A stretch of 64,000 nt of DNA from Prevotella sp. GTDB taxonomy: Bacteria; Bacteroidota; Bacteroidia; Bacteroidales; Bacteroidaceae. A model generated the notes under the pieces. The model made no database searches, was not told the DNA's origin, and saw only the letters and a list, made by a program, of their open reading frames with translations. Shown here one piece after another: positions 1 to 64,000 of the stretch (position 1 is the stretch's first letter; each line of letters starts with the position of its first letter). Location: NCBI GenBank assembly GCA_022511075.1, contig JAFLSE010000012.1, positions 1 through 64,000 on the forward strand, in the 5' to 3' direction. A program made the translations under genes and the position numbers.

Positions 1-274
1 TGTTGCTGGTGCAGTGGAGAAGTGCCGGCTTCAGCTTGTTTACTGCTCTGGGCAGTGCCCATTGCTCCCACAGCGGATATGTGGGGCATTTCAGCTCCAC
101 GATGTGGAAATTGGGTGTCTCTTTCAGACATTTGTCAGGACCGGGACTTACAAAAATGTAATATTCGTTGTTGTAGTCTATTTTCTGCAACTCCCTTATG
201 CTTTCCAACGCCACGAAATCCATTCCGTGCTTGTTGGTGCGGAATATCCGCTGTGCCTCAATCGCTATCTTCAT
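1..274 (-). CDS. Glycosyltransferase (GT4-like N-terminus), truncated by window edge
   Basis: Minus-strand translation from ATG at 274: MKIAIEAQRIFRTNKHGMDFVALESIRELQKIDYNNEYYIFVSPGPDKCLKE..., open to the window start; typical N-terminal GT4 Rossmann start. Confidence 0.7.
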   Translation of the reverse strand, partial: MKIAIEAQRIFRTNKHGMDFVALESIRELQKIDYNNEYYIFVSPGPDKCLKETPNFHIVELKCPTYPLWEQWALPRAVNKLKPALLHCTSN

Positions 275-275
275 G

Positions 276-1130
276 TCACTTGTTCTTTACTAAGTTAGAC
301 TCCTCGTCCTTATACTCCTTTTTGGTGTAGAATATCCTGAAAATGCTGCCGCCGTATTTCTTTATCCTGAACAGGAAACTCTGCCAGAAAGAGCCGTCGC
401 CGTCAACGGTGCCATAGCCTGTGACGGCACGTGCCTTGCGCTTGCGAACAAAGACGATTTTGCCGTGTTCCTTAAGTTTGAACGCCAGATAGCCGTCCTC
501 ACCGCGTATTATGTCGGTGCGAATGCCAATCTGCTTGCCGAGGTCGGCATTGTATGCAAACACGAGTCCTCTCACGCTCAATTCGGGGCGCTTGAAGTGC
601 TGCATCCATATATGTGCGTCGCGAAGCAGCTCAAAGAGCCATACTCCCCATGCAGGGTGCTTGTCGTCGGGAATGTAGCTCCACAGCGAACTTGCACCCA
701 CCACGCCTGGCTTTTCAAGCGCGTCTACCATCGTCTCAACATAGTGCGGCGGATACATCGTGTCGCTGTCAATGTTTATATGGTACTTGCCGCGGGCGTT
801 TGTCAGTCCGCATAGGCGTGCCCATCCACAGCTGTGGCGCGTCTCGGTGTAGTATTTCACTCCGCAGCGGCTGTATATTTCCGCAGTGCGGTCTTTCGAC
901 TCGTTGTCCACTCCGATAATCTCGAACGGATACTTGCATATTATGTCGCTCAGACTCCAGAGGCACGCCAGCAGGTGGCGCTCCTCGTTGTAGCCTATCA
1001 CGCTGATGGTCACAAGAGGCTTGTCGCTCTGCTTCTGCGCAATCCTCGCCTTTATCTCGTCGCAAATCTTGTAGTGCTCTTCGCTGAAAGGCTTGTCGTA
1101 GACCTCCAAGTATTTATCGTACCATTTCAT
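276..1130 (-). CDS. Glycosyltransferase family 2
   Basis: ISVIGYNEERHLLACLWSL ... IIGVDNESKDRTAEI ... INIDSDTMYPPHYV; GT-A fold motifs. Confidence 0.85.
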   Translation of the reverse strand: MKWYDKYLEVYDKPFSEEHYKICDEIKARIAQKQSDKPLVTISVIGYNEERHLLACLWSLSDIICKYPFEIIGVDNESKDRTAEIYSRCGVKYYTETRHSCGWARLCGLTNARGKYHINIDSDTMYPPHYVETMVDALEKPGVVGASSLWSYIPDDKHPAWGVWLFELLRDAHIWMQHFKRPELSVRGLVFAYNADLGKQIGIRTDIIRGEDGYLAFKLKEHGKIVFVRKRKARAVTGYGTVDGDGSFWQSFLFRIKKYGGSIFRIFYTKKEYKDEESNLVKNK

Positions 1131-1161
1131 ATATTTTAAGGTGCTTTTATCGTATTCTTTT

Positions 1162-3990
1162 CTATTGTTGCAGCAATGGTTGCAGATATTTTCCCGTGAT
1201 GCTTTCCTTGCACTTGCATAGTTCCTCGGGCGTGCCTGCGAATACGAGGTTGCCGCCTCGGTCGCCGCCTTGCGGTCCCATGTCTATCACGTAGTCGGCG
1301 CATTTCACCACGTCGAGGTTGTGCTCTATTATCACTATCGTGTGTCCTCGGCTTATGAGTGCGTCGAACGAACTCAAAAGTCGCTTTATGTCGTGATAGT
1401 GCAGTCCAGTGGTAGGCTCATCGAAGATGAACATCGTAGGCTCTTGCTTTTCCTGTCCGATGAAATATGCCAGTTTCACTCGCTGGTTTTCTCCGCCCGA
1501 AAGCGTTGATGAGCTTTGTCCGAGTTTTATGTAGCCCAAGCCCACGTCTTGCAGCGTCTTCAGTCGCTTTACGATTGTTGTTTGCTTGTTTTCGGTGAAG
1601 AAGTCCATCGCCTCGCTTATCGTCATGTCAAGCACGTCGTTGATGTTCTTTCCGGCAAAACGGACATCGAGAATGTCGCGCTTGAAACGCTTGCCGTGGC
1701 AACTCTCGCATTCCAGCACGATGTCTGCCATAAACTGCATTTCCACGGTTATCTCACCTGCTCCCTTGCACTCCTCGCATCGTCCACCGTCGGTGTTGAA
1801 CGAGAAGTACTGCGACGTGAAGCCCATCTGCTCCGACAAAGGCTGCTCTGCAAACAGGTCGCGTATGGCATCGTATGCCTTGACGTATGTGGCAGGGTTT
1901 GAGCGCGTGCTCTTGCCTATTGGGTTTTGGTCCACAAACTCAACGTGCTTTATTGCCTTGTAGTCGCCTTCGAGCGCAGCATATTCGCCCGGAGCATCGC
2001 ACACCTCGCCGATGTGTCGTTTCAGGGCAGGGTAGAGTATACCCTTTACAAGGCTCGACTTTCCGCTGCCGCTAACGCCCGTCACCACCGTCATTACATT
2101 GAGCGGCACTTTCACGTTGCAGCCCTTGAGGTTATTCATTCGCGCGCCCTTTATTTCAACAAACATGTTCCACGGGCGGCGGCTCTTGGGCACTTCAATC
2201 ACTTCGGTGTGGGTGAGGTGTTTCAGCGTGTGGCTTTCGGGATAGGTTTCGAGCAGTTTGTCGTTTATCTTGTCGGTGTCGCCGGCATATACAATCTCAC
2301 CGCCCAATCGACCTGCATCTGGACCAACATCTATCAGGTGGTCGCAGGCGCGCATTATCTCATCATCGTGCTCCACAATCACTACGGTGTTGCCAAGGTC
2401 GCGCAACTCTTTAAGCACTTTTATCAGCCTGTCGGTGTCGCGGCTGTGCAGTCCTATGCTCGGCTCGTCGAGAATATAAAGCGAGCCTACGAGCGGACTT
2501 CCGAGCGATGTGGTAAGGTTTATTCGTTGGCTTTCACCGCCCGAAAGTGTGTTTGATAGTCGGTTTAATGTCAGATAGTCAAGTCCCACATCCTTAATGA
2601 ATTGCAGACGTGTGGTTATTTCCTTCAGCAGTCGGCTTGCTATCATCTGTTCGTGTTCGGTGAGTTGAAGGTTGGCAAACCACTGGCATAGTTTTTCTAT
2701 CGGCATTTCCACAAGGTCGGTGATGCTTCGTCCGCCAATTTTCACGTAGGTTGCCTCTTTCTTCAGTCGTGTGCCGTGGCACGAAGGGCAGGTGGTCTTG
2801 CCGCGATAGCGCGACATCATCACCCTGTATTGTATCTTGTATTGGTTTGCCTTCACCATCTCGAAGAAGTCGTCTATCGACACCCTTTCGTCTTTCGGGC
2901 GATGGCGGTCTGAAGGCAGTCCGTGCCAAAGCATATCCTTCTGCTTGCGTGTCAGGTTGCAGTATGGCTCGAATATCGGGAAATTGTCCTGTGCTGCCCT
3001 GCGGCAGAACTCCTGCTTCCACATTCCCATCTTCTCACCGTGCCAGCACACCACGCAACCGTCGTACACCGACAACTGCGGATTGGGTATCACGAGTTTC
3101 TCGTCGATGCCCATCACCTTGCCGAAGCCCTGACACTCTGGGCATGCGCCCATTGGCGAGTTGAAGGCAAACATCTGGTCGGTAGGCTCTTGGAATGTTA
3201 TTCCGTCGGCCTCGAAGCGTGTGCTGAAGTCGTGGCATATCATCGACGGCAGGAATGTGAGGCGCATCTGTCCGTTGCCTTCGTACATTGCCGTCTCTGC
3301 CGAGTCGATGAGGCGCGAGATAGAGTCGGCAGACCTGTCAACGCTCATGCGGTCAATCATCAGCCATATATCCTCGGCTTTTGGCAGTTTGCCTTCTGCC
3401 AGCATATCGTCTATTCGCAAGAAGTCGCTGCCCACCATCACGCGCGAATAGCCCTGCAACACATACATGTTGAGCTGCTGTTCAAGTGTGCGACCCTCGG
3501 CTATTCTTATTGGTGCAAGCACCACGAATTTCACGCCCTCACCGTATTGCTTGGTGCAGCGCACTATGTCCTCCCTCGTGTGCTTTTTCACCTCCTGTCC
3601 GCTTATCGGCGAATAGGTTTTGCCTATCCTTGCATAGAGCAGCCGCAGATATTCGTATATTTCGGTGGTCGTTCCAACGGTGCTTCGCGGATTGCGGCTT
3701 ATCACCTTCTGCTCAATGGCTATTGCCGGTGGTATGCCTTTTATGAAGTCGCACTCGGGCTTGTTCATTCTTCCAAGAAACTGGCGTGCGTATGCGCTCA
3801 GGCTTGCCACATAGCGCCTTTGCCCCTCGGCATAAAGTGTGTCGAAGGCAAGCGACGACTTACCGCTGCCACTCACGCCTGCTATGCAGGTCATCTTGTT
3901 GCGTGGTATCCTTACGTCAATGTTCTTGAGGTTATTGACCCTCGCGCCTTTTATCTCTATATAGTCGTCCATTGTAAGTTTCGCTTTCAT
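1162..3990 (-). CDS. uvrA: Excinuclease ABC subunit A, copy 1 (942 aa)
   Basis: Walker [15 protein letters not shown] and [13 protein letters not shown], CPECxGxG/CESCHGKR zinc motifs, LSGGESQRI and LSGGENQRVKLA signatures. Confidence 0.93.
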   Translation of the reverse strand: MKAKLTMDDYIEIKGARVNNLKNIDVRIPRNKMTCIAGVSGSGKSSLAFDTLYAEGQRRYVASLSAYARQFLGRMNKPECDFIKGIPPAIAIEQKVISRNPRSTVGTTTEIYEYLRLLYARIGKTYSPISGQEVKKHTREDIVRCTKQYGEGVKFVVLAPIRIAEGRTLEQQLNMYVLQGYSRVMVGSDFLRIDDMLAEGKLPKAEDIWLMIDRMSVDRSADSISRLIDSAETAMYEGNGQMRLTFLPSMICHDFSTRFEADGITFQEPTDQMFAFNSPMGACPECQGFGKVMGIDEKLVIPNPQLSVYDGCVVCWHGEKMGMWKQEFCRRAAQDNFPIFEPYCNLTRKQKDMLWHGLPSDRHRPKDERVSIDDFFEMVKANQYKIQYRVMMSRYRGKTTCPSCHGTRLKKEATYVKIGGRSITDLVEMPIEKLCQWFANLQLTEHEQMIASRLLKEITTRLQFIKDVGLDYLTLNRLSNTLSGGESQRINLTTSLGSPLVGSLYILDEPSIGLHSRDTDRLIKVLKELRDLGNTVVIVEHDDEIMRACDHLIDVGPDAGRLGGEIVYAGDTDKINDKLLETYPESHTLKHLTHTEVIEVPKSRRPWNMFVEIKGARMNNLKGCNVKVPLNVMTVVTGVSGSGKSSLVKGILYPALKRHIGEVCDAPGEYAALEGDYKAIKHVEFVDQNPIGKSTRSNPATYVKAYDAIRDLFAEQPLSEQMGFTSQYFSFNTDGGRCEECKGAGEITVEMQFMADIVLECESCHGKRFKRDILDVRFAGKNINDVLDMTISEAMDFFTENKQTTIVKRLKTLQDVGLGYIKLGQSSSTLSGGENQRVKLAYFIGQEKQEPTMFIFDEPTTGLHYHDIKRLLSSFDALISRGHTIVIIEHNLDVVKCADYVIDMGPQGGDRGGNLVFAGTPEELCKCKESITGKYLQPLLQQ

Positions 3991-3996
3991 TCTCCG

Positions 3997-6819
3997 TTAC
4001 CTGATGTTCAACTCTTCCTTTATGAACCGTGCCGTCACTCCCTTTCCGCTCTCTGCCACTTCTTCGGGCGTGCCCGTCACCATCACTTCGCCGCCGCCTC
4101 TGCCGCCTTGCGGTCCCATGTCTATTATGTGGTCGGCAAGTTTTATCACGTCGAGGTTGTGCTCTATCACTATCACGGTGTTGCCCCTGTCGGTGAGCCT
4201 TTGAAGCACGCTCATCAGTATCTTTATATCCTCGAAGTGCAGACCCGTAGTAGGCTCGTCGAGTATGAACATGGTCTTGCCCGTGTCTTTCTTGCTCAGT
4301 TCGGTGGCAAGTTTCACTCGCTGGCTTTCTCCGCCTGATAGGGTGGTGGAGGGCTGTCCGAGTTTTATGTAGCCGAGTCCGACGTCTTGCAGGGTCTTTA
4401 TCTTGCGCAGTATGTCGGGAACGTTCTCGAAAAACTCCACCGCCTGGTTTATTGTCATGTCGAGAATGTCGGCTATCGACTTACCCTTGTATCTTACTTC
4501 GAGCGTTTCGCGGTTGTATCGCTTGCCGTGGCACTCCTCGCAGGGCACCATAACATCGGGCAGGAAGTTCATTTCGATGGTCTTGTAGCCGTTGCCGCCG
4601 CATGTCTCGCAGCGTCCGCCTTTTACGTTGAACGAGAAGCGCCCCGGCTTATAGCCTCGTATCTTTGCTTCGGGCAGGTTTACGAACATAGCGCGAATGT
4701 CGGAAAACACGCCTGTGTAAGTGCTTGGGTTTGAGCGCGGTGTCCTTCCTATCGGGCTTTGGTCAACGTTCACCACCTTGTCTATGTTTTTCAGTCCTTC
4801 AATCGCCTCATATTGCATAGGCTCTTTGAGTGAACGGTAGAAATGCTTGCTTAGGATGGGTTGTAGTGTCTCGTTGATAAGTGTTGACTTGCCGCTTCCG
4901 CTCACTCCCGTAACCACAATCAACTTGCCGAGTGGAAACTCCACGTCGATGTTTTTCAGGTTGTTTCCCTTGCATCCTTTCAGCGTCAGTGTCATTCCGT
5001 TTCCTGCACGGCGTTCTCCGGGTATTTCTATTCTCTTTTCTCCGCTCAGGTATTGTCCTGTGATGGTGTGCTCCTTAAGCATTTTCTTGGGCGTTCCCTG
5101 AAACACCACCTCACCGCCTTGCCGTCCTGCCTTCGGACCAATGTCCACAATATAGTCGGCTGCAAGCATCATGTCGCGGTCGTGTTCCACCACAATCACC
5201 GTGTTGCCTATGTCGCGCAGGTTGCGCAGCGATTTTATCAGTCGCTCGTTGTCGCGCTGGTGCAGTCCAATGCTCGGCTCGTCAAGTATATATAGCACGT
5301 TCACGAGTTGCGAGCCTATCTGTGTTGCAAGCCTGATGCGCTGGCTCTCTCCGCCTGATAGCGATGCCGACTGCCTGTTTAGGGAAAGGTAGTCGAGCCC
5401 CACCTCAAGCAGGAAGTCGAGGCGTGTCCGTATCTCTTTCAGTATCTCGGTGGCTATCTTTTTCTGTTGCTTGTCGAGGTGCTTCTCTGCCTCGTCGGTC
5501 CAAGAGCGCAGTTCGCTTATGTCCATATCCGCCAACTCGCTTATGTTCTTGTCCCATATCTTGTACGAAAGCGCCTCGCGGTTAAGTCGCCTTCCGCCGC
5601 ATTCAGGACACTTGCATTCCGCCAAAAACTGGTCTGCCCATTTCTTTGCCGTTGCGCTGTCGTCGGTGTCCATCACGCTCTTTATGTATTTCACCACTCC
5701 GTCGAATGCCACGAAATAGTCGCTCGATGTATGCACCAAATCCTTGTCGATGCGCACGTTCTCTATCGTGCCATACATTATTTCGCTCATCGCATCGTCG
5801 GGAATGTCTGCCACGGGCGTTTTCAGCGTACATTCGTGGTTGTGAAGTATTGCGTCAATCTGCCAGAAAATCATCTGGTTCTTGTATTTTCCCAATGGCA
5901 CTATCGCGCCCTCGTATATGCTCAGTTGGCGGTTGGGCACAACCTTGTCCATATCAATCTCGTTGATATATCCAAGTCCTTTGCATCGCTGGCACGCACC
6001 CTGCATTGAGTTGAAAGAGAAGTTGTTTGGTGCAGGGTCGCTGTATGATATTCCCGTGACAGGGCACATGAGCCTCTTTGAGAAATGCCTTATGCTGCCG
6101 TCCTCGTTGTCGAGCACCATTATGAGCCCGTCGCCCTGCTTCATGGCTATCTCCACGCTCCTTTTCACGCGCTCTTCATCTTTCTGGCTCACTTGCAGGC
6201 GGTCTATCACCACTTCGATGTTGTGGTTTTTGTAGCGGTCTACCTTCATTCCGCGTGTTATCTCCAGCACCTCGCCGTCAACTCTTATATTCAGATACCC
6301 CTTGCGACGCATGCTCTCGAAGAGTTCGCGGTAGTGTCCTTTGCGGCTGCGTACAAGGGGTGCGAGAATGTAGATTTTCTTTCCGGCATAGTCGCCCATT
6401 ATCATGTCAAGAACCTGCTCGTCAGTGTATTTCACCATCTCCTCGCCCGTTGCGTAACTATACGCTTTTCCTGCCCTTGCAAAGAGCAGTCGCATATAGT
6501 CGTAAATCTCTGTGGTTGTTCCCACCGTGCTTCGCGGGTTGCGGTTTGTGGTCTTTTGCTCAATGCTTATCACGGGGCTAAGTCCCGTTATCTTGTCAAC
6601 ATCGGGGCGCTCCATACCTCCGAGAAAGTTGCGTGCGTATGCCGAGAATGTCTCTATATATCTGCGCTGTCCTTCGGCAAAAATAGTGTCGAAAGCCAGC
6701 GACGACTTTCCGCTACCGCTCAATCCCGTAATCACGGTGAGGCTTCCGCGCGGAATCTCCACGTCGATGTTCTTCAGGTTGTGTACCCTTGCGCCAAATA
6801 CCTTTATCTTGTCATCCAT
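3997..6819 (-). CDS. uvrA: Excinuclease ABC subunit A, copy 2 (start chosen at internal Met, [20 protein letters not shown])
   Basis: [61 protein letters not shown]-like aggag upstream of the Met at 6819. Confidence 0.93.
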
Positions 6820-6858
6820 AGGATTCTTTTCTCCTTTTTGTATTGACAACGTTTTTCC

Positions 6859-7572
6859 TTATTGCTGCTGTCTCGACTCTTCGATATAGTTGCGCAGTAT
6901 GTTCACGTCGCGCTTTATGTTGTAGATGCGTCCGTCTGCGCCTTTCGCCTTCACGAGCACGAAATACGCACCGTCCTTCACGGGCTTGCCTTTGTATGTT
7001 CCATCCCATCCGTCGTTAATGTCGGTCCATTCATAGAGCTTCACTCCCTGGCGATTGAAGATGTAGGCGTGGAATTCCACGATGCTCTTGTGGTTGCTCT
7101 TCGCCATGTATATGTCGTTAATGCCGTCGCCGTTGGGCGAAAAGGCATTCGGCATTTCCAGCAGACTGGTGCTTATGCTCACCACTATCGAGCCCATCAG
7201 TTCTGCATCGTCGCTGCCAAACGACACGAACAGCGCCACGGTGTATGTTCCCGACTCAACGAACTCGTATTCCGTTTCCTCCTCATATCTTGTCAGGAAA
7301 GGTGTTGTCTCGTTGTTTCGTGTAAACCGCCATTCATACGACACAGCCGCACCTTCCTCAATGTCCGTAGGATTTGCCCTGAACGTCACTTTCAGCGGTG
7401 CTTCACCGTCGCTTATTGCTGCCGTTTCCTCGCGTTCCTCTCCGTCAACCACATAATACGCCGTAGGGTTGAAGTCCGCCCATGCCACATCAGGCATCAT
7501 CAAAACCAACACCAATAATATTCTGTATGCTATTTTGTTCATCTTACACATTTTGTCAATGTTTATTTGCAA
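6859..7572 (-). CDS. PKD-like domain protein with gliding-motility/CHU_C-type C-terminal domain (T9SS type B cargo-like)
   Basis: Signal peptide; [100 protein letters not shown]. Confidence 0.85.
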
Positions 7573-7892
7573 TCAGTCTGCAAATGTACAATTTTTTTTT
7601 GTAAGTGCCAAATCTTTATTATGTTTTATGTAAATATGAAGATTCAACCTCAAAATATGACTACGTCTGCAAAGTTACGAAAAAACTCTATACCGGCGCT
7701 TTTAATGCGAGTTTTTTCTTTGCCTTGCATTTATTTTGTATTGCATCTGCTTAATCTGCTCCTCTGTGTAGTTGTCAAATCTGATTCCTTTAGGTATGTA
7801 TTGCCTGTAGAGCTTGTTAGTATATTCTTTTTAGCTCCTTGGTCATTTACGCGCAAAGTTGCATTTATTAATTGAACTTATGAAAACAATAT

Positions 7893-9215
7893 TTAGAACG
7901 AATAGCTCAAGCCCAGCGAGCAATATTCCTGAAATTGGAAATATCCCAACTTGTCGTCACGCTTGTTGTTGTCGTCGAAGCGTGGGAACATAAAAATGTG
8001 GGTGCTTATGTATTTGCTCACTTTCAGGGCGAGGGTGTTCTCCCATTCTATCTGCGTGCGGTGATATGAAGTGTACCAATATACGCGTGTCTTCCAAGAT
8101 ATCTGGTCGCTAATCTTCCACTCCAAGTTTGTTGTCAGCTGCGAACCGAACTCCTCCAAAGTGTGGTGGTTGCCTGTATTGTAGCTGCTCCACAGATTAT
8201 GGCGGTCAACATAGCGGAAGTTGAACGAAAGGAACGACATGTTCACGTTTCCCGTAAGACGGTTGTTCTTTGTCGCCACCGTATAGTCAAGACCGAGACC
8301 GAGGTTGAGATTGAACGGCGACATGAAATCGCTGTAAACCTTATCGTCATTACTCTTCAAACCTTTTGCAAACTGGGTATAGGCAAGCAACTGCAAGGTG
8401 TAGTACCATTGCTTGTGTGCCTGGAGTCCGAATTTTCCTGTGTAACGTATAAGGTCGTTGTTGGTCTTGAACTTGTGGAGGGTGTCGCCGCGTGATGTCT
8501 GGAAACCGAGTTTCATTTCCAGTTTGTTCTCAAACTTCACCTTGCTCTTGTTGTTGTAGTTGGCGTTTAGGGTAATCTCTCCCACCATTGAATAGTTGCT
8601 CTCGCCACCCTTGTACCAGTTTTCGCTGACGTAGTTCTGAATAAATTGTATATTGCCGTTGCCATCGAACTTCCAGAAATTGGGTTTCATTATAACAAGT
8701 TCCGTAGTTGGCGGAGTGGTGGGCAACACTACTTCGGGCTTCATTTCCACGCGGTCGAGGATATCGTTTTTCACTTTAACCTTCTTCTCCACAACGTCGC
8801 TCCTTATCTTGCCCGCCTTGTCGATATCGCTCTGTGTGTCGAGCACCAAGTCGGGACGGTTGAGATAGACATGCATCAGCGCATCGTCAATCTCGTCGTC
8901 AATCTCGTCGATATCTTCCTTGGAGTTGAAGATTGAAAGATTCTTGGCTGCCGAAGAATGGAAGAACGTAAGCGGCGAGAACAGGCGGAAGAAGCGTCCG
9001 TCGGTGTCCAATGTCTTGCGTTGGAGTGCGCCGATAGCCTCAAGCGAATCAACCTTCTGCTTGTACATCTGCAATGAGTCAATATACGCCCGCAATATTG
9101 CGGTAGTGTCGGGCATTTCTTCTGTCTTGTTGTGTTCGTCCTTTATTCTTTGTGCGCATACGTCGTTACAAAACAACAGTAAAGCGATAACCGCAACGAT
9201 ATGTATTGTCTTCAT
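7893..9215 (-). CDS. DUF3078-like domain protein
   Basis: Signal peptide; WKFDGNGNIQFIQNYVSENWYKGGESNYSMVGEITLNANYNNKSKVKFENKLEMKLGFQTSRGD. Confidence 0.75.
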   Translation of the reverse strand: MKTIHIVAVIALLLFCNDVCAQRIKDEHNKTEEMPDTTAILRAYIDSLQMYKQKVDSLEAIGALQRKTLDTDGRFFRLFSPLTFFHSSAAKNLSIFNSKEDIDEIDDEIDDALMHVYLNRPDLVLDTQSDIDKAGKIRSDVVEKKVKVKNDILDRVEMKPEVVLPTTPPTTELVIMKPNFWKFDGNGNIQFIQNYVSENWYKGGESNYSMVGEITLNANYNNKSKVKFENKLEMKLGFQTSRGDTLHKFKTNNDLIRYTGKFGLQAHKQWYYTLQLLAYTQFAKGLKSNDDKVYSDFMSPFNLNLGLGLDYTVATKNNRLTGNVNMSFLSFNFRYVDRHNLWSSYNTGNHHTLEEFGSQLTTNLEWKISDQISWKTRVYWYTSYHRTQIEWENTLALKVSKYISTHIFMFPRFDDNNKRDDKLGYFQFQEYCSLGLSYSF

Positions 9216-9236
9216 TCTTCTTTAATGTATAATATG

Positions 9237-9998
9237 TTACTTGCTTGTTTTCAGTCCACTACGCTTGTCGCGCTTAAAACTGCGGTACTCGTCGAGCGGT
9301 ATCTCGACATCTGGCTCAGCAAGTTCGCCGTCGCGCGGCAAAAGGAATTTCATGTACTTAATGTTAAGCCCTCTTTCTATCCACATTGCCTCGTAATATG
9401 TCTGTATGGAAAGAATCTTTTTGTCGGGCATTTCGTCGTGATACAAGTCTTCCGTCCTGAACAACACCGGCAGTTTGTTTGCTTCGACAAGACAGGTGGT
9501 ATATGTGAACAGGAAGTTTGAGTCGGTCTTCAGATGGATAATACCATTGTCAACGAGGAAACGGCGATAGCGGTTGAGGAACATCGTACTCGAAAGTCGC
9601 TTGCGCCAGTTTTTCATCTGCGGGTCGCTGAACGTGAGCCATATTTCCTGTATCTCGTCTTGTGCAAAGAAGCGGTCTATTATCTCTATGTTTGTGCGCA
9701 GGAATGCAGCGTTTTCGAGTTTTTCCTCCAATGCCTGCTTTGCACCTGTGTACATTCGCGCACCCTTTATGTCAACGCCGATGAAATTTACATTCGGGAA
9801 AAGCCTTGCAAGCCCTACGGTGTACTCGCCCTTGCCGCAGCCAAGTTCAAGCACAATGGGATTATTGTTCTTGAAATATTGCTCACGCCAGTGTCCGCGC
9901 ATCTCAAACGGTGCACTCTCCACTACCGAATACGGACATTGGAACACGTTTTTGAACGTCTCCATTGCTGCAAACTTCTCCAGTTTCCCTTTTCCCAT
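9237..9998 (-). CDS. trmB: tRNA (guanine-N7-)-methyltransferase
   Basis: [33 protein letters not shown] ... [26 protein letters not shown]. Confidence 0.9.
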
Positions 9999-11020
9999 CA
10001 GCCAATGATTACCTTAGTCCAGCCGTGCTTGTCCTCAATGGTGCCGTATTGTATGCCACGCAATGTGTCGTATAATTTTCTTGATATCGGTCCAGGCTGC
10101 CCGTCTTTACTGAATGTGTATCTCACGCCCGTGTCGAGGTCGTCGATATATGAGATAGGCGAAATCACCGCCGCAGTGCCGCAAGCACCAGCCTCCTCGA
10201 ATGTAGATAGTTCCTCTTCGGGTATCTGCCTGCGTTCCACCGTCATGCCGAAGTCCTCTGCAAGCTGCATGAGGCTCTTGTTGGTTATTGACGGGAGAAT
10301 TGATGTTGACTTCGGAGTAACGTATGTGTTGTTCTTTATGCCGAAGAAATTGGCTGCGCCACATTCGTCCATATACTTCTTTTCCTTTGCGTCGAGATAG
10401 AACTCACAGGCATAGCCCTTGCTGTGCGCAAGGTCGTTGGCACGCATACTGGCAGCATAGTTTCCGCCCACCTTGTACATGCCCGTGCCAAGTGGCGCAG
10501 AACGGTCGTAGTCGCGGATTATCACGTATGGATTGGTTGAGAAACCGCCCTTGAAATATGGTCCTACAGGCGTTACGAATATCAGGAAAAGGTATTCCGA
10601 TGCAGGGTGGACACCCACCTGCGCCGACATTCCTATGAGCAGCGGACGGATATAGAGGCTTGCACCACTCTCATATGTTGGAATCCACTCTTGGTTGAGT
10701 TTTACCACCTTTTCAACCATGCCCTCAAACATTTCAGTGGACACTTCGGGCATCATTATGCCACGGCATGTAGCTTGCAGGCGCGATGCGTTCTCGTCCA
10801 TGCGGAACACGCGCACCTTGCCGTCGGGACAGCGATATGCCTTCAGCCCTTCGAAAGCCTCCTGTCCGTAGTGCAGACATGTTGCCGCCATGTGCATTGT
10901 GATTGTTTCCTCCGAACAAACCTCAACCTCTCCCCACTTGCCATCGCGATAGTAGCAGCGCACGTTATAGTTTGTCCTGTGATAGCCAAAACCAATATTC
11001 GACCAATCCAAATCTTTCAT
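9998..11020 (-). CDS. ilvE: Branched-chain amino acid aminotransferase
   Basis: [45 protein letters not shown]. Confidence 0.92.
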
Positions 11021-11187
11021 AAACTTATACCTAATTTTATATATAAATATGTGTTATCGTTGATAAAATTTGTGCAAAAGTACAAATAAATCTGCACATC
11101 GGCAAGCATTTTGAGCAAAAAAATAATAATTTATCACTTTCATCATACAAAACGAAAGAAATGTTTGGCTGTGCTGAAAAAAAACGT

Positions 11188-11195
11188 TATCTTTG
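11188..11195 (+). promoter_or_regulatory. Bacteroidetes -7 box TATCTTTG (TTTG at 11164-11167, 20-nt spacer) upstream of hisB
   Basis: Match to TTTG-N19-21-TAnnTTTG. Confidence 0.65.
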
Positions 11196-11227
11196 TATGT
11201 TGTTATGCAAACTATACGAATAACGAC

Positions 11228-12313
11228 ATGGAGAAAATTATGAAAAAAAAGATATTGTTCATCGACCGCGACGGAACGTTGATAAAAGAGCCTGCCGACG
11301 AGCAGATAGATTCATTTGATAAACTTGTCTTCGTGCCGGGAGTGATAAGAAACCTGAGTTTCATACGCCAGCACCTCGATTTTCATTTTGTGATGGTATC
11401 TAACCAAGACGGACTGGGTACAGATTCGTTTCCTGAAGATACCTTCTGGCCCGTGCACAATTTCATATTGCAGACGCTTGAAGGCGAGGGCGTAACCTTT
11501 GACGATATACTCATAGACCGCCATTTTCCCGAAGACAATGCACCGACACGCAAGCCAGGCACGGCAATGGTAAAAAAATACATGGACGACGAAGGCTACG
11601 ACATTGCCAACAGTTATGTGATAGGCGACAGAGAGACCGATGCGCAATTTGCTCGTAACATTGGCTGCAAGTCGCTGATAATCGGGCAGAACGGCACCGA
11701 CTGGGACAAGATAGCCGAAACGCTGTTTGCAGGAGAGAGGCACGCCGAAACCAGAAGGACTACAAAAGAAACCGACATAAAGATTGCATTGAACATAGAC
11801 GGCAGCGGCAAGGCTGACATAGCCACGGGCTTGGGCTTCTTCGACCACATGCTGGAACAGATTGCGAAGCACGGAATGATGGACCTGCGCATTCGCGTGA
11901 AAGGCGACCTGCACGTTGACGAGCACCACACCATAGAAGACACGGCACTGGCTCTCGGCGAATGCCTACGCAAGGCTCTCGGCGACAAGCGCGGAACGGA
12001 ACGCTACGGCTACTGCCTTCCTATGGACGACTGTCTTTGCAGCGTGGCACTCGACTTCGGAGGACGGCCGTGGCTTGTATGGGACGCAGAGTTCAAACGT
12101 GAAAAAATTGGCGAGATGCCCACCGAAATGTTCCTGCACTTCTTCAAGAGTCTTAGCGACAGCGCAATGATGAACCTAAACATAAAGGCGGAGGGCAGCA
12201 ACGAGCACCACAAGATAGAGGGGATATTCAAGGCTCTGGCAAGGGCGCTGAAAATGGCGGTGCGCAGGGATATCTACCACTACGAACTGCCAACAACAAA
12301 AGGAATGCTCTGA
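11228..12313 (+). CDS. hisB: Bifunctional histidinol-phosphatase / imidazoleglycerol-phosphate dehydratase (start chosen at 11228)
   Basis: [17 protein letters not shown] motif; [49 protein letters not shown]. Confidence 0.93.
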
Positions 12314-12328
12314 CGGCATTCCTTTTTT
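12298..12328 (+). terminator. Rho-independent terminator of hisB (overlaps end of CDS)
   Basis: AAAGGAATGC-TCTGACG-GCATTCCTTTTTT. Confidence 0.8.
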
Positions 12329-12352
12329 CTTTGAATAACACTTTCAATCACA

Positions 12353-12952
12353 CTATTTCTCGAGCAGAATCTGGTTTCTCACCCTCGACAACGTCTCCGG
12401 TGTCATCTGCAAGAAGTTGGCAATATAGACCAGCGGTGCGCGCAATACAATCTGCGGGTGCAGCTTTACGAGTTTTGCATATCGCGTCTGTGCCGATTCA
12501 AACCTTAACAGGTCGGCGTGCACCTGACTCAATATCAGGCTCTCCTCAAGTATCTTGCGATACAATATCTGTATGTTCACGCTCTTCATAGCCATCTGTT
12601 CCAGTTTGGCACGTGGAATGGCATAGACCACCGTAGGCTCGAGTGTCACTATCTGCTGGCGTGACGGCTCTTCTCGGAAAAGGCTCTCGATGCTCATCAC
12701 AATGGAGTTCTCGGTGGCAATGTACTCAGTCAGTTCCTTGTCGTTCTTCGTATAGAACTGCCTCACCATGCCCTTGGCTATCCAATAGATGTACTTGCAG
12801 GTCTCTCCCTCGGAAAGAATTTTCTCGTTCTTGGCATACTTCATAGGCACGAGGAGGTCCTCAAGTACGTCAAGCTCGTCGTGGGTCATCGTACTGTAGC
12901 GGCGTGCAAGCTCGCGGGCCACGTCTCTGGTAGTGATTGGAATGTTAGTCAT
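12353..12952 (-). CDS. Crp/Fnr family transcriptional regulator
   Basis: cNMP-binding fold (YAKNEKILSEGETCKYIYWIAKGMVRQFY) plus C-terminal IANFLQMTPETLSRVRNQIL. Confidence 0.85.
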   Translation of the reverse strand: MTNIPITTRDVARELARRYSTMTHDELDVLEDLLVPMKYAKNEKILSEGETCKYIYWIAKGMVRQFYTKNDKELTEYIATENSIVMSIESLFREEPSRQQIVTLEPTVVYAIPRAKLEQMAMKSVNIQILYRKILEESLILSQVHADLLRFESAQTRYAKLVKLHPQIVLRAPLVYIANFLQMTPETLSRVRNQILLEK

Positions 12953-12995
12953 AATTGGTTGAAGTGTTATTAGTTATAAGTAGTTTTATATGGCT

Positions 12996-14777
12996 TTAAT
13001 CCAATTTCAGCACTGCAAGGAATGCCTTCTGCGGCACTTCCACGTTTCCTATCTGTTTCATGCGCTTCTTTCCCTTCTTCTGCTTCTCCAGCAACTTGCG
13101 CTTGCGGCTCACGTCGCCGCCGTAGCATTTTGCCGTAACGTCCTTGCGCACGCACTTTATGGTCTCCCTCGCCACAATCTTTGCTCCTATTGCCGCCTGT
13201 ATGGCAATGTCGAATTGCTGGCGTGGTATCAGCTCCTTCAGCTTCTCGCACATACGCCTGCCAAAGGTCACAGCGTTGTCTTGGTGTGTCAGTGTAGACA
13301 AGGCGTCCACCGACTCGCCGTTGAGCAGAATGTCAAGCTTGGCAAGTTTCGACGGACGGAAGCAGTCCACGTGATAGTCGAACGACGCATAGCCCTTGGA
13401 TATCGACTTCAGCTTGTCGTAGAAGTCTATCACAATCTCGCCGAGCGGCAGCATAAAGCGCAGTTCCACGCGGTTGCCGCTCACATATTGCTGGTCGATA
13501 AGCTCACCGCGCTTATCAAGGCACAATGTCATTATCGGTCCTATATAGTCGGCTGCGGTTATTATGCTCGCCTTTATGTATGGCTCTTCTATGTGGTCAA
13601 TCATCGTCGGGTCGGGCAGTCCCGATGGGTTGTGCACCTCCTTGCTGTTCCCTTGCTTGTCGTAGCACATATACGAAACGTTGGGCACGGTGGTTATCAC
13701 GTCCATATCAAACTCGCGGTCGAGACGCTCCTGAATAATCTCCATGTGCAGCAGTCCGAGGAATCCGCAACGGAAGCCAAAGCCCAAAGCCACCGACGAC
13801 TCCGGCTGGAATGTGAGCGAGGCATCGTTCAACTGCAACTTTTCGAGTGATGAGCGCAGGTTTTCGTAGTCGGCAGGGTCTATGGGATATACTCCGGCAA
13901 ACACCATCGGCTTAACCTCCTGGAATCCCTCTATCGCCTTCTCGCACGGACGTGCAACGTGTGTTATCGTGTCGCCCACCTTAACTTCCGTCGATGTCTT
14001 TATACCACTGATAATATAGCCAACATCACCCGTTGACAGTTCCTTGCGCGGTATCATATCCATGCGTAGCACGCCAACCTCGTCAGCCACATATTCCATT
14101 CCCGTATTGAAGAACTTCACCTTATCGCCCTTGCGTATCTGTCCGTTCTCAATCTTGAAATATGCTATGATGCCGCGGAACGAGTTGAACACCGAGTCAA
14201 AAATAAGTGCCTGCAACGGTGCGTCCTTGTCGCCTTCGGGCGCAGGAATGCGGTCCACCACTGCGTTGAGCACGTTCTCAATGCCTTCGCCCGTCTTTCC
14301 GCTGGCACGTATTATGTCGCCGCGGTCGCAACCTATGAGGTCTATAATCTCGTCCTCCACCTCGTCGGGCATGGCACTGGGCATGTCAATCTTGTTTATT
14401 ACCGGTATTATCTCTAAGTTCTGGTCTATCGCCATATAGAGGTTGCTTATCGTCTGCGCCTGTACGCCCTGTGTGGCGTCTACCACCAGCAGCGCACCCT
14501 CGCAGGCGGCAATGCTTCGGCTCACCTCATACGAGAAGTCCACATGCCCCGGAGTGTCAATAAGGTTAAGTATATATTTTTCGCCGTCCTTCTCATATTC
14601 CATCTGGATGGCATGGCTCTTTATCGTTATTCCGCGCTCGCGCTCAAGGTCCATGTCGTCGAGCATCTGCCCGCCCGTAACCTGTATTGTCTTGGTATAT
14701 TCGAGCATGCGGTCGGCAAGGGTTGATTTGCCGTGATCTATATGTGCAATGATGCAAAAGTTTCTGATATTACCCAT
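12996..14777 (-). CDS. lepA: Elongation factor 4
   Basis: [55 protein letters not shown]. Confidence 0.96.
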
Positions 14778-14859
14778 TGATGTACGTCAATTTGAATTGC
14801 AAAGATACGAATAAAAAAACATATTTCCAAATTTTTTGTTCCATTTACGATTTTTTTTG

Positions 14860-14867
14860 TACTTTTG
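14860..14867 (+). promoter_or_regulatory. -7 box TACTTTTG (TTG at 14836-14838, 21-nt spacer) upstream of small lipoprotein
   Basis: TAnnTTTG consensus match. Confidence 0.6.
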
Positions 14868-14898
14868 CATGCAAATTATAAATTCATTAACATAAATT

Positions 14899-15285
14899 AT
14901 GCAGAAGATAATATTGGCGTTTTTGCTGTTATGCCTTGTCTCATGTCAGGAGTCGCTTGAAGACAGATGCGACCGTGAGGCTCGTGAGTTCACCAAGAAG
15001 AACTGCCCCATTGCGCTCAACGAAGAAATGACTCTCGACAGCATGTCGTTCAACAAGAACACCCTCACGTTGTACTACTATTACACCGTAAACGGAACTT
15101 TGGACGATGCCGAGATGCTGGATCAGGTTGATGCACGCGGTACATTGCTAAAGGAACTGCGCAATACCACGTCAATAAAGAACTACAAGGACGCAGGCTA
15201 CAAGTTTTCCTACGTCTACTGGTCAGCAAGCAAGAAGGGAAAGAAAGTTGCCGATTACACCTTTACGCAAAAGGAATACAACTGA
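14899..15285 (+). CDS. Small lipoprotein, unknown function
   Basis: MQKIILAFLLLCLVSCQESLEDR lipobox; no family recognised. Confidence 0.65.
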   Translation: MQKIILAFLLLCLVSCQESLEDRCDREAREFTKKNCPIALNEEMTLDSMSFNKNTLTLYYYYTVNGTLDDAEMLDQVDARGTLLKELRNTTSIKNYKDAGYKFSYVYWSASKKGKKVADYTFTQKEYN

Positions 15286-15341
15286 CTTTTTGTTACAAAG
15301 TAAATCTGTATTAAGTCTTATGTTTTTTTCAAGATTGGTTC

Positions 15342-15815
15342 ATGAACATTATGCACGACAACGAGAAAACCAAAAAATACGCCTTGCTGCTAAAGCAAGT
15401 GAAGGCACTCATTGAGGACGAAAACGACGAGATAGCAATAATGGCAAACGTGGCTGCCGCCATTCACGAGACAATGGGATTCTTCTGGACAGGTTTCTAT
15501 CGAGTGATGCCCACTGTGCCCGAACTGCTTTTAGGTCCGTTTCAAGGTCCTGTGGCGTGCATGCACATAGGCTACGGTCGCGGCGTTTGCGGCACGGCAT
15601 GGAAAGAGGCTCGCACCATCGTTGTTCCAGATGTAGAAAAGTTTCCGGGACACATAGCATGCAGCAGCCTCTCGCGCTCCGAAATAGTTGTTCCTGTATG
15701 CGACAATCAAGGTAACGTAAAAGCCGTGCTCGATATCGACAGCAAGGAACTCGACACCTTCGACGACACTGACCGTGAGTGGCTGGAAAAGATATGCAAG
15801 GAGATTAGACTATAA
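15342..15815 (+). CDS. GAF-domain free methionine-(R)-sulfoxide reductase-like
   Basis: FFWTGFYRV, GPFQGPVACMHIGYGRGVCGTAWKE, HIACSSLSRSEIVVPV, VLDIDSKELDTFDD. Confidence 0.88.
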   Translation: MNIMHDNEKTKKYALLLKQVKALIEDENDEIAIMANVAAAIHETMGFFWTGFYRVMPTVPELLLGPFQGPVACMHIGYGRGVCGTAWKEARTIVVPDVEKFPGHIACSSLSRSEIVVPVCDNQGNVKAVLDIDSKELDTFDDTDREWLEKICKEIRL

Positions 15816-15831
15816 TAAAAAGTACTTTATA

Positions 15832-16515
15832 TCAGAAATATCGGTGCACCTCCATCAGCACAGGTTCTTTCGACATGTCATTGGGATTTGTACCAAGCAC
15901 ACCTTCTGGAATAGGCTCGCCAAGCTTCTCAAAAAGTTCTGTCCAGAACGCAGGCATCTCTCCGTTTTCATTTCTAAAGTTCATTGGACGTGCAGTAAAC
16001 AGAGGAGTACCGTCGTCCTTACGAAAGCACTCATACACAAGTTCCGTACAATACATTTTTCCGTTATCTGGATAATACGACCAATCATATTCCTCACCCA
16101 AATGCGTCTTAGCCTTTTCTATTGCACTTGTTACCGAAAAACCTGCCGTTGGCTTTACACGCATCACAACAACTCCCGGCTTGCCACCAATATGTTGCGA
16201 CGAAGAAAAAAACTCCTCCCAGTCAGTACATGTTACCCCTTTTCTTCCTGTTGCCTCTATGATGTAAGGTTTACCCTTCTCCACTGCCACTATTGCCACA
16301 TGTACAAATTTCACCGTGTCGTGCCACGCTGTGGCATCGGCAATTGCTCCCGAAAAATCAGAATCGCCAGCAACACAAAATAACAAATCACCCTTTTGCG
16401 GCACATACTTCTCTTGGGTATATGACGGTACAGAAAAAAACATAACAATCAACAACACCCAAAGTCTCATCATTAATAGTATTGTTGTCATAACAGGTTT
16501 CATTATCATCATCAT
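15832..16515 (-). CDS. YiiX/YebB-like permuted NlpC/P60 family protein
   Basis: QKGDLLFCV ... FVHVAIVAVEKGKPYIIEATGRKGV ... YCTELVYECFRK. Confidence 0.8.
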   Translation of the reverse strand: MMMIMKPVMTTILLMMRLWVLLIVMFFSVPSYTQEKYVPQKGDLLFCVAGDSDFSGAIADATAWHDTVKFVHVAIVAVEKGKPYIIEATGRKGVTCTDWEEFFSSSQHIGGKPGVVVMRVKPTAGFSVTSAIEKAKTHLGEEYDWSYYPDNGKMYCTELVYECFRKDDGTPLFTARPMNFRNENGEMPAFWTELFEKLGEPIPEGVLGTNPNDMSKEPVLMEVHRYF

Positions 16516-16966
16516 GTTGATTTCAAGTCTTAAATTATGGCAATTACGTACATTTTTTTGAGAAATTAGTCGTTAGCACTACTCATTATACTTATTAGTT
16601 TCATACTGCAAAAATAATGATTTACTTTCAATTTGTCCTATGAATTAATCATAAAAATTATAGGATTTTAGTTTTTTTATATTTTCATGAACAATAACGT
16701 AAATAATCAACCATAACTTTGCCTTTTAAAGTGTTTTCCATAACGTCTATAAATGTTCTTTTTATCGTATATTTTTAGTGGCAGTTTTCCTTAAAAACAT
16801 AATGAAAATATTATACAATTCTATTGCTATATCCCCTCTGAAGTCTCGTTTCCCCAGAAGAATTTGTGAAGTTAATGTGACAGAATGGAACGATTGGCAA
16901 AGATGCTCCTATATGAATTTGCCAACGAATCAGGAAGCAATTGCCAACGCTTGCAGCTTCATTGGG

Positions 16967-17008
16967 CATCGCTTGCCGTCTCGATGCTCATCGAGACGGC
17001 AAGCGATG
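16967..17008. repeat. Palindromic repeat, family 1 copy 1 (20-bp perfect arms, 2-nt spacer)
   Basis: CATCGCTTGCCGTCTCGATG-CT-CATCGAGACGGCAAGCGATG. Confidence 0.95.
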
Positions 17009-17051
17009 GCAATCGAGACTATGTCCGTCGGTCAATATATATGGGGGACGC

Positions 17052-17122
17052 TGAAACCTCCCCATCAATATCTATGTCCCCTTTATAAGGGGGACAGATA
17101 TTATGATGGGGCTGAGGTTTCA
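17052..17122. repeat. Palindromic repeat, family 2 copy 1 (long imperfect inverted repeat)
   Basis: TGAAACCTCCCCATCAATATCTATGTCCCC...GGGGGACAGATATTATGATGGGGCTGAGGTTTCA. Confidence 0.9.
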
Positions 17123-17338
17123 ATAGGGGGCTTGGCTTACAGGCGGTGAGACTGCATGAAACTGCCAAATCGTGCCAAATCATGCCAGATGTAGACAAAA
17201 GCAGACAGCGGCATTACGAAATTAAATACCTTTGCACTGTACAAACGGTGTTATGCACCTTCATTCGCGAAAGAAAGCGTTCTTTGAAATATTTACATAA
17301 AACAACAGTGCCATTACCCCATCAACGGAATAGACTAT

Positions 17339-17541
17339 TTACAAGCCGAAACCTATCTTTCTTGTCTCTTTTGTTTCGAGCTTTTCGTTATCACAGTACA
17401 CAGACAGCTCCTCTACTATGTTCTCGTAATCTCCATGCAGAATATTCCTTATTGCGTAATGACGGGCAATATTCTCTATCTGACCACCGCTGAAGTCATA
17501 CTTTGCTGCAAGTATGCATGCTTCATTTTCTTTTAGGACAG
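17339..17541 (-). pseudogene. Remnant of an AAA+ ATPase C-terminus
   Basis: Minus-strand frame ending at TAA 17341: PVLKENEACILAAKYDFSGGQIENIARHYAIRNILHGDYENIVEELSVYCDNEKLETKETRKIGFGL*; interrupted just upstream. Confidence 0.65.
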
Positions 17542-17966
17542 GTATTTAAGCACGCCCTCCATAGGCATCCTATAAGACATGTTATGCCCATTGCGGCAGT
17601 ATCTATTACTTGTGAACTTTGTATTGGTTTCTAATATTCTTTTCACATATTAGATACGTTCCTTTTCATTAAAATTTATTAATATAACGGATTTCTTCAG
17701 CATTTTCGCCCCTGTTTCTTGTAAAAGGCAGTTATCGAAAAATAAATTCAGTAAAAATATAATCATAATATGCAAGTTAAATAAAACATTCAATAAGGTT
17801 AAATTATAGATAATTTCCATAAATTATCATCCCCAAGATGCACAAAATTGTACTTTTGGTATTCATTTAGGAAAAAGAATTGCATGTGAGCCTTGATTTT
17901 TTATCGATTCGGTAAAATTTATCTCGGTTTTTTATCTCGACTGGCTTATAATTCGAAAATTTTGTG

Positions 17967-17974
17967 TACATTTG
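17967..17974 (+). promoter_or_regulatory. -7 box TACATTTG upstream of oxidoreductase
   Basis: TAnnTTTG 27 bp before ATG 18001. Confidence 0.5.
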
Positions 17975-18000
17975 CACGGAAAACAACAATTACTATATCG

Positions 18001-18981
18001 ATGAAAATTATAAAATGGGGCTTCATTGGATGCGGAGAGGTTACTGAAAAGAAAAGTGGTCCTGCATTCCAGCAGATAGAAGGGTCTATGATTCAGGCTG
18101 TGATGAGCCGTTCGGAGGAAAGGGCACGCAGCTATGCGGAAAGACATGGCATAAAACGCTGGTATACTGATGCTCAGGAACTTATTGACGACCCTGATGT
18201 GAACGCCATATATGTAGCCACGCCGCCGTCGAGTCACGCGATGTTTGCAATTATGGCTATGCGTGCAGGTAAGCCTGTGTATGTGGAAAAGCCGTTGGCG
18301 GCAAGTTACGATGACTGTACACGAGTGAACAGGGTGAGTGAAGAAACGGGAGTTCCATGTTTTGTGGCTTATTATCGCCGCTGTATGCCATATTTTGACA
18401 AGGTACGTTCAATAATAAAGGACGGAATAATAGGCGACGTGATGAGTGTTGAGGTGCGTCTCTCCGTGCCGCCGAGACTTTCGGACTACGAAAACGACAA
18501 CCTGCCGTGGCGCGTGCAGCCCGATATTGCAGGAGGCGGATATTTCTATGACCTTGCCTCGCACCAACTCGACCTTTTGCAGCAGATATTCGGTGTTATT
18601 CTCGAAGCAAACGGCATTTGCGCCAACCGTAGAGGATTGTACGAGGCGGAAGATACCGTCAGTGCCTGTTTCCGTTTTGAGAACGGACTGCCCGGCAGCG
18701 GCTCGTGGTGCTTTGTGGGACATGAAAGTGCCGTTGAGGATAGTATTGCCATTGTGGGTGATAAGGGGCAAGTGACATTCTCCGTGTTCAACTACAATCC
18801 AATAAGGTTGCAGACGAGCGAGGGCACGCGCAGTATTGTTGTGCCTAATCCATCTTTCGTTCAGCACCCGTTGATAAAGCAGGTGGTGGAGCATTTGCAA
18901 GGAATAGGCATCTGCGAATGTACGAGTGTGTCTGCCACGCCGGTGAATTGGGCACTTGACCGCATTCTTGGCAAATTCTGA
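18001..18981 (+). CDS. Gfo/Idh/MocA family oxidoreductase (start chosen at 18001)
   Basis: KWGFIGCGEVTEKKSGPAFQQIEGS, VYVEKPLAASYDDC. Confidence 0.9.
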   Translation: MKIIKWGFIGCGEVTEKKSGPAFQQIEGSMIQAVMSRSEERARSYAERHGIKRWYTDAQELIDDPDVNAIYVATPPSSHAMFAIMAMRAGKPVYVEKPLAASYDDCTRVNRVSEETGVPCFVAYYRRCMPYFDKVRSIIKDGIIGDVMSVEVRLSVPPRLSDYENDNLPWRVQPDIAGGGYFYDLASHQLDLLQQIFGVILEANGICANRRGLYEAEDTVSACFRFENGLPGSGSWCFVGHESAVEDSIAIVGDKGQVTFSVFNYNPIRLQTSEGTRSIVVPNPSFVQHPLIKQVVEHLQGIGICECTSVSATPVNWALDRILGKF

Positions 18982-18993
18982 TATAAAAGGAAT

Positions 18994-20151
18994 ATGTTTG
19001 CAATCAGGAGTTTTCTAATATCAGCATCCATGCTTTTCTGCGGAATAACCGTCAACGCCACAAATACGAATGGCGTGATTGGCGACAGCACGAAGGTTGT
19101 ATTAATGGAAACACCGAAAAGTGATTCCGTGCCTAAGCTGTCAGTCAGAACGATGAACACCATTCGCAAGACTGTTAGAGGATTCAGCAAGATAGACAAA
19201 CGATATATAGAGCCGCAGCACTATAACTGGGCTTTGATGGCGCAGGGAACATTCAACTATGATATGTTTGAAATGAGAGGCTCTGACGGGAAGAGTATGA
19301 GATTCTCGCCCGATGTGACAATGAAGGTTGGGCCGTATTTTGGTTGGCGGTGGCTGTTTCTCGGCTATACCTTCGATTTGAAGAACATAGGTTTCCGCTC
19401 CAAGGGAAAGGGTAAGACGGAGCTTGATTTCTCGTTGTACAGCAACCAGATAGGCGTTGACTTCTACTACCGCCGCACGGGCAGCGACTACAAGATACGA
19501 CGTGCAAGGCTCGACGACGGTTCAAACGTCAAGTCACTCGAAGGAATGCCGCTCGACTGCATAAAGGTGGGCATCACTGGCGCAAGCCTTTACTATATAT
19601 TCAACCACAACCGCTTTTCCTATCCTGCCGCCTTTGCGCAGAGCACGAGGCAGAAAATAAGTTGCGGGTCGTGGATGGCGGGAATCGGATATACACGCAA
19701 CTCGCTCGAACTCGACTACAAGAAACTTGAAGATGCTTTGGAGAAGCGTCTCGGATATGATGTTGAGCTCGACAGCGGCTTGCTGTTCAACAGCCTGAAA
19801 TACTATAATGTGAACGCAAACGTGGGCTATGCCTACAACTGGGTGTTTGCCAAGCACTGGCTTGCCTGCGCAAGTGCCTCGCTCGTGGTTGCGTACAAGC
19901 GTCAGCAGGGCGATGTCACCGATGAAAAGGGCGATATTGGATTTGTGCTGAACAATTTCAACATTGACGGAACGGGGCGTTTGGCAGTGGTCTACAACAA
20001 CGACAAATGGTATGTCGGTACAAGTGCGCTAATGTTTATGCAAAACTATAACAGATCGCATTTTGAGTGCAATAATATTTTCGGCAGCGTCAACGTGTAC
20101 TGCGGTTTCAACTTTGGCTCGAAGGACAAAGAAAAGAAAAAGAAAAAATGA
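18994..20151 (+). CDS. DUF4421-like outer-membrane-associated protein
   Basis: Signal peptide; YNWALMAQGTFNYDMFEMRGSDGKSMRFSPDVTMKVGPYFGWRWLFLGYTFDL. Confidence 0.7.
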   Translation: MFAIRSFLISASMLFCGITVNATNTNGVIGDSTKVVLMETPKSDSVPKLSVRTMNTIRKTVRGFSKIDKRYIEPQHYNWALMAQGTFNYDMFEMRGSDGKSMRFSPDVTMKVGPYFGWRWLFLGYTFDLKNIGFRSKGKGKTELDFSLYSNQIGVDFYYRRTGSDYKIRRARLDDGSNVKSLEGMPLDCIKVGITGASLYYIFNHNRFSYPAAFAQSTRQKISCGSWMAGIGYTRNSLELDYKKLEDALEKRLGYDVELDSGLLFNSLKYYNVNANVGYAYNWVFAKHWLACASASLVVAYKRQQGDVTDEKGDIGFVLNNFNIDGTGRLAVVYNNDKWYVGTSALMFMQNYNRSHFECNNIFGSVNVYCGFNFGSKDKEKKKKK

Positions 20152-21002
20152 AGAAATTATATATACATATTATTGTGATGCTCTGCCTGTGTCCTGCCTT
20201 ATGTCATTCGCAGACTTGGAAAGAGGCTGACAAGGAGAAAATAAACTCGTTGTTGCGACAGGCAAAGCAGATGCCTCGCACCACATGCTGGGAATTGTTC
20301 TTTGCACGCTCATTCATAGGAGTGCCATACGTTGCCCATACACTCGAGGTGAACGATACGGAGCAACTTGTGGTAAACACACGTGAACTTGACTGTACCA
20401 CACTTGTAGAGACGGTGACTGCACTCACGCTATGTGTTCATCAGCAGGTGTACACGTTCCGTAACTATACAGACAATCTTACGATGTTGCGCTACCGCCA
20501 CGGAGTACTTGACGGATATACCTCGCGGCTGCATTATTTCACCGACTGGATATTAGACAACGAGGCGAAAGGTGTTGTTAAGGAGATACAAAATCCTGTG
20601 TCTGTATTCAAGGCTGTGCAGACCATTAATGTTGGTTTTATGTCGATGAATCCAGAGTATTATAAGTTCCTGAAAGCCAATCCAGACAGTGTGCCTGTGA
20701 TAGAGCAGACGGAAGATGCGCTGAATGGCAGAACGTTCCGATATATTCCTAAAAATGCAGTAGAGAATACTGCTGCCATGCGCAATGCGGTGCACGACGG
20801 CGATATAATAGCCATAACCTGTAATAAGCAGGGACTTGACATAGCGCATCTTGGTTTTGCCGTGTGGCATAAAGACGGACTGCATTTGCTCAACGCCTCA
20901 ATGCTTCACAAGAAAGTGGTGGAAGAACCTATGACACTGCGCACATATTTAGGTAAGCATCCGAGTCACACGGGAATAAGGATTGTAAGAATCACCAAGT
21001 AA
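20148..21002 (+). CDS. DUF1460-like (N-acetylmuramoyl-L-alanine amidase-like) protein
   Basis: FFARSFIGVPYVAHTLEVNDTEQLVVNTRELDCTTLVETVTALTLC; overlaps upstream CDS by ATGA. Confidence 0.8.
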   Translation: MKKLYIHIIVMLCLCPALCHSQTWKEADKEKINSLLRQAKQMPRTTCWELFFARSFIGVPYVAHTLEVNDTEQLVVNTRELDCTTLVETVTALTLCVHQQVYTFRNYTDNLTMLRYRHGVLDGYTSRLHYFTDWILDNEAKGVVKEIQNPVSVFKAVQTINVGFMSMNPEYYKFLKANPDSVPVIEQTEDALNGRTFRYIPKNAVENTAAMRNAVHDGDIIAITCNKQGLDIAHLGFAVWHKDGLHLLNASMLHKKVVEEPMTLRTYLGKHPSHTGIRIVRITK

Positions 21003-22638
21003 AGCGTGTCGTATAGGTTGCGGTGTTGTTGCGGTTGTCCGTGGCACTAACCGTCAGCCTGTGGCTTTTGCCTGTCTTTTTCACAGGTGTATCTTTAAGC
21101 CTGCATAACACTACGTTGCTTTTCTCCTGCGGAGCAAAATACACGAAACGCCCGTCGATGCATACCTTGTATTCTTTCAGTCCCGACTCCTTATCGGAAA
21201 GTGCAAGCCTTATTGTTCCTGTAGAAGTCCACGATTCTGGCTCGCCAACGGTGTTTATTATCGGCTTTTCATCGTCGTATGCCACCTCGTAGGCATTGCC
21301 CAGTTCGCGTATTCCGCAAGTAACCCAGCCGTTCTTGTATTCGCCACCGAGATACTTTCTCATATTGCTCCTTATGTACAGTTTTGACGGGTCTTTTACT
21401 TCCTGTTTAACATAAATACCCAGTTCCACATCGTTCACGAGAGGGCACGACTTGTCGTAGAAAGAATATTTTGCCGATAGCATATCTTCCTCGCAAGGTG
21501 TTGTTACAGGATGTAGAACGATATCGTTGCCAATCATTCCGCTCGGTATAACAAGTTGCATTCCAGGCAGCGAATATTGCGAAGTGATGTTGCATCGCAT
21601 TGTCTGTCTCGAATTCTTTTTCACGGATTTTGGCAAAGGAGTGGGAGTGCCTTCAACAAAAAATGTATAGCTTGACTCGTTTCCTTTATGGTCTTTTAAG
21701 ATATATTCGAGTGTATATGTGCGTTCCTCGTTGAAATCTATTATTCCGCGGTTTTCATCGGCACGCATGAAGTAGAGTCTGCAACCGGGCTCAATGAATG
21801 ATTTGAGATACCACACACGAGTGCGGCGAAAATGCTCATAGTCTCCCCAAATGTTTATTTGCCTGTTGGAATATATTGGTATGCTGTCAACGGTGCTGCT
21901 GAAAACTTCCTTTCCATCGCATAGCAGCCGTGTATTGCGCACTCCCAAATGATTGTATGCCGTTTGTGTATAGTCGTCAGCCCAAATGGCGAATCCAACC
22001 TTTCCCCATGCTGTAAAGTGCCGTTCCATCGTATTGCTTGTGAATCCGTAGTTCTGCTTTGCGCTGCCACCGCAGAAAACACCCTTGCCGTATTGCGGAT
22101 ATGCCATGAAACCATGTGCCATTGGGGGAACACTGTCGCTTACAAATTCTGACAGATAGTTAAGTGGGTCAAGCATTTTCCACGTTTTTGTGTCGTGAAA
22201 TTCGAGATGCAAGTGCGGTGCTGTGCTTGAGCCGGTATTTCCGCTAAAAGCAATAAACTGCCCCTCGCTTACAGGACATTCCCACGGTGCAAAGTGCGCA
22301 TCGGTAGTAAGTGAACATTCGTGTTTGTAACGATAGCGTTTCACGAGTTCCTCAATCCTGCTTGAAAACGAATGCAGGTGGGCATAAACGGTTGTAACAC
22401 CATTGGGGTGGGTGATATACACAGCATTACCAAAGCCGAGCAACCCTGTGGTTACTCGGCTTACATATCCGTCGGCTACCGAAAGTACCGCCTTCTTTTC
22501 CACTCCGTCTGTCCTCACGTCTATTCCTCCGTGGAAATGGTGAGGACGTGGCTCACCGAAATTGCCAGCCAATGACAGTTCGTGGCGAACAGGCGATGAA
22601 AACGACAGGTTTATTGCAAGTAGCAGTGTCGTCAGCAT
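20992..22638 (-). CDS. M23 family metallopeptidase
   Basis: GNFGEPRPHHFHGGIDV ... NTGSSTAPHLHLEFHD. Confidence 0.9.
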   Translation of the reverse strand: MLTTLLLAINLSFSSPVRHELSLAGNFGEPRPHHFHGGIDVRTDGVEKKAVLSVADGYVSRVTTGLLGFGNAVYITHPNGVTTVYAHLHSFSSRIEELVKRYRYKHECSLTTDAHFAPWECPVSEGQFIAFSGNTGSSTAPHLHLEFHDTKTWKMLDPLNYLSEFVSDSVPPMAHGFMAYPQYGKGVFCGGSAKQNYGFTSNTMERHFTAWGKVGFAIWADDYTQTAYNHLGVRNTRLLCDGKEVFSSTVDSIPIYSNRQINIWGDYEHFRRTRVWYLKSFIEPGCRLYFMRADENRGIIDFNEERTYTLEYILKDHKGNESSYTFFVEGTPTPLPKSVKKNSRQTMRCNITSQYSLPGMQLVIPSGMIGNDIVLHPVTTPCEEDMLSAKYSFYDKSCPLVNDVELGIYVKQEVKDPSKLYIRSNMRKYLGGEYKNGWVTCGIRELGNAYEVAYDDEKPIINTVGEPESWTSTGTIRLALSDKESGLKEYKVCIDGRFVYFAPQEKSNVVLCRLKDTPVKKTGKSHRLTVSATDNRNNTATYTTRFTW

Positions 22639-23480
22639 GCCTTGAAGCTCATATCAAGACCTTTCACGCTGTGTGTCAGAGCACCCACGGAGATAAAGTC
22701 CACTCCACACTCCGCATACGGACGCATTGTCTCGAATGTTATTCCTCCGCTCGACTCAACCTCGTACTTGTGGTCAATCATCTCTACTGCCTTGCGTGTG
22801 TCTTCCACGCTGAAATTGTCGAGCATTATACGGTCCACTCCGCCGTGGTCGAGCACTTGCTGCAACTCGTCGAAGTTTCTTACCTCTATTTCTATTTTCA
22901 GGTCAAGTCCTTTTTCTTCAAGATATTTGTGGCAGCGGTCTATGGCGTTATTGATACCTCCAGAGAAGTCCACATGATTATCTTTGAGCAGTATCATGTC
23001 GAACAAACCGATGCGGTGATTGCATCCTCCGCCAATCTTCACAGCCTGTTTCTCGAGCATACGCATTCCCGGTGTGGTCTTTCTTGTGTCGAGCACCCTC
23101 GTGCCTGTACCTTCCAACAGTTTCACGTATTTGTTTGTCATCGTGGCAATGCCGCTCATTCTCTGCATAATGTTGAGCATAAGTCGCTCTGTCTGCAACA
23201 GCGACTGCGTTTTGCCCTTAACAATCATAGCCACGTCGCCTTTCTTCACATGGCTGCCGTCGCCCATGAGCACCTCCACCTGCATTTCGGGGTCGAAGCG
23301 CCTGAACACCTCTTTTGCTATCTCCACACCGGCAAGAATGCCATCCTCTTTTATTAGAAGTTTCGAACGTCCCATTGCATCAACTGGAATACAGCACAAT
23401 GTAGTATGGTCGCCGTCGCCAATATCCTCTGCAAACGACAGGTCTATAAGCCTGTCCACCAATTCGTCTACACTAAGCAT
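22632..23480 (-). CDS. nadC: Nicotinate-nucleotide pyrophosphorylase (carboxylating)
   Basis: EDIGDGDHTTLC, LDTRKTTPGMRMLEKQAVKIGGGCNHRIGLFDMILLKDNH. Confidence 0.95.
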   Translation of the reverse strand: MLSVDELVDRLIDLSFAEDIGDGDHTTLCCIPVDAMGRSKLLIKEDGILAGVEIAKEVFRRFDPEMQVEVLMGDGSHVKKGDVAMIVKGKTQSLLQTERLMLNIMQRMSGIATMTNKYVKLLEGTGTRVLDTRKTTPGMRMLEKQAVKIGGGCNHRIGLFDMILLKDNHVDFSGGINNAIDRCHKYLEEKGLDLKIEIEVRNFDELQQVLDHGGVDRIMLDNFSVEDTRKAVEMIDHKYEVESSGGITFETMRPYAECGVDFISVGALTHSVKGLDMSFKAC

Positions 23481-23497
23481 ATCACTTAATAACTAAT

Positions 23498-23515
23498 CAC
23501 TAAACACTAATCACT
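23498..23515. repeat. Short heptamer-type repeat CACTAAACACTAATCACT, copy upstream of nadC
   Basis: Same core at 55804-55854 and shorter at 37201-37215. Confidence 0.6.
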
Positions 23516-23520
23516 GAATA

Positions 23521-24015
23521 TTAATCCCTGAAAAGATACACGCCTACGCCCACCTTCAAACCGATTGTGCTATAGTCACTATGGTTCTTGAACGATTGAA
23601 TGTAGTAAATTTCAGGTTCAATGGTCACTGTACGGCTTAGGAAGAATGCATATCCAACCTGCACCGATGGTTGGAAATCACTGAAATCATCGTGGTGAAG
23701 ATATTGTGCACTCAAGCCGAAATACATTCCGTTCTGCACTATATAGTATCGTCCGCCAACGCCAAGACTTATCATAAACGGCATATATTTCTGTTTGCTG
23801 TATGCCGCTTGTGCAGTCAGCATAAGGTTGTCTTCCATCAAATAGCCAACTTTACCCTCAATGGCAAACTTTCCTTTCTCCGAGCCGTTATAGCTCATAT
23901 CCAATCCAGACAGAGATGCTCCCACATACACTTTCCCTTTTTCAAACTGTGCGTTTGCAGACAGTGTAGATATAAGTACTAACGCTGCCGTAACAATAGA
24001 TTTACGTATGTTCAT
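23521..24015 (-). CDS. Outer membrane beta-barrel protein
   Basis: Signal peptide plus alternating beta strands (YVGASLSGLDMSYNGSEKGKFAIEGKVGYL...). Confidence 0.75.
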   Translation of the reverse strand: MNIRKSIVTAALVLISTLSANAQFEKGKVYVGASLSGLDMSYNGSEKGKFAIEGKVGYLMEDNLMLTAQAAYSKQKYMPFMISLGVGGRYYIVQNGMYFGLSAQYLHHDDFSDFQPSVQVGYAFFLSRTVTIEPEIYYIQSFKNHSDYSTIGLKVGVGVYLFRD

Positions 24016-24237
24016 AATTTTGATTTAATGTGATTATTTATATGTTATACTATTATTCCATTATTTTGCAAAGTTACAATATTTTTTTTTATATTCCATA
24101 TCATTGATGTTTTTTTCACATCTTTTTAAACTTAAGAGGTATTGCTGAATTGTTACCGAGACAATCATGATTTGTTAAAAATACAAAAAACACGACAAAC
24201 ATCAAACTTTACTATATCCTTTTTAAATTCTTTTTAC

Positions 24238-24245
24238 TACCTTTG
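24238..24245 (+). promoter_or_regulatory. -7 box TACCTTTG at head of the GTPase-operon leader
   Basis: TAnnTTTG match; followed directly by cAGCCGACT, as at 56574-56590. Confidence 0.65.
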
Positions 24246-24246
24246 C

Positions 24247-24647
24247 AGCCGACTCTTAAAGTCTTTTGATGATTTTACACTACAGACTCGTTCTGCACCG
24301 TCTTATCACAAAGACTACCTGCGCCGAGCCTGACAAAGGCGGGCATTGGATGGGAAAGAGTCACTACATTATGTAGAAAGGCGTTTACTCAACGCTTCAT
24401 CGCTACGTCCAAACTTCGAACACTTGGAAACCCTGTAGCAATGATGCAATGGTAGATGACCTCGGGATGTGTTTTATACGCATCCCTTTGGAAAAGACTA
24501 TAGCCGCAACATTGTGTCTATGTCGTTTCTATAAGGGGTACTATATTCATATCGGCGTGGGCTTCGAAGTTGCTTATCTAAACAGGGTGGCAGGTTCGAA
24601 GGCCAAGGACGTGAGATAAGTAGCGAGTACGGATCTCACGCTTTTTG
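24247..24647 (+). ncRNA. Candidate structured leader / ncRNA (copy A)
   Basis: Shares AGCCGACT, ATGGGAAAG, a GGCGTT-loop-AACGCT hairpin, CGGCGTGGGCT..GTTGCTTATCT..GATAAG..GAGTACGG and a GCGTG/CACGC-TTTTT end with copy B at 56583-56925. Confidence 0.65.
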
Positions 24648-24711
24648 TATATATGTTGTAGTACTTGATATAAGCATAAAAATTAATATAAACTCATAAA
24701 ATTAAAGTAAT

Positions 24712-25164
24712 ATGAAAAACAAAGTAAAACTATTGTGTATAGTAATGGCTTGTATTGCAAGTTTTATTTCTTGTGAATGTGATGATGAACGTCCAAGTAA
24801 TATTATTCAAGATGTTGGCGGTGGAGGTGATTTTACCATTGTCAATACGGAAACCAACGAAACGTTGATAATAGATGGAAATTTGTCAATAGGTTTACCG
24901 CAAACAATTAAGGCTCACAAAGGAAATATTATTAATATTAAGTTTGAACAAAAAGAGAAATATAAGAATTATATCTTCACAACAAAATACACTTTGCCCA
25001 ATGACGAAATGGTGGCAGATCAATCTGAGTACGAGTATATAATAAGAGAGAACTTGGGTGGCTTGTATGAAATTTCCCTAAGTGCTAATTCGTCAGGTGA
25101 AACTAAAAAAGAGAAATGGAACATATCTGCTGGAGGTCGGTTTATTCTAAATGTTGTTCAGTAG
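24712..25164 (+). CDS. Lipoprotein, short paralog of 30470-31465
   Basis: Lipobox ASFISC|E; GDFTIVNTETNETLIID ... YKNYIFTTKYTLPNDEMVADQSEYEYII aligns with the second lipoprotein. Confidence 0.75.
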   Translation: MKNKVKLLCIVMACIASFISCECDDERPSNIIQDVGGGGDFTIVNTETNETLIIDGNLSIGLPQTIKAHKGNIINIKFEQKEKYKNYIFTTKYTLPNDEMVADQSEYEYIIRENLGGLYEISLSANSSGETKKEKWNISAGGRFILNVVQ

Positions 25165-25221
25165 GGTAGATGTAATAGAAAAATCAATTGAGTATGTTAA
25201 TAATTTAAAGAATATGAAATT

Positions 25222-26418
25222 ATGAGAGAATGGCTGAAAAGTGCAGGAATTGCAGAATGGTTCTGTGCGTTGTTTTTCGTGTTTTTAGCATGTGTTAGTT
25301 GTTTTTGTACAACTCAGTCTTTGTGTCTTTCGATTGGATTTAGAGGCTGGGCGATGTTTGTTATTGTCTTTCTAATAACTTTGGCTATTTATGGTGTTAC
25401 ATCATTCTTTTTGGTTAGGATTTGGAATTACAACAATCTTAGATATTGCAAAAAAAATGGTATAACGGAGGATATGCAGAGAAATTGGACTATTGGAGGT
25501 TTTTTGATGGTTGCTTTATTCTGGCTAATTTTTAGTTTTCCAACGAATACCCATAATTTGGTCTATCAGCAAAAAGCAAATTCTGTTGCACGTGCAGAGT
25601 TGGGCAATCAGTTAAATGTTTTCCAAAAGGCAGAAAATTCTGTTGATGAAGATGTTAGAATACGTTACAAAAATGAAAGAATAGATTTGAGAAATACTGT
25701 AATATCGTTACAAGGAGAATTTGACAGAGAGATTGACGATGATGGAAGACCGGGACTTGGTCCAAGGGCAAAGGAATTTCTGGCTCAAATCGAAGAAAAA
25801 TGTACAAAAAAACGAGGCATAGGTTTTCATCATACAACTCAAAGAGACCGTAGTCCAAAAGAAAGGACTCGAATTAAAGATTATTACCATCCACAAATTG
25901 CTCAACTACTGTCAGAAGCTCAAGACTCGTTGAATATAAGTGAACAAGAGGAACTAAAACTGACAGAACGAAAGAAGATTGAACTTAATGTAAGGGTCAA
26001 GGAGATTTACGAGACATACGATGAACTTGATGCTGCAAAAGAAACTTGGAATTTCAGTTCTATGTCAGCAAGCAAATCTATAGAGGAGGCAAAAAAGTTA
26101 ATTCAAAAGGGATATAATGATCCAGACTATAAAACAATCATAATGGACAACGTATTTATCTTGAAAAACAAGAATCCTTCGGATGAGTCAAAGAAATATG
26201 ACTACAATAATGTACAAGGGTATAACATATATAGTATAGAAAGGCTATATAATGCACGTGAGGTCTGGCAAGATTTCTTGGCTGGGAAATTGCCTGTAGG
26301 CTTTGATATGCTTACATGGATTTTGCTGTCTGCAATTCTTGATATTGTAGCATTTATCCTTTCTGTTATCGCATTTCGTTCAAAAAATAATCAAACAAAA
26401 CAAACATATAAATTTTAA
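25222..26418 (+). CDS. Polytopic membrane protein (three N-terminal TMs, central coiled-coil region, one C-terminal TM), unknown
   Basis: Hydrophobic segments FCALFFVFLACVSCFC, AMFVIVFLITLAIYGVTSFFLV, FLMVALFWLIFSF, ILLSAILDIVAFILSVIAF; charged helical centre. Confidence 0.75.
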   Translation: MREWLKSAGIAEWFCALFFVFLACVSCFCTTQSLCLSIGFRGWAMFVIVFLITLAIYGVTSFFLVRIWNYNNLRYCKKNGITEDMQRNWTIGGFLMVALFWLIFSFPTNTHNLVYQQKANSVARAELGNQLNVFQKAENSVDEDVRIRYKNERIDLRNTVISLQGEFDREIDDDGRPGLGPRAKEFLAQIEEKCTKKRGIGFHHTTQRDRSPKERTRIKDYYHPQIAQLLSEAQDSLNISEQEELKLTERKKIELNVRVKEIYETYDELDAAKETWNFSSMSASKSIEEAKKLIQKGYNDPDYKTIIMDNVFILKNKNPSDESKKYDYNNVQGYNIYSIERLYNAREVWQDFLAGKLPVGFDMLTWILLSAILDIVAFILSVIAFRSKNNQTKQTYKF

Positions 26419-26424
26419 ATAATT

Positions 26425-27288
26425 ATGGCAAACAATCATGGATATGGTGGAGTAAATGCACCTATTGTCATTTTCTTTGGTCAGTCGGCAGGTGGGAAAA
26501 CTACGGCTTTGGTTAGGCTCATCAGGTACCTTCAAACTCAAAGGTACAAATTTGAACTGAGTGAAACATTCCACAATACATATTATGGCCACTTAAAAGA
26601 ATTTTCAATTAAGGATATTGAATCTGAAGTAACAACTCAGGTTAATGTTGCGTCATATGATTATATCGCAGGCTCAAAAGAAAGGGCACTCATAAATATT
26701 TGTAATTGTAAAAATGACTGTGTGTGCAGGTTCTTAGAAGTTCCAGGAGAAGATTTTATAAATTTACATGAAGCCTCTAAAATTGGTGTTGGCAATCAAA
26801 ATACCCAATATGATTATTTGAAAGATGTTACGGATTGCGAGTACAAAAAAATTTGGGTGTTCTTTTTTGATGCAGACTTTGCAACAAATGAAGAATTGAA
26901 AAAAAGCATGCTTGGTTATATTGCTGCAATACAAAAGATAAAGATTGGTCCCAATGATAAAATCATTGTTTTACTTAACAAGATAGACAAAATAACCAAA
27001 GGAGACTCTAAGAATCCAATACAAGAGAGTGAATATGCAGAGTTTATTAATGCAAACTTTGACAGTATTCTTCTGGAAGAGCCTTTTGCCACGAAACGCT
27101 GGTCATGTTTTGGCCTGATGGAACCTTACAAATCTCACTATGAATTGGTTGGATATAGTTCTTTCCACATGGAGCAAAGCAATTCTTTTAGAACAGAAGT
27201 AACTTGGATTCCCAAAGAAAGTCATGAAATATATCCACAAAAACTGTGGAAAACGATAATGCGTGCAATTGATAACAGATATGAGTAG
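26425..27288 (+). CDS. P-loop GTPase-like protein
   Basis: G1 GQSAGGKTT (26479-26505), possible G3-like FLEVPGEDF, G4 LLNKIDK (26977-26988). Confidence 0.75.
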   Translation: MANNHGYGGVNAPIVIFFGQSAGGKTTALVRLIRYLQTQRYKFELSETFHNTYYGHLKEFSIKDIESEVTTQVNVASYDYIAGSKERALINICNCKNDCVCRFLEVPGEDFINLHEASKIGVGNQNTQYDYLKDVTDCEYKKIWVFFFDADFATNEELKKSMLGYIAAIQKIKIGPNDKIIVLLNKIDKITKGDSKNPIQESEYAEFINANFDSILLEEPFATKRWSCFGLMEPYKSHYELVGYSSFHMEQSNSFRTEVTWIPKESHEIYPQKLWKTIMRAIDNRYE

Positions 27289-28633
27289 GTCAAACGTACA
27301 ATTTATAGTTTCAGGACAGCCCAAAATGGGGCATGAGTCATGGCCATCTTCTGTTGATGATAAAGTTCTTTCTGACCGTCTTTATAGTCAGCGTGGTGCA
27401 GAAGAAGAGACACGAATGGAGGTGAAATTTGAGAAAATTGGTGATAGGTATGTAACCTATTACCATTTCTCAAAATTAAAAAACATTACAAGTTGTCTAA
27501 CAGATGACGACAAAAAGTTTGCTAAAGATCATGGACGCCCAGGAAGTTTTTTTGTGATGTCACTGAGACTTGATAATGTCTATTCTACAAATTTTACTGG
27601 AATTTACGAAAAACTTGAAAGTCTTTATGAACATTATGTAGAAGAAAACATACTGAAAAGAAGTAAAGAAGGATTTCTTGTCTATCAAGTGATGAAACTG
27701 GAAGAAGCAAAAAGTACTTGGGAGCAAATTTATAATGAACTGACAGTTCAAAGCATAAACATTCTTCTAAATAAGACGAAACATATCCCGAACAGTATTA
27801 TAATAAAAGGGGTAAAGGTTCCTGAATATTTTTGTGTTGGCGAAGACGATAATGCAGAAGAAGCACTCCTGCGAGAGGGGCAGATTGTATTCTTGTCTAG
27901 GAAAGAACAAGCATTACGAGAGGAAAGGCTTGTTAAAGATAAACAAAGCACTACTGATGAGTCTCTTATTGAGAATATTGCAGAAAATATAAAAAGGAAT
28001 GAGGTGAACAACTTGGGATTAGAAAAAGAGCACTCTTCAATTACATACAATGCTACCATACAAGAGGGCAAAGATGAAAAACTGTATGATATTGACGAGG
28101 ATTTAGACAAAAGTTCACCCACATTAGGTAATGGCCTCGCTATCCCCCGAAAGAAAGACAATTTTGGCAGATTAGCAATTGTATTTCTTTTGGGGTGTTG
28201 CTGTGGCAGTGGAATCTCTTTTATGATTAGTCATACTGAGGGTGTGTCTCAAGCGAGTCCAATAGGTCATGACACGATATACATTGAGAAAGAACAACAA
28301 GCTATCAAAACCTCTCATATTGAGTCTGATACTATAACATTGTTAGATTTGAGAAAGGCTGATGCTGATATGAGCAATGCAACAGAAATGCAAAAAGGTA
28401 ATAACTACATCGTTGTTGCCAAAACAGGAACATCAAATAAACGTCAGAATGCTAATGGCTCTGGAAAATTCTTATGTGATGTTGGGCGTAATGAAGTTAT
28501 ATTAGAACAAAAAGGTGCTGAATGCCATATTACTGTATTAGAAGATGCAAATGTAAAAAAAATACAATTGGTTTATGTTTATGAGTTGAAAAAAGGCTAC
28601 ACATTCTACTTTAGAGAAATAAAAATTAAATAA
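27281..28633 (+). CDS. Single-pass membrane protein with large N-terminal domain; GTPase partner candidate (start chosen at 27281, overlapping GTPase stop)
   Basis: One strong TM LAIVFLLGCCCGSGISFMIS preceded by PRKKDNFGR; 8-nt overlap with upstream CDS. Confidence 0.7.
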   Translation: MSRSNVQFIVSGQPKMGHESWPSSVDDKVLSDRLYSQRGAEEETRMEVKFEKIGDRYVTYYHFSKLKNITSCLTDDDKKFAKDHGRPGSFFVMSLRLDNVYSTNFTGIYEKLESLYEHYVEENILKRSKEGFLVYQVMKLEEAKSTWEQIYNELTVQSINILLNKTKHIPNSIIIKGVKVPEYFCVGEDDNAEEALLREGQIVFLSRKEQALREERLVKDKQSTTDESLIENIAENIKRNEVNNLGLEKEHSSITYNATIQEGKDEKLYDIDEDLDKSSPTLGNGLAIPRKKDNFGRLAIVFLLGCCCGSGISFMISHTEGVSQASPIGHDTIYIEKEQQAIKTSHIESDTITLLDLRKADADMSNATEMQKGNNYIVVAKTGTSNKRQNANGSGKFLCDVGRNEVILEQKGAECHITVLEDANVKKIQLVYVYELKKGYTFYFREIKIK

Positions 28634-30417
28634 TGGTTTTTGATATATGTTTCTTTAAATATAGTAATAAGGTTCTAAGCCAATACCCGACTCTCGATTA
28701 TGCAAAAGGCGTTATAAACGAGAGCCTTGGGCAGACGTTACTTTTACATGGTAAACGGCAACTTTGCTTTATAAAACGCAGTAGTAGTGGGGCTATTCGA
28801 ATGTTCCAAATTTACAACTATATCTATAATGGGGAAAATTCTTTTGGAATATGCATCGTGTACTATGACGAATATTCACAAGATGTGGAATTTCTGTTCA
28901 ATTTTTTTAGTTCTATAGTTGCAAATATAGTTGAAGAAGGGAAAGTACTTTATTTTGATACAAATGGAAGAATTGTAAGTGCTAAAGAGGGTATAGAACA
29001 CTACTATTCTATTTTAGCGAAATATAAAAATAGGATAACGTCTGCTTTACAAAACTTAAAATCGGGCATCAAGCCAATACCATTAAATGTATATAATAAC
29101 TATATAGATCAGCATATAGTTTGTCAGCGATCTGACAAATCGTGGTCTATGGATGAGGTCATGCAGCATAATAATATTGTCATAATCACAGAGGAAATAG
29201 AGGATGAGAATATAAACAGTATGCGTGGCCTTATAAAGAGGTCGTATGAAGAGGTGGATAAACTCAATATACGAATTAGGGCACTAACAAGTCACATAGA
29301 ACACATAAAACACGAAAAAGGTAAGGGTGCGTCCTATGGCCATATACAAAATGTATGTTCCAAAACAAATATAACAGCCAAACAAGAAAAAGAGAAAAAC
29401 AATGTTGATAAGTTTGATATTATAATGTGGCTAATAACAGGTGGCTTTATTTTATCCATTTTCTTTAATCTAATAACACCATGGTTCATAGATTCTATAT
29501 GGTCAAAAATTTCTGTGGTCTTAACGGGTATAGGGGCGTGTTCTTTTTTTTACGCATTAAATGACAATTCTAAGAAAGAATATGAAAACATCTTAATGGG
29601 AGGTGGCGTGATTGTAATATTATTATCTACATTATTCACTATATATTGCTGTTTTGGTGGATTTTCGAAAAATGATAATAACGAAAGTTATATACAATCA
29701 ATTCAAGAACCTGAAAGTTTTATGCTTTTAGGAGAAGGTGTTAATCGTCCAGAAAACTTTGACGCAGACACTATTGTAACACCAGAGAACATCAAGGATT
29801 TATATTGTAACTATAATGTCTGTGAATTGTTTAATGGTGACTATTATCTTATTCGTTCCAAAAAATCTTATACCGATTCCCGTTATTTTTCTCGTCTGAT
29901 TCTGATGAAAAACGGTAAGCAAACAGCGGCACAGACCTTCTATGATAGCGAGATTGATTCTGCAAATATTATTAGATTAGGAAATCGGATTGTAGTTGGC
30001 CTCAATTCTCTTCGAGTGAATAATTATGATTCTACTTTCCAATACACAACCCACAGCTGTAGGGTAATTATCCTTTCTGATAACCTTACCCCCATCTCAG
30101 GAAAAAGATTTTCTTCAAACATTTACAACCGAGATGAAGAACATACTTATGTTAATTCTTTGAAGGCTTTAGATGATAAATTTTTCTCTTGTCATATTAA
30201 ATCAGACGCGGGAGTTTGTCTATTTACAACTACAATAAATGATTTTTCGTTATTTCATTACAAATATAATAACAATATAGAAATGAATAATTTAAGTTTT
30301 GCCAACTCTGATTGGGGAAATGACATATCAGATGGACTATTAGTAAAAATGAAAGCGCGACAACTATATGACAAAGCAAATGATAGTGTTCGCGTAAGAA
30401 GAAAGGAAATACGATAA
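28633..30417 (+). CDS. Membrane protein (three TMs, ~260-aa N-terminal and ~230-aa C-terminal soluble domains), unknown
   Basis: TAATG overlap with upstream stop; TMs IIMWLITGGFILSIFFNLI, SVVLTGIGACSFFYAL, MGGGVIVILLSTLFTIYCCF. Confidence 0.7.
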   Translation: MVFDICFFKYSNKVLSQYPTLDYAKGVINESLGQTLLLHGKRQLCFIKRSSSGAIRMFQIYNYIYNGENSFGICIVYYDEYSQDVEFLFNFFSSIVANIVEEGKVLYFDTNGRIVSAKEGIEHYYSILAKYKNRITSALQNLKSGIKPIPLNVYNNYIDQHIVCQRSDKSWSMDEVMQHNNIVIITEEIEDENINSMRGLIKRSYEEVDKLNIRIRALTSHIEHIKHEKGKGASYGHIQNVCSKTNITAKQEKEKNNVDKFDIIMWLITGGFILSIFFNLITPWFIDSIWSKISVVLTGIGACSFFYALNDNSKKEYENILMGGGVIVILLSTLFTIYCCFGGFSKNDNNESYIQSIQEPESFMLLGEGVNRPENFDADTIVTPENIKDLYCNYNVCELFNGDYYLIRSKKSYTDSRYFSRLILMKNGKQTAAQTFYDSEIDSANIIRLGNRIVVGLNSLRVNNYDSTFQYTTHSCRVIILSDNLTPISGKRFSSNIYNRDEEHTYVNSLKALDDKFFSCHIKSDAGVCLFTTTINDFSLFHYKYNNNIEMNNLSFANSDWGNDISDGLLVKMKARQLYDKANDSVRVRRKEIR

Positions 30418-30469
30418 ACGTGTATTTAACAACTTATTAACAGATATGTGAAATTAAAAAGATAGAACT

Positions 30470-31465
30470 ATGAAAAGAAAAGTTTGTAACGTATTGCTTA
30501 TAAGTGTTGTCTGTATGATATCTTGTAGTACAGATGATATTGAAACAAGTGGAATTGAAAAGGTAGAATCGAAATCTGCTGGCGATTTTATTGTTGTCAA
30601 TAAGAGGACAAACGAAACGTTGACAATCAAGGAGGCAACAGAAGATGGTGCTGAGGAAATTATCGCACATGTAGGAGATACGCTCAAAATAACATTTAAT
30701 CCAGAAACAAAATATAAGGATTATTCTTTTAAGAAAAGATATATCCTTCCAGATAATAGAGTTGAAGGAGGTAAAGAAAATGATTCTGAGTACGAATATG
30801 TTATTACAAGTCTAAAGAAAGGTGTGTACGGCATTGATTTGGAGGCAAGCTCATCGGGAACTAATGATAAAACTAATTGGGATTTACAAGCCAAAGGTAA
30901 GTTTAATATGAAAATTGTTCCATACGTTAATGTTGACTATGTTTTGTCCTGTCCGAATGCTCTTTTAGAATTTGCAACTCCTCAGGTTATCTATGTGGGA
31001 AATGATGGAAAACCTGTAACATTTACAATTCCAGAGTCTGATTGGAAAGAACTTATATATCCAGAATCATGGGATTTGGAAGATGAAAAAGCAATTGTTG
31101 TTATAGACGGAGAAAGTATCATTTCGGAGCAAACGAAAACAATGCAATGGACAAAATATGTCGAGTATGATGATTTTTCGGTTATTGATGATGAAATGAC
31201 GGTGGTTTACATTCCAAAGAATAATATACCAACAGGAAACGTTGATAAAATTGAAGGTTTAAAACCACGATTAAATGCAAATCTTGAATTTGCGGATGAT
31301 GATGGACAAAAGCGTAAGCCAATGATTATTGATATTGATGTAGATATGAATATTGGTGCTCCAGGTAGCAAGTCTCTTTATGAAATTATTAGCAATCATC
31401 GTAATTATAAGGGATTTCATGTTGAAAGCAATGGTACTTATGATACAAAGAAAGAGGATAAATGA
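30470..31465 (+). CDS. Lipoprotein, long paralog of 24712-25164 with extra C-terminal domain
   Basis: Lipobox VVCMISC|S; AGDFIVVNKRTNETLTIK ... YKDYSFKKRYILPDNRVEGGKENDSEYEYVI. Confidence 0.75.
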   Translation: MKRKVCNVLLISVVCMISCSTDDIETSGIEKVESKSAGDFIVVNKRTNETLTIKEATEDGAEEIIAHVGDTLKITFNPETKYKDYSFKKRYILPDNRVEGGKENDSEYEYVITSLKKGVYGIDLEASSSGTNDKTNWDLQAKGKFNMKIVPYVNVDYVLSCPNALLEFATPQVIYVGNDGKPVTFTIPESDWKELIYPESWDLEDEKAIVVIDGESIISEQTKTMQWTKYVEYDDFSVIDDEMTVVYIPKNNIPTGNVDKIEGLKPRLNANLEFADDDGQKRKPMIIDIDVDMNIGAPGSKSLYEIISNHRNYKGFHVESNGTYDTKKEDK

Positions 31466-31477
31466 ACATTTTAGACA

Positions 31478-40382: not shown

Positions 40383-41837
40383 ATGAAAAAAATTGTAAAG
40401 TACATTTTTCCGGCTTTAAGCTGTGTTGCCATAGCGTTTTCCGTGGCAACTTTCAACAAGGTGAAGGCTTCGAATTCTGCCGCTGCAATATCTACACAAC
40501 CCGTAGACCTCACATACGCGGCAGAGAAAGCCCTGCCTTCAGTGGTACATATTAAATATGTGCAAAACTCAAAGGTGCAGACAATAGACGTGCAAGCAGA
40601 CCCGTTTGACTTCTTCGACCCGTTCGGAGGTTTCTTCGGACGCGGACAGGGAGGAACGCAGAAACGTCAGGTGCAAACACCTAAAAGAACTGCTACCGGC
40701 TCTGGTGTGATAATATCTGCCGACGGATATATTGTCACTAACAACCACGTTGTAGATGGAGCTGATGAGCTTACCGTGACGCTCGAGAACAACAAGGAAT
40801 ACTCGGCACGCATCATCGGTGCAGACAAGAACACCGACCTCGCCCTCATAAAGATTGACGGCAAGGGACTGCCAGCAATAACTATTGCCAACAGCGACGA
40901 TATAAAGGTTGGCGAATGGGTATTGGCAGTGGGCAATCCTCTCGGACTGAACAACACCGTTACTGCTGGTATCGTCAGTGCAAAGGCACGCAGTCTGGGC
41001 GCAAATGGTGTTGAGAGTTTCATACAGACCGATGCTGCTATAAACAAGGGTAACTCCGGTGGTGCGCTCGTGAATACGAAAGGTGAACTTATCGGCATTA
41101 ACGCAATGCTCTATTCCGAGACTGGCTCGTATGCAGGATATGGTTTTGCCATTCCTACAACCATAATGAACAAGGTGGTTGAAGACCTTAAGCAATATGG
41201 TACAGTGCAGCGTGCTGTGATTGGCATTCAGGGCGGTAACGTGAAGGACTATGTTGACGCAGAGAAAGAGAAAGGCAACGAGGTTGACCTCGGAACTATG
41301 GAGGGTATATATGTTGCCAAGGTGATTGAAGACGGTGCGGCTGCTGATGCCGGTATAGAGAAAGGCGACGTTATTATAGAGGTTGACGGACAGAAGGTTA
41401 CGAAAATGGCTGAATTGCAGGAGCACATCGCTAAGAAGCGTCCCGGTGACAAGATTACCATAACCTATCTGCACAACAAGAAGAAGCAAAGCAAGAATGT
41501 GGTGCTGAAGAACGAGCAGGGCAATGTGAAGGTTGTGAAGAACGCAGACCTTGATGTGCTTGGCGGAAACTTCCGTGAGATTACCGATGCACAGAAGCAG
41601 CAACTTGGCATCTCCTACGGACTTGAGGTTGTGAAGGTGAACAACGGTAGACTGAAGGATGCAGGCGTTTCGCCACGATTCATAATACAGCGTGTGAACG
41701 ACGAGACGATAAAGACGCTCGACGACTTGCAGAAGATTGTGAAGAGTGCTTCGGTGAGCAAGGATCCTGTTCTCTATATACAGGGCATTTACCCAACGGG
41801 TAAGAAGGCTTACTTCGCAGTGCCTTTGCAGGATTAA
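40383..41837 (+). CDS. Do/HtrA family serine protease with PDZ domains
   Basis: GSGVIISADGYIVTNNHVVDGAD, NKNTDLALIKID, QTDAAINKGNSGGALVNTKGELIGINAM. Confidence 0.95.
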   Translation: MKKIVKYIFPALSCVAIAFSVATFNKVKASNSAAAISTQPVDLTYAAEKALPSVVHIKYVQNSKVQTIDVQADPFDFFDPFGGFFGRGQGGTQKRQVQTPKRTATGSGVIISADGYIVTNNHVVDGADELTVTLENNKEYSARIIGADKNTDLALIKIDGKGLPAITIANSDDIKVGEWVLAVGNPLGLNNTVTAGIVSAKARSLGANGVESFIQTDAAINKGNSGGALVNTKGELIGINAMLYSETGSYAGYGFAIPTTIMNKVVEDLKQYGTVQRAVIGIQGGNVKDYVDAEKEKGNEVDLGTMEGIYVAKVIEDGAAADAGIEKGDVIIEVDGQKVTKMAELQEHIAKKRPGDKITITYLHNKKKQSKNVVLKNEQGNVKVVKNADLDVLGGNFREITDAQKQQLGISYGLEVVKVNNGRLKDAGVSPRFIIQRVNDETIKTLDDLQKIVKSASVSKDPVLYIQGIYPTGKKAYFAVPLQD

Positions 41838-41858
41838 AGTAAAAGAAGTTTAATTATA

Positions 41859-41892
41859 GTTTTCAGCGTTCCGCAAATGGGACGCTGAAAAC
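41859..41892 (+). terminator. Terminator after htrA
   Basis: GTTTTCAGCGTTCC-GCAAAT-GGGACGCTGAAAAC then TTTT. Confidence 0.8.
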
Positions 41893-41908
41893 TTTTATTT
41901 AACGCACA

Positions 41909-42313
41909 ATGAGAATCGTTTACAAATCAAAAGTCAGTGCCTGTATCTATGTTGTTTATGGAGTTTCCATATTGTCTATGATGCCAATCTTCCTTATCGG
42001 GTTTTCGTGGATTGCGGTAATAATCACGTTGTTGCTTCTTGCAGTGGAAACGGTGGCGTTTTTTGGTATTAGGTATACTATAAATGAAAATACCTTGGAA
42101 GTTAAGATGATGCTTTTTTTCAAGAAAACATATAGCATTGATGATATAACATCCATTTCGGATACCGATTCCATATTGTCTGCTCCAGCCGCTTCCTTTG
42201 ACAGGATAAGCATTGATTTTAAGGATGGAACGAACCTTGTACTTTCTCCGAAAAGAAAGGAAGAGTTTATTGCGTGCTTGAAAGATATAAATGAAAGTAT
42301 CAATGTTTATTGA
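41909..42313 (+). CDS. Small membrane protein with bacterial PH-like domain
   Basis: Two TMs followed by FGIRYTINENTLEVKMMLFFKKTYSIDDITSISDTDS ... ISIDFKDGTNLVLSPKRKEEFIACL. Confidence 0.7.
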   Translation: MRIVYKSKVSACIYVVYGVSILSMMPIFLIGFSWIAVIITLLLLAVETVAFFGIRYTINENTLEVKMMLFFKKTYSIDDITSISDTDSILSAPAASFDRISIDFKDGTNLVLSPKRKEEFIACLKDINESINVY

Positions 42314-42484
42314 TTTTATCAACATGTAATAATCATTATTTCTGCGTTTTGAAGGTTATAAATATATTTATTCTTTAATATATTGACGTTGTTATCGATA
42401 GATGTAATTCTGCTCCTTATGATTGATTAAGTTTTTTTTTGAAATTATTTGTGAATAATATTTCGTTTTGTCGTTTTTTCTTTG

Positions 42485-42492
42485 TACTTTTG
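42485..42492 (+). promoter_or_regulatory. -7 box TACTTTTG upstream of AraC-type gene
   Basis: TAnnTTTG match 32 nt before ATG 42524. Confidence 0.55.
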
Positions 42493-42523
42493 CAAACCAA
42501 ATAATTTATTTAATTCAATAGGT

Positions 42524-42970
42524 ATGTCAAAGTATAATATTACAGAAAAAAAGGAAAAAGACCCGACTTATCGTTTCTTGGTAAGCCCTAAGGTTATGGA
42601 CGAAATGAAAGAGCGTATTCTCGATATCATTGTCATGCAGGGTAAATATAAGGACAAGAACTATTCGGCAAAGATGCTTGCAAACGATTTGGGCACTAAC
42701 ACACGCTATGTATCAGCTGTTGTTAACGTTCGTTTCCACATGAACTATACGTCGTTTGTAAACAAGTATCGTATAGAAGAGGCAATGACCATTCTTGCGG
42801 ACCGTCGCTACAAAGACCTCAACATGGAAGAGGTTAGCGGAATGGTGGGCTTCTCAAACCGCCAGTCGTTCTATGCATCGTTCTATAAGATACTCGGCAT
42901 CACTCCACGCGAATACCGCCTGAAGCACATGTCAAAGGCACCAAAGAAGAGCAAAAAGTCAGAGGAATAA
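42524..42970 (+). CDS. AraC-type HTH DNA-binding protein (no ligand domain)
   Basis: YRIEEAMTILADRRYKDLNMEEVSGMVGFSNRQSFYASFYKILGITPREYR. Confidence 0.85.
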   Translation: MSKYNITEKKEKDPTYRFLVSPKVMDEMKERILDIIVMQGKYKDKNYSAKMLANDLGTNTRYVSAVVNVRFHMNYTSFVNKYRIEEAMTILADRRYKDLNMEEVSGMVGFSNRQSFYASFYKILGITPREYRLKHMSKAPKKSKKSEE

Positions 42971-44931
42971 TGAATTATACCGATGAACGGTTTGCAGACA
43001 TACAGATGCTGCGATACAGACTTAACGGGTTTAAGGACTTGTCGCTGCGTCAAAAGAAGTATGTCTATTACCTGTCACAAGCAACACTGGCCGGGCGTGA
43101 TATCACGTTCGACCAGTTTGGCAAATATAACCTGCGTATAAGAAAGACGCTTGAGGCTATATATACCGACCACTCCATAGACCACAGCACCAACAACTTC
43201 AAGGCTTTGGAGGTGTATCTGAAGCGTGTATGGTTTTCAAACGGCATATATCACCATTACGGATGCGAGAAGTTCAAGCCTGAATTTACGGAAGAGTATC
43301 TGCACGACTGCATTCTCAACGTAAATGTCACGAGTCTGCCGTTGCTGCCGGAAGAAACACCGCTCGACCTGTTTCTTGACCTGCGCCGCATAATCTTCGA
43401 TGAGGATTTTATGCCAAAGCGAGTGAACAAGGCTGACGGCGAAGATGTTGTAAAGACATCGGCGTGCAACTACTACGATAATGTGAGCCAAGAGGAGGCG
43501 GAGGCTTTCTATGCAGCAAAAGGCAATCCAAAAGACGAGCGTCAGCCATCGTGGGGACTTAATTCCACACTGCGGAAGAAACCGCTGATAAGTTGCCACG
43601 AGGGAGAACAGGCGATAGAGGAGATAGTATGGCATGCCGACGGAATGTACGGCAAGGCAATATGCCAGATTATCCATTGGCTGACATTGGCTGCGGATGT
43701 TGCCGAGAACGACGACCAGCGCAATGTGATAAATCTGCTTATTGACTATTATCGAACAGGTGACTTACGCACTTTCGATGAATATTCAATAGAATGGCTG
43801 AAATGCCTTGACGGACAGGTTGATTTCATAAATGGATTCATTGAGGTGTATGGCGACCCACTCGGCATAAAGGCATCGTGGGAGGGCATTGTACACTACA
43901 AGGATATGGAAGCCACACGCCGCACACAGACGATAAGCGACAATGCGCAGTGGTTTGAGGACCATTCACCCGTAGACCCACGTTTCAAGAAAGCGAAGGT
44001 GAAAGGCGTTACTGCCAATGTGGTTTGTGCTGCAATGCTCGGAGGCGACGAATATCCATCTACGGCAATAGGTATAAACCTGCCCAATGCCGACTGGATT
44101 CGTGCAGAGCACGGCTCTAAGAGCGTAACCATTGGCAACCTTACCGACGCATACAACAAGGCGGCACGCAACAGCGGAATGAAGGAGGAGTTCGTGATAG
44201 ACGATGCCACCATAGAAATGATAAATAAATATGGTGACGCGTGCGATGACCTGCACACCGACCTGCACGAATGTCTCGGACACGGCAGCGGACAAACATT
44301 GCCCGGAGTGACCAGCGGAACATTGAAGACATACGGCAACACGATAGAAGAAGCACGTGCAGACTTGTTTGCCCTATATTATCTTGCTGATGAAAAACTT
44401 GTGGAACTGGGACTTACCCCAACGGCAGATGCATACAAGGCGAACTACTACACCTATATGATGAACGGACTGATGACTCAACTTGTACGCATAAAAGAAG
44501 GTGACACCATAGAAGAGGCACACATGCGCAACAGGGCATTGATAGCCCGTTGGTGCGTGGACAATGGCGACTGCGTGAAGTTGGTGGAACGAGGCGGCAA
44601 GACATTCGTGGAGATAAGCGACTATGAGGCACTGCGCACGCTGTTTGGAAAGTTGCTTGCCGAGATACAGCGCATAAAGAGCGAAGGCGACCACGAGGCA
44701 GCACGCAACATTGTTGAGCGTTATGCTGTAAATATTGACGGCAAGTTGCACAAGGAAATACTCGAAAGATATGTAGCCCTGAATCTTGCGCCATACAAGG
44801 GATTTATTAATCCTGTGCTGATACCTTTGCGCAACGAGGATGGCGAGATTGTGGATATCGACGTGGATTATAACGAAGGCTATGCCCACCAGATGCTGCG
44901 CTACAGCAGTGAGTTCGGCACATTAATATAA
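42970..44931 (+). CDS. Dipeptidyl-peptidase III-like zinc peptidase (M49)
   Basis: HECLGHGSGQ (HExxGH-type) and EEARADLFALYYL motifs. Confidence 0.85.
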   Translation: MNYTDERFADIQMLRYRLNGFKDLSLRQKKYVYYLSQATLAGRDITFDQFGKYNLRIRKTLEAIYTDHSIDHSTNNFKALEVYLKRVWFSNGIYHHYGCEKFKPEFTEEYLHDCILNVNVTSLPLLPEETPLDLFLDLRRIIFDEDFMPKRVNKADGEDVVKTSACNYYDNVSQEEAEAFYAAKGNPKDERQPSWGLNSTLRKKPLISCHEGEQAIEEIVWHADGMYGKAICQIIHWLTLAADVAENDDQRNVINLLIDYYRTGDLRTFDEYSIEWLKCLDGQVDFINGFIEVYGDPLGIKASWEGIVHYKDMEATRRTQTISDNAQWFEDHSPVDPRFKKAKVKGVTANVVCAAMLGGDEYPSTAIGINLPNADWIRAEHGSKSVTIGNLTDAYNKAARNSGMKEEFVIDDATIEMINKYGDACDDLHTDLHECLGHGSGQTLPGVTSGTLKTYGNTIEEARADLFALYYLADEKLVELGLTPTADAYKANYYTYMMNGLMTQLVRIKEGDTIEEAHMRNRALIARWCVDNGDCVKLVERGGKTFVEISDYEALRTLFGKLLAEIQRIKSEGDHEAARNIVERYAVNIDGKLHKEILERYVALNLAPYKGFINPVLIPLRNEDGEIVDIDVDYNEGYAHQMLRYSSEFGTLI

Positions 44932-45560
44932 TGAAGCCACGCACTATGACAACAAGTGAAAGACTGAAAGAGATAAAGCAATCGTTCCGTCCGATGATGA
45001 ACGGCGTGGCATCGCAGTCGATGCGCGAAAAGGGTGCCGACTACCATATCAACTGGGGAGTGTCGGTTACCAACCTGCGCGAAATGGCAAATGAGATTGG
45101 CGAGGATTACGACCTTGCCATTGCTCTTTGGAAGGAGAACGTGCGCGAGTGCAAGATACTTGCCACAATGATTATGCCTGCCGACAAGATTCTGCCGGAG
45201 GTGGTGGACATTTGGATGGAGCAGACAACATCGCAGGAAATGGCAGAGATGGCAGCATTCAACCTCTACCAAAACCTGCCTTTTGCTGCCGAAAAGGCAT
45301 ATAGATGGATGGCAAGCGACAAACCTATATATCAACTTTGCGGTTTTTTGGTGATAGCCCGATTGTTTATGAAAGGACAAACGCCAAACGAAAGGGGTAT
45401 AAACGAGTTCATAGACCAAGCAATAACAGCCTTGCAAGACGGTGAAATGATGGTGAAAAAGGCTGCAATGCAGAGTCTGTTGCGCTTTGCCGACTTGGGA
45501 CTTGTGTATGAGCGCATAGCCCAAAGTGCTACAAAAAAGGCTGATTTAGATATTTTTTAG
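44931..45560 (+). CDS. DNA alkylation repair-like HEAT-repeat protein
   Basis: REMANEIGEDYDLAIALWKENVRECKILATMIMPADKI. Confidence 0.7.
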   Translation: MKPRTMTTSERLKEIKQSFRPMMNGVASQSMREKGADYHINWGVSVTNLREMANEIGEDYDLAIALWKENVRECKILATMIMPADKILPEVVDIWMEQTTSQEMAEMAAFNLYQNLPFAAEKAYRWMASDKPIYQLCGFLVIARLFMKGQTPNERGINEFIDQAITALQDGEMMVKKAAMQSLLRFADLGLVYERIAQSATKKADLDIF

Positions 45561-45592
45561 AACTAAAGTTCCTGCATTTCGTGAAAAATTCG

Positions 45593-45600
45593 TAACTTTG
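45593..45600 (+). promoter_or_regulatory. -7 box TAACTTTG upstream of fur-like gene
   Basis: TAnnTTTG match. Confidence 0.55.
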
Positions 45601-45617
45601 TGCGGTTTTTGACTTAA

Positions 45618-46112
45618 ATGATGGATAATAGCACAAAGAAGGCTGTCAGAGACATTCTGACCAACTATCTTGAACGCAATAATCATCGCAAGACACCAGA
45701 GCGATATGCCATACTCGATGCGGTATATGACATGGAGGGGCATTTCACTCTTGATGAGTTGGGTCGCCGATTGGCAGAGGAAGTGAAGTTCCCAGTCAGT
45801 CGGGCAACCTTGTACAACGCTATGCGGCTGTTTGTGGAGTTGCGCATTTTGATAAGGCATCGCTTTCAGGGCGGCACATTCTACGAGGCGTGCTATGCCG
45901 ACAGCAACCACAACCACCTTGTATGCACCCAATGTGGAAAGGTAACGGAGTTGCATTCGCCCGATGTAACGAAAGCCATCGACTTAATCAACACCCCGAA
46001 TTTTCGAAAGGACGGCTTCGCTCTTTATATATATGGTATATGTAAGGAGTGCCAACAGCAACATTCTGAAAACAAAACAATAAATTATAATAAAGACAAT
46101 GAACAAAGGTAG
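45618..46112 (+). CDS. Fur family transcriptional regulator
   Basis: RKTPERYAILDAVYDMEGHFTLDELGRRL ... HNHLVCTQCGKVTEL ... GICKECQQ. Confidence 0.9.
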   Translation: MMDNSTKKAVRDILTNYLERNNHRKTPERYAILDAVYDMEGHFTLDELGRRLAEEVKFPVSRATLYNAMRLFVELRILIRHRFQGGTFYEACYADSNHNHLVCTQCGKVTELHSPDVTKAIDLINTPNFRKDGFALYIYGICKECQQQHSENKTINYNKDNEQR

Positions 46113-47367
46113 AATTGACGCCTTGTTAGGCATCGTGTTTGGTGACGAGGGTAAAGGAAAGGTTGTTGACGTGTTTACGCCACGCTATGATGTGGTGGCA
46201 CGTTTTGCCGGCGGTCCTAATGCCGGACATACTATAATCTTCGAGGGCAAGAAGTTTGTGCTTCGCTCCATTCCTTCGGGCATATTCGCAGAGGACAAGA
46301 CAAACATAATTGGTAATGGCTGCGTTATAGCCCCCGACCTGTTTATGCAGGAGGCAAAGGAATTAGAAAGCGCAGGCTACACGCTGAAAGACCGTCTGCA
46401 CATATCCAAGCGCGCACACCTGATATTGCCTACACACCGTGTGCTCGACCGCGCATACGAGGCTGCCAAAGGCAAGAACAAGGTGGGTACTACAGGCAAG
46501 GGCATCGGTCCTACATACAGCGACAAGGCAAGCCGTATAGGTATGCGCGTTGGCGATATTCTTGAAAACTTCGAGGAGAAATACAACAAGTTGAAGGCAC
46601 GTCACGAGCAGATACTGAAAGACCTGCACTTTACCGACTACGACATAACCGAAGAAGAAAAAGTTTGGAAAGAGGGCATAGAGTATATGCGTGGCTTCAA
46701 CCTTTCTGACACGGAGATTGAGATAAACCGACTGTTGGCAGAGGGAAAGAACGTTCTGGCAGAGGGTGCGCAGGGCACAATGCTCGATATTGACCACGGA
46801 ACATATCCATTCGTATCATCGAGCAACACCACTTCGGGCGGTGTCTGCACCGGACTCGGCGTTGGTCCTACGGCAATACGCGATGTCTACGGCATATTCA
46901 AGGCATACTCAACACGTGTCGGTTCTGGTCCGTTCCCCGTAGAACTTTTCGACGAGACAGGCGACACACTGCGAGAGATTGGTCACGAGTATGGTGCTGT
47001 TACAGGTCGTAACCGCCGTTGCGGTTGGGTGGACCTCGTGGCTCTGAAATATGCCATAATGGTGAACGGCGTTACGAAGCTGATAATGATGAAGAGCGAC
47101 GTGCTCGATACATTCGACACTATCAAGGTGTGCACGGCATACAAACGTGGCGACGAGGTGATGACCGAGATGCCTTTCGAGACCGAAGGATGCGAGGCTG
47201 TATATACCGAAGTACCTGGATGGAAGACCGACTTGACGAAAATGACAAGCGAGGCAGAATTCCCGCAGGCATTCAAGGACTACATAGCATATCTGGAAAA
47301 AGAACTGCAAACCCCAATCACAATATTGAGCGTTGGTCCTGACCGTGCGCAGACAATAGAAAGATAA
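46099..47367 (+). CDS. purA: Adenylosuccinate synthetase
   Basis: GIVFGDEGKGKVVDV, FAGGPNAGHTI, GVTKLIMMKSDVLD. Confidence 0.96.
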   Translation: MNKGRIDALLGIVFGDEGKGKVVDVFTPRYDVVARFAGGPNAGHTIIFEGKKFVLRSIPSGIFAEDKTNIIGNGCVIAPDLFMQEAKELESAGYTLKDRLHISKRAHLILPTHRVLDRAYEAAKGKNKVGTTGKGIGPTYSDKASRIGMRVGDILENFEEKYNKLKARHEQILKDLHFTDYDITEEEKVWKEGIEYMRGFNLSDTEIEINRLLAEGKNVLAEGAQGTMLDIDHGTYPFVSSSNTTSGGVCTGLGVGPTAIRDVYGIFKAYSTRVGSGPFPVELFDETGDTLREIGHEYGAVTGRNRRCGWVDLVALKYAIMVNGVTKLIMMKSDVLDTFDTIKVCTAYKRGDEVMTEMPFETEGCEAVYTEVPGWKTDLTKMTSEAEFPQAFKDYIAYLEKELQTPITILSVGPDRAQTIER

Positions 47368-47397
47368 AGGGAACACACATACAACAAAAAAAGAATA

Positions 47398-48762
47398 ATG
47401 GCTCAGAAACCAAGCATACCAAAAGGAACGCGCGACTTTTCGCCTGTGGAAATGGCAAAGCGCAACTACATATTCAATACCATAAAGGATGTTTATGCCC
47501 TTTATGGCTTCCAGCAAATTGAAACGCCGTCGATGGAGACATTGCAGACGCTTATGGGCAAGTATGGCGAAGAGGGCGACAAGTTGCTTTTCAAGATACT
47601 CAACAGCGGCGACTACCTTAACAAGATTTCCGATGAGGAACTTGCCGAGCGCAACTCACTGCGAATGGCAGCACGCCTCTGCGAAAAAGGTTTGCGCTAC
47701 GACCTCACCGTGCCTTTTGCACGCTATGTGGTAATGCACCACGACGAGTTGCAGTTGCCTTTCAAGCGCTATCAGATACAGCCGGTATGGCGTGCCGACC
47801 GTCCGCAGAAGGGGCGTTATCGTGAGTTCTATCAGTGCGATGCCGACGTTGTTGGCAGCAATTCGTTACTCAACGAGGTGGAACTGATGCAGATTGTTGA
47901 CACTGTGTTTACTCGCTTCGGCATTCGTGTGCAGATAAAGATAAACAACCGCAAGATTCTTACGGGCATTGCCGAGACGATAGGTGCTGCCGACAAGATT
48001 GTGGACATAACGGTGGCAATAGACAAACTGGACAAGATAGGACTTGACAGCGTGAACGAAGAACTGCGCACCAACGGACTGACGGAGGAGGCAATAGCAA
48101 AGTTGCAACCCATACTGAAAATGACAGGCTCGAACGATGAGAAACTGACCGTCATAGCCGAGGTGCTGAAAGACAGCGAGACGGGAATGAAGGGAGTGGA
48201 AGAAACACGCTTTATTCTCGACACACTGAAAAACGTTGGACTGAACAACGAGATGCAACTTGACCTCACACTTGCCCGTGGACTGAACTACTACACGGGT
48301 GCAATATTTGAGGTAAAGGCTCTCGATGTGCAGATAGGCAGCATAACGGGTGGCGGTCGCTACGACAACCTCACTGGCATATTCGGACTTCCGGGCTTAT
48401 CGGGTGTAGGCATATCATTCGGTGCAGACCGCATATATGATGTTCTTAACACGTTGGAACTTTATCCCGAGAACGCATTGGCAACAACGCAGCTGCTTTT
48501 CATAAACTTTGGCGAAAAAGAGACTGCATATTGTATGCCCATCGTGGCACAGGCACGCAAGGCAGGCATACGCACGGAGATGTACCCCGACGCAGTGAAG
48601 ATGAAAAAGCAGATGAGCTATGCCAACGCCAAAGGAATAGGCTTCGTGGCTCTTGCCGGCGAGAACGAGATGAACGAAGGCAAGATTACGTTAAAGAATA
48701 TGGTCACCGGCGAGCAGAAAATGATTGCTGCCGACGAACTGGCAGCGAACATCATTGGCTGA
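47398..48762 (+). CDS. hisS: Histidyl-tRNA synthetase
   Basis: [47 protein letters not shown]. Confidence 0.96.
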
Positions 48763-48775
48763 CGGAACAAGTAAT

Positions 48776-49348
48776 ATGACGGAGAAGATTATCTTGGGCA
48801 TCGACCCCGGCACAAACATTATGGGCTATGGGGTGATAAAGGTATTGGGAAACAAGGCGGAGATGGTGACGATGGGAGTCATCGACCTGCGCAAGTTTCC
48901 CGATGCATATATGAAACTTGGACATATCTTCGAGCGTGTTACAGGAATAATCGACTCCTATCTGCCTGACGAAATGGCGATAGAAGCCCCCTTCTTTGGA
49001 AAGAACGTGCAGTCGATGCTAAAACTTGGACGGGCACAGGGCACAGCCATTGCCGCCGCCATTCGTCACAGTGTGCCCATTCACGAGTATGCTCCCCTGA
49101 AAATAAAGATGGCTATCACAGGCAACGGCTCTGCATCGAAAGAGCAGGTTGCCGGAATGCTCCAACGACTACTCAATCTTAAAGAAAGTGATATGTGCGA
49201 CTTTATGGATGCCACCGATGCACTCGGAGCCGCATACTGCCATTTCTTGCAGATGAATCGACCGGAGTCCACTGCTCACTATCGTGGTTGGAGAGATTTT
49301 GTAAACAAGAACCAGTCGCGCGTCAAGGACGGACGCACGCCAAAGTAA
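48776..49348 (+). CDS. ruvC: Holliday junction endonuclease RuvC (start chosen at 48776)
   Basis: [57 protein letters not shown]. Confidence 0.95.
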
Positions 49349-49353
49349 TCTTG

Positions 49354-50064
49354 TCAAATCATTGTGTGGCTGTCTATATAAGCCTGCACCTGTTCCTTGT
49401 ATGATTCCGAAACGGGAATATGCTTGCCCCCTGCCACAAGTCTGAACCTGTCTACGGTGTCAATCTTTGTCATGTGTACGATATAGCTGCGGTGTGTACG
49501 CATGAACTCTGGCGATGGCAGATAGTCTTCAAGGTTTTTCATATTCATCAAAGATATTATCTTATTGCCGTTTTCAAGATATATCTGCACATAGTCCTTC
49601 AACCCCTCTATATATAATATGTCATCGAGGTTTATGCGCTGCAGCTTGTAGTCGCTCTTCACGAACATAAAACGGCTTTCGCTTGCCGTCTCCTGCCTGT
49701 TTACCATTTCAAACCATTCGAGTGCCTTGTTCGACACCTTTATGAATGCCTCATACGATATCGGCTTTATAAGATATCCCAACGCATTCACGTCGTACCC
49801 TTCGAGGGCATACTGGTTGAATGCCGTGGTGAAGATAATCTTTGTCTCCTTTGGCAGAATCTTTGCAAATTCCAAGCCACTCAGTTCCGGCATCTGGATA
49901 TCAAGAAATATTATGTCAACACTGTTCTGCCGCAGTTCCTTCATTGCCGTTATGGCACTATTGAACACACCTTTCAGCGACAGAAACGTAGTCTTTTCCA
50001 CGTAACTCTTTATAAGTCCCGCAGCCAGAGGCTCGTCGTCTATTATTGCACAGTTAAGAATCAT
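49354..50064 (-). CDS. LytTR-family response regulator
   Basis: Receiver CAIIDDEPLAAGLI..IIFLDIQMPELSG plus LytTR FVKSDYKLQRINLDDILYIEGLKDYVQIYLENG. Confidence 0.92.
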   Translation of the reverse strand: MILNCAIIDDEPLAAGLIKSYVEKTTFLSLKGVFNSAITAMKELRQNSVDIIFLDIQMPELSGLEFAKILPKETKIIFTTAFNQYALEGYDVNALGYLIKPISYEAFIKVSNKALEWFEMVNRQETASESRFMFVKSDYKLQRINLDDILYIEGLKDYVQIYLENGNKIISLMNMKNLEDYLPSPEFMRTHRSYIVHMTKIDTVDRFRLVAGGKHIPVSESYKEQVQAYIDSHTMI

Positions 50065-51127
50065 ATATTATAATTTTTGATGAATATTTCTTTTTGTCTT
50101 CTGATACTTCGCGATGCCATTCATACCGTCCGTTGTAGGTAAGTTCAAGTCGCTTTGCAACCTGTTGCAATCCTATTCCATGCCCGGAGCGGTCGCTGTC
50201 GTTCTTGGGATAGTAACTGTTTTCAACGCAGAACACAATCTGCTTTTTGTCGGCAGTAAGTGCCAACTTCACGAATGACGGCTCGGTGGAACTAATTCCG
50301 TGCTTGAAGGCGTTTTCCACAAGCGATATGAATATCAGCGGTGCTATGCGAATGTGGCATGGATTGGGAATCTTCGTCTCAAACGTCACCTCTGTGTTGC
50401 CGCTCATTCGCAGTTTCATCAGGGCAATATAGTTCTTGAGCAACTCCACTTCCTTTTCAAGATTAACGCTCTCTTCCTCGTTGTCGTAGAGCATATAGCG
50501 CAGCATCTTGCTCAATTGTTCCACTGCCTGCTGTGCGTGTCCTGCGTCAAACGATATCAGGGCATATATGTTGTTGAGGGTGTTAAGCAGGAAATGGGGG
50601 TTTATCTGCGCGCGCAGACTTCCCAACTCTGCCTGTATTCGTGCACTCTCCGCCTCCTTGCGCGCATTCTCTGCCGTCTGCCAGCGGTCTGTTAGCACTA
50701 TGGCGGTGGCAATGGCAGCCGAAATGGCAATGTTAAACATATTACGCAATATAAATAGTCCCAATACCCACGGCTTGTGTCCGTCTTTTGCGTATATGTG
50801 TCTTGGCTTCGGCATGTCGCCTGCCTCTATCAAAATATTGCGGAAAAAGTCAACACAATAGTGAGTGCCTATGCCGAACAACAGTATCATCATTATGTTT
50901 GCTATCCAGAAACACGTGTGGGCTTTGCCCGAAACTATATATCGTGGGGCAAGGTATAGATAGTTGGCATAGAACACTATCATCATCACCATCTGCGGTA
51001 TGTTGAACATCAGGAAGATGCGCAGGTTTATTCCCTGCCCGTGATTCATATACATTATTGGCGACATAAACAGCAATGTCCATATTGCCACTTGCAGAAT
51101 CAACATCATATTTTTCTTGTTCATCAT
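50054..51127 (-). CDS. LytS/YehU-type sensor histidine kinase
   Basis: LRAQINPHFLLNTLNNIYALI, PLIFISLVENAFKHGI, GHGIGLQQVAKRLEL. Confidence 0.92.
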   Translation of the reverse strand: MMNKKNMMLILQVAIWTLLFMSPIMYMNHGQGINLRIFLMFNIPQMVMMIVFYANYLYLAPRYIVSGKAHTCFWIANIMMILLFGIGTHYCVDFFRNILIEAGDMPKPRHIYAKDGHKPWVLGLFILRNMFNIAISAAIATAIVLTDRWQTAENARKEAESARIQAELGSLRAQINPHFLLNTLNNIYALISFDAGHAQQAVEQLSKMLRYMLYDNEEESVNLEKEVELLKNYIALMKLRMSGNTEVTFETKIPNPCHIRIAPLIFISLVENAFKHGISSTEPSFVKLALTADKKQIVFCVENSYYPKNDSDRSGHGIGLQQVAKRLELTYNGRYEWHREVSEDKKKYSSKIIIYDS

Positions 51128-51164
51128 ACTTTATCTCCTTTACGCACTATATTTTCTTTGTCCG

Positions 51165-52403
51165 TTACTCGTAGCGCAATGCTTCTATCGGGTCGAGTTG
51201 CGATGCTTTCTTTGCAGGATACCAACCAAAGAATACTCCTGTAAACGTACATACCGCAAACGACATTACTATAGTCCACGCCTGTACTGCAATGGGCCAG
51301 TGCACCACGTTCTTTATCAGATAACTTGCTCCCACACCGAGCAGCACGCCTATCACTCCTCCCGTAACACTCAACAGGATTGCCTCAATCAGGAACTGGT
51401 TTAGTATGTCTATGCCTCGTGCTCCCACACTCATGCGCAGACCAATCTCCCTTGTGCGCTCCGTAACGCTCACATACATTATGTTCATGATGCCTATACC
51501 ACCCACGATTAGCGATATTCCTGCCACGCAGCCAAGCAGTATGGTGAGCATGCTCGTGGTGGTGTTCATCATCGAGGCAAGTTCTTCCTGCGAACGAATG
51601 TTGAAGTCGTTGGCTTCTTCCTCGCTCGTCTCCGTGGCATCTTTCAGCTTGTGGTTGCGGCGCAGTATGGTTGTTATCTCGTCTATTGCCTGTTCGGTCA
51701 TTCCTTCCGTAATGGCAGAACACTGTATGCCGCCGAGATATGTCTGTGCCAAAAGGCGTTTCATCACCGTGGTGTAGGGCGCAAGCACTAAGTCGTCTTG
51801 GTCCATGCCCATTGAGTTGTAGCCTTTCCTTTTCAGCACTCCCACCACGCGGAATGGTATGGAACTGAAACGCACCACCTTGCCTATTGGGTCGCTGCCG
51901 TCGGGGAACAGGTTGTCCACCACGGTCTGCCCGAGTATGCACACCTTGGCACTCGCCTTAATGTCGTTGTCGGTGAACATCATTCCGTCGGCTATGCTCA
52001 ACTGACGTATAGTGAGATAGTCGCCGCTTACGCCGTACATGGTGGAAGGGGCGTTCTCGTTGCCGTAGATAAACTGACCGCCCTTTGTTACCGTAGGGCT
52101 TACAGCCGACACAAAACGGCATTCCTCCTTTATTGACTCATAGTCGTGCATCTTCAGTGTCTCCATCGACGATGCCTCTTGGCGCACTCCGCCGCGGCGG
52201 TCGGCTCCCGGACCAATCATAATCATGTTTGAGCCCATCTCGGCTATGTTGTTTTGTATGCTCTCCTTCGAGCCTTGACCTACGGCAAGCATCGTTATCA
52301 CACTGGCAATACCTATTATTATGCCGAGTGCGGTGAGCGCCGAGCGTGTCTTGTTGGCTATTATCGCGCGTATGGCTATCTTGAACAGGTTTGAATAGTT
52401 CAT
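51165..52403 (-). CDS. MacB-type ABC transporter permease
   Basis: ALTALGIIIGIASVITMLAVGQGSKESIQ, GIGIMNIMYVSVTERTREIGLRMSVGAR. Confidence 0.92.
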   Translation of the reverse strand: MNYSNLFKIAIRAIIANKTRSALTALGIIIGIASVITMLAVGQGSKESIQNNIAEMGSNMIMIGPGADRRGGVRQEASSMETLKMHDYESIKEECRFVSAVSPTVTKGGQFIYGNENAPSTMYGVSGDYLTIRQLSIADGMMFTDNDIKASAKVCILGQTVVDNLFPDGSDPIGKVVRFSSIPFRVVGVLKRKGYNSMGMDQDDLVLAPYTTVMKRLLAQTYLGGIQCSAITEGMTEQAIDEITTILRRNHKLKDATETSEEEANDFNIRSQEELASMMNTTTSMLTILLGCVAGISLIVGGIGIMNIMYVSVTERTREIGLRMSVGARGIDILNQFLIEAILLSVTGGVIGVLLGVGASYLIKNVVHWPIAVQAWTIVMSFAVCTFTGVFFGWYPAKKASQLDPIEALRYE

Positions 52404-52428
52404 TGTCCTTGCTGTTTTCTGTGTTTAC

Positions 52429-53181
52429 TTACTCGTCGGTGTTTGGCGGCAGTGCTGCCAGTCCTTCCTCTGCCGACTTAATGTCATCGTTGTATTCGTC
52501 GCTTATCACCTTGCCGTCGCGCAGCATTATGTTGCGGCTGCTGTAGTTGGCTATGTCTGGGTTGTGCGTGACGAATATTATCGTCCTGCCCTCGGCGTGC
52601 AGTTTTTGGAAAAGCACAAGTATCTCGAACGATGTGCGTGTGTCGAGGTTTCCCGTAGCCTCATCGGCAAGTATCACGGCAGGGTTGTTCACCAAGGCAC
52701 GTGCTATTGCCACGCGCTGCATCTGTCCGCCCGACATCTGATTGCTTTTGTGGTATAGGCGGTCTTCAAGTCCCACTGCGTGCAGTGCCTCAACCGCTCG
52801 CTGATGGCGTTCCTGTGCCGATACCGTGGTGTTGTACATCAGCGGCAGTTCCACGTTTTCCACAGCCGTTGTCTTGCTCAGCAGGTTATAGTTTTGGAAT
52901 ATGAATCCTATCTTTCTGTTGCGAAGCACCGCGCGCTGCGACTTCGACATAGTGCGCACGCTCACGCCGTCAAGATAGTACTCGCCGCTCGACGGTGTGT
53001 CGAGGCATCCGAGTTGGTTGAGCAGCGTCGACTTGCCCGAACCGCTCTTTCCCATTATCGTCACGAACTCGCCTTCGTATATCTTGAAACTGACTCCGCG
53101 CAGGGCGAGCACTTTCTCTCCGCCCACGATAAACTCACGCTTCACGTTGTCGAGTTCTATCACAGTCTTCTTGTTTCCCAT
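52429..53181 (-). CDS. MacB-type ABC transporter ATP-binding protein
   Basis: [60 protein letters not shown]. Confidence 0.95.
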   Translation of the reverse strand: MGNKKTVIELDNVKREFIVGGEKVLALRGVSFKIYEGEFVTIMGKSGSGKSTLLNQLGCLDTPSSGEYYLDGVSVRTMSKSQRAVLRNRKIGFIFQNYNLLSKTTAVENVELPLMYNTTVSAQERHQRAVEALHAVGLEDRLYHKSNQMSGGQMQRVAIARALVNNPAVILADEATGNLDTRTSFEILVLFQKLHAEGRTIIFVTHNPDIANYSSRNIMLRDGKVISDEYNDDIKSAEEGLAALPPNTDE

Positions 53182-53219
53182 TTTTCAGTTTCTCCTTGTG
53201 TGAAAATCCGCTTGTGGCT

Positions 53220-54401
53220 TTATTTCCTTTTGTTTCTTGGAGGACCCGGGGCAAATGGAGAGCGTTCCTCGCTGCCTCGTGCCTCGTCGTCGTTGCCCAT
53301 CTGTTCCTTCAGTTCCGTTATTATCGTCGTGCCTACCGACAGACCTTTCACTATCTCCGTGTTGCTGCCGTCGGTGGTGCCAATGGTTACTGCGTGGGCT
53401 TTGAGCACGTTGCCGTTCTCCATTGTCCACACTTTGTTCTTGCCGTTGCTGTCTTGTATCTTGTATTTCTTACCCACCATTTCCTGTGTCGGCGAGAATC
53501 TCAAGGCCTTGCTCGGCACAGCCACCACGCCGTTGCGCTCGCTTGTGTATATCGTTACGCTTGCCGTCAGTCCGGGCTTCAGTTTCAGTTCCTTGTTGGG
53601 GGCATTGATTATAACCTCGTATGTTACAACGTTGTTTGTCGTTGTTGCTTCTTGGCGCACTTGCGTAACCGTACCCTCAAAGGTGTCGTTGGGATATGCG
53701 TCTACCGTGAACACCACTCGCTGACCTTCGCTCACCTCGCCTATGTCTGCCTCGTCAATGTCGGCAGCCACCTGCATATTTGTCAGGTCTTTGGCTATGG
53801 TGAACAGTTCAGGGGTGTTGAACGATGCTGCCACCGTCTGACCTTCCTCCACGGCTTTCGACAACACCACGCCGTCTATCGGCGATGTGATTGTGGCATA
53901 GCCGAGGTTGGTCTGCGCCTTGTTCACCTGTTCACGTGCCTGTATCGTTGCCTGTCGTGCCTTGTCGTATGCCAGCCTTGCGTTCTCGTATTCGTCGGCA
54001 CTCACTAATCCTTTGTCAAACAGTGTCTTGTATCTGTCGTGGTTGCTCTTCTCGTAGCTCTCCGTACTCTGCGCACTTGCAAGGCTCGCCTTGGCGTTGT
54101 TCAGTTCGCTGTTCAGGTTGGTGCGGTCAAGTTCGGCTATCACCTCGCCCTTCTTTACCACCGTGTTATAGTCAACATACACCTTGCTCACGATACCGCT
54201 CACCTGCGTACCCACCGTCACCGATGTCACCGGCTCTATCGTACCCGTAGCCGTTATGCTGTTCTTTATGTTCACCGTTTCCACCTTTGCCGTGTCAAAC
54301 GTTATCTCTCGCTTGTCCTTTCCTCCGGAAAACAAGAACGATGCTATTGCCACCAATGCCACGATGGCGACAAAAATCCATACTTTACTTATCCTTTTCA
54401 T
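53220..54401 (-). CDS. MacA/RND-type periplasmic adaptor
   Basis: GTIEPVTSVTVGTQVSGIVSKVYVDYNTVVKKGEVIAELD. Confidence 0.92.
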   Translation of the reverse strand: MKRISKVWIFVAIVALVAIASFLFSGGKDKREITFDTAKVETVNIKNSITATGTIEPVTSVTVGTQVSGIVSKVYVDYNTVVKKGEVIAELDRTNLNSELNNAKASLASAQSTESYEKSNHDRYKTLFDKGLVSADEYENARLAYDKARQATIQAREQVNKAQTNLGYATITSPIDGVVLSKAVEEGQTVAASFNTPELFTIAKDLTNMQVAADIDEADIGEVSEGQRVVFTVDAYPNDTFEGTVTQVRQEATTTNNVVTYEVIINAPNKELKLKPGLTASVTIYTSERNGVVAVPSKALRFSPTQEMVGKKYKIQDSNGKNKVWTMENGNVLKAHAVTIGTTDGSNTEIVKGLSVGTTIITELKEQMGNDDEARGSEERSPFAPGPPRNKRK

Positions 54402-54431
54402 TATGTTTGTTGTATTTTATGTTATTGGTAA

Positions 54432-55781
54432 TTACAGGTTTATCTCCTCGCCGGCATAGAATTTCAGCAGATTTTGGTAGAGTATTGTCATATACTTGCT
54501 TTGCAACCTCGACTGCTGCGCCTGCAACAGTGCGTCCTTGCCCGTCATCAGTTCCACTATGTTTTTCAGTCCGAGCCTGAACTGCTCGCTCAACTTGTCG
54601 TAACTTGCCTGCTGACTCTCCACCGTAGCCTGTGCCGTGCGGAAGCGTTGTTGGTTGGTGCTTGCGTCGAGCCAGAAGCCCTCCATGGTGCTCCACAGCT
54701 GTTTCTGCTTGTCTTGCAGGTCAAGCTGACTTTGCTCCAACGACAGGCGAGCCTTGTTTACTGCCGTCTTTGTCTGCCTGTTGTCGAACAGCGGCAGCGA
54801 AACGCTTACTCCTGCGCCCACATCAAAGTTTGTCTTTGCCTGACTTCCCCACGTCTTGTCGTTCATCGACGATGTGCTTGTGCCGGCACTTCCGTTTATT
54901 CCTATGCTTGGCAACTTGCCAGCCTTTGCCACGCTGATGTTCAGTTCGCTTGCCTTTATGCCAAGTTCTGCACTCCTCAGTTCCGGGCGCGATGCCAATG
55001 CCGACTGGTATGCCGTGCCGAGTGCAGGTATCTCAGCCAGTGCCACATCGTCGCTTATCACCCATTGTGCCACCTCAAACTCATCTTCGCCCGTTATCTC
55101 AAGCAGCTGCTTCAGTTGCAGCTTATAGCTTGCAAGGTTGCTTTCAGCCTCCACAAGGCTCAGTTCGTCCTGCGCCCTTTGTGCCGAGAGTTGTGCAAGG
55201 TCGGCTTTCGACATCTTGCCCACGTTCACCATTTCCTCACCTCGCTCTTCGTTCTTGCGGCTTGTCTCAAGACTGCTCTTGTTCACGCTCACAGCCTCGT
55301 TGAGATACAGTATCTGCACATACAGCTGCGTAATGTTCTCCTGTATGTTCTTAGCCATTGTCGTTGAGTCAGCCTCCGCCTGCTGCTCCGTCAGTTTGTT
55401 CAGCTTTATGGTGTTGTAGTTCCTGTTGCCGTTCCACACCGTCCAGTTGGCGTTTATGCCATACGTACCGTTGTAGTATGTCTTTTGTATCTTGTTCGAC
55501 ACCATACCGTTGTTCACCGTACTCATTCCGTTTTCCAACCACGGCTTGTAGCCAAGATTCTGGTTCGTCGATGCGCTCAGCGACGGCAGCAAAGCCGCCT
55601 TCGACTGCTTCGTGTCCTCTGCTGCAGACTTCCGTTGCAGTGCCGACTTCTTCAATGATATGTTATGCTCCATGGCGTGGTCTATGCATTGCCGCAGTGT
55701 CCACCCTCCGTTTCCCTGCGCCGTTGCCTGCATCGCCATGGCAGATAACATAGCCAACAATAATGCTTTACCTTTCATCAT
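54432..55781 (-). CDS. TolC family outer membrane efflux protein
   Basis: WTLRQCIDHAMEHNISLKKSALQRKSAAEDTKQSKAALLPSLSASTNQNLGY. Confidence 0.92.
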   Translation of the reverse strand: MMKGKALLLAMLSAMAMQATAQGNGGWTLRQCIDHAMEHNISLKKSALQRKSAAEDTKQSKAALLPSLSASTNQNLGYKPWLENGMSTVNNGMVSNKIQKTYYNGTYGINANWTVWNGNRNYNTIKLNKLTEQQAEADSTTMAKNIQENITQLYVQILYLNEAVSVNKSSLETSRKNEERGEEMVNVGKMSKADLAQLSAQRAQDELSLVEAESNLASYKLQLKQLLEITGEDEFEVAQWVISDDVALAEIPALGTAYQSALASRPELRSAELGIKASELNISVAKAGKLPSIGINGSAGTSTSSMNDKTWGSQAKTNFDVGAGVSVSLPLFDNRQTKTAVNKARLSLEQSQLDLQDKQKQLWSTMEGFWLDASTNQQRFRTAQATVESQQASYDKLSEQFRLGLKNIVELMTGKDALLQAQQSRLQSKYMTILYQNLLKFYAGEEINL

Positions 55782-55803
55782 ATACGTTTTATTTGTTTAT
55801 ATC

Positions 55804-55854
55804 AACTAAACACTAATCACTAAACACCAATCACTAATCACTAATCACTAATTA
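55804..55854. repeat. Heptamer-type repeat (ACTAATC/ACTAAAC) upstream of tolC-like gene
   Basis: ACTAAACACTAATCACTAAACACCAATCACTAATCACTAATCACTAATTAC. Confidence 0.75.
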
Positions 55855-56009
55855 CATTTCTGCCACAAAGATAAAAATAATCATTCATTCGTGCAACATC
55901 GTAAAATTATTTAATCGAGTAAAATAGGCTATATGACTATAAATTATGCCAGTTTAACATAAATTATTGATTTGTCATCATTTCCTTAACTTCTTAACAT
56001 CTCTATCGC

Positions 56010-56050
56010 TTGCCCTTTCGTTTGCCAACGCTTGCCATTTCGTTTGCCAA
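56010..56050. repeat. Short direct repeats TTTCGTTTGCCAACGCTTGCC abutting palindrome family 1 (approximate limits)
   Basis: Two consecutive ~22-nt units immediately before 56051. Confidence 0.7.
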
Positions 56051-56086
56051 CGCTTGCCGTCTCGATGGGCATCGAGACGGCAAGCG
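56051..56086. repeat. Palindromic repeat, family 1 copy 2
   Basis: CGCTTGCCGTCTCGATG-GG-CATCGAGACGGCAAGCG, same arms as 16967-17008. Confidence 0.95.
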
Positions 56087-56170
56087 ATGCCCATCGAAGC
56101 CAGCTTCAATAGCAACCTTAAGAGTTCTTCAATCTTCATTGCCGTAACGTTGCTTTTATAGTCAGTTTTT

Positions 56171-56215
56171 CCCATGATTCCCATTAATCCCATTCGTCCC
56201 ATAACACCCATTGTC
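56171..56215. repeat. Five 9-bp units CCCATNNNN
   Basis: CCCATGATT CCCATTAAT CCCATTCGT CCCATAACA CCCATTGTC. Confidence 0.85.
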
Positions 56216-56227
56216 TTGGGGGGCGAC

Positions 56228-56296
56228 TGAAGCCTCCCCCTCATGTCTAAGTCCCCCCTTATAGGGGGACAGACATAAGAGGGGGGAGAGGCTTCA
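56228..56296. repeat. Palindromic repeat, family 2 copy 2
   Basis: TGAAGCCTCCCCCTCATGTCTAAGTCCCCCC-TTATA-GGGGGACAGACATAAGAGGGGGGAGAGGCTTCA. Confidence 0.92.
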
Positions 56297-56417
56297 GAAG
56301 GGGGGCATGGCAGCAGTTCGTTCATCAGTTTGTTTTCCATAATCGTTTCATTTTTCTTGTTTGTACTTTCTTTCCGTATGCGCTACAAAGGTACAAAAAA
56401 TCTAAAACAAATGCCTC

Positions 56418-56470
56418 CTATATAGGTACTATAATAGGAACTATATAGGAGCTATAATAGGTACTATAAT
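56418..56470. repeat. Alternating 11/12-bp tandem repeat (CTATATAGGNN / CTATAATAGGNA)
   Basis: CTATATAGGTA CTATAATAGGAA CTATATAGGAG CTATAATAGGTA CTATAAT. Confidence 0.85.
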
Positions 56471-56550
56471 TTCATTATCGGGCATTGCAAAATCCAAATG
56501 CTTAAAAACCGTTAATATTCGCAGGCTTATTCATTTTTCTTGTCAATCTT

Positions 56551-56581
56551 TTTGCCTTTTAAATTTTTCTTTCTAATTTTG
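56551..56581 (+). promoter_or_regulatory. Canonical Bacteroidetes promoter TTTG-N19-TAATTTTG for leader copy B / LRR gene
   Basis: TTTG 56551-56554, TAATTTTG 56574-56581. Confidence 0.7.
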
Positions 56582-56582
56582 T

Positions 56583-56925
56583 AGCCGACTTTAGCCAGTC
56601 TGCAACGACAGGGCGGGTCACAATGACATGTTGGAATCCAGAGACCACCAAGCCGTTTGTAGGGCAGGTCAATGGGAAAGGACGTTTTCAGAACGTTATC
56701 TTCTGTACTCAAATCTCGCAAATTTGATTCTCTCAGAAGGTATCGCAACGAAGCGTCCATGCTGGGTGTATTATATCCCGATGTGTGGCAGCCATAGTTG
56801 GCTCTATACATTATTTATGTAATACGCGACGGCGTGGGCTGGCTGAGTTGCTTATCTTGAGAGAGGGCAATGCGAGAGCCTGAGTACGGGATAAGCGGCA
56901 GAAAGTTTCTCCTACGCCTTTTTTG
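56583..56925 (+). ncRNA. Candidate structured leader / ncRNA (copy B)
   Basis: Same ordered blocks as copy A; ends in GGCGT...ACGCC-TTTTTT. Confidence 0.65.
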
Positions 56926-56990
56926 TTTCCACACCTTAATTATTAACCGCTGAAGCAGGGAGAGTGGTAGGCAAGTAAAATAGTTTAAAA

Positions 56991-58100
56991 ATGAAACAAT
57001 TTAACCTAACAATTTTGTTCACTGTACTTATGAATATGGTTGGAGCAAAGGCTTTTGCCTATGATGTAGCCGTGGAGAATGAAGATGGCAAAACGATTTA
57101 CTACAACTACATTAACAATAGTACGGAGTTGGAAGTAACATATAGTTACTCTTATCGCTATTCAGGTGATATAAAAATACCTGAGACTGTAACGATTCTG
57201 AATAAGACTCGTAAGGTGACAAGCATTGACAAAGATGCTTTCTATGATTGCAGTGGCTTGACTTCGGTCACCATTCCTTCCAGCGTTACGAGTATCGGCA
57301 ATAGTGCTTTCTTTTGTTGCAGTGGCTTGACTTCGATAACCATTCCTTCCAGCGTGACGAGTATCGGCAGCTATGCTTTCGAAGGTTGCAGTGGCTTGAA
57401 GAAAGTCGTTGTGAAAGACCTTGCTGCATGGTATGGCATTTCCTTTGGAAGTTATTATAGTAATCCATTGTCTTGTGCCAAACATCTTTATAGTGATGAA
57501 GATACAGAAATAACAGACTTGGTAATTCCTGAAGATGTGACGAGTATCAACAGCTATACTTTCAGTGGTTGCAGCGGCTTGACTTCGGTCACTATCCCTT
57601 CCAGCGTGGCGAGTATCGACCAAGATGCTTTCTATGGTTGCAGTGGCTTGACTTCGGTCACTATCCCTTCCAGCGTGGCGAGTATCGACCAAGGTGCTTT
57701 CTATGGTTGCAGTGGCTTGACTTCGGTCACAATTCCTGCCAGCGTAACAAGTATCGGCAGCTATGCTTTCGATTATTGCAATAATCTTGCGGACTTTGTA
57801 TCATTGATAGAAGAACCTTTCGGGGTTGACTATATAGTTTCTGACCTCGTCTATAATAATGGGACACTTTATGTTCCCGAGGGAACAATAGAAAAATACA
57901 AGGCGACTGATGGCTGGAAGCAGTTTTTATGGATAGAAGAAGGTGTGCCGATGAGCATCAAACAGCCAAATGCTAATGGAGCTGATGCAAAGGAAACACA
58001 ACGCTATACTATCGGCGGGGATATCATCAACAATCCACAGCGCGGTATCAACATCGTAAAGATGAGCGACGGAACAGTGAAGAAAGTCATAGTAAAATAA
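56991..58100 (+). CDS. BspA-type leucine-rich repeat surface protein
   Basis: Repeats of ~23 aa (SIDQDAFYGCSGLTSVTIPSSVA); C-term RYTIGGDIINNPQRGINIVKMSDGTVKKVIVK. Confidence 0.92.
   Translation: MKQFNLTILFTVLMNMVGAKAFAYDVAVENEDGKTIYYNYINNSTELEVTYSYSYRYSGDIKIPETVTILNKTRKVTSIDKDAFYDCSGLTSVTIPSSVTSIGNSAFFCCSGLTSITIPSSVTSIGSYAFEGCSGLKKVVVKDLAAWYGISFGSYYSNPLSCAKHLYSDEDTEITDLVIPEDVTSINSYTFSGCSGLTSVTIPSSVASIDQDAFYGCSGLTSVTIPSSVASIDQGAFYGCSGLTSVTIPASVTSIGSYAFDYCNNLADFVSLIEEPFGVDYIVSDLVYNNGTLYVPEGTIEKYKATDGWKQFLWIEEGVPMSIKQPNANGADAKETQRYTIGGDIINNPQRGINIVKMSDGTVKKVIVK
57612..57749. repeat. Two near-identical 69-bp tandem units inside the LRR gene
   Basis: AGTATCGACCAAGATGCTTTC... (57612-57680) and AGTATCGACCAAGGTGCTTTC... 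(57681-57749). Confidence 0.85.
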
Positions 58101-58134
58101 CTATATATCAAGCATAAACAGGAATTTCTTTTAG

Positions 58135-58165
58135 AGGGTGTGCCAATATTACAAAGGCACACCCT
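58135..58165 (+). terminator. Hairpin downstream of the LRR gene
   Basis: AGGGTGTGCC-AATATTACAAA-GGCACACCCT; no strong T-run follows. Confidence 0.55.
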
Positions 58166-58253
58166 CATTGTAGATAGGAAAATCATAAAACAAGAAACCA
58201 CAAAGTTCGTCTTTGGGTATTAGCAAATAACGCAAAAGATACTATAAGTAAAT

Positions 58254-59399
58254 TTAGCAAACCTTGCGTGCGCCGTCACCAATCACTACGTCGATGACAA
58301 CTGGCTCCTTGCCGTATTTCTCCTTGAACTTAACCTTGACGGTCTCGCAGAAATGTTTGTAGAAGTCGTCCTCAACCAAGTTGATTGTGCAGCCTCCGAA
58401 GCCTCCGCCCATAATACGACTACCTGTAACCATGCAGTCCTTTGCAATCTCGTTGAGGAAATCGAGTTCCTCGCAAGATACCTCGTAGTCCTTCGACAGT
58501 CCTTCGTGAGTCTCGTACATCTTCTGACCAACCGTCTCGTAGTCGCCCTTTTGGAGTGCGTCGCATACGTCCATTACACGGAAATACTCGCCGATGATGT
58601 ATTTTGCACGCTTGTAGTCCTCTTTCGAAATCTGGTCTTTAACAGCCTCCAACTTATCCCAGTCGGCATCGCGCAGTGTCTCTACGCCCATAGCCTTTGC
58701 CACACGTTCGCAACTGTTGCGGCGGTCGTTGTAGGGAGAGCCCGCGAGAGAGTGTTTCACACAGGAGTTTACAAGCACAAGTCTATAGCCCTTTGGCTCC
58801 CAGGGGAAATACTGGAACTCACCGCTGCGGCAGTCGAGACGCATAAGGTTGTTTGCCTTGCCGTGGCAGGATGCAAACTGGTCCATAATGCCGCAGTTCA
58901 CGCCTATATACTTGTGTTCCGTGGTTTGTCCCACCTTGGCAAGCGTCATACGGTCGGTATCACCATTTCCGAAGAGGTCGTCGAGTGCGTATGCAAAGCA
59001 ACTTTCGAGTGCTGCCGATGACGACATTCCTGCACCGAGAGGCACATCACCGCCAAATGCGGTGTTGAAGCCTTCAACGGGAATGCCAAGCGCCATCATC
59101 TCACGGCATACGCCGAAGATATAGCGGAAATGTGTCGCCGAAGGACCTTTCTCGTCGTCGAGAGAGAATTCTGTATAGTCTTTCAGGTCTATGGAGTAGG
59201 CACGCACCTTGCGTGTGCCGTTAGGCTTTATCTCTGCCATTATACCATACTGCACTGCGCCAGGGAACACGAATCCGCCGTTATAGTCGGTGTGCTCGCC
59301 AATGAGGTTTATGCGCCCTGGAGCGGCATATATTGAACCTGTTGACCCGTCGAAGTGCTTTATGAAGCGACTTCTTACGTCATCAATAGTCAGTTTCAT
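58254..59399 (-). CDS. galK: Galactokinase
   Basis: APGRINLIGEHTDYNGGFVFP, VPLGAGMSSSAALE, GGGFGGCTINLV. Confidence 0.95.
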   Translation of the reverse strand: MKLTIDDVRSRFIKHFDGSTGSIYAAPGRINLIGEHTDYNGGFVFPGAVQYGIMAEIKPNGTRKVRAYSIDLKDYTEFSLDDEKGPSATHFRYIFGVCREMMALGIPVEGFNTAFGGDVPLGAGMSSSAALESCFAYALDDLFGNGDTDRMTLAKVGQTTEHKYIGVNCGIMDQFASCHGKANNLMRLDCRSGEFQYFPWEPKGYRLVLVNSCVKHSLAGSPYNDRRNSCERVAKAMGVETLRDADWDKLEAVKDQISKEDYKRAKYIIGEYFRVMDVCDALQKGDYETVGQKMYETHEGLSKDYEVSCEELDFLNEIAKDCMVTGSRIMGGGFGGCTINLVEDDFYKHFCETVKVKFKEKYGKEPVVIDVVIGDGARKVC

Positions 59400-59424
59400 A
59401 ATCGTTTGGTTTTATTTATATTGT

Positions 59425-60513
59425 TTATTGTACACCAAACTTGTAGATTGTTTTCTGCCTGTACTGCTGTCCTGGTGACAATGTTACAGTTGGGAAGTAT
59501 GGGCGGTTTGGAGAGTCTGGGAAGTGCTGGCACTCGAAGCATACCGCAGAGCGGCGTGGGAATGTTGCACCATGTTGTCCTTTGTAGCCATCAGCCCAGT
59601 TGTCGCTGTAGAGTTGCATACCAGGCTCGGTGGTGTAAACCTCCATTGTGCGACCGCTCTTAGGCTCTGTAATCTTTGCTGCAAAACTCAGTTCGCCTTG
59701 CTCCTGCTTGTTCAGCACGTAGCAGTGGTCGTAGCCTGCACCGTTCTTTATCTGCTCGTTGTCTGCGTCGATGTCCTGTCCCATTGGTTTTGGTGTGCGG
59801 AAGTCGAATGGAGTACCTGCCACCTTCAGTATCTCGCCTGTAGGAATGCACGTGTCGTCTATCGGCAGATAGAAGTCGGCGTTTATCTCGCAAACGAGGT
59901 CGTCGATTGTCGGTGTAGGATTGGCTATACCCGTCAGGCTGAAATAAGCGTGGTGTGTAAGGTTTATTATCGTTTTCTTGTTGCTTGTTGCAAGATATTC
60001 GATAATAAGTTCGTTATCGTCGCTGAAAGTAAACTCAACGTTTATGCTGCACTCGCCCGTGAAGCCTTCCTCGCCATACGACGATACGCGGCTGAGAGCC
60101 AATGTGCGAGGACCCATCTGGCGTGCGTCCCAAACGCGTGCGTGGAATCCCTTTGGACCTCCGTGCAGGGCGTTAGGACCGTTGTTGATAGCCAACTGAT
60201 ACTCCTTGCCGCCGAGCATAAACTTTCCCTTGTTGATGCGGTTGCCATAGCGGCCGATGAGTGTTGAGAGGAATGGCTCTGGGCTGTTTATAACGTCCTG
60301 TATGTTGTCGTGCCCTTGTATCACGTTAGCCACGTTGCCATCTTTGTCGGGCACCATTATGGCGCATATTGCACCACCGTAGTTTGTTATTGCCACTTCG
60401 TAGCCCTTGCGGTTACGCAGAATATACAAGTCGGTTTTCTTACCGTTGATTGAAGTCTGGAAATCCTTGCGGTCAAGTCCGCACAAGTTTTGTTTTTCTG
60501 TTGAGTTACCCAT
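59425..60513 (-). CDS. galM: Galactose mutarotase / aldose 1-epimerase (start chosen at 60513)
   Basis: TNYGGAICAIMVPDKDGN, GRYGNRINKGKF, NLTHHAYFSLTG, YSDNWADGYKGQHG. Confidence 0.93.
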   Translation of the reverse strand: MGNSTEKQNLCGLDRKDFQTSINGKKTDLYILRNRKGYEVAITNYGGAICAIMVPDKDGNVANVIQGHDNIQDVINSPEPFLSTLIGRYGNRINKGKFMLGGKEYQLAINNGPNALHGGPKGFHARVWDARQMGPRTLALSRVSSYGEEGFTGECSINVEFTFSDDNELIIEYLATSNKKTIINLTHHAYFSLTGIANPTPTIDDLVCEINADFYLPIDDTCIPTGEILKVAGTPFDFRTPKPMGQDIDADNEQIKNGAGYDHCYVLNKQEQGELSFAAKITEPKSGRTMEVYTTEPGMQLYSDNWADGYKGQHGATFPRRSAVCFECQHFPDSPNRPYFPTVTLSPGQQYRQKTIYKFGVQ

Positions 60514-60620
60514 AGTTATAATTGTTTTTTGGTTGTTTAATTTTCCTGCAAAGTAAGCAAAAAAAAACGAGATACCCAAAAATATGGGCATAAAACATCT
60601 TATAAATTAGTTAAAAACTC

Positions 60621-64000: not shown

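Follow-up and report, generated by a model that had tools for sequence, protein, structure and literature searches.

To our knowledge, few regulatory RNAs are known in Bacteroidales. In plasmid antisense attenuators of the pT181/pIP501 type and in the kissing hairpins of ColE1, stem-loops with complementary loops influence the fold of a terminator or a primer. The leaders described here likewise contain two stem-loops with complementary loops (SL1 and SL2), but both are located on the same RNA. Judging by its sequence, the element would work like a trp-type attenuator minus the leader peptide. The two have in common four ordered strands, with strand 3 shared by the antiterminator (2:3) and the terminator (3:4), as well as a U-run and the placement before the regulated gene. 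In contrast to trp-type attenuators, the element has no conserved leader peptide, possesses three extra long-range strand contacts, comprises ~230 nt between the first and the last strand in a typical member and occurs as one family before many unrelated genes. Terminator-type riboswitches and T-box leaders resemble it in the long non-coding leader and the choice between terminator and antiterminator; unlike them, the element has no Rfam match (T-box included) and its targets share no pathway. Bacteroidales-1 (Rfam RF01693, suggested to be 6S RNA) is also an order-specific RNA, but its match in one of our loci (L133) is found at a separate place with no overlap with the leader. Two Bacteroidetes candidate RNAs of 108 and 132 bp, HMP2_1881 and HMP2_4205, lie near radical SAM and TPR genes, and one of them was called a palindromic terminator (Fremin and Bhatt 2021, PMC8040213). 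As far as their published description goes, these could be the SL2 part of the present family; in that case the published fragments lack the length to accommodate SL1, the promoter and the switch. The leaders of the family are ~400–465 nt long and therefore stand out against the median mapped 5' UTR of 32 nt in B. thetaiotaomicron (PMC7366714).

The window, i.e. the whole 64,000-nt stretch of Prevotella sp. DNA that was analysed, contains two such leaders, copy A and copy B (Table 1). As far as sequence comparison can tell, both are probably non-coding, promoter-proximal attenuators of transcription and represent a new family in Bacteroidales. The original prediction named a series of blocks shared by the two copies in the same order, and direct reading of both leaders located all of them. 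It also proposed a terminator-like end before the start codon; a T-run is indeed present 64–70 nt upstream of the ATG in both copies. The fold energy is 6.6 sd (copy A) and 7.6 sd (copy B) below that of shuffled sequences.

Table 1. Coordinates of the features of leader copies A and B and of the first genes behind them (window numbering).
Copy	Feature	Position	Strand	Partner or basis
A	-7 promoter box TACCTTTG	24238–24245	+	Sequence; TAnnTTTG at this place in the family
A	5' domain of the leader, variable hairpins	24247–24370	+	Sequence; conserved 5' GAC/GTC stem judged by eye
A	a-strand 5' arm AAAGGCGTT and local hairpin P0 GCGTT-TACTC-AACGC	24377–24395	+	P0 pairing in the family
A	Segment E' TACGTCC	24404–24410	+	24607–24613; swap test
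A	Loop A CTTCGAAC of hairpin hpA	24414–24421	+	24594–24601; A:C covariation
A	Segment D' ACCCTGT	24430–24436	+	24582–24588; swap test
A	Terminator 5' arm PT5 GGCGTGGG	24554–24561	+	Pairing of the terminator helix (PT)
A	S2 5' strand GTTGCTTATC	24569–24578	+	
A	Segment D ACAGGGT	24582–24588	+	D'/D swap test
A	Hairpin hpC GGC-(loop C GTTCGAAG)-GCC	24589–24604	+	A:C covariation
A	Segment E GGACGTG	24607–24613	+	E'/E swap test
A	S2 3' strand AGATAAG	24614–24620	+	
A	Terminator 3' arm PT3 CTCACGCT and U-run	24635–24646	+	T-run at 24642; mean 6.5 T in 8 nt in the family
A	First gene, predicted lipoprotein of 150 aa	24712–25164	+	ORF; no Pfam/NCBIfam match
B	-7 promoter box TAATTTTG	56574–56581	+	
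B	5' domain of the leader	56583–56670	+	Sequence
B	a-strand 5' arm AAAGGACGTT and P0 hairpin ACGTT-TTCAG-AACGT	56677–56695	+	Family-wide P0 pairing
B	S1 5' strand ATCTTCT	56698–56704	+	56735–56741; S1 above swaps in divergent loci
B	Segment E' GTACTCA	56705–56711	+	56881–56887
B	Loop A TCTCGCA	56714–56720	+	56871–56877; A:C covariation
B	Segment D' TCTCTCA	56729–56735	+	56858–56864
B	Predicted antiterminator 5' arm GTCCATG	56755–56761	+	56833–56839; minimum-energy fold; three-strand covariation in divergent members
B	Terminator 5' arm PT5 GGCGTGGG	56831–56838	+	
B	S2 5' strand GTTGCTTATC	56847–56856	+	
B	Segment D TGAGAGA	56858–56864	+	
B	Hairpin hpC GGC-(loop C TGCGAGA)-GCC	56866–56880	+	A:C covariation
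B	Segment E TGAGTAC	56881–56887	+	
B	S2 3' strand GGGATAAGC	56888–56896	+	
B	Terminator 3' arm PT3 CCTACGCC and U-run	56911–56924	+	T-run at 56919
B	Post-terminator element hpX, GGGAGA complementary to PT3-adjacent TCTCC	56947–56975	+	Moderate support
B	First gene, BspA-type leucine-rich-repeat surface protein	56991–58100	+	Pfam LRR_5, E=1.9e-54

The similarity of the two copies exceeds chance. A two-block pattern occurs five times in their own genome, with no occurrence of the reversed control, and in 17 of 60 genomes of the genus. The covariance model, which spans the 3' domain alone and whose training set included both window copies, finds 10 copies in the same genome, so that the further genomic copies anticipated earlier do exist. 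It detects the element in 67 of 100 genus genomes and in 72 of 296 genomes of the order (about a quarter), with up to 11 copies each; outside the order, the class-level sample of 248 genomes gave a weak match (E=4e-4) in a single genome. In GTDB genomes at least 115 stretches match the pattern, among them stretches from Bacteroides, Phocaeicola, Paraprevotella, Xylanibacter, Prevotella, Muribaculaceae, Alistipes and Parabacteroides. One GTDB match of the pattern (L091) falls within a coding region and was discarded as a chance occurrence. Cultured carriers of the element include Phocaeicola massiliensis, Xylanibacter rarus and Paraprevotella clara. The element is also seen on contigs labelled Clostridia, Lachnospiraceae and Clostridium (L077, L080, L153), which are probably Bacteroidales sequence misplaced in MAGs. 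In total 207 distinct loci were analysed. The pattern of the first sample fixes GGCGTGGGC and GTTGCTTATC, a bias that is lessened, not removed, by the divergent loci found with the model (~70 loci come from the model rather than from the pattern).

The leaders represent a previously uncatalogued RNA family and are not members of any Rfam family tested. Neither copy has an Rfam match at gathering score. The scan of the window and 16 further loci against Rfam 15 at this score gave no family at the element, and its matches (tRNA, TPP and Bacteroidales-1 only) are all away from it. A search of both copies at relaxed E-value returned nothing except sub-threshold eukaryotic chance matches, and no paper describing the element was found in a literature search.

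The RNA is predicted to form two large hairpins, SL1 (strands a and b, around hpA) and SL2 (strands c and d, around hpC). The base of SL2, GGCGUGGG/CCCACGUC, is followed by the U-run. This terminator helix is paired at seven or more of its eight positions in all 207 loci, and at 96% of the loci the next eight bases include at least five T (7.6% of control positions). Among the cells of the helix, 218 are G.U and only 2 are A.C, which points to selection on the RNA of the plus strand. A Bacteroidetes-type promoter motif TAnnTTTG precedes 161 of 200 leaders (80%), compared with 11% of control windows.

Covariation was judged by swapping partners between loci. Three segments, E'/E, A/C and D'/D, are complementary between the apical regions of SL1 and SL2; their sequences vary between copies while complementarity is kept within each copy. 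Loops A and C share seven or more exactly complementary nucleotides in 127 of 134 loci, with many sequence types (CTTAGCA/TGCTAAG, TCTAGCA/TGCTAGA, CTTGGCG/CGCCAAG, TCTGGTAA/TTACCAGA and CTTCGAAC/GTTCGAAG among them). At least six weighted pairs are formed by D'/D in 94% of own-locus combinations versus 6% of swapped ones (106 different 6-mers in 129 loci) and by E'/E in 96% versus 14% (77 different 6-mers in 132 loci). In copy B every one of these pairings is perfect. The SL1:SL2 duplex energy is -56.3 kcal/mol within a locus versus -39.6 kcal/mol with other loci.

The local hairpins proposed from the two copies are borne out by the larger set. P0, for which compensatory changes had been noticed, is paired at 5/5 positions in 132 of 177 loci, with the types GCGTT-AACGC/GACGC and ACGTT-AACGT/GACGT. 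The CAAA..TCG..TTG hairpin is confirmed, and its loop pairs with a second loop ~150–180 nt downstream. The local pairing of GTTGCTTATC with GATAAG holds as well, with the refinement that this strand has a second partner in divergent members, namely the GCAAC region upstream of it. A GUUGC/GCAAU local hairpin was rejected, as it is lost in divergent loci. The strong covariation, the conserved promoter and U-run and the many copies agree with the proposal of a structured leader RNA independent of the genes downstream.

In the divergent loci the swap scores of S1 (11.5 own vs. 7.8 swapped), S2 (9.3 vs. 7.4) and b:c (12.3 vs. 9.2) are each above those of swapped partners, hence strand c has two partners. 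Since the strand forming the terminator also pairs upstream, antiterminator and terminator are mutually exclusive in most members. In L231, L243, L244, L252, L264, L265 and L278, changes in the terminator 5' arm are matched by changes in both of its partners: the arm GGCGUGAG is matched by CUCACG on both sides in L231 and L252, and L278 has AGCGUGAG; AGCGUGGGC changes together with GCUCACGCU in L243, GGCGUGGAC with GUUCACGCC in L244, GGCGUGAAUU with AAUUCGCGCC in L264 and AGCACGCA with UGCGUGC in L265. In compact members the upstream pairing is a plain hairpin directly 5' of SL2, for example GCUCACGCU-AUA-AGCGUGGGC. For a 9-nt antiterminator window in the loci with unusual terminator arms the swap score is only slightly raised (6.0 vs. 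5.3), so the antiterminator helix, evident in some members, is not a feature of all. Pairing of a with d inside the S1/S2 arms found no support in the swap test, although an association exists between the AAAG.CGT and ACG.CUUU types (chi-square p=4e-9).

When pseudoknots are left out, the minimum-energy structure of 101 out of 145 loci is the long SL1 x SL2 form and that of 20 is the terminator form (some loci, e.g. copy B, were parsed from a later start); the forced terminator fold lies a median of 7 kcal/mol above the minimum. The minimum-energy fold of copy B is the long form. The antiterminator of copy A is weak (GACCTCG versus CGTGGGC, 5/7 paired), and its minimum-energy fold consists of separate hairpins and corresponds to neither the terminator nor the antiterminator alternative. 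A simple terminator scan of the window found nothing because the terminator loop far exceeds the length limit of the scan. After the U-run there is a small element, often GCCGAAU..GGGGAGUC..AGGC, that pairs with ACUCCC beside the terminator arm. Its longest complement is 5.68 family-wide versus 4.73 (sd 0.12) for swapped partners. Copy B has a clear example of this element, whereas none was found in copy A.

These comparative data show the predicted structures with strand c used by two of them, the promoter motif and the U-run, and the constant location ahead of a gene; the following mechanism is suggested. The RNA would start just 3' of its own TAnnTTTG promoter and SL1 would form first. The base of SL2 together with the U-run would serve as an intrinsic terminator. 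Strand c, which contains the terminator 5' arm GGCGUGGG, could switch to strand b (GUCCACG:CGUGGGC plus D'/D), and the b:c pairing would give one long hairpin unable to terminate. The choice is presumably made during transcription: with SL1 intact, SL2 would close and transcription would stop, and with SL1 invaded by strand c the long hairpin would allow read-through. Candidate triggers are a ligand or protein bound to SL1/hpA, or the speed of the polymerase.

A special case of such an attenuator is a metabolite riboswitch, in which a small molecule would set termination by binding in a pocket formed where SL1 and SL2 make contact. The size of the element, several conserved loop positions and the terminator as an expression platform are consistent with this. 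However, the 124 genes downstream represent 80 Pfam families with no shared pathway, and nearly all strongly conserved letters belong to predicted helices, leaving no obvious unpaired conserved pocket. We consider a riboswitch unlikely; a protein on hpA or the polymerase speed is just as likely to be the trigger as a metabolite.

The variability of the paired loops raises the question of regulation in trans. It is conceivable, though distinctly unlikely, that promoter and RNA switch form a portable cassette, copied ahead of many surface, peptide and regulatory genes and with a changing loop code for each copy, the terminated leader regulating its own locus in trans and the copies being independent. 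Trans control as the actual function, with the terminated leader pairing to SL2 (or SL1) of its own locus while that RNA is being made, similar to plasmid copy-number attenuation, and the loops serving as address codes, is quite improbable. Each copy does carry its own code: the paralogues L003 and L004 of the window's genome are 90% identical over 487 nt, most of their differences are in the paired loops and are compensated, and the best pairing partner is the cis one in 68 of 72 comparisons within genomes. However, the cross pairing within a genome (-44.9) is no weaker than that between genomes (-44.5), so there is no sign of avoidance, and the covariation is explained by cis pairing alone. 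The loops, moreover, diverge in L003/L004 and L049/L056 approximately as fast as unconstrained spacer, with complementarity kept.

The original prediction left the choice between an attenuator and a stand-alone RNA, and the former is the better fit. A small RNA that has a promoter and a terminator to itself, and for which the downstream gene is incidental or read by leakage only, would agree with the promoter, the strong U-run and the fold, which is large and compact and includes several long-range contacts. Yet almost every copy is followed by a start codon, the first ATG typically being 135–175 nt after the terminator 5' arm; the element pairing with the terminator arm sits between the U-run and the ATG; and most members have an upstream partner of the terminator strand, needless for a stand-alone RNA. 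The nearly fixed distance of the start codon and the alternative partner of the terminator strand thus favor the attenuator, and a stand-alone RNA appears improbable.

Irrespective of the flanking sequence, the homologous part of the copies usually extends from ~300 nt upstream to ~150 nt downstream of the terminator 5' arm; promoter and leader thus move together. Such a cassette of ~480 bp between unrelated flanks, its patchy presence and the fact that SL1 and SL2 are imperfect reverse complements of each other would suit a MITE-like mobile inverted-repeat DNA element, the structure being a DNA palindrome. This is very improbable: the G.U excess indicates RNA, the loops vary between copies whereas those of MITEs would be shared, and the order promoter–leader–gene is constant. 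A plasmid or phage element was rejected too, with no plasmid match and three viral pattern matches having longer spacers only. A ribosome-mediated attenuator with a leader peptide, despite the 1:2 / 2:3 / 3:4 layout like that of trp-type attenuators, is hardly credible, as the short ATG frames are scattered across the leaders and none is conserved. In L002, L003 and L004 the block TTAAAAACCGTTAATATT is common upstream of the -7 box, and the travelling unit there includes it.

If the attenuator reading is true, the element would constitute an unnoticed layer of control of the cell surface in gut and rumen bacteria (adhesins, radical-SAM peptide precursors, regulators, lipoproteins), and its covarying copy-specific loops offer a ready means of testing the mechanism. 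Recurrent among the downstream genes are BspA-type LRR proteins (14), Cys-Xaa-Xaa-Xaa radical SAM target peptides (TIGR04117; 10) and LytTR proteins (4); others encode small XRE and UpxY regulators and lipoproteins. According to a crude test, signal-like N-termini are found in 56% of downstream genes versus 32% of other nearby genes.

Directly after the leader, many genera have a small Cro/C1-like protein of ~70–80 aa with a conserved "...SIDT.LL.RIS..." (L079, L099, L114, L125, L137, L141, L148, L213, L256, L257, L264, L271). This protein may be a regulator associated with the element. In several genera the leader is followed by Cys-rich SRREFFK peptides, which are radical SAM targets of the TIGR04117 type (L004, L036, L050, L070, L077, L096, L098, L100, L122, L267). 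The operon behind copy A (24712–32296 of the window) comprises seven genes almost without Pfam or NCBIfam matches, with one weak match to Gtr1_RagA GTPase (E=3e-4) and one weak Sel1 match.
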